DNA of 23,132 nt from a virus. Shown in pieces: positions 1 to 23,132 of the stretch. Positions within the stretch are counted from its first letter, which is position 1, and the number at the start of each line of letters is the position of its first letter. A program made the position numbers and the translations under genes. The notes under the pieces are model-generated. The model did not search any database. It was given only the letters and a program-made list of their open reading frames with translations, and was not told the origin of the DNA. The stretch covers positions 1 to 23,132 of the IMG/VR virus record IMGVR_UViG_3300042881_004520, one strand, 5' to 3'.

Positions 1-265
1 CCATCATAATGAGGATGCCCAGACCCTTACCACGCTTTTTAGGCATCGGAGCTTCCTCTTCGGAATCGTAGGACTCCTCTTCGTCCATACCCTCCTCAGA
101 GTCCATAGCCATCTCGTCCTGCTCGACTTCCTCAACCGAAGCGACGATCTCGGAATCAGTCTTGGAAGTGATCGTTATGGTGGCGCAGATCTCCATCTTT
201 TCGCCAACCTCGAGAGCATCGATTGCGCTGTCGAGACCATCACGCTGCAGTTTGATTTCGTTCAT
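1..265 (-). CDS. Acidic phage protein, 5' part only (runs off the left edge)
   Basis: Reading the complement from an ATG at 263-265 gives 88 open codons to the window edge. The protein begins MNEIKLQRDGLDSAIDALEV, then a beta-rich stretch with ICATITITSKT, then a highly acidic tract (about residues 44-72, mostly E and D) followed by a basic patch PKKRGKG near residues 75-81. I do not recognise a function. Small acidic proteins with a C-terminal basic patch are common beside phage head genes. The start lies only 15 bases from the terminase start on the other strand, so the two genes are divergent and any promoters must overlap the coding ends. The C-terminus is missing because of the window edge. 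Confidence 0.75.
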   Translation of the reverse strand, partial: MNEIKLQRDGLDSAIDALEVGEKMEICATITITSKTDSEIVASVEEVEQDEMAMDSEEGMDEEESYDSEEEAPMPKKRGKGLGILIMM

Positions 266-280
266 TTGGTGCAACTTTGA

Positions 281-1804
281 ATGGAGTCATCCCCGCCTTT
301 AAGTGCATTGTCCACGCAAAGTCGTAGCTCCTGCATGCAAGACTCCAGCGGGCGGTGGTTGCCGAATCTGTTCCCAAAGGGGTTCGAGGTCTTCAACAAC
401 TACAGCCGATATTTGATGGTGGACGGTCCACGTAAGGCGGGTAAATCGCTCGCTATTGCCAATCGGGCCGCAAGACACCTGTTCGAGAACAACAACGCCA
501 TTGTTGGGGTCATCACCAAGACCCTCAAAAATGGTAAGGTTGGTGTCTGGAGTGACATAACCAGAACGGTCCTTCCGGAATGGATCGATGCTGGGTTTGG
601 GATGAAATGGATCAAGGAGCCAACGATGGACGTCGCCACCAAGATGTCATTCGCAAGGGTGCGCAACGCATTCGGTGGAACCTCTGAGATTCAGCTGCAC
701 TCTCTTGAGAACGTTGGCGAGGCTGAGCAGAAGTTCAAGGGGACGCGTTTCTCAATGGTCTGGATCTCTGAGGCGGACCAGTTCGAGGAGCGGATTGTGT
801 TTGATTCCCTATCCGACCAGCTTCGCGTGGTTGGAATCCCGTACGAGAACCATCAGCTGATCGTCGACCTGAACCCTCCAGAGCTTGGCGTGAACCATTG
901 GCTGGCTGGCGTGTGGTTCCCGAAGATGGCGGATGGAGAAAACAGGGACGACTCTTACGGTCGAATCCAGTTCACGATCGACGACAACATCTTCCTAGAC
1001 CCACGCGAGAAGAAGGACCTCATCTCCAAGTACAGCTACGACAAGCAGCTGTTTGCCCGCTACGTCAGGGGCGAATGGGTTGCAGATGTATCAGACACAT
1101 ATTTCTCAGACGTCTTCGTAGAGTCCACTCATGTGGTTGGTACCGCCACGTCGGCCACCGAAGACGAATGGGATGTGATTGTTCCGAACAGAAACTGCAT
1201 CGAGCTGTACACAGGATGGGACCTTGGTGACGTCAACCACGCCTGCTGCATCGCATGTAAGCGCGAGGACGAGAATGGAAACAGCGTCTTCGACATCTTG
1301 GACGAGGTAGTCGTCATCGACCGGAAGCTCAGCATCGCCGACTTCACCTATGCGGTCATCGAGCGGATGGAGAAGTGGGAGGAGTTCATCAAGCGCGAGT
1401 ACGGCCACGAACGGATCATGTGGCGTCACTGGTCCGACAATAGCGCTTGGCGTTATAGGGCGGCATCAGATGTCTACGACGAGCTGGTGGTGAGGCAGGT
1501 CAGCCAAGGCAAGATCGTGCTGAATGCGGTCACAAAGGGATCTGGATCAGTGAAGCAGCGCATCAGTCTGATGAAGAAGCTGCTTTTCAGTAGGCGAATC
1601 TACTTCTCAGCCCAGCTGTCCAATACCATCAAGATGGTGAAGGAGCTGAAGCCAGGACCTAACAAGGCCGAGCCGATACGTGATGGCGACAAGAACAAGC
1701 ACATCTTCGATGCCGTCACCTACATGCTAATCTCAGAGACGCCAATGGACATCGAGCGCCGATTCGCGCCAACAGTGAAGCCGACAGTTGTGTTCACGCA
1801 GTGA
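281..1804 (+). CDS. terL: Terminase large subunit (DNA-packaging ATPase/nuclease)
   Basis: 507 aa, normal length for TerL, the motor that pumps and cuts phage DNA at the portal. The N-terminal ATPase shows Walker A GPRKAGKS (residues 49-56) and a hydrophobic Walker B strand ending in WISEAD (about 161-166). QLIVDLNPPE near 192-201 fits the following ATPase motif. The linker has VRGEWVADVSDTYF (about 262-275), as in Terminase_6-type proteins. The C-terminal RNase H-like nuclease shows GWDLGD (D314), a second acidic position at WSDN (D386) and the terminal FDAVTYMLI motif. No Shine-Dalgarno is visible before the ATG at 281; an in-frame ATG at 335 is an alternative that would still keep all motifs. 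No small terminase subunit is recognised next to it. Confidence 0.93.
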   Translation: MESSPPLSALSTQSRSSCMQDSSGRWLPNLFPKGFEVFNNYSRYLMVDGPRKAGKSLAIANRAARHLFENNNAIVGVITKTLKNGKVGVWSDITRTVLPEWIDAGFGMKWIKEPTMDVATKMSFARVRNAFGGTSEIQLHSLENVGEAEQKFKGTRFSMVWISEADQFEERIVFDSLSDQLRVVGIPYENHQLIVDLNPPELGVNHWLAGVWFPKMADGENRDDSYGRIQFTIDDNIFLDPREKKDLISKYSYDKQLFARYVRGEWVADVSDTYFSDVFVESTHVVGTATSATEDEWDVIVPNRNCIELYTGWDLGDVNHACCIACKREDENGNSVFDILDEVVVIDRKLSIADFTYAVIERMEKWEEFIKREYGHERIMWRHWSDNSAWRYRAASDVYDELVVRQVSQGKIVLNAVTKGSGSVKQRISLMKKLLFSRRIYFSAQLSNTIKMVKELKPGPNKAEPIRDGDKNKHIFDAVTYMLISETPMDIERRFAPTVKPTVVFTQ

Positions 1805-3024
1805 TGATGAAGCTGACCTACTCTGAGGAAAAAGACGTTGAGCTGTGGGTGCTATCTGGAGCTGCGTGGTCGGTTCCAATGCGGCTCAGGCATTGCGTCC
1901 TTGATGGCAAAGAGATGGCTCACGTCGTCCCTGCGGTTCCAATAGGGTTCGCGCAATATGGCGTCGTTGAGCCGAAGCTGAGGTTTCACAATGGGACTCC
2001 ACTCCGAAGCGGTTGGCTTCTGGAGTTGTCCGACTTCACAGCTGCCTCAACAAAGGCCGCAGGAATCACTCCTGAGTTCTACTACAAGTGGAATGGTGAG
2101 CTCTGCGAGAAGCCTAATGCTCCAGAGTCAGAGACAGTTGATTGGTCCAAGAAGAAGAGGCTCGATGTTCAGAACGAGTTCATCGATCTGGTTGCGGACC
2201 GATCTGGTCTGGATCGCTCCAATCTCACGCTCTGCTGGATGGCAATCAGCCAATGTATGGCGGACTGGCTGCTGTCCGGAAGGATGATCGACTTCGGACT
2301 ATTCCGGCTGCAGGCCTTCCCCTATCGACGAAACTGGAAGGAGGTGCTTCTGGCGCGCTACCCGCAGCTCAAGAAGATCTGCTTCGTGAAGGATCGAAAA
2401 CGGCTGATGTCTCTAGCCTTCACAGCTGCCTCCAGAATGATCCGAAGCTCTGAGTTGACTGAGTATCGGTCACGAATGAACAGGGCTCTGTTCGGATGGA
2501 CGATCGAGGTCATTCACGACTCAAGCTGGGAAAATGCTGCGGCCGAAGCAGAACATGAGTGTGCGGCATCGCTAGGTCCGATAGCGTACCTGAAGCGTTG
2601 GGCAACCAAGATCAGTCATCTTGAAGAACAGATCTACGACGTCATACGTGAGTATGCTGCGAAAGAGAATACATCGTGCTGTCGCCTATACTGGCGTCGC
2701 AACCAAGGCGGGGCTCGCTTTGCTCAGGGCGCTCCCACTCTCATCAGCTATAGAGCGTCTTTGGATGGCGATGGGGTTGGCGACCAGAGCGTTGACGATC
2801 TCCTTGGGGTCGAGGACACCAGCGCCTATCTGGAAGAAGCGGCTGCGCGTCTGCTGGCGGTGTCCGATGCGGAGCCCGATGTGGACCTGCGGATACCTGG
2901 GGGAGACAATGATAGGGCCGAACGGGAAGCCGCAGACAGTGGGCTGCTGGTGCTACCTGCCATTGGCGGCAAAGCTGCCAGAGAAGATGTGCTGGATGGA
3001 CGCGATGGGAATCAGGGAGGGTAA
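1804..3024 (+). CDS. Hypothetical phage protein; reading frame probably broken near its 3' end
   Basis: Open frame of about 406 aa starting at the ATG that overlaps the terminase stop (TGATG; in-frame GTG at 1801 and ATG at 1807 are alternatives). I recognise no family. Residues about 115-270 are mostly helical with many W, R and L; an acidic stretch rich in DGDG, DDLL and EDTS follows at about 320-365. The last 40 codons in this frame look unlike the rest. From about 2900 the +1 frame (ending 3034) has G/C-ending codons like its neighbours, more typical residues (PNGKPQTVGCWCYLPLAAK) and a stop that overlaps the next ATG as ATGA. A G5 run at 2899-2903 is the likely junction. The true gene is therefore probably 1804-3034. 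Its place after terL suggests a packaging or virion role, by inference only. Confidence 0.7.
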   Translation: MMKLTYSEEKDVELWVLSGAAWSVPMRLRHCVLDGKEMAHVVPAVPIGFAQYGVVEPKLRFHNGTPLRSGWLLELSDFTAASTKAAGITPEFYYKWNGELCEKPNAPESETVDWSKKKRLDVQNEFIDLVADRSGLDRSNLTLCWMAISQCMADWLLSGRMIDFGLFRLQAFPYRRNWKEVLLARYPQLKKICFVKDRKRLMSLAFTAASRMIRSSELTEYRSRMNRALFGWTIEVIHDSSWENAAAEAEHECAASLGPIAYLKRWATKISHLEEQIYDVIREYAAKENTSCCRLYWRRNQGGARFAQGAPTLISYRASLDGDGVGDQSVDDLLGVEDTSAYLEEAAARLLAVSDAEPDVDLRIPGGDNDRAEREAADSGLLVLPAIGGKAAREDVLDGRDGNQGG

Positions 3025-3030
3025 TTGGCC

Positions 3031-3552
3031 ATGAACGCACCGATCCCGATCGAACAAAACGTCCACACTTCTTCGGAAGTGCCTATGACTCGTAACAAGC
3101 CAACCATCTCTGTTGCCGCAGCAGAGAAGGCGGCGAAGGAGGCTGGGTTCGGAATCATCGACGCGAAGCAGCTCAAGCATGCTGGACTCTTTGGAGAATT
3201 CGTCGCGCAGGTGGGTGCCATCCAGATCGGAAGGTCGAGACTGGCGATGAACATCGCTAGGGCCGATAGGGCGATGGAGTTCTGCGAGCGCGCAGCAGAA
3301 TCCTCCACAGACCCAGAGGTGATGATGGGCCTGATGAAGATCAACGCCGACCTCATCGGGAAGAGCAACAATGCCGCAGAACTGCTCATCAAGAGCGCCC
3401 AGACCGCAGCTGAGACAGCCAAGACTGAGGCTATGGTGCTTCCTGGATTCGCTCCACGAGCATCTGTTGGCGTTACTCAGGTGAATGTGAATGTGAACGG
3501 GCCTGTCAGTGAGGCCGAAATCAAGGAGGTATCAGATGATCAAGGGAGTTAA
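3031..3552 (+). CDS. Hypothetical phage protein, helical, Ala-rich
   Basis: 173 aa from the ATG at 3031, which has GGGAGG at 3015-3020 upstream; a TTG six bases earlier is less likely. The centre (about residues 30-135) is strongly helical and Ala-rich, with AAEKAAKEAGFG, a run of IARADRAMEF and AQTAAETAKTEA. The C-terminus turns into a beta-like VTQVNVNVNGPVSE tail. No catalytic motif is visible. It sits between the gene after terminase and two small basic proteins. A small-terminase or scaffold-like role could be imagined from helix content, but nothing in the sequence proves it. It overlaps the following gene by 17 bases. Confidence 0.75.
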   Translation: MNAPIPIEQNVHTSSEVPMTRNKPTISVAAAEKAAKEAGFGIIDAKQLKHAGLFGEFVAQVGAIQIGRSRLAMNIARADRAMEFCERAAESSTDPEVMMGLMKINADLIGKSNNAAELLIKSAQTAAETAKTEAMVLPGFAPRASVGVTQVNVNVNGPVSEAEIKEVSDDQGS

Positions 3553-3847
3553 ACGCCTGCCTAGCGGCGGGATCACATATCGAGGCGAGAAGTTTCCTGG
3601 CTTCAACAAGCCCAAGCAGGCTCCTGCTGGGTCGAAGGCCAAGATGCGTGTGCTCGCCAAGAAGGGCAACAAGGTGAAGGTCGTGAACTTTGGGCTTCGT
3701 GGTTACAGCGACTTCACCAAGCACAAGAACCCTAAGCGCAGGGCCAACTACCTCGCTCGCAGCGGAGGCATCAGGAACAAGCAGGGCCAGCTGACGAAGG
3801 ATGACAAGTTCTCAGCCAACTACTGGGCAAGGACGCGTTTATGGTAA
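3536..3847 (+). CDS. Small basic phage protein (DUF5754-like)
   Basis: 103 aa, very basic. The start at 3536 is set by a near-perfect Shine-Dalgarno AAGGAGG at 3523-3529, six bases upstream and inside the end of the previous gene. The pattern KVKVVNFGLRGYSDFTKHKN followed by RRANYLARSGG and a terminal ANYWARTRLW matches a widespread family of small viral proteins found in marine phages and large viruses (KKVxFG..G..DYT.HKD..RR..YL.R); I associate it with DUF5754 from memory. Function in that family is not established to my knowledge. The lysine content and position among structural genes would suit a virion or DNA-associated protein. Confidence 0.8.
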   Translation: MIKGVKRLPSGGITYRGEKFPGFNKPKQAPAGSKAKMRVLAKKGNKVKVVNFGLRGYSDFTKHKNPKRRANYLARSGGIRNKQGQLTKDDKFSANYWARTRLW

Positions 3848-4245
3848 GCACCGCAACGAAGACCAAACCAGCTCTCTGGAGCCGCATTGTCCGAGAGGTT
3901 ACAGCATCATCTAAGGGTGGTCGTTCCGGCCAGTGGAGTGCCCGCAAAGCCCAGCTTGCTGTTGCCCGCTACAAGAAGGCTGGTGGCGGATACAAAGGCT
4001 CCAAGAGCTCATCCAATAGTCTGGCAAAGTGGACTCGCGAGGACTGGGGCACCAAGAGCGGCAAGAACTCTGTGGTCGGCAAAGGCGCTACAGGAGAACG
4101 CTATCTGCCTCGTCGAGCGCGGGAGGCTTTGTCGTCTTCGGAATACTCCGCAACAAGTGCGGCGAAAAGGTCTGCTATTCGACGCGGGAAGCAGTTCTCT
4201 GCTCAGCCAAGTCGGATCGCAAAGAAGACATCTGAGTATAGGTAG
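3841..4245 (+). CDS. Small basic phage protein (DUF5872-like)
   Basis: 134 aa, rich in K, R, S and G. The ATG at 3841 overlaps the end of the previous gene by seven bases. Recognisable motifs are SKGGRSGQWSARKAQLAVAR (about residues 23-42), then YKKAGGGYKG, LAKWTREDWGTKSGK and GERYLPRRAREAL. This pattern belongs to a conserved family of small virus proteins that I recall as DUF5872; members often sit next to the DUF5754-type protein, as here. Function is unknown. The pair may be co-packaged or structural. The gene ends exactly where a 16-bp perfect palindrome begins. Confidence 0.8.
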   Translation: MVSTATKTKPALWSRIVREVTASSKGGRSGQWSARKAQLAVARYKKAGGGYKGSKSSSNSLAKWTREDWGTKSGKNSVVGKGATGERYLPRRAREALSSSEYSATSAAKRSAIRRGKQFSAQPSRIAKKTSEYR

Positions 4246-4259
4246 GAGTCGCGACTCCT
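4244..4259. promoter_or_regulatory. 16-bp perfect palindrome after a stop codon
   Basis: AGGAGTCGCGACTCCT begins inside the TAG stop of the preceding gene. As RNA it could form a 6-bp stem with a CGCG tetraloop. There is no following T-run, so it is not a standard terminator. It separates the small basic protein genes from the virion surface block and could be an operator or a processing hairpin. Confidence 0.45.
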
Positions 4260-4296
4260 CATCGACAGCCAGTAAACCTCGGTCTAAACGACGCTC

Positions 4297-4743
4297 ATGC
4301 CTGCTACCGTAACACTTTACAATAATGCGCTGAAGGAAATGGCGCAGGGTACTCTCCAGTTCGGCACGACGCCGATCAAGATGCTTCTGGCTGGAACCAC
4401 GTCCACCTACGTTGTCAGCAAATCGCACACCACTCGATCCAACTTCATTTCTGGAGGTGGCGCTGAGCCGATCGGAGCCGGTTACACTGAGTTCGGAAAA
4501 GTGGTACCTCTCAATGGAAGCAGCGTCACTGTAGACAACGCCACAAACTCTGTGAGCATAACCATTCCAAACACAGAGTGGACGTCTTCGACCATCTCTG
4601 CGAAGGGGGCGCTTCTCTACACGAATACTGGAAGCGCAGCAGCTGACAAGCTCATCGCCTACTGCAACTTCGACGCCACGATTTCCTCAAGCGCTTCCAC
4701 GCTTTCTGTGACCTTCTCAACTCCGATCAAGCTGCAGAACTAA
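4297..4743 (+). CDS. Phage virion structural protein (small surface/decoration type)
   Basis: 148 aa, beta-rich and low in charge. It starts MPATVTLYNNALKEMAQGTL, continues with a conserved-looking GAGYTEFGKVVPLNG (about residues 61-75), then TVDNATNSVSITIPNTEWTSS and a segment LIAYCNFDATISSS ending STPIKLQN. This layout (TLYN..., GYT.GG..., W..ST..A.GAV.Y..., LIAY.DF...) is that of a common phage structural protein family located just before tail fibres. It most likely decorates the virion. No Shine-Dalgarno is visible; the leader is AAACGACGCTC. It is two bases from the fibre gene. Confidence 0.75.
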   Translation: MPATVTLYNNALKEMAQGTLQFGTTPIKMLLAGTTSTYVVSKSHTTRSNFISGGGAEPIGAGYTEFGKVVPLNGSSVTVDNATNSVSITIPNTEWTSSTISAKGALLYTNTGSAAADKLIAYCNFDATISSSASTLSVTFSTPIKLQN

Positions 4744-4744
4744 C

Positions 4745-7700
4745 ATGCCACTCACGCTCGTTAATGTTGGTGCAGCAGCGAACGACAATACGGGTGATTC
4801 GCTGCGGAACGCATTCATCAAGGTAAACAACAACTGTACCTACCTAGATGAAAAGGCTCCCAATGCACATACCCATCCGCTGTCCCAACTGACGCAGAGC
4901 GGAGCTGCCGCTGGTCAGGTTGCTACGTGGAGCGGTACCGCTTGGGTTCCGACCACGCCATCCACAGGGAATGTCGGAACCGTCACCTCTGTCGGGCTGA
5001 CGCTTCCCAACATCTTCAACGTTGCGAACTCTCCAGTCACTGGCGCTGGAACGATCGCTGCGACATTCACGACGCAGACTGCTGGAACCGTTCTTGCCGC
5101 TCCCGCGACGAACAATGCCGCTCCGTCATTTCGAGCTCTTGTCGCAACCGACATCCCTGCGCTGAACTATGAGGCTGCTGGCGCTGTTGCTACGCATGCT
5201 GCTCTGACCGATACGGCTCATGGAATGAGCGTGTACGGTGCGGACTTCGTCACGTCTGCCACCGCCTCTGCTGCTCGAACCAAGCTCTCTCTTGGAACGT
5301 CCGCTACGCTGAATGTTCCGGCTACCGGAGATGCCACTACCTCTCAGGTTGTTCTCGGAACAGACACTCGCCTGACGAACGCTCGGACTCCAACAGCGCA
5401 CGTTCATGCTGCTTCGGATGTCACCAGTGGCATCTTCGACATCGGTCGCATTCCGACTGGCTCTTCTGGATCCACTGTCTGCATCGGAAACGACGCACGC
5501 CTGTCTGACGCCAGAACTCCGCTTTCCCACACTCATGGGAACATCACGAATGTCGGAGCTATCGGATCGACCGCGAACCTCCCTCTGATCACAACCACGT
5601 CTGGTGTGATCACGACTGGAGCGTTTGGCTCTACCGCCAATACGTTCTGCCAAGGCAACGACAGCAGGCTTTCCGATGCGCGTACCCCTCTGGCGCACAC
5701 GCACGCTCTGAGCGACCTCACGCAAAGCGGTGCAACAAACGGGCAGGTTGTCAGCTGGAACGGATCAGCTTGGGCTCCCGCAAACGTTGCGGCTTCTCAG
5801 AACACGTTCTCTACGTTCGCTGTTTCTGGACAATCCAGCGTTGTTGCGGACAGCACCTCCGACACGCTGACTCTGGTTGCTGGAACGAACGTCACGATCA
5901 CCACAGACGCAACGACCGACACGATCACGATCTCAGCATCTGGTGGAAGCGGTGGTGGAGGTAATGTTTCTGGGCCGCCATCTGGAATCACAGATATGGC
6001 TCTGGTCCGATGGGATCAGGTAAACACGCAGATCCAAAACAGCAGCGTCATTCTCTCTGACACTCAGGAGATGAGCGGGCTGAAGAGCCTCACGTTCGAC
6101 ACCACTGGTGCAACTGTTGGAATTGCAAAGCTAACTTGGGATCCCAACAACAAGACACTCGATCTTGGTATTGGCTCTGGGACTGTCAACGCGTTGCTTG
6201 GTATTGATAGTCATGTTCTCGGAAGGAACAACACCGCTTCTCAGATCAATAGAGGTCAGGTCGTTTATGTCAGCGGTGCGCTAACAGGAAATTTGACTGT
6301 TGCTTTGGCGCTTGGTGACACAGATGCCAACACAGCCAAGACGATTGGCATCGCTGCCGAGAACATCGCTGTAAACGGGACCGGAATGATCATTACCAGC
6401 GGATTGCTGCGTAATCTCAACACCGGATCTTTTTCAGACGGCCAACTCCTCTACGTCAGTGCCACAACAGCTGGAGCGCTCACAAACACTATCCCAGCTG
6501 CGCCGAATCACGCGGTCAGGGTTGGGTATGTCGTAAGCGCGCATAACAGCAATGGAATCATCTACGTCGCCGTCAATAACGGCTACGAGCTGAACGAGCT
6601 GCACGACGTCAACTATCCGACCACTCCTGCGACCAACGACTTCTTGGTCTACGTCACCAATCGCTGGGAGAATCAGACCGCAGCTACTGCTCGCACTTCG
6701 ATGGGGCTTGGCGCTCTTGCGACCGTCACGCCAGCTTCTGGAGTTGCCACGTTCCTGACGACTCCAACGAGCGCTAATCTGGCTTCCGCTGTCACTGATG
6801 AGACTGGATCCGGATCTCTGGTGTTTGGAACAGCACCCACCATCGACAGCCTCACGCTCACCGGTCAGACGATAAATGCCGCAGGCACTGCCGCCGCTCC
6901 TTCGATCAGCTTCAGTGGGGATACGGATACGGGGATATGGAATAGTGCAGCTAATCAACTAACCATTGCGACAGGTGGAAGCTCAAGGGTATCGGTAAAT
7001 AATAGCCAATTACTAATCAATGCAGTTGGAAGTGCTGCGTTGCCTGCGTTTGCAAACGCCAGCAATAGCTCCACCGGCCTCTGGTTCCCCACCACCTCCA
7101 CCCTCGGCTTCAGCACTGGCGGCGCAGAGGCCATGCGGATTGATTCAGCGCAGAGGTTGTTGGTGGGTGGGAGTGCAACTCCGACACTTCCAGATGGCGC
7201 TGGAGTTGTATTTACACCAAAAACGATTGTCCAAGCCAGTTCCGGCATCGTCGGACTTTCGGTAGCGGTACAAGATGGCACTCGGAATCGTCGTATTGGT
7301 CTTTTCGTAGATGACACAAATGGAATCCAAGGAATTTCTTCTAATTATTCCACATCGCAAATTCCATTTGTAATTAGAGATGTGGCTGCGGAGAGGTTGA
7401 GGATCACCACCGACGGCCTAGTCCAGATCGCTGCGGCTGGTACGGCGGCACTTCCGGCGATCACGTTTGGTGGGGATACGGATACGGGGTTGTATAATGC
7501 TGGAGCCAACTTCTTGGCATTTTCAACAGGAGGTGTGTTCAGATTTGGAATCACTTCAGCTGGAAGAGTTCAAATATCTAATGCTGGAAGTGCTGCAATA
7601 CCATCGTTGGTAAACAATGTTTATTCAGATACGGGTTTTTGGTGGCCCGCCGCTTCCACTTTCGCTTTTTCTACCGGAGGAACCGAACGCCTCCGCCTAG

Positions 7701-8635
7701 ACTCCACCGGAAACGTCATCGTCAACACCGCTGCGGTCGCCACGACAGCCACTGACGGTTTCCTCTACGTCGCTGGTTGCGCTGGTACGCCTACCGGAGT
7801 TCCGACCGCTTATACGGGTCGCGTGCCCATCGTGGTCGATACCACCAACAACCTGTTCCAATTCTACAGCAGTGGCGCTTGGAGAACCGCTCTCAGCTCA
7901 GTAAGCCTGACCAGCAACGTTACTGGCATATTGCCTGTAGCAAATGGTGGAACCGGCCAAGCCACTGTTACAGCAGCATTCAATGTGCTGGCTCCTGGAA
8001 CCACAAAGGGCGACATTATCGTCCACGATGGAACCAACGAGGTTCGGCTTGCTGTAGGAGCGACAAACGGCCACGTCCTGACAATCGATTCTGCCACAGC
8101 AACAGGGCTCAAGTGGGCTGCCGCTTCTGGAGGTGGTGGTGGCGGTGGGTCCACAAACCTCTGGATTCCTGCTGCTCAATGGATTCCTAGGACGACCGGA
8201 GGCTGTGGCGTCAACTCTCTCGAAACCACAACAAACAGGGTCAACTACGACGTCCTAGAGTTCGATGCGGCTACCGCTGAGTACGCTCAGGTGGCCATCG
8301 TAATGCCCAGCAACTGGACCGCTGGAACGGTCACAGCGAAGTTCCACTGGACCGCTGCAAGTGGAACCGGAAACGTGATCTTCGGTTTGTCTGGTCGTGC
8401 GTACGCAGACAACTCCGCTCTCGATCAAGCGATGGGCACTGCACAGACAGCCACAGATGCGCTGCAGACCGCGAATGCTGAGCACATCAGTGCTGCCACA
8501 TCTGCCATCACTCTTGCTGGTTCTCCTGCCGCTGGCCAGATGGTGATCTTCGAGCTGTATCGCGATGCAGCGAATGGATCCGACACACTTGGAGTTGATG
8601 CTCGATTCCTTGGCGTTGAAATCACCTACACCTAA
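4745..8635 (+). CDS. Large modular tail fibre / receptor-binding protein
   Basis: 1296 aa, rich in T, S, A, G and N. The N-terminus has DNTGDSLRNAFIKVNNN (about residues 14-30), typical of phage fibres. Between about 25 and 335 there are repeats of the type GNDARLSDARTPLSHTHG and LTQSGATNGQVVSWNG. A Gly-rich break is near 400. Four modules of about 48 aa follow at about 712-993 (GSAALPAF..STGLW..STGG type), with an insert of about 90 aa between the second and third. Then LPVANGGTGQATVTAAFNVL and GTTKGDIIVHDGTN, a (G)7 linker near 1130, and a C-terminal beta domain (about 1140-1296) with W and DTLGVDARFLGVEITYT. That C-terminal domain recurs in marine phage fibres and is likely the trimer tip. 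The leader GAACTAAC has no Shine-Dalgarno. Confidence 0.9.
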   Translation: MPLTLVNVGAAANDNTGDSLRNAFIKVNNNCTYLDEKAPNAHTHPLSQLTQSGAAAGQVATWSGTAWVPTTPSTGNVGTVTSVGLTLPNIFNVANSPVTGAGTIAATFTTQTAGTVLAAPATNNAAPSFRALVATDIPALNYEAAGAVATHAALTDTAHGMSVYGADFVTSATASAARTKLSLGTSATLNVPATGDATTSQVVLGTDTRLTNARTPTAHVHAASDVTSGIFDIGRIPTGSSGSTVCIGNDARLSDARTPLSHTHGNITNVGAIGSTANLPLITTTSGVITTGAFGSTANTFCQGNDSRLSDARTPLAHTHALSDLTQSGATNGQVVSWNGSAWAPANVAASQNTFSTFAVSGQSSVVADSTSDTLTLVAGTNVTITTDATTDTITISASGGSGGGGNVSGPPSGITDMALVRWDQVNTQIQNSSVILSDTQEMSGLKSLTFDTTGATVGIAKLTWDPNNKTLDLGIGSGTVNALLGIDSHVLGRNNTASQINRGQVVYVSGALTGNLTVALALGDTDANTAKTIGIAAENIAVNGTGMIITSGLLRNLNTGSFSDGQLLYVSATTAGALTNTIPAAPNHAVRVGYVVSAHNSNGIIYVAVNNGYELNELHDVNYPTTPATNDFLVYVTNRWENQTAATARTSMGLGALATVTPASGVATFLTTPTSANLASAVTDETGSGSLVFGTAPTIDSLTLTGQTINAAGTAAAPSISFSGDTDTGIWNSAANQLTIATGGSSRVSVNNSQLLINAVGSAALPAFANASNSSTGLWFPTTSTLGFSTGGAEAMRIDSAQRLLVGGSATPTLPDGAGVVFTPKTIVQASSGIVGLSVAVQDGTRNRRIGLFVDDTNGIQGISSNYSTSQIPFVIRDVAAERLRITTDGLVQIAAAGTAALPAITFGGDTDTGLYNAGANFLAFSTGGVFRFGITSAGRVQISNAGSAAIPSLVNNVYSDTGFWWPAASTFAFSTGGTERLRLDSTGNVIVNTAAVATTATDGFLYVAGCAGTPTGVPTAYTGRVPIVVDTTNNLFQFYSSGAWRTALSSVSLTSNVTGILPVANGGTGQATVTAAFNVLAPGTTKGDIIVHDGTNEVRLAVGATNGHVLTIDSATATGLKWAAASGGGGGGGSTNLWIPAAQWIPRTTGGCGVNSLETTTNRVNYDVLEFDAATAEYAQVAIVMPSNWTAGTVTAKFHWTAASGTGNVIFGLSGRAYADNSALDQAMGTAQTATDALQTANAEHISAATSAITLAGSPAAGQMVIFELYRDAANGSDTLGVDARFLGVEITYT
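6881..7725 (+). repeat. Alternating A-B-A-B fibre modules with an exact 18-bp duplication
   Basis: Inside the fibre gene, four related modules of about 48 codons start near 6881, 7028, 7437 and 7586. Modules 1 and 3 share GDTDTG[IL][WY]N; modules 2 and 4 share STG/DTG + [LF]W[FW]P and FSTGG with ERLRLDS-like ends. GGGGATACGGATACGGGG occurs exactly at 6917-6934 and 7472-7489, 555 bp apart. Patches of AT-rich codons alternate with GC-rich ones here, as expected from duplication and recombination between fibre genes. Confidence 0.7.
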
Positions 8636-8658
8636 GTATATTCATAACCATACAAACA

Positions 8659-9441
8659 ATGCACAGAAGGAACAGGCACTATAATCCAGGAAATTCTGGA
8701 GCCGCTGTTTTTGTCGATGCTCGTTTGATTAGGAATGCTTCAGACAATACTCGGATACTAAGCTGGTCACCGGCAAGGTGGATAGATTTGTCTGGAAATA
8801 ACAATCATATTGTAGGACAAGGTGATAGTGTGCGAGATCCTTTGTACATCGCATCTTCCACAAACCTTAACGGATTGCCAGCGGTGCGACATACGATTCC
8901 GTCTTGGGGAAGCATCACTTCAACGTTCGGCTCAAACAGCTTCCCAGTAACTGCCAACAACCTGTCTGTCATCGTTCTGGCTTCAAACGGAGATACCAAT
9001 TCGCAGAGCCGCTTGGTCAGTTTCAATGCGACAGGAGCATCGGACCAAGCGACCTCAGGGTGGGGAGCTCTTGTTCACGCACCGTCTTCATCTGGAACAA
9101 CACCAACTACTTCAACTGTAGAAACCTGGAAAGACTCAGTAAGGCATTTTTCTTCAACGAACAATTACAGCACAATCAACAAGCCGTACATTTACACTGC
9201 CGTTATGAATGGAACGGCAATAAACACATACCTGAACAAAACTGCGTTTGGTCCATTTACAATCTCGTCGACTATGAATTCAAACGAGGTTTGGTTTGGT
9301 CGTAATACAGCCGAGGGTGGGCTTTCTAGGTGGGGCGGAGATTTTGGGTGCATTACTATTTTCAGGTCGAGCATAACCAATGCACTAAGGCAACGAGTTG
9401 GGGTTGCGTTTGCATTCAGATACAAAACACAATTTGCATAG
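8659..9441 (+). CDS. Lectin-like (LamG/concanavalin-type) virion protein
   Basis: 260 aa. The N-terminal part reads VFVDARLI near residue 17 and then WIDLSGNNNH (about 42-51), the usual beginning of LamG or concanavalin A-like domains in phage surface proteins. Later beta strands include LSVIVLASNGDTNSQSRLVS, YIYTAVMNGTAINTYLNK and VWFGRN, ending in IFRSSITNALRQRVGVAFAF, which resembles the closing helix or strand of such domains. It probably binds carbohydrate at the cell surface alongside the fibre. The leader ATACAAACA has no Shine-Dalgarno. The gene is visibly AT-richer than its neighbours, with many A/T-ending codons, which suggests recent acquisition. Confidence 0.7.
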   Translation: MHRRNRHYNPGNSGAAVFVDARLIRNASDNTRILSWSPARWIDLSGNNNHIVGQGDSVRDPLYIASSTNLNGLPAVRHTIPSWGSITSTFGSNSFPVTANNLSVIVLASNGDTNSQSRLVSFNATGASDQATSGWGALVHAPSSSGTTPTTSTVETWKDSVRHFSSTNNYSTINKPYIYTAVMNGTAINTYLNKTAFGPFTISSTMNSNEVWFGRNTAEGGLSRWGGDFGCITIFRSSITNALRQRVGVAFAFRYKTQFA

Positions 9442-9442
9442 C

Positions 9443-9868
9443 ATGACATATCTTTCATACAGCGATCAGCTTCGTGCTGAAACCGACCCTGAAATCATTG
9501 CAAACCTGCTCCGCAAAGGATGGGTTGAATCTCCCCAGCCCAGCTACGATCCCGCCACACAGACATGCCAGTGGGTCGATGGCGCTTGGGTGGTCTCTGA
9601 GATCGTTGTTCCTGTTCCTCAGCAGGTCTCAATGTGGGCCTTGCGTGAGGCTGTGATGTTTGCTGGCGAAATGGCCGCGATCACGAACGTGCTGAACAGC
9701 CTTCCAGAGCCTGAGAAGTCGATCGCTTGGAACAGGTGGGAATACAAAGAGAATATCGTCCGCAACAGCCCGATCATTCTGCAGCTTCAGTCCATGCTTG
9801 GCTGGAGCGACTCATTCGTGGACGGCCTGTACAAGAACGCAGCGGCGATCGCCTCCAACCCCAACTAA
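9443..9868 (+). CDS. Fibre-associated small phage protein
   Basis: 141 aa from the ATG at 9443, one base after the previous stop; a longer frame from 9398 would overlap the lectin gene. The first half has PSYDPATQTCQWVDGAWVVS (about residues 34-53). The second half is helical: VSMWALREAVMFAGEMAAI, then WNRWEYKENIVRNSPII and LGWSDSFVDGLYKNAAAIA. This second half matches a common small domain found after tail-fibre genes in many phages (RQ/R..L...G.L..V...L.....K....WE....V.R.SP......LG.S...D.LF..A). A role in fibre assembly or as a virion component is inferred from context. The leader has no Shine-Dalgarno. Confidence 0.75.
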   Translation: MTYLSYSDQLRAETDPEIIANLLRKGWVESPQPSYDPATQTCQWVDGAWVVSEIVVPVPQQVSMWALREAVMFAGEMAAITNVLNSLPEPEKSIAWNRWEYKENIVRNSPIILQLQSMLGWSDSFVDGLYKNAAAIASNPN

Positions 9869-9874
9869 CAACTC

Positions 9875-10183
9875 ATGTCAGTCGATCAGGAGACTGTGCA
9901 TCAAACGATGCGCGAACGAGGGGCCGTCTATGGGGAGCCTCATCACAGCCACAAGAACATCGGTCTGGAGTGGACCGGAATCCTCCAGCAGTTCTATGGC
10001 ATCGATCTTCCAAGCCCCATACCAGCCCACGTCGTTGAGCTTATGATGGCGAGCTTCAAGATCCACAGAGCGGTGCGGGTCTTCCACAAGGACAACTACG
10101 TCGACTGCAGGGCCTACCTCGAGTTCGCCGAGCATGGCCACTCCCACCCCGACGAGCCGTTCGTCCGCCACAAGAGCCAGTAG
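9875..10183 (+). CDS. DUF6378-like phage protein
   Basis: 102 aa. The motif RERGAVYGEPHHSHKNIGLE near the N-terminus, followed by PAHVVELMMASFKIHRAVR and DNYVDCRAYLEFAEHGH, matches a small phage family known as DUF6378. The family has no established function that I know; it is usually found near replication and recombination genes. It begins six bases after the fibre-associated gene with the leader CAACTAACAACTC and no Shine-Dalgarno. It is followed by the first palindromic operator, so it may be the end of the late unit or a separately controlled gene. Confidence 0.8.
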   Translation: MSVDQETVHQTMRERGAVYGEPHHSHKNIGLEWTGILQQFYGIDLPSPIPAHVVELMMASFKIHRAVRVFHKDNYVDCRAYLEFAEHGHSHPDEPFVRHKSQ

Positions 10184-10212
10184 GAAATAGATCCAAGATC
10201 TCGTTGACGCTG

Positions 10213-10225
10213 GGTGTAAAACACC
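10213..10225. promoter_or_regulatory. Palindromic operator-like site 1 (GGTGT-AAA-ACACC)
   Basis: GGTGTAAAACACC, 36 bases before the recombinase ATG. A TTGACG at 10204-10209 could be a -35 element. A second short palindrome CCCGA-A-TCGGG lies at 10240-10250. It is the first of four copies of GGTGT-N3-ACACC in the window. The 15-mer GGGTGTAAAACACCT here recurs on the other strand at 15756-15770. Confidence 0.7.
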
Positions 10226-10260
10226 TAGTGTCTCGCCTGCCCGAATCGGGTAACACAACC

Positions 10261-11136
10261 ATGTCATCACCTACGTTCACCAAGGCCACTCGGAAGAAAG
10301 TCTTCTTGAAGCTGGCAGTCACAGGCCCTAGCGGCTCTGGCAAAACCTACTCCGCACTCCGCCTCGCTCGAGGCTTGGTCGGCCCCACTGGAAAGGTCGC
10401 ACTCATCGACACCGAGAACGGTTCCGCCTCCCTGTATGCGGACAAGTTCGAGTTCGACACGCTCGACCTCGCCCCTCCGTTCGATCACCAGAAGTTCGTC
10501 GAGGGCATCACCGCAGCCGTTCAGTCCGGTTACCAGTGCATCATCATCGATAGCGCCTCCCACTTCTGGGAAGGCATCCTCGAGTACAAGAGTCAGCTCG
10601 ACTCGCGTCCTGGCTCCAACAGCTACACCAACTGGCGCGCTGCCGGAGACAAGTTCTCCGACATCATCAAGGCTGTGCTCCAGTCTCCGGTCCACCTCAT
10701 CTGCTGCATGCGTTCCAAGATGGACTACGTGCAGGACGTCGACGAGAAGGGCAAGAAGTCGATCAAGAAGGTCGGCCTAGCTCCGATCATGCGGGACGGC
10801 ATCGAGTACGAGTTCACCACCGTCTTCGATGTGGCTCTGGATCATCGCGTCTCTGTTTCCAAGGACCGCTCGGGTCTCTTCGTCGACAAGATCTTCCAAG
10901 TGACCGAAGACACTGGGAAGCTGCTCGAGCAGTGGCGCAACAGCGGCTCTGAGGCCAAGTGGAAGCAGGACCTTGAGGCGGCTGTCGAGAAGGCCAGCTG
11001 CGAGGCTGCGGCCAATGCGTTCCTCAAGCGGGTCAACTGGATCGGCGAGGCTCAGACATATCGCGATGTCGGCGAGGACAAGGCGACCAAGATCCTCAGC
11101 AACTTCGAAGGCTTCCTGACCAAGATCAACGCATGA
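10261..11136 (+). CDS. RecA-fold recombination ATPase (Sak4/AAA_24-like)
   Basis: 291 aa from the ATG at 10261. An in-frame ATG at 10204 is rejected because it would place the operator inside the gene. The protein begins with a P-loop NTPase: Walker A GPSGSGKT (residues 22-29), ALIDTENGSAS (about 47-57) and Walker B CIIIDSAS (93-100, D97). HLICCMRSK later resembles the sensor strand. Length and motif order fit the AAA_24/Sak4 group of single-strand annealing or RecA-like phage recombinases. Its partner is the RecE-like exonuclease, which overlaps it by four bases (ATGA). Together they would resect and pair DNA ends during phage recombination. The C-terminal 60 residues are helical and less conserved. 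Confidence 0.82.
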   Translation: MSSPTFTKATRKKVFLKLAVTGPSGSGKTYSALRLARGLVGPTGKVALIDTENGSASLYADKFEFDTLDLAPPFDHQKFVEGITAAVQSGYQCIIIDSASHFWEGILEYKSQLDSRPGSNSYTNWRAAGDKFSDIIKAVLQSPVHLICCMRSKMDYVQDVDEKGKKSIKKVGLAPIMRDGIEYEFTTVFDVALDHRVSVSKDRSGLFVDKIFQVTEDTGKLLEQWRNSGSEAKWKQDLEAAVEKASCEAAANAFLKRVNWIGEAQTYRDVGEDKATKILSNFEGFLTKINA

Positions 11137-12032
11137 TCGCTTCAGGAATCCATCTCGGTCTGGACGAGACCGAATACCGGAATGATCCGGCCATCAGCGT
11201 GTCGGACCTCAAACCGATGCTGATCTCGCCGCGCCACTTCTGGGAAAAGAAGTTCGGAAAGCGCAGGAGGACTCCTCCAACTCCAGCCCAGATGCTGGGC
11301 ACCTTGGTCCATATGGCTCTGCTCGAGCCGGACAAGTTCACCAAGCGCGTGCAGACTCTGCCTGAGGACGCGCCCAAGAGGCCAACCAAAGCTCAGCAGG
11401 AGGCCGCCAAGCCTTCGCAGTCGACGCTGGAGGCTATCCAGTACTGGAAGCTCTGGGAGGAGCGGAATCCGCAGGCGCAGATCGTCGATCAGGAGATGAT
11501 GGATCAGGTCTGCGGCATGAGGGACTCCGTCATGTCCAACAAGCAGGCGGCCGAGTACTTCTCCAACTGCGAGACTGAGGTCTCTGTGTTCAACACAGTG
11601 CGCCTACGCAACACAGTCGTGAGGGTGAAGGGGCGCATTGATTGCGTGCCCAACGTCGCCAAGATCGTCGACCTCAAGACGGTCGGGTCCGGCGGTGCTC
11701 GACGTGATGAGTTCTCCAAGTCGATGTGGGATTGGCGCTACGATCTGCAGGCCGCCTACTACCTCGACATCCACAACCACCTCTTTGATGAGTGGGACCT
11801 CGACAAGAAGAAGAACGACTTCGTCTTTGTTGCTGTGGAAAAGGAGGCACCATACGCCGTATGCCTGCATCGAGTCTCAGCACGAGTCCTCGAAAGAGGC
11901 CGACGAGACTACTTAACTCTCCTCGATCGGGTAGCCGAATGCCAGACGCTCAACGAATGGCCGGGCTATACCGATGAAGAGGCAGAGATAGACCTGCCAC
12001 AATGGGCCGAAAAGAAAAACATAAGCCCCTGA
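11133..12032 (+). CDS. RecE-like PD-(D/E)XK exonuclease
   Basis: 299 aa. It shows the order of motifs of the RecE C-terminal/PDDEXK_1 exonucleases: SVSDLKPMLISPRHFWEKKF (residues 22-41), MLGTLVHMALLEP with H60, E147/E149 in CETEV, VKGRIDCV with D170, IVDLKTV with D180 and K182, then YDLQAAYYLD with Q206 and Y209. All key catalytic positions are present. Such enzymes degrade one strand of linear dsDNA to expose single strands for a recombinase. It is translationally coupled to the upstream ATPase gene (ATGA at 11133). The 3' end overlaps the next small gene by 31 bases. Confidence 0.9.
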   Translation: MIASGIHLGLDETEYRNDPAISVSDLKPMLISPRHFWEKKFGKRRRTPPTPAQMLGTLVHMALLEPDKFTKRVQTLPEDAPKRPTKAQQEAAKPSQSTLEAIQYWKLWEERNPQAQIVDQEMMDQVCGMRDSVMSNKQAAEYFSNCETEVSVFNTVRLRNTVVRVKGRIDCVPNVAKIVDLKTVGSGGARRDEFSKSMWDWRYDLQAAYYLDIHNHLFDEWDLDKKKNDFVFVAVEKEAPYAVCLHRVSARVLERGRRDYLTLLDRVAECQTLNEWPGYTDEEAEIDLPQWAEKKNISP

Positions 12033-12253
12033 CCAAGACCTGCATCAGGTGCAACCGCACTCTGCCGCTGGATGAGTTCTGGTCGAAACGGCCCACGTGC
12101 GCGGACTGCGCTCGAGAACTGTGGTACGCACCTAAGGCAAAGGTAGACATCACCAAAAGCCCTAACTGGCCCATGATGGAACGCATGATCCGGTTAGGGC
12201 TCATCTCTTACCCCGAAGAAGCATTCACCGATGACGAGAATAGCAGCGATTGA
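12002..12253 (+). CDS. Small zinc-finger protein
   Basis: 83 aa. CIRCNRTLPLDEFW and CADCAREL give a CxxC-x16-CxxC zinc site in the first half (about residues 14-40), the pattern of zinc ribbons found next to HNH-like and recombination genes in phages. The second half has no recognised motif. It overlaps the exonuclease end by 31 bases and the resolvase start by 23, so it is part of the recombination operon. No histidine or other nuclease signature is visible, so I would not call it an HNH endonuclease. A DNA- or protein-binding role is likely. Confidence 0.75.
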   Translation: MGRKEKHKPLTKTCIRCNRTLPLDEFWSKRPTCADCARELWYAPKAKVDITKSPNWPMMERMIRLGLISYPEEAFTDDENSSD

Positions 12254-12686
12254 CCCAGGAAAGAGCGGTGGGATCGCGTGGAATGATGCGGAAAACGTCG
12301 TGCATACGGCCAATATGCCGGATACGCCGACCGAAATGCTGGACCTGCTGAGGTCCTTGCGCGCTGGAGGAGTCTCGATGCTGGTGATCGAGCAGCTCCC
12401 AAGGTTCGTTGGGAAGAATATCCCCTCTTCGACGACTAGTGTCCTCTTTGAGAACTATGGGATCTGCATTGGAATCGCTCTAGCACTGGGATTCCGACTG
12501 GAGCGGGTCGATCCACACACGTGGCAGAAGGGCCTAGGCCTAGGTACTGCCCGCAACTGCGACAGCAAGGGCGAATGGAAGCGAAAGCTGAAGGGAAAAG
12601 CTCAAGAGCTGTTTCCCCATCTGGAGGTTACACTCGCAACTGCGGATGCCCTGCTCATCTATGACTGGGCACTGAAGAATAAGTAG
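12231..12686 (+). CDS. RuvC-like Holliday-junction resolvase
   Basis: 151 aa, typical of phage RuvC-type proteins. It starts with IAAIDPGKSGGIAW, where D8 is the first catalytic acid, then VIEQLPRF with E54, and ends with TADALLIYDWALK, containing D139 and D145 for the last acidic positions. These are the RNase H-fold catalytic residues of RuvC. The enzyme would cut branched DNA from recombination or replication before packaging. It is the last gene of the recombination cassette. A 215-base gene-free stretch follows. Confidence 0.87.
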   Translation: MTRIAAIDPGKSGGIAWNDAENVVHTANMPDTPTEMLDLLRSLRAGGVSMLVIEQLPRFVGKNIPSSTTSVLFENYGICIGIALALGFRLERVDPHTWQKGLGLGTARNCDSKGEWKRKLKGKAQELFPHLEVTLATADALLIYDWALKNK

Positions 12687-12740
12687 TAGTATTTGGCGAT
12701 TCGTGCTTGCGCATGATTCGCTTCCAATCACATTGAGCGC

Positions 12741-12886
12741 GTCCTCCCCACTGAGGACAAGGGATTCGCACCCCTGCACAGGATGAACACAGCAGAACCC
12801 CCAATCCAGCTACTGCCGAAGGCTTACGCTAGATGTCTACCATCTAGCGCCTGTGCCTGTGCGAAGCGGCAGTGGTTGGATTGGGG
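12741..12886 (+). ncRNA. Candidate structured RNA / leader before the replication genes
   Basis: The gap 12687-12901 holds no gene but strong secondary structure. The outer stem pairs CCCCAATCCAGCTACTGCCG (12799-12818) with CGGCAGTGGTTGGATTGGGG (12867-12886): 20 continuous pairs, two of them G-U. Inside it, CGCTAGATG (12827-12835) pairs with CATCTAGCG (12841-12849) around a 5-base loop, and AGGC (12820-12823) can pair with GCCT (12855-12858). Upstream, GTCCTC (12741-12746) pairs with GAGGAC (12753-12758). GCACAGG (12776-12782) is complementary to two overlapping CCTGTGC copies (12850-12856, 12856-12862), allowing a pseudoknot. The 3' edge is 15 bases from the next ATG. It could be a regulatory leader, a small RNA or a replication origin. 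Confidence 0.5.
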
Positions 12887-12901
12887 ATTTTGTTGTGAGA
12901 C

Positions 12902-13690
12902 ATGACCCATAAATTCAAAAGGAAGGCACCAGCCTTTCAGCTCTACGCTGATGACTTTCTGGCCGGAACACTCGATTTAAGCCAAGAGGAGGTTGGAGCG
13001 TATATCCGACTCCTATGTCATCAATGGAGCCGAGGTTCAATTCCGGTTGAACCGGAGAAGCAACAGCGGTTGGCTGGCGGTTTGGTTTCGGATGCAGTCT
13101 TGGCTAAGTTCCGGCAATGCGAAGACAACCTGCTTCGGAACGAAAGGCTCGAGGCTGAAAGGGAAAAGCAGGCCAATTACAGAAACAAGCAGCGCGAAAA
13201 GGGCCTAAAATCAGCACTTGCTAGAGCTGCTGCCAACAGGGGTTCAACCGCGGTTGCAACCACTGTTCAACCGACTATCCAACCGGATGGTCAACCGGAA
13301 GGCAACTCTCCGTCTCCGTCTCCATCTCCTACTATAAATACATACGTCGCTCTCGCTCCTGAGGCAGAGGCTTTGAAGGAAAGAATCTCCGTATGGTTCA
13401 AACGGCGTCCAACCACTCCTTGGAGCTCAAAAGAGATCAAAGCTCTGAAGGACGTGATCAAGCTGGGGACTCCACCTGAAGACATCGACCTCCTTGAAAG
13501 ACGTTACATGTCCGGAGACCAGTACCTCCGCAGGGAGATCATCACCCTGCTGAACAACTGGAACGGCGAGATCGATAGGGCTAGGGGCTTGTCCAGATCT
13601 CCTCAGCCCCAGCTCGAGCTCACAAAGCCCAAGCGACCCCCAGGCAAGGAGTGGATGGACGACCCGAATGACTGGAGGCATGCGCTATGA
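12902..13690 (+). CDS. DUF1376-type phage replication protein
   Basis: 262 aa. The N-terminus FQLYADDFLAGTLDLSQEEV followed by GAYIRLLCHQWSRGSIP is the signature of DUF1376 (YdaU-like) proteins, which are winged-helix-like and occur where phages encode an origin-binding or helicase-loading protein. A basic coiled region (about residues 70-105), a low-complexity stretch with SPSPSPSP (near 137) and a helical C-terminal domain (about 155-225) follow. The stop overlaps the DnaB start (ATGA), consistent with a helicase partner. The leader is unusual: no Shine-Dalgarno and a very stable RNA stem ending 15 bases before the ATG. Function as initiator or loader is inferred from family and context. 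Confidence 0.82.
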   Translation: MTHKFKRKAPAFQLYADDFLAGTLDLSQEEVGAYIRLLCHQWSRGSIPVEPEKQQRLAGGLVSDAVLAKFRQCEDNLLRNERLEAEREKQANYRNKQREKGLKSALARAAANRGSTAVATTVQPTIQPDGQPEGNSPSPSPSPTINTYVALAPEAEALKERISVWFKRRPTTPWSSKEIKALKDVIKLGTPPEDIDLLERRYMSGDQYLRREIITLLNNWNGEIDRARGLSRSPQPQLELTKPKRPPGKEWMDDPNDWRHAL

Positions 13691-15003
13691 GCGAAGAGAA
13701 CAGCCCGCTCTACGCAGAGTCCGACGAGCTGGGCGTCCTAGGAGCCTGTCTGATCGGTGGTCTGGATTCGGCTGCGGAGGCAATGCCGCTGTACCGTTCC
13801 GGAGCCATCTTCAACGCTGAGCTTCTTGAGATCTTTCAGGTCGTAGCCGCTTTGGAAGGAGAAGGCGTTGCGCCAGACATGCTCGCAGTAGCGCGCAAAT
13901 GGCCCGCCATTCATCCGAAGAAGCCCGTCCCTACAGAAGCCCTATCCAAGGCCATCGACGCCTGTCCTAGCGCCTCCAGCCTCGAATTCCACGCCACTGG
14001 AGTCAGGGAAGCCTTCCGACGACGCAGGATCAGGGAGATCGGCATGAAGCTTTCGGCCGATTCGACCAACCCGTCCAAGCCGGTCGAGGAGGCTATCTCG
14101 GAGATGGAGGCTGGATTGATCAACTGTGATCATTCACAGAGCAATCTGAAGGGGTCGAAGGCGGTCATGCTGGAGCTCATCGACGACCTTCAGGAGCGTT
14201 CCAAGCGCAATGGGGACATCTCTGGAATCTCCACAGGTTACCGGAAGCTGGACCGGATGACCGATGGGCTGCAGCCAGGAGAGATGTTCCTCGTCGCTGC
14301 CAGACCTTCGATCGGCAAGACCGCACTGGCCACCTCGATGGTCTGCTCGATCTGCATTGGAGCGAAGGTTCCGACGCTCTTCGTGACCTGCGAGATGTCC
14401 GAGGCGTCCATAGCGCGCCGCATTATGGCCTCTGTGGCATCGGTCTCGATGGGGACGCTCAAGCGTGGCAACCTCAACCCGAACGAGTACCAGCGGGTCT
14501 TCTCGGCCAACAGCAAGATCGGAGCTGCTCCGCTCTACTACTGCAATGCTGTGTCAGGAATGACATCGGCTCAGGTTGGGGCTGAGATCCGAAGGGCTGT
14601 GAGGAAGCATGGGGTCAAGGTGGTCTTCGTCGACTACCTGCAGAAGGTGCTGCCAACCAAGCGTCACGAGAAGCGGACCTACGAGGTGGCTGAGGTGTCC
14701 TCCAAGCTCAAGGCGATCGCGGACTCGTGCGGGGTATCGGTTGTGGCATTGGCCCAGCTGAATCGTGAGAGCGAGAAGGAGAAGGGCAGGACGCCCAGAC
14801 TCTCCGATCTTGCGGACTCTGGACAGATCGAGCGTGATGCCGATACGGTCTGTCTTCTGACACGAAACAGAGAAGAATCTCGTGGCGAGGCTCAGCTCCT
14901 CGTCGCCAAGCAAAGAGACGGCGAATGCGGTTCGGTTGGCCTCTGGTATGAGGGACCGTTCTGCCGCTTCGACGACAATCCAGAACTCAAGGAAGTACCA
15001 TGA
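13687..15003 (+). CDS. dnaB: Replicative DNA helicase (DnaB family)
   Basis: 438 aa, complete. A helical N-terminal domain begins with SDELGVLGACLIGG; the RecA-like C-terminal domain starts at about residue 180 with ISTGYRKLDRMTDGLQPGEM. Walker A is ARPSIGKT (205-212), the catalytic Glu lies in CEMSEASIARR (about 235-245), Walker B is VVFVDYLQ (312-319), then VALAQLNRESEK (about 353-364), DLADSGQIERDAD and the arginine-finger region VAKQRDG (R410). It unwinds DNA as a hexamer at the phage fork. The gene overlaps its neighbours on both sides by four bases, so it forms an operon with the DUF1376 protein and the MazG-like protein. Confidence 0.96.
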   Translation: MSEENSPLYAESDELGVLGACLIGGLDSAAEAMPLYRSGAIFNAELLEIFQVVAALEGEGVAPDMLAVARKWPAIHPKKPVPTEALSKAIDACPSASSLEFHATGVREAFRRRRIREIGMKLSADSTNPSKPVEEAISEMEAGLINCDHSQSNLKGSKAVMLELIDDLQERSKRNGDISGISTGYRKLDRMTDGLQPGEMFLVAARPSIGKTALATSMVCSICIGAKVPTLFVTCEMSEASIARRIMASVASVSMGTLKRGNLNPNEYQRVFSANSKIGAAPLYYCNAVSGMTSAQVGAEIRRAVRKHGVKVVFVDYLQKVLPTKRHEKRTYEVAEVSSKLKAIADSCGVSVVALAQLNRESEKEKGRTPRLSDLADSGQIERDADTVCLLTRNREESRGEAQLLVAKQRDGECGSVGLWYEGPFCRFDDNPELKEVP

Positions 15004-15749
15004 AGAGACTGCAGCACTATCAGCGTCGGGTGTTCGAGTGGCAGCGTGATGTTGCCGGACAGCCTGTAACCACAATCGCCAACCAACGCGATCCGGCCTT
15101 CTACGACAAGCAGATGAGCTACGTGAACAGCGAGTGGTTCGACGAGTACCTGCCCCACTCCATCGACTACTCGAAGGCTCTGGCAGAGAACACGCAGTCG
15201 CTGCTGCTCAGGACTCCAGCCTCTGCGGAGTCGCTCATCGAATCCGCCAAGCGCATCGAGAACCTGCGCATCGATCTGGCAGATGATGTCGGCGATGTGG
15301 CATTCACGCTCCTTGGGCTACTGAACGCCAGCGGACTGACCATCGGAACCACTCTGGGTGTGCTCCCATCATTCAGCAGCTTTGCCTCAGCCGAGACCGC
15401 TGTGAACATCGACCTGTTCGAGCTGGCGAAAGGGCCGTCCTACGACACAGTCCGGCGCGTGGAGGGCGCGCTGCTGAGCTTGGTGAAGATCTCCGACTCC
15501 ATTGGGTTCTCCTTCTATGAGGCGCTCGATGCGGTGTGCGACTCTAATGATACCAAGCTGTGGACCGACGAGGAGGTATCTGGAAGCCTTGAGAAGGCAT
15601 CCCAGAACAACTGGATGATCACGCGCCTGAAGGGCCGCACCGATCGCTGCTTCAGGGTCAACGCGCAGAACATGAAGCTCATCAAGAGCCCGTCCTTCAC
15701 ACCTCCGGACCTCAAGCGCGCAGTTTTCGGCTATAGTGTGTTGACGTAA
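15000..15749 (+). CDS. MazG-like nucleotide pyrophosphohydrolase
   Basis: 249 aa. The all-alpha NTP-pyrophosphatase pattern is visible: VNSEWFDEYL (E45, E49) in the first metal-binding helix, LADDVGDVAFTLLGLL (D95, D96, D99) in the second, then SIGFSFYEALDAVCDSNDTK, the counterpart of the family's GID..EVH.SNMSK, and the end SPSFTPPDLK, the counterpart of GPNY.PPDL. These features fit phage phosphoribosyl-ATP pyrophosphohydrolase/MazG-like enzymes, which hydrolyse nucleoside triphosphates or related nucleotides such as alarmones. It is longer than most single-domain members because of an insert at about residues 110-160. It is the last gene of the replication operon; operator 2 follows. Confidence 0.8.
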   Translation: MKRLQHYQRRVFEWQRDVAGQPVTTIANQRDPAFYDKQMSYVNSEWFDEYLPHSIDYSKALAENTQSLLLRTPASAESLIESAKRIENLRIDLADDVGDVAFTLLGLLNASGLTIGTTLGVLPSFSSFASAETAVNIDLFELAKGPSYDTVRRVEGALLSLVKISDSIGFSFYEALDAVCDSNDTKLWTDEEVSGSLEKASQNNWMITRLKGRTDRCFRVNAQNMKLIKSPSFTPPDLKRAVFGYSVLT

Positions 15750-15756
15750 TCGCAAA

Positions 15757-15769
15757 GGTGTTTTACACC
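15757..15769. promoter_or_regulatory. Palindromic operator-like site 2 (GGTGT-TTT-ACACC)
   Basis: GGTGTTTTACACC ends 10 bases before the ATG at 15780. TTGACG at 15741-15746 lies 10 bases upstream of the palindrome. A -10 with 17-base spacing would be TACACC inside the right arm, so a bound protein would cover the promoter. The site is the reverse complement of site 1. Confidence 0.7.
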
Positions 15770-15779
15770 CATTCCACAC

Positions 15780-15986
15780 ATGAGCGAAATAGTTTCAAAG
15801 GAAGAACTGAATCAAGCACTTCATGGGGACAAGCCGGTCGAGTCCTGTCCCGTTCATGGGGACGAACCGCCTGCGATCAACGTTGGTGGACTTCTGATGG
15901 CAAAGCATGACCTTGATGGGCGCTGGTGCATCTGCTGCCTGTTGGAGTTCGCAAAGAAGAACGGATGCCATCGCCTCATCAAATGA
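15780..15986 (+). CDS. Small zinc-knuckle protein
   Basis: 68 aa. CPVHGDEPP and RWCICCLLEFAKKNGCH give a CxxH...CxxC pattern (about residues 23-26 and 50-53) that probably binds one zinc ion. No family is recognised. It leads the unit behind operator 2 and has no Shine-Dalgarno; the leader is ATTCCACAC. The stop overlaps the next ATG (ATGA at 15983). Small proteins like this, expressed first behind a phage operator, are often host-takeover factors, but that is inference. Confidence 0.65.
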   Translation: MSEIVSKEELNQALHGDKPVESCPVHGDEPPAINVGGLLMAKHDLDGRWCICCLLEFAKKNGCHRLIK

Positions 15987-16153
15987 AGAAGTACAAGAAC
16001 CGCCTCTCTCCTGAGACCATCGTCGACTACATCTGCGAAGCGGAGTATCGCGTCGGAGAGATAAAGGAGAAGGTCGTCATCTACCAACGCAATGGGAAGC
16101 ACTACGTCCGCAGGAAGACCGAGTTCTTCTCAAGGTTTGATCCGGCAGACTGA
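15983..16153 (+). CDS. Small hypothetical protein
   Basis: 56 aa from the ATG at 15983, chosen because it forms an ATGA overlap with the previous stop; the frame is open further upstream to 15926 but that would lie inside the zinc-knuckle gene. The sequence begins MKKYKNRLSPETIVDYICEA and ends with a basic, beta-like VVIYQRNGKHYVRRKTEFF and an acidic tail. No known motif. It follows the zinc-knuckle protein and ends 34 bases before operator 3. Confidence 0.6.
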   Translation: MKKYKNRLSPETIVDYICEAEYRVGEIKEKVVIYQRNGKHYVRRKTEFFSRFDPAD

Positions 16154-16187
16154 AGACTTTTCGGCACATGAACGTTGATCAACAAGG

Positions 16188-16206
16188 CTAGGTGTATAAC
16201 ACCTAG
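16188..16206. promoter_or_regulatory. Palindromic operator-like site 3 (CTAGGTGT-ATA-ACACCTAG)
   Basis: The longest of the four sites, with 8-base arms. It ends three bases before the ATG at 16210. TATAAC (16195-16200) in its centre is a good -10 candidate; a transcript starting 7-10 bases downstream would begin at or next to the start codon, giving a leaderless or nearly leaderless mRNA. TTGATC at 16175-16180 is a weak -35 with 14-base spacing. Confidence 0.7.
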
Positions 16207-16209
16207 GGA

Positions 16210-16452
16210 ATGTCAAACGCCAGGGCTGAAGGAAGGACATTGCTAGCGCTATGGGTATCACAAAAGCAGATGCGCCAGATCGACAACCAAGCTTCATCAC
16301 AGGGCCTGAACCGAAGCCAGTGGGCAAGACTGATGCTCCTCGGCGAAGAGCCTCAAAGCAGCTTGCCTACATCACGATCGGCCAAGACCAAGTCAGGGTA
16401 TGGTTCAAGGACGGGACGATCCACTTCCGGCCGAAGCACAGGCGGAAGGTAG
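16210..16452 (+). CDS. Ribbon-helix-helix type DNA-binding protein; tail probably out of frame
   Basis: 80 aa. Residues about 10-45 read LLALWVSQKQMRQIDNQASS then QGLNRSQWARLMLLGEEP, which fits a ribbon-helix-helix repressor: a strand, then helix A, a Gly turn and helix B with NRSQW. The remaining 30 residues are almost only S, R, T, G and K, typical of reading out of frame. In the -1 frame the same DNA encodes a normal-looking sequence up to 16526. The gene starts directly behind operator 3, so autoregulation by this protein is an attractive inference. Either a single-base deletion near 16354 or a -1 frameshift would join the two parts into about 105 aa. Confidence 0.6.
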   Translation: MSNARAEGRTLLALWVSQKQMRQIDNQASSQGLNRSQWARLMLLGEEPQSSLPTSRSAKTKSGYGSRTGRSTSGRSTGGR

Positions 16453-16526
16453 AGAAGCTCAGCCTTGCGGCGGCATACGACGTAGCCTGCGGACAACTGC
16501 AATTCTTCTATGGGAAAGATAATTGA
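16251..16526 (+). CDS. Overlapping frame: probable C-terminal half of the RHH protein
   Basis: 91 codons from the ATG at 16251; a GTG at 16320 is another start. The first 40 residues are P, K and R-rich and look like a shadow of the RHH gene. From about 16350 the sequence looks genuine: KQLAYITIGQDQVRVWFKDG, TIHFRPKHRRKVEKL and AYDVACGQLQFFYGKDN, with G/C-ending codons as in neighbours. One added A in the AAA at 16354-16356 would fuse the RHH part to this part as GEEPQKQLAYITIG. So this is either a separate overlapping gene, a -1 frameshift product, or evidence of a sequence error. The domain itself is beta-rich and unrecognised. Confidence 0.5.
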   Translation: MGITKADAPDRQPSFITGPEPKPVGKTDAPRRRASKQLAYITIGQDQVRVWFKDGTIHFRPKHRRKVEKLSLAAAYDVACGQLQFFYGKDN

Positions 16527-16758
16527 ATCGATGACAAGGGTCTCGCTTAGCGGCGGGAGAGTGGTGCGTGTCTGGCGTGAAGAGACAAAGCTCAAGTCGG
16601 TGTACGAGAACAACGACGTGACTCTGGCCATCATCTCGAACAGCCAGCTGCCTCAGGACAAGCTCGCCGAGCACGTCTGCAAGCTGGATCGCGTCAACGC
16701 GGTCGAGGTGGTCGACTACAAAGGAGACGGCGTCGTCTACTACCCGAGCTGGCCATGA
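16510..16758 (+). CDS. Hypothetical protein
   Basis: 82 aa from ATG 16510, overlapping the previous frame by 17 bases; an ATG at 16531 would give 75 aa without overlap. The start is uncertain since neither has a clear Shine-Dalgarno. The sequence is alternating beta and helix: VSLSGGRVVRVWREETK, a helix DKLAEHVCKLDRVNAVEVVD and the end GVVYYPSWP. No motif or family is recognised. It is followed by a gene overlapping as ATGA. Confidence 0.6.
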   Translation: MGKIIESMTRVSLSGGRVVRVWREETKLKSVYENNDVTLAIISNSQLPQDKLAEHVCKLDRVNAVEVVDYKGDGVVYYPSWP

Positions 16759-16985
16759 GCGAACCGCTGCAGTGGGAGGACGTGTTGACCAAGACGGACG
16801 ATCCAAAGTCTCCGATGTTCACGACCATCCTGTCTGCGATCATTCTCGAGAATGGCGGATCGATGTCTGTCTCGGTGATGAGCCTCAGGGATCTCGTGAA
16901 GGGATCTGCAAACATGAGGCTGATCGCTGAGGTGGACTCAGGTCAGCTGGTCGTCTCGCTGGTCCAAGACCCTGCTCTCAACTGA
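16755..16985 (+). CDS. Hypothetical protein
   Basis: 76 aa, ATGA overlap with the gene before. The sequence MSEPLQWEDVLTKTDDPKSP is followed by a helix FTTILSAIILENGGSMSV and strands LIAEVDSGQLVVSLVQDP. There is no membrane segment, metal site or recognised domain. It is translationally coupled to its neighbours: the stop TGA shares bases with the next start (TGATG at 16983-16987). Its place directly before a nuclease gene suggests a common unit, nothing more. Confidence 0.6.
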   Translation: MSEPLQWEDVLTKTDDPKSPMFTTILSAIILENGGSMSVSVMSLRDLVKGSANMRLIAEVDSGQLVVSLVQDPALN

Positions 16986-17527
16986 TGCAGATGGGAGCCA
17001 CAACGCAGAGCGGAAAGGCCTTCATCAAGCATGGCTGGGAAGCTTGCGCTGCGGTCGAGAGGCATGCGATCGATGGAAAGATCTTCGTCAGGATCTTCGG
17101 ATTCCCAGACGACCAACCCAGTCGCGTCGATGCTGTGATGATCGACAAGGCCACCAAGGAGATCTTCGGAACTCTCGAGATCAAGTCGCGCAACATGACC
17201 GAGGATGCGTTCTGCGTGAAGTATGACATGGAAGCGATGGTGAGCTTCGACAAGCTGCAGAGCTCGTACGCGAACGTCATCAAGCTGATGGTGCCGCACT
17301 GGATGTTGATCTACTGCGTCCCAAGCGGGGTGGCCTTCCTGAAGAAGGTGTTCGACGCTGGGAACAAGAGCGACTTCCGACCCATCGTCGTCTCCAACTT
17401 CAAGACCAGAGGCGAGATGGCCCTGATCAACCACACCAGCTCCACCTTCAGGAAGGAGTCCAGATCCTACGTCGACATGAAGGGCGCGGAACGGATCGTC
17501 GTAAAAACAGTTGAAGTTCAGTTTTGA
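16985..17527 (+). CDS. PD-(D/E)XK superfamily nuclease-like protein
   Basis: 180 aa. The core reads SRVDAVMIDKATKEIFGTLE then IKSR, giving D49, E65 and K67 in the D-x15-E-x-K arrangement of PD-(D/E)XK nucleases; E19 in an N-terminal helix may be the extra acid. Strands VIKLMVPHWMLIYCVP and FRPIVVSNFKTR follow. The active site looks intact. The exact family is not recognised: it could be a Holliday-junction resolvase-like, restriction-like or repair nuclease. It is distinct from the RecE-like exonuclease at 11133. The start is ATG 16985, with ATG 16991 possible. The stop overlaps a TTGACT element of the next control region. Confidence 0.65.
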   Translation: MQMGATTQSGKAFIKHGWEACAAVERHAIDGKIFVRIFGFPDDQPSRVDAVMIDKATKEIFGTLEIKSRNMTEDAFCVKYDMEAMVSFDKLQSSYANVIKLMVPHWMLIYCVPSGVAFLKKVFDAGNKSDFRPIVVSNFKTRGEMALINHTSSTFRKESRSYVDMKGAERIVVKTVEVQF

Positions 17528-17538
17528 CTTTGTCGCTG

Positions 17539-17551
17539 GGTGTAATACACC
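17539..17551. promoter_or_regulatory. Palindromic operator-like site 4 (GGTGT-AAT-ACACC)
   Basis: GGTGTAATACACC, 11 bases before the ATG at 17563. TTGACT at 17524-17529 overlaps the stop codon of the nuclease gene and lies 9 bases upstream of the palindrome. CGCTGGGTGTAA before the centre is identical to site 1. Confidence 0.7.
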
Positions 17552-17562
17552 TCTACACGAAC

Positions 17563-17889
17563 ATGCTTCCTACAATACTCAAAGGCATCATCAAGGACAT
17601 CAAGGACGGCCTCACCATCAGCCAGATCGTGCGCGCCAGACGCTGCACTGCGAAGGAGATCATCGAGGTCGCAGACAAGCATCTTGGCATCAAGCTCAAG
17701 TCTCCCTATGAGGGACGCAAGAAGGGCGGCTGGCCTGTGAAGATCTCCGACAAGCAGATCCTCTCGATGAAGAAGGACAAGGCCGCTGGCATGAGCTACG
17801 TCGAGATCTCCGAGAAGTACAAGTGCAGCCGGTCCCACGCGAACATGATCATCACTGGTCGTCGCCGAAAGGATGTGCCCAATGCTTGA
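17563..17889 (+). CDS. HTH DNA-binding protein
   Basis: 108 aa from the ATG at 17563; the in-frame ATG at 17524 is rejected because the operator would be inside it. Residues about 60-105 (ISDKQILSMKKDKAAGMSYV, EISEKYKCSRSHANMIITGR) form a classic phage helix-turn-helix of the type I...Y..G.S...IA..F..S...V..I..GRR, seen in small DNA-binding proteins and HNH-associated domains. The first half has a second HTH-like pattern, DGLTISQIVRARRCTAKEII. It sits directly behind operator 4, so it may regulate its own unit. Both HTH units together suggest a two-domain DNA binder. Confidence 0.72.
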   Translation: MLPTILKGIIKDIKDGLTISQIVRARRCTAKEIIEVADKHLGIKLKSPYEGRKKGGWPVKISDKQILSMKKDKAAGMSYVEISEKYKCSRSHANMIITGRRRKDVPNA

Positions 17890-18139
17890 GTCTGACTACA
17901 GGGACATCGTGACGAAGGCGGTCGACTCTCTTGGAGAGCACTTCGACACCATCCACATCTTCGCCACCGTCCACGATCCAAGCTCCGATGGTGGAACGGT
18001 CAACGTGAGCGCTGGGGTCGGAAACTGGCTCACGCGATACGGACAGGTGAAGGACTTCGTGATCAGGACAGAGCAGCACGCCAAGTGCGACGTGATGATC
18101 GAACGCAGCGGAGAGGAAGACGATGAAGATGGAGACTGA
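17882..18139 (+). CDS. Hypothetical protein
   Basis: 85 aa from ATG 17882, which has AAAGG at 17868-17872 at proper distance; the ATG at 17873 touches that sequence and is less likely. It overlaps the HTH gene by eight bases. The protein has a helix DYRDIVTKAVDSLGEHFDTI, strands IHIFATVHD, TVNVSAGVG, a helix and an acidic tail EEDDEDGD. No family is recognised. It lies in the unit behind operator 4. Confidence 0.6.
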   Translation: MLESDYRDIVTKAVDSLGEHFDTIHIFATVHDPSSDGGTVNVSAGVGNWLTRYGQVKDFVIRTEQHAKCDVMIERSGEEDDEDGD

Positions 18140-18542
18140 CACTGGAGAGGGCGGGCAATTCCGCTTCAAGATCAATGGGCGCACCGTAATGGAGCTCACC
18201 GAAGAGGGCATCTTCTACAAGGGTGAGCAGGTTGCGGACGAGCATCTGTCCAAGGCGTTCAAGGAGCTCGTCGCGGAACTGGAGCAGGTGAAGACTGCGG
18301 ACGACGTGCTGTTCCGACTGAAGGGCGGTGACGCCAAGGTGCGGCATCTGGAGCGCGTGGTCAGGGATCTCGAGGTGCAGAACAGCAGGCAGGCGCTTGA
18401 GCTGGCAGCAAAGAACATTGAGATCAAGGAGCTGAAGTTCACCAGCAATCCATCTGTTACGGTGAGCTCTACTTCTGGAACCACTGCGTGGCATCAACCG
18501 ATCGACGCGCTCAGGAACATCGCATACGGGAGCACCACGTGA
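18123..18542 (+). CDS. Coiled-coil phage protein with NGRTVMELT motif
   Basis: 139 aa; ATG 18123 with an AGGA-rich Shine-Dalgarno region just upstream, ATG 18129 possible. The start FRFKINGRTVMELTEEGIFY is a motif seen in many short phage proteins of unknown role (F.(V/I)NG..V.E.T..G...). Residues about 40-105 form a long helix, probably a coiled coil, with DAKVRHLERVVRDLEVQNSR. The tail is S/T-rich. It overlaps the next gene as GTGA. Confidence 0.65.
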   Translation: MKMETDTGEGGQFRFKINGRTVMELTEEGIFYKGEQVADEHLSKAFKELVAELEQVKTADDVLFRLKGGDAKVRHLERVVRDLEVQNSRQALELAAKNIEIKELKFTSNPSVTVSSTSGTTAWHQPIDALRNIAYGSTT

Positions 18543-18724
18543 AATCGAATGTGATCAGAACTGCTGGAGACCGCAGGTCGGATGGCTTCTACTTCGTCAA
18601 CTACGAGAAGACCAAGTACGGCATTCGCGAGAAGTGGGCATCTCCAGAACGGTGGAAGAAGATCAAGGAGTACAACAGAAAGTACCACTCAGCGCGCAGC
18701 CAAATGAGGCGGAGGGTCAAATGA
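18539..18724 (+). CDS. Small basic hypothetical protein
   Basis: 61 aa from GTG 18539, which shares GTGA with the previous stop; the longer frame from ATG 18488 lies in coding sequence of that gene. The sequence contains RSDGFYFVNYEKTKYGIREK and WASPERWKKIKEYNRKYH, ending RSQMRRRVK. It is very basic and Y/W-rich, resembling small phage proteins with a F.Y......EKW.S...F pattern, perhaps nucleic-acid binding. The following gene overlaps as ATGA. Confidence 0.6.
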   Translation: MKSNVIRTAGDRRSDGFYFVNYEKTKYGIREKWASPERWKKIKEYNRKYHSARSQMRRRVK

Positions 18725-19224
18725 TCACGTGGGTCTGGGGAATGCTATGGTTCACGTTCGTCACGAACCCGAGGAGCGTCACTCTGGTGGAGGGCGACTC
18801 GTATCGGCTTCGTGCGGTTGCCAACCGTCCAAGCGCCTACCAGTGGTACAAGGATGGTCAGGCCATTCCTGGAGCCACCAACAGCATGTATTACATCCAA
18901 TACATGCTCGAGGGAGACGCGGGTGTCTACAAGGCCGCCGCCACCTATGGAGCCAAGACCATCGAGACGCGCTCCGAGGTGGTCTCGTACAAGCCGCTCA
19001 TCAGTGTTCGCATCGATGGAAGTCTGGTGACACTGACTCCAGCACGCGCAGGATCGAAGATCTACTACACGACCGACGAGACTGAGCCCACCACCAACAG
19101 CATGTTGTACGTGCATCCATTCAGGGCGCAGAGCGGGTTCGTCCTCAGGGCGTGTGTTGGAAATGTGGAGATGGACTCGATGTCGGTGCAGCCAAGGAAA
19201 GGAGCAGCCAAGTGGACCCGCTGA
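18721..19224 (+). CDS. Ig-like plus CHB_HEX_C-like domain protein
   Basis: 167 aa from ATG 18721 (ATGA overlap). A short hydrophobic N-terminus (ITWVWGMLWFTFV) is followed by an Ig-like domain at about residues 15-90: PRSVTLVEGDSYRLRAVA, YQWYKDGQAIPGATNSMYYI and EGDAGVYKA, the usual W, D and Y/C-like positions of bacterial Ig folds. Residues about 95-150 contain GSKIYYTTDETEPTTNSMLY, a chitobiase/beta-hexosaminidase C-terminal-like repeat. Both domains are surface-adhesion modules and resemble bacterial proteins. Its place among early small genes, far from the virion genes, is odd. It may be surface-displayed, a virion decoration, or a domain borrowed from the host. Confidence 0.75.
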   Translation: MITWVWGMLWFTFVTNPRSVTLVEGDSYRLRAVANRPSAYQWYKDGQAIPGATNSMYYIQYMLEGDAGVYKAAATYGAKTIETRSEVVSYKPLISVRIDGSLVTLTPARAGSKIYYTTDETEPTTNSMLYVHPFRAQSGFVLRACVGNVEMDSMSVQPRKGAAKWTR

Positions 19225-19439
19225 AGCGCATTGGACTCTCTAGGGAGCAGGTGGCTGCACTTACTGGTGCAAAGCTGGAACAGCCAGCGAAGCCACAGAA
19301 ATCTTTGAAGCACATCGTCAAACCCGATGACACAGCGGCTCTGGTGCGTAAACTCCACCAGCATGGGATGACCACTCGCGAGATCGTGAGGGAGCTGCGC
19401 CTGACGACTGAGACGGTGAATCGATTGCTGTCTCAGTGA
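19212..19439 (+). CDS. Small HTH protein
   Basis: 75 aa starting at GTG 19212, preceded by AAAGGAG at about 19196-19202; the longer frame from ATG 19152 lies within the Ig gene. The C-terminal half, LVRKLHQHGMTTREIVRELR then LTTETVNRLLSQ, is a helix-turn-helix of the resolvase/transposase-like or RNA-polymerase-recruiting kind. The N-terminal LSREQVAALTGAKLE is a second helical pattern. It is the last gene of the unit behind operator 4; a 119-base structured gap follows. Confidence 0.65.
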   Translation: MDPLKRIGLSREQVAALTGAKLEQPAKPQKSLKHIVKPDDTAALVRKLHQHGMTTREIVRELRLTTETVNRLLSQ

Positions 19440-19453
19440 TGAAACACTTTTAG

Positions 19454-19558
19454 CCCACTGAGTGGTGGGTGACCGTTCGGTTAGTTCCTTCCCCCTCCTA
19501 GGTGGCTTCACATAATTAATGGCTGCGAGAGTGTGAAACCAAGGGCCTGGCCGAACGG
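19454..19558 (+). promoter_or_regulatory. Structured leader before the 19559 gene
   Basis: CCGTTCGGTTAG (19473-19484) pairs over 12 positions with CTGGCCGAACGG (19547-19558), including two G-U pairs, and the stem ends exactly at the ATG of the next gene. Inside it GGCTTCACA (19504-19512) pairs with TGTGAAACC (19532-19540) with one mismatch. A small upstream hairpin is CCCAC (19454-19458) with GTGGG (19465-19469). No Shine-Dalgarno is visible. The fold suggests translational control or an unrecognised riboswitch-like element. Confidence 0.5.
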
Positions 19559-19804
19559 ATGTTTTGCAACGAACACAACTGGAACGAAGAGGGACTATGC
19601 CTTCAGTGCGGAATAAACTATCACGTCGACCTGTATCACCAGCTAAAGCGCGCAAGACTCGAACTGGCAAGAGTGCTGGAGGAAAACGAGTCCCTAAGGC
19701 AAAGGCTGGCGGAGTCGGAGATACATATCCGGAGGATCAGAGCGCGTCTGAAGGAGCTGTCATGCGGATGGACGGCTACGACGACTGCATCGTGGGATAC
19801 GTAG
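19559..19804 (+). CDS. Zinc-knuckle plus coiled-coil small protein
   Basis: 81 aa. The N-terminus has CNEH and CLQC (about residues 3-6 and 14-17), a CxxH...CxxC zinc site, followed by a long amphipathic helix (about 25-68) with LKRARLELARVLEENESLRQ and RLAESEIHIRRIRARLKEL, a predicted coiled coil. The same overall design recurs in the gene at 20546. It has no Shine-Dalgarno and begins at the very base of the leader stem. It overlaps the next gene by 43 bases. Confidence 0.62.
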   Translation: MFCNEHNWNEEGLCLQCGINYHVDLYHQLKRARLELARVLEENESLRQRLAESEIHIRRIRARLKELSCGWTATTTASWDT

Positions 19805-19989
19805 AGCGCTTCGGCATGAATCCGGTCCTCTGCTACGACAAGGAGAAGGTGCTGGCAAAGCTCACCAAGGAGTTCGGGAATCGCGAAGACGCGATCGAGT
19901 GGTACCACTACAACCAGCTGGGGTCCTACGTTGGCGAAGGAACTCCCTGCTTCCTCATAACAGACAAAGACGATGTCATCGATCAGTGA
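19762..19989 (+). CDS. Conserved small phage protein (YDDCIVGYVERFG type)
   Basis: 75 aa from ATG 19762, set by AAGGAG at 19751-19756. The sequence YDDCIVGYVERFGMNPVLCY, then a helix with TKEFGNREDAIEWYHYNQLG and SYVGEGTPCFLI, matches a widespread small phage protein family (DDC..G...R.G......YD......L....M....A.E....N....Y.G..TP.F). Its function is unknown to me. The family usually occurs in early small-gene clusters like this one. The next gene overlaps by 17 bases. Confidence 0.75.
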   Translation: MRMDGYDDCIVGYVERFGMNPVLCYDKEKVLAKLTKEFGNREDAIEWYHYNQLGSYVGEGTPCFLITDKDDVIDQ

Positions 19990-20218
19990 ACTAACCAGAC
20001 AGGTGGAAGAGGCCGGACTCTACGATCCGATTCAGGTCGGCGACAAGGTCATCAAGTACACAGGGGACTACACGATGAAGGGCACTGTGCTTGCGGTGTT
20101 TAACACCAGCGCAGGCCAGAGACGATTCGTGGTCGAGCACAACGCAGAGGCTTTCGGAGGCAAGGGCTACTTCCTCCACATATACGGACCAAACAACATC
20201 AAGAGAGACAACGCATGA
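19973..20218 (+). CDS. Conserved small phage protein (SH3-like)
   Basis: 81 aa. The core is beta-rich: IQVGDKVIKYTGDYTMKGTV, LAVFNTSAGQRRFVVEHNAE and GYFLHIYGPNNIKR. The pattern F.VGD.V.K.TGDY...G.VV..F.K..G..R.VVE....G.LHI... is a familiar phage small-protein family with an SH3-like barrel. Role unknown. It overlaps the gene before by 17 bases and the gene after by four (ATGA). Confidence 0.75.
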   Translation: MSSISELTRQVEEAGLYDPIQVGDKVIKYTGDYTMKGTVLAVFNTSAGQRRFVVEHNAEAFGGKGYFLHIYGPNNIKRDNA

Positions 20219-20478
20219 GCGACACACCCAAGACGGACGCGCTGGTCATCAACATCCTAGGCGTCGAGCTGGCATCCAAAGACCTCATCAATCTCTGCAG
20301 GGAGATGGAGCGTCAGCTGAACGTGAAGCGTTCGACCAAGCTGGGACGCCCGAGGATCCCGCTGGACATCCAGAAGCAGATTGCGGAGACGCCACACTCG
20401 ATCAGCTCAGCGCATCTGGCCAAGACGTTCCGCATCGCGAACAGCACCGTATCCCGCTACAGGAAAGTGGTTAAATGA
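20215..20478 (+). CDS. MSDTPKTD-family small protein with C-terminal HTH
   Basis: 87 aa. It starts MSDTPKTDALVINILGVELA followed by a helix with CREMERQLN. Two other genes in this cluster carry the same tag (21317 and 22037). The second half, GRPRIPLDIQKQIAETPHSI then SSAHLAKTFRIANSTVSRYR, looks like a resolvase-type helix-turn-helix. The first half is thus a shared module and the second a DNA-binding module. It overlaps the next mini-ORF by ATGA. It may be a small regulator; the N-terminal module has no known function. Confidence 0.68.
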   Translation: MSDTPKTDALVINILGVELASKDLINLCREMERQLNVKRSTKLGRPRIPLDIQKQIAETPHSISSAHLAKTFRIANSTVSRYRKVVK

Positions 20479-20549
20479 GCGATCATGTTGGTTCACTGAA
20501 ACCGACTGTTTCAGCGGTCGCTGAAATTTGGGAAAGGAGTGAACGATGA
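20475..20549 (+). CDS. 24-aa mini-ORF (possible leader peptide)
   Basis: ATG 20475 to TGA 20549, 24 codons, with an ATGA overlap at both ends (20475-20478 and 20546-20549). The first six residues, MSDHVG, copy the start MSDHIG of the next gene: the 18 bases at 20475 and at 20546 differ at one position. The rest contains VSAVAEIWERSER. It encloses two mutually exclusive hairpins. It may be a translated leader or a leftover of a duplicated 5' end. Confidence 0.5.
   Translation: MSDHVGSLKPTVSAVAEIWERSER
20496..20526 (+). promoter_or_regulatory. Mutually exclusive hairpins inside the mini-ORF
   Basis: CTGAAAC (20496-20502) pairs with GTTTCAG (20508-20514). The same TTTCAGCG (20509-20516) also pairs with CGCTGAAA (20519-20526), so only one hairpin can form at a time. 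The second ends just before the AAAGGAG (20533-20539) of the 20546 gene. There is no T-run, so translation rather than termination would be affected. Confidence 0.45.
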
Positions 20550-20896
20550 GCGATCATATTGGTGACGTCACCAAAATGGTCTGTGTCCACTGCGGACTAC
20601 CATTTTTCCGCGAGCAGAATCAAATCCAAAGCTATCGCTGCGGATCGTCATACGAGGATACGTTCCGGCCTCAGTGGGCACGTTCGATGACGTGTCTGGA
20701 GATACAGAACGGACAACTACAGGACCGCATCAATCTGCTAGAGGCAGCAAATTCCGATGTTGCTCGCATTGCCGCAGAACGTGATAGAGCCAACGACCGC
20801 ATCAAGCGGCTGGAGGAGGCTGGAGATGCGATGGCTCAGGACCACAATCCGTTTACCTTCATCGACTGGCAACGAGTCAAGGAGGTAAAGCCATGA
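20546..20896 (+). CDS. Zinc-knuckle plus coiled-coil small protein
   Basis: 116 aa with a good Shine-Dalgarno AAAGGAG at 20533-20539. CVHCGLPF and YRCGSS give a CxxC...C site (residues about 13-32) that may bind zinc. From about residue 50, a long helix contains EIQNGQLQDRINLLEAANSD and ERDRANDRIKRLEEAGDAM, a coiled coil. The RIKRLE element with its DNA (CGCATCAAGCGGCTGGAGGA) recurs in the genes at 21123 and 21317. Design is like the 19559 gene. No known function. Confidence 0.63.
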   Translation: MSDHIGDVTKMVCVHCGLPFFREQNQIQSYRCGSSYEDTFRPQWARSMTCLEIQNGQLQDRINLLEAANSDVARIAAERDRANDRIKRLEEAGDAMAQDHNPFTFIDWQRVKEVKP

Positions 20897-21126
20897 TCTA
20901 CTGCATGGCTGGAATCGTACTGCTCACAGTCTACAGCGCGGTACTTACGTTCTACATCATCCTCACAATTGAAAAGCACAACATACTGTGCGGAGCTGTT
21001 AGAGACCTAAATGACAAACTGTCGAGGTTTGAACGCAGTGATGAGTGGGGTCGCCTTCAAAAGCCGTTATCCGATCACTACACACTAGGCACTGACATCG
21101 CGGCGAACAAGGAGATCAATCCATGA
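20893..21126 (+). CDS. Small single-pass membrane protein
   Basis: 77 aa. Residues about 3-26 (CMAGIVLLTVYSAVLTFYII and flanks) form one clear transmembrane helix, followed by a soluble, charged tail with LNDKLSRFERSDEWGRLQKP. Shine-Dalgarno AAGGAGG upstream at about 20880; ATGA overlaps on both sides. Topology is probably N-out or a signal anchor with the tail inside. It could be a holin- or spanin-like accessory or a membrane-bound takeover protein, but a single helix and no endolysin nearby make a lysis role uncertain. Confidence 0.62.
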   Translation: MIYCMAGIVLLTVYSAVLTFYIILTIEKHNILCGAVRDLNDKLSRFERSDEWGRLQKPLSDHYTLGTDIAANKEINP

Positions 21127-21320
21127 GTGACGAGACGCCAAGCCAAGTGGATCTAGTCGAACAGCTTTACGATGAGAACAAGGCGCTGAAGGAGCGCATC
21201 AAGCGGCTGGAGGACATCATCAAAAGGGCTGGATACAAATTCTTTGAGGACGGCACAGATGGTCGGATTGCTGTCAACATGCTGACGATTCTGGATGAAG
21301 CGAGGGAGGCCAAGCCATGA
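21123..21320 (+). CDS. Coiled-coil small protein (duplicated pair, copy 1)
   Basis: 65 aa, Shine-Dalgarno AAGGAG at 21110-21115. After MSDETPSQVDLVEQLYDENK comes a coiled coil ALKERIKRLEDIIKRAG and a module YKFFEDGTDGRIAVNMLTIL. The last 42 residues align with the end of the next gene (RIKRLE, [YN][KR]FF.DG[TS]DG[RK][IV]A..MLTI), so the two arose by duplication. No known function. ATGA overlaps on both sides. Confidence 0.65.
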   Translation: MSDETPSQVDLVEQLYDENKALKERIKRLEDIIKRAGYKFFEDGTDGRIAVNMLTILDEAREAKP

Positions 21321-21595
21321 GCGACACTCCTAGGACTGACGCCGCCCACATCGGCATGGGAATCGTTTTCAGGCAGTTTGCCCAAGAGCTAGAACGCGAA
21401 CTCAACGCAGCGAATTCCATCATCCGCCAGCAACAGTTACTCGATGAGGAAAACCTCGCTCTGAGGCAACGCATCAAGCGGCTTGAGTCCGCCATCAACC
21501 GAGCATCCAATCGGTTCTTTGCTGACGGATCGGATGGGAAAGTTGCTGCTGAGATGCTGACGATTATGTGTGGAATTGCTGAGGAGGAGCCATGA
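21317..21595 (+). CDS. MSDTPRTD-family coiled-coil protein (duplicated pair, copy 2)
   Basis: 92 aa. It begins MSDTPRTDAAHIGMGIVFRQ and FAQELERELN, the same N-terminal module as in the genes at 20215 and 22037, then a coiled coil LALRQRIKRLESAINRAS and the module NRFFADGSDGKVAAEMLTIM shared with copy 1. It therefore combines two modules that occur separately elsewhere in this cluster. A Shine-Dalgarno GAGGGAGG lies at about 21302. ATGA overlaps on both sides. Function unknown; oligomerisation through the coiled coil is likely. Confidence 0.67.
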   Translation: MSDTPRTDAAHIGMGIVFRQFAQELERELNAANSIIRQQQLLDEENLALRQRIKRLESAINRASNRFFADGSDGKVAAEMLTIMCGIAEEEP

Positions 21596-21807
21596 AATAC
21601 AAGCTACAGATGCTCCCTAATTGCGGCCCAAGGGATGGGTTCTTCATCGTCAGGCCTGACAAGAAGATGATCTTCGATGTGAATCCAGTGACCATTGTGA
21701 AGGAACTCAACAGGTTGCTGCGTGACATCAAGAGCCTTGAGGTAGTGCGTGACAGGTTGCTTGAGAACGCATTGATCGCAAAGGAGGCCGGTAACAAAAA
21801 CCGGTAA
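21592..21807 (+). CDS. Hypothetical protein
   Basis: 71 aa, preceded by GAGGAGG at 21582-21588; ATGA overlap with the gene before. The sequence has a beta-like first half (MKYKLQMLPNCGPRDGFFIV, then RPDKKMIFDVNP) and a helical second half (IVKELNRLLRDIKSLEVVRD and RLLENALIAKEAG). No family is recognised. Its stop codon lies in the loop of an inverted repeat (21791-21818), after which the chain of overlapping genes is interrupted for 20 bases. Confidence 0.6.
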   Translation: MKYKLQMLPNCGPRDGFFIVRPDKKMIFDVNPVTIVKELNRLLRDIKSLEVVRDRLLENALIAKEAGNKNR

Positions 21808-21818
21808 GTATTTGTTAC
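21791..21818 (+). promoter_or_regulatory. Inverted repeat around a stop codon
   Basis: GTAACAAA (21791-21798) pairs with TTTGTTAC (21811-21818) around a 12-base loop that contains the TAA of the 21592 gene; CCGGT/ACCGG at 21788-21804 is a competing small stem. An ACACC half-site (21817-21821) follows. No T-run. It may mark an mRNA boundary before the 21828 gene, which has no Shine-Dalgarno. Confidence 0.35.
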
Positions 21819-21827
21819 ACCAACCCA

Positions 21828-22040
21828 ATGAAACTCAGACCCATAGCGTGGTGCGTGTCGCCAGAGGGCGAACCTACATTCAGTGAAATGAGCTACACCA
21901 TCAGGATCGTGGACGAGGGCGGCGGCGAGTACATTGAGGTGGAGGACAAGGATGGCAAGATCGGCTTCAACACAGAGGAGTGGCCGCATCTGAGAGACGC
22001 CATCGAGATCGCCATCAAGCAGACCATAAACCTAGAATGA
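21828..22040 (+). CDS. Hypothetical acidic protein
   Basis: 70 aa. Beta strands RPIAWCVSPEGEPTFSEMSY, TIRIVDEGGGEYIEVEDKDG are followed by a helix WPHLRDAIEIAIKQTINLE. The arrangement (strands then a helix with EEWPHLRDAI) resembles small phage proteins of the type I.I.DEG.G.Y..V......I.....EW..L..AI, which have no known function to me. The leader TACACCAACCCA has no Shine-Dalgarno. The stop overlaps the next ATG (ATGA). Confidence 0.63.
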   Translation: MKLRPIAWCVSPEGEPTFSEMSYTIRIVDEGGGEYIEVEDKDGKIGFNTEEWPHLRDAIEIAIKQTINLE

Positions 22041-22366
22041 ACGATACACAGCCCCAGTGTAGTGAGCAGCGCAGTGAAACCCCCAGAACCGACTCCAAGG
22101 CGGTCTTCTTCGGATTCAACCCAGACGATGGCGAGGAGTTCGTCACAGCCAAGTTCGCCAGAACTCTGGAGCAGGAGATCACCAACGCGGGCAGAACCAT
22201 CCAATCCCTAAGGGACAAGCTTCAGACAACCCAGATCCAGAACAGGGTCCTGCTCACGCTCTGTGAGGAGGCTCAGGGACTGGTCCTGAAGAGCCCCAAT
22301 GAGGCTTTGATCCGACGCTGGTTCGCGGACCTCAGAGCGATCCAGAAAGAGACGGAAGGGAGGTGA
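22037..22366 (+). CDS. MSDTPRTD-family helical protein
   Basis: 109 aa from ATG 22037 (ATGA overlap); the longer frame from 21980 lies in the previous gene. It carries SETPRTDSKAVFFGFNPDDG near the N-terminus, the third copy of the PRTD module, then FARTLEQEITNAGRTIQSLR, a long helix, and a C-terminal ALIRRWFADLRAIQKETEGR. Like the other two it probably works through helical oligomerisation. No enzyme motif is present. Confidence 0.65.
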   Translation: MNDTQPQCSEQRSETPRTDSKAVFFGFNPDDGEEFVTAKFARTLEQEITNAGRTIQSLRDKLQTTQIQNRVLLTLCEEAQGLVLKSPNEALIRRWFADLRAIQKETEGR

Positions 22367-22370
22367 GCAT

Positions 22371-22415
22371 ATGAAGAAGAAGAAAGGTACCAAGAAGAGC
22401 GCAGCCAAGAAGTAA
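22371..22415 (+). CDS. 14-aa lysine-rich peptide ORF
   Basis: MKKKKGTKKSAAKK, with AAGGGAGG at 22356-22363 well placed before the ATG at 22371. It is the last ORF before the terminator. Eight of 14 residues are lysine. The good Shine-Dalgarno supports translation, but an ORF this short may be chance. A nucleic-acid-binding peptide would be a reasonable guess. Confidence 0.45.
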   Translation: MKKKKGTKKSAAKK

Positions 22416-22420
22416 GCGCC

Positions 22421-22451
22421 AAGGCCCCTGGGAGACTCCTGGGGGCCTTTT
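22421..22451 (+). terminator. Rho-independent terminator between convergent genes
   Basis: AAGGCCCC (22421-22428) pairs with GGGGCCTT (22442-22449) and is followed by T at 22448-22451. It ends the long rightward operon. The A-rich left flank is too short for a strong leftward terminator, but the stop of the leftward gene at 22451-22453 touches it, so it may serve both. Confidence 0.75.
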
Positions 22452-22699
22452 CATTCCCTGACCCTGCGATACCCCTGCTGCCACACCAGAGAGGCCAGAA
22501 ACGCCGCATAGGCCTCCACCTTCTGCTCCTCCCATTCCGGCTCCATCAGATGCAAGAGCTCATGGATCAAGGTATCCAGCCTTTCCTCCTCGCTCTGCCT
22601 TGGATCGATCTCCACCACGTTGTCCCCATGCCAAGCCAAGCCATAGGCATTCTCCCGCCCCAGCTTCTTCTCCACCACCTTGACCTTCCTTGGCAGCAC
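22451..22699 (-). CDS. Small HExxH zinc metallopeptidase-like protein
   Basis: 82 aa on the complement, starting at GTG 22697-22699 with GGGAGGG seven bases upstream on that strand. The motif LIHELLHLMEPEWEE contains HELLH (about residues 46-50), with a following acidic helix VEAYAAFLASLVWQQG whose E may be the third zinc ligand. The N-terminal half has strands VKVVEKKL, GLAWHGDNVVEIDPRQ. The pattern matches small phage and bacterial SprT/ImmA-like metallopeptidase domains. It is the only leftward gene at this end and faces the early operon. The target is unknown. Confidence 0.75.
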   Translation of the reverse strand: MLPRKVKVVEKKLGRENAYGLAWHGDNVVEIDPRQSEEERLDTLIHELLHLMEPEWEEQKVEAYAAFLASLVWQQGYRRVRE

Positions 22700-22804
22700 A
22701 GCCAGACCCTCCCATCCCAGCCATCCCCTTCAACACTGAGTCACAACCGCCATACACCCCTACCATTCCTACTATTCTACTATTCTGTGTAACAGGACTA
22801 GTGC

Positions 22805-22835
22805 TTGACAGGGGTACCAAGAATCCCCTTATGTA
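22805..22835 (+). promoter_or_regulatory. Sigma-70-like promoter candidate
   Basis: A perfect TTGACA (22805-22810) is followed after 18 bases by TTATGT (22829-22834), or after 19 by TATGTA. It points rightward into the gene-free end. The -10 is imperfect, so this is a candidate only. Confidence 0.4.
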
Positions 22836-22882
22836 TCCCCCAGCTGCTCCTGCTGAATAAGTGAGTGGCCTGTGGTTAGCAA

Positions 22883-22904
22883 TGAGTCTGCCCTAGCAGA
22901 CTCA
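22883..22904. other. 8-bp stem hairpin
   Basis: TGAGTCTG (22883-22890) and CAGACTCA (22897-22904) flank a CCCTAG loop, about 50 bases downstream of the promoter candidate. AGGAGGT follows at once. No T-run, so not a standard terminator. Confidence 0.5.
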
Positions 22905-23013
22905 GGAGGTGCCCCCTAGCCCAATAAGCTGTGTCGTGAGCGGTGATAGGTGAATCCCCTAACCGTCCACCCGAATCTGGGAATGGTGGTGGTGGAAGGA
23001 AGCCCTAGCACAC

Positions 23014-23090
23014 TGTGGAATTCCCAGAGAGTTGATGGGGTGGGTCAACCTATGGAAATCCAAGAGAGTTGAGAAGGGGGGTACCCTATA
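23014..23090. repeat. Degenerate tandem repeat, period about 37 bases
   Basis: Two copies, starting at about 23014 and 23051. Both have T[GA]TGGAA, then [AT]TCC, AGAGAGTTGA, a G-run and a CCTAT end. AGAGAGTTGA is exact at 23026-23035 and 23063-23072. Such repeats near a gene-free end are compatible with protein-binding iterons. Confidence 0.55.
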
Positions 23091-23132
23091 TCCCATACGA
23101 TCACCCCCTCGAACCCCGCTCTACCCCCCCCG

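Follow-up and report, generated by a model that had tools for sequence, protein, structure and literature searches.

A pseudoknotted leader reading frame probably coupled to replication initiators in uncultivated phages

The replication operon of an uncultivated virus is preceded by a structured RNA element that is probably a cis-acting, pseudoknotted leader open reading frame (ORF), translationally coupled to the replication initiator encoded directly behind it. The element lies at 12687-12901 of the window (the whole 23,132-nt stretch of DNA that was analyzed), where it occurs once, flanked by a gene for a RuvC-like Holliday-junction resolvase (12231-12686) and by the DUF1376/primosomal gene. 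By our count, about 110 contigs of uncultivated phages carry the element, and comparison among these relatives establishes its pairing, its strand, its ORF and its gene context. We describe here an RNA family apparently not described before, in which strong natural covariation accompanies a leader ORF putatively coupled to phage replication initiators.

Results

A long stem, an inner hairpin and a two-part pseudoknot

The + strand of 12687-12901 folds with a minimum free energy of -103.6 kcal/mol, compared to -65.7 +/- 4.0 kcal/mol for dinucleotide shuffles (z -9.6, 0/200 shuffles), which places the strongly folded RNA proposed by an earlier sequence-only reading of this DNA far outside chance. 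The - strand of the same region gives a z of -5.9. All three hairpin elements named in that reading are present, namely a 20-pair stem (12799-12818 with 12867-12886), a 9-pair inner hairpin (12827-12835 with 12841-12849) and a 6-pair upstream hairpin (12741-12746 with 12753-12758). The stem is longer than had been noted, with 10 further pairs (12788-12797 with 12888-12897) past one mismatch, and a small additional hairpin, H3, presents the loop ATTCGCAC (Table 1). Pairing of GCACAGG with two tandem CCTGTGC copies had also been proposed. Both GCACAGG (12776-12782) and the segment CCTGTGCCTGTGC (12850-12862) exist, and the first CCTGTGC does pair, but the pseudoknot turns out to have two parts, with GTGCGAA (12859-12865) pairing with another hairpin loop, that of H3. 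The pseudoknot duplex of the window is predicted at -20.9 kcal/mol. The three GATTCG copies pointed out upstream are likewise all found, but the triplet is not conserved: L003, L006 and L011 are without the first two copies, yet the hairpin is kept.

Table 1. Features of the element and of the genes behind it, in window coordinates
Feature	Coordinates	Strand	Remarks
H1, imperfect upstream hairpin	12695..12721	+	Only in the window's close relatives; L003/L006/L011 keep the pairing with changed letters
H2, 6-bp hairpin GTCCTC/GAGGAC	12741..12758	+	GTCACC/GGTGGC in the C family, both sides changed
H3, 4-bp hairpin with 8-nt loop ATTCGCAC	12760..12775	+	Loop supplies the PKa 5' strand
PKa 5' strand, TTCGCAC	12765..12771	+	Partner 12859-12865, GTGCGAA
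PKb 5' strand, GCACAGG	12776..12782	+	Directly 5' of the leader ATG; partner 12850-12856, CCTGTGC
Leader ORF, 40 codons (MNTAEPPIQLLPKAYARCLPSSACACAKRQWLDWGFCCET)	12783..12905	+	Stop TGA overlaps the next ATG as ATGA
P1 5' strand of the long stem	12788..12818	+	10 pairs, mismatch, 20 pairs
P2 inner hairpin, 9 pairs	12827..12849	+	Double-sided changes in relatives
PKb 3' strand	12850..12856	+	Within the leader ORF
PKa 3' strand	12859..12865	+	Within the leader ORF
P1 3' strand	12867..12897	+	Ends 4 nt before the DUF1376 ATG
DUF1376/primosomal-protein gene	12902..13690	+	PF07120, E 4.9e-9; phrog_9327 primosomal protein, E 2.2e-16; putatively coupled downstream cistron
DnaB-like replicative helicase, next operon gene	13687..15003	+	phrog_19, E 4.8e-81

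The relatives fall into three families: A, the window's own (window, L003-L006, L009, L011 and L014); B, which is L164-like; and C, which is L015-like. Read from 5' to 3', the plan they share consists of H3 with its 8-nt loop, a linker, the leader start codon, P1 enclosing P2, the 3' side of P1 and the next start codon. One pseudoknot helix, PKa, joins the H3 loop to an inner segment bordering the 3' side of P1. The other, PKb, joins 4-7 nt close before the leader start codon to a second inner segment, which adjoins P2 in family A and lies within the P2 loop in family B. The distance from the extended stem to the initiator AUG is 4 nt in the window family and about 14 nt in the other families.

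Relatives found through genes and through the stem

Close relatives were collected by IMG/VR protein searches with the DUF1376 and RuvC proteins, and among them L005, L006, L009 and L011 have a quite different inner part within the same outer stem. The distant relatives L014, L015 and L017 came from a DNA pattern derived from the stem, and a relaxed 16-base pattern added more, its matches being mostly due to chance and sorted by a structural descriptor. To sample independently of the RNA, two scans used as query the 61-aa protein whose gene precedes the element in L015 and L014; the loci they returned have very different letters and the same element plan. In the window, a homolog (about 41% identity) of the small protein whose gene immediately precedes the element in other phages is encoded at 15926-16153, about 3 kb downstream, and no element adjoins it there.

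A covariance model built on the B family, R1, matches 64/64 B loci from the first scan and 41/41 tested loci from the second, among them the divergent types L200, L207, L214, L250, L263 and L265, on which it was not trained (E 1e-13 to 1e-18). R2, a C-family model from which family A was left out, recovers the window at E 1.2e-16 plus all tested relatives of the window. R1 detects no A or C members and R2 detects no B members; the B family is plausibly linked to A and C by the common architecture, an upstream gene that B and C have in common, downstream genes of the same classes and a shared GAGGCTTTC motif internal to L200-type loci.

Of the checks named in the sequence-only reading, the covariance-model search thus yielded homologous loci with compensatory changes, and the Rfam search yielded no family at the gathering threshold (Rfam 15, 0 matches for the window and 18 related loci); a permissive Rfam search gave only matches far below gathering scores. 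That reading could not match a tRNA or tmRNA, and ARAGORN likewise reported neither in the region. No relative of the element was found in the isolated phages searched, a pattern scan of genome contigs returned two records, neither of which has the module by the structural descriptor, and searches of open-access literature turned up no description of this RNA family in phages. A pistol-like ribozyme, suggested by the loop-to-internal-loop pseudoknot, was considered and rejected; there was no Rfam match, and the pseudoknot partner strand of pistol lies on the opposite side of the internal loop from that of the present element.

Covariation on the sense strand

The sequence-only reading had left its stems to be judged by compensatory changes in related phages, and such changes were found in both the stems and the pseudoknot. 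In the B family (41 distinct sequences), 95.7% of 1681 cells are paired and 21 pairs carry double-sided changes, compared to 37-42% paired when the partners are slid. The A family is 93.1% paired (37-46% when slid) and the C family 90.1%. PKa is paired in 100% of cells in the B and A families and 96% in the C family, with double-sided changes in each family, including 4/7 pairs changed on both sides in the A family. PKb is 99.3% paired in the B family, with double-sided changes in 5/7 pairs, and has weaker support outside it (81% paired in A, 76% in C). A natural minimal pair is provided by L162 and L183, which differ at 4/137 columns; all four belong to PKb and form two compensatory double changes (GAGAAAC/GTTTCTC to GATAATC/GATTATC). 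PKb is at the same time the most variable stretch of the B-family RNA, with a mean pairwise difference of 0.34 against 0.17-0.24 elsewhere, and is still 99% complementary. P1 also covaries in the gene-found B family, as CCCCACCC/GGGTGGGG, CCCCACTC/GAGTGGGG and CCCCATCC/GGATGGGG; its invariance among the pattern-found loci is partly by construction, those loci having been chosen by the stem pattern. In these alignments, then, the long stem, the inner hairpin and the two-part pseudoknot are each supported by changes on both sides of pairs. At the named pairs, each of the three alignments has more G.U than A.C cells (53:18, 41:21 and 44:2, the last being the window's family), which indicates a sense-strand (+) RNA rather than DNA or an antisense RNA.

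An open reading frame through the structure

The 215 bases had been taken for a non-coding gap. They are not: the stem and the pseudoknot lie inside a conserved 40-codon ORF, which fell below the cutoff of the first ORF listing (at least 50 aa). Among 54 distinct modules, the start codon of a matching ORF is present in all 54 (52 ATG, 2 GTG), and the leader frame reaches the next start in every one, with its stop at -3 to +53 nt or with the two frames fused (L207). It ends exactly at ATGA in 23/54, and in some B-family loci its stop instead lies 17-53 nt inside the next gene. Of the 54 modules, 17 and 26 are stop-free in the two remaining frames; the modules are related loci, so that these openness counts are not independent.

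In L170-type loci, a 1-nt insertion in mid-leader shifts the frame, and the ORF is still open and ends at ATGA. Similarly, the A and C families read the conserved segment TGGTTGGATTGGGG in different frames (WLDWG and GWIG), each of which ends at ATGA. The peptide sequence is poorly conserved between families. Because frame and peptide vary while the ORF stays open, the leader peptide is probably not the product that matters, and what is selected would be translation up to the next start. Across the 54 modules, all three possible offsets occur between the frame of the leader and that of the next gene; this lack of a constant frame relation argues against a programmed ribosomal frameshift. No Shine-Dalgarno site precedes the leader, which weakens the case for the ORF. 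Across the whole window (1-23132), a Shine-Dalgarno-like motif stands at only 10/33 likely gene starts, which suggests that the host initiates translation mostly without such sites.

A fixed element before changing genes

In every relative, a start codon follows the element after a few nt. The downstream gene classes are phage replication-initiation or primosomal (PHROG 9327, 9474, 16167, 1408 and 2149), and the initiator comes either directly after the element or behind one interposed gene, which is a C5-methyltransferase, an HNH-type gene or a 70-aa ORF and is then followed by the initiator. In L015 and L017, a 12-codon ORF sits between the element and the initiator. As several N-terminal parts and shared C-terminal parts make up the initiators, the element appears to stay in place while the gene behind it changes.

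Several further observations were made at these loci. The methyltransferase, HNH-type or 70-aa gene is inserted exactly at the leader/initiator junction (L162, L128, L177, L172 and L209), and in L128 and L177 the end of the inserted gene again abuts the initiator start. The initiators appear mosaic (12902-13690 in the window; L015, L135, L187, L164, L014 and L137), with unrelated N-terminal parts (DUF1376, MIVE.DFLDHW, MSNLYVRLH, MPNRYIRES and MRIR.IKPEF) on a shared C-terminal part, which is one of two, and they look as if exchanged at the border of the element. Elsewhere in the window, small overlapping genes at 20215-22366 have similar starts (MSDTPKTDA, MSDETP and MSDTPRTDA) and related coiled-coil-like parts, and are apparently tandem paralogs, while an ORF on the - strand (22451-22699) has the HELLH motif typical of small metalloproteases.

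Discussion

Several roles had been offered for this RNA by the sequence-only reading. A regulatory leader is the one with support, given its place at the head of the operon, its compensatory conservation, its sense strand and its abutment to a start codon; a self-cleaving RNA, a tRNA and a tmRNA are without support, and no observation favors an origin in particular. From this arrangement we infer both the coupling and the direction of control. The element would be the 5' leader of the replication-operon mRNA, structured and coding at once. In the folded state, the leader AUG would be a poor entry site owing to PKb at about -1 to -8, and the initiator AUG a poor one owing to the 3' strand of P1. 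A ribosome would load on the leader, perhaps before transcription of the RNA is complete, and in translating it would melt PKb, P2, PKa and P1 in turn, stop at the ATGA overlap and restart on the initiator gene. Initiator synthesis would in this way be tied to translation of the leader and to its folding state or folding time. In nearest-neighbor folding that excludes the pseudoknot, holding the leader open raises the openness of the initiator start in the window from 0.28 to 0.40, a modest change, and the gain is above 0.05 in 30/54 modules. The pseudoknot may repress, as argued here; activation, as reported for timP, would be compatible with the sequence as well.

A more far-reaching version of the coupled leader is possible but doubtful. 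PKa and PKb might form a phage-specific, fast-diversifying self-recognition code, with PKb masking the leader start by the leader's own coding sequence such that only nascent, unknotted mRNA is translated (a co-transcriptional one-shot gate), or with an antisense RNA of the same phage type resetting it. If so, RNA folding would set the dose of initiator, co-infecting related phages would differ in "incompatibility" by their PK alleles, and a phage would possess plasmid-style copy or superinfection control.

Other readings keep the same structure and assign it a different role. The same leader could be under antisense-RNA copy control of the I-complex or R1 type, in which a counter-transcript on the H3 loop or PKb decides whether the pseudoknot forms. 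Those replicons likewise combine a leader ORF, an initiator and a loop-to-downstream pseudoknot (PMC10286972, PMC10724649), and the variability of PKb at 99% complementarity would fit a specificity sequence. We consider this unlikely, as a scan for promoters of the sigma70 type located none near the element on either strand, no conserved antisense gene or terminator was seen, and variability at paired sites is expected without an antisense RNA too.

Leader ORFs that overlap terminators are the classical plan of attenuation. P1 is G+C-rich and followed by a U-rich tract in the window and the B families (GGGGATTTTGTTG, GGGGTTTCTGTTTG), and a leader ORF over such a terminator-like stem fits that plan, with P1 and the U-rich tract as a terminator that is blocked by the ribosome translating the leader. 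The C family, however, has no U tract (GGGGCTTCATCC, GGGGATTCAAGG) and retains the stem, the pseudoknot and the leader, a simple terminator scan (loop limit 8 nt) gave no match there on the + strand, and coupling at ATGA is better suited to control of translation, all of which makes a transcription attenuator rather unlikely. A stand-alone structured RNA (an sRNA, a scaffold or a ribozyme-like RNA) that overlaps the ORF by accident is more doubtful still. Such an RNA would account for a compact, strongly covarying, pseudoknotted fold and for the poor conservation of the peptide between families, but the ORF is open in every family, its start changes only from ATG to GTG, the frame again runs to the next start where indels occur, Rfam offers no family, and the element keeps its place just before a start codon. 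A DNA element, acting as a replication origin or single-strand initiation hairpin beside the initiator gene, would suit the site between recombination and replication genes and a broad minimum of the cumulative GC skew near 10-14 kb (a signal that is too coarse and in which gene direction is a confounder), but is highly improbable given the conserved ORF, the lack of any iterons noticed in the element and an excess of G.U over A.C (44:2 in the window's family) that is unexpected for function at the DNA level or on the - strand. Self-cleavage, frameshifting and a conserved terminator are all disfavored.

For the coupled leader, the closest parallels come from plasmids. Asano & Mizobuchi (1998) and Athanasopoulos (1999) reportedly described pseudoknot control of I-complex-type plasmid initiators (ColIb-P9 repY-repZ; IncB repB-repA). 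In I-complex plasmids, translation of a leader ORF is needed for initiator synthesis (PMC10286972), PMC10724649 cites control by a pseudoknot for repZ/repA of IncI and IncL/M plasmids, and the pseudoknot in the repZ switch of the IncI plasmid ColIb-P9 activates, according to a title cited there. The present element resembles these systems in having a leader ORF directly upstream that reaches the initiator start (54/54 modules; 23 at ATGA) and a pseudoknot that ties the loop of a 5' hairpin to a segment further downstream (here PKa, 96-100% paired in three families). It differs in that the segments engaged by the pseudoknot fall within the leader ORF (in the window, 37-52 nt ahead of the initiator ATG) and not beside the initiator ribosome site; in that the initiator is not of the RepA/RepZ type but an unrelated DUF1376/primosomal protein or belongs to phage replication-initiation PHROGs; and in having two pseudoknot helices, in a phage operon. 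In those plasmids, an antisense RNA is encoded opposite the 5' hairpin; near the present element, a sequence scan for sigma70-like promoters detected none.

In SGI1, the S004 leader ORF and repA overlap inside a long inverted repeat, and RepA is no longer made when S004 carries an early stop codon (PMC7826253). A leader ORF overlapping the initiator and a long inverted repeat are thus common to both, but SGI1 is an integrative element with an IncN2-type RepA, the passages of PMC7826253 consulted mention no pseudoknot, and the present stem is located upstream of the initiator start, not over it, and carries a pseudoknot. The type I toxin timP/TimR depends on a long-range pseudoknot in the mRNA leader; translation needs this pseudoknot, and an antisense sRNA attacks it (PMC11228461). 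Long-range leader pseudoknots would control translation initiation in both cases, but timP has no leader ORF coupled to a replication gene. With trp-type attenuators, the element shares a short leader ORF over a G+C-rich stem with a U-rich tail (window and B families); here, in contrast, the leader extends through the stem as far as the following start codon, and the C family lacks the U tract.

Short "gaps" before phage replication genes can thus be structured coding leaders that annotation has overlooked. Judged by its sequence, the element would work like the leader control of IncI, IncL/M and SGI1 but departs from it in two defining features, the place of the pseudoknot partner and the type of initiator, and it belongs to no IncI, IncL/M, SGI1 or Rfam family. 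The plan is familiar from plasmid copy control, while the fold differs, with two pseudoknot helices whose partners lie in the leader's own coding sequence.
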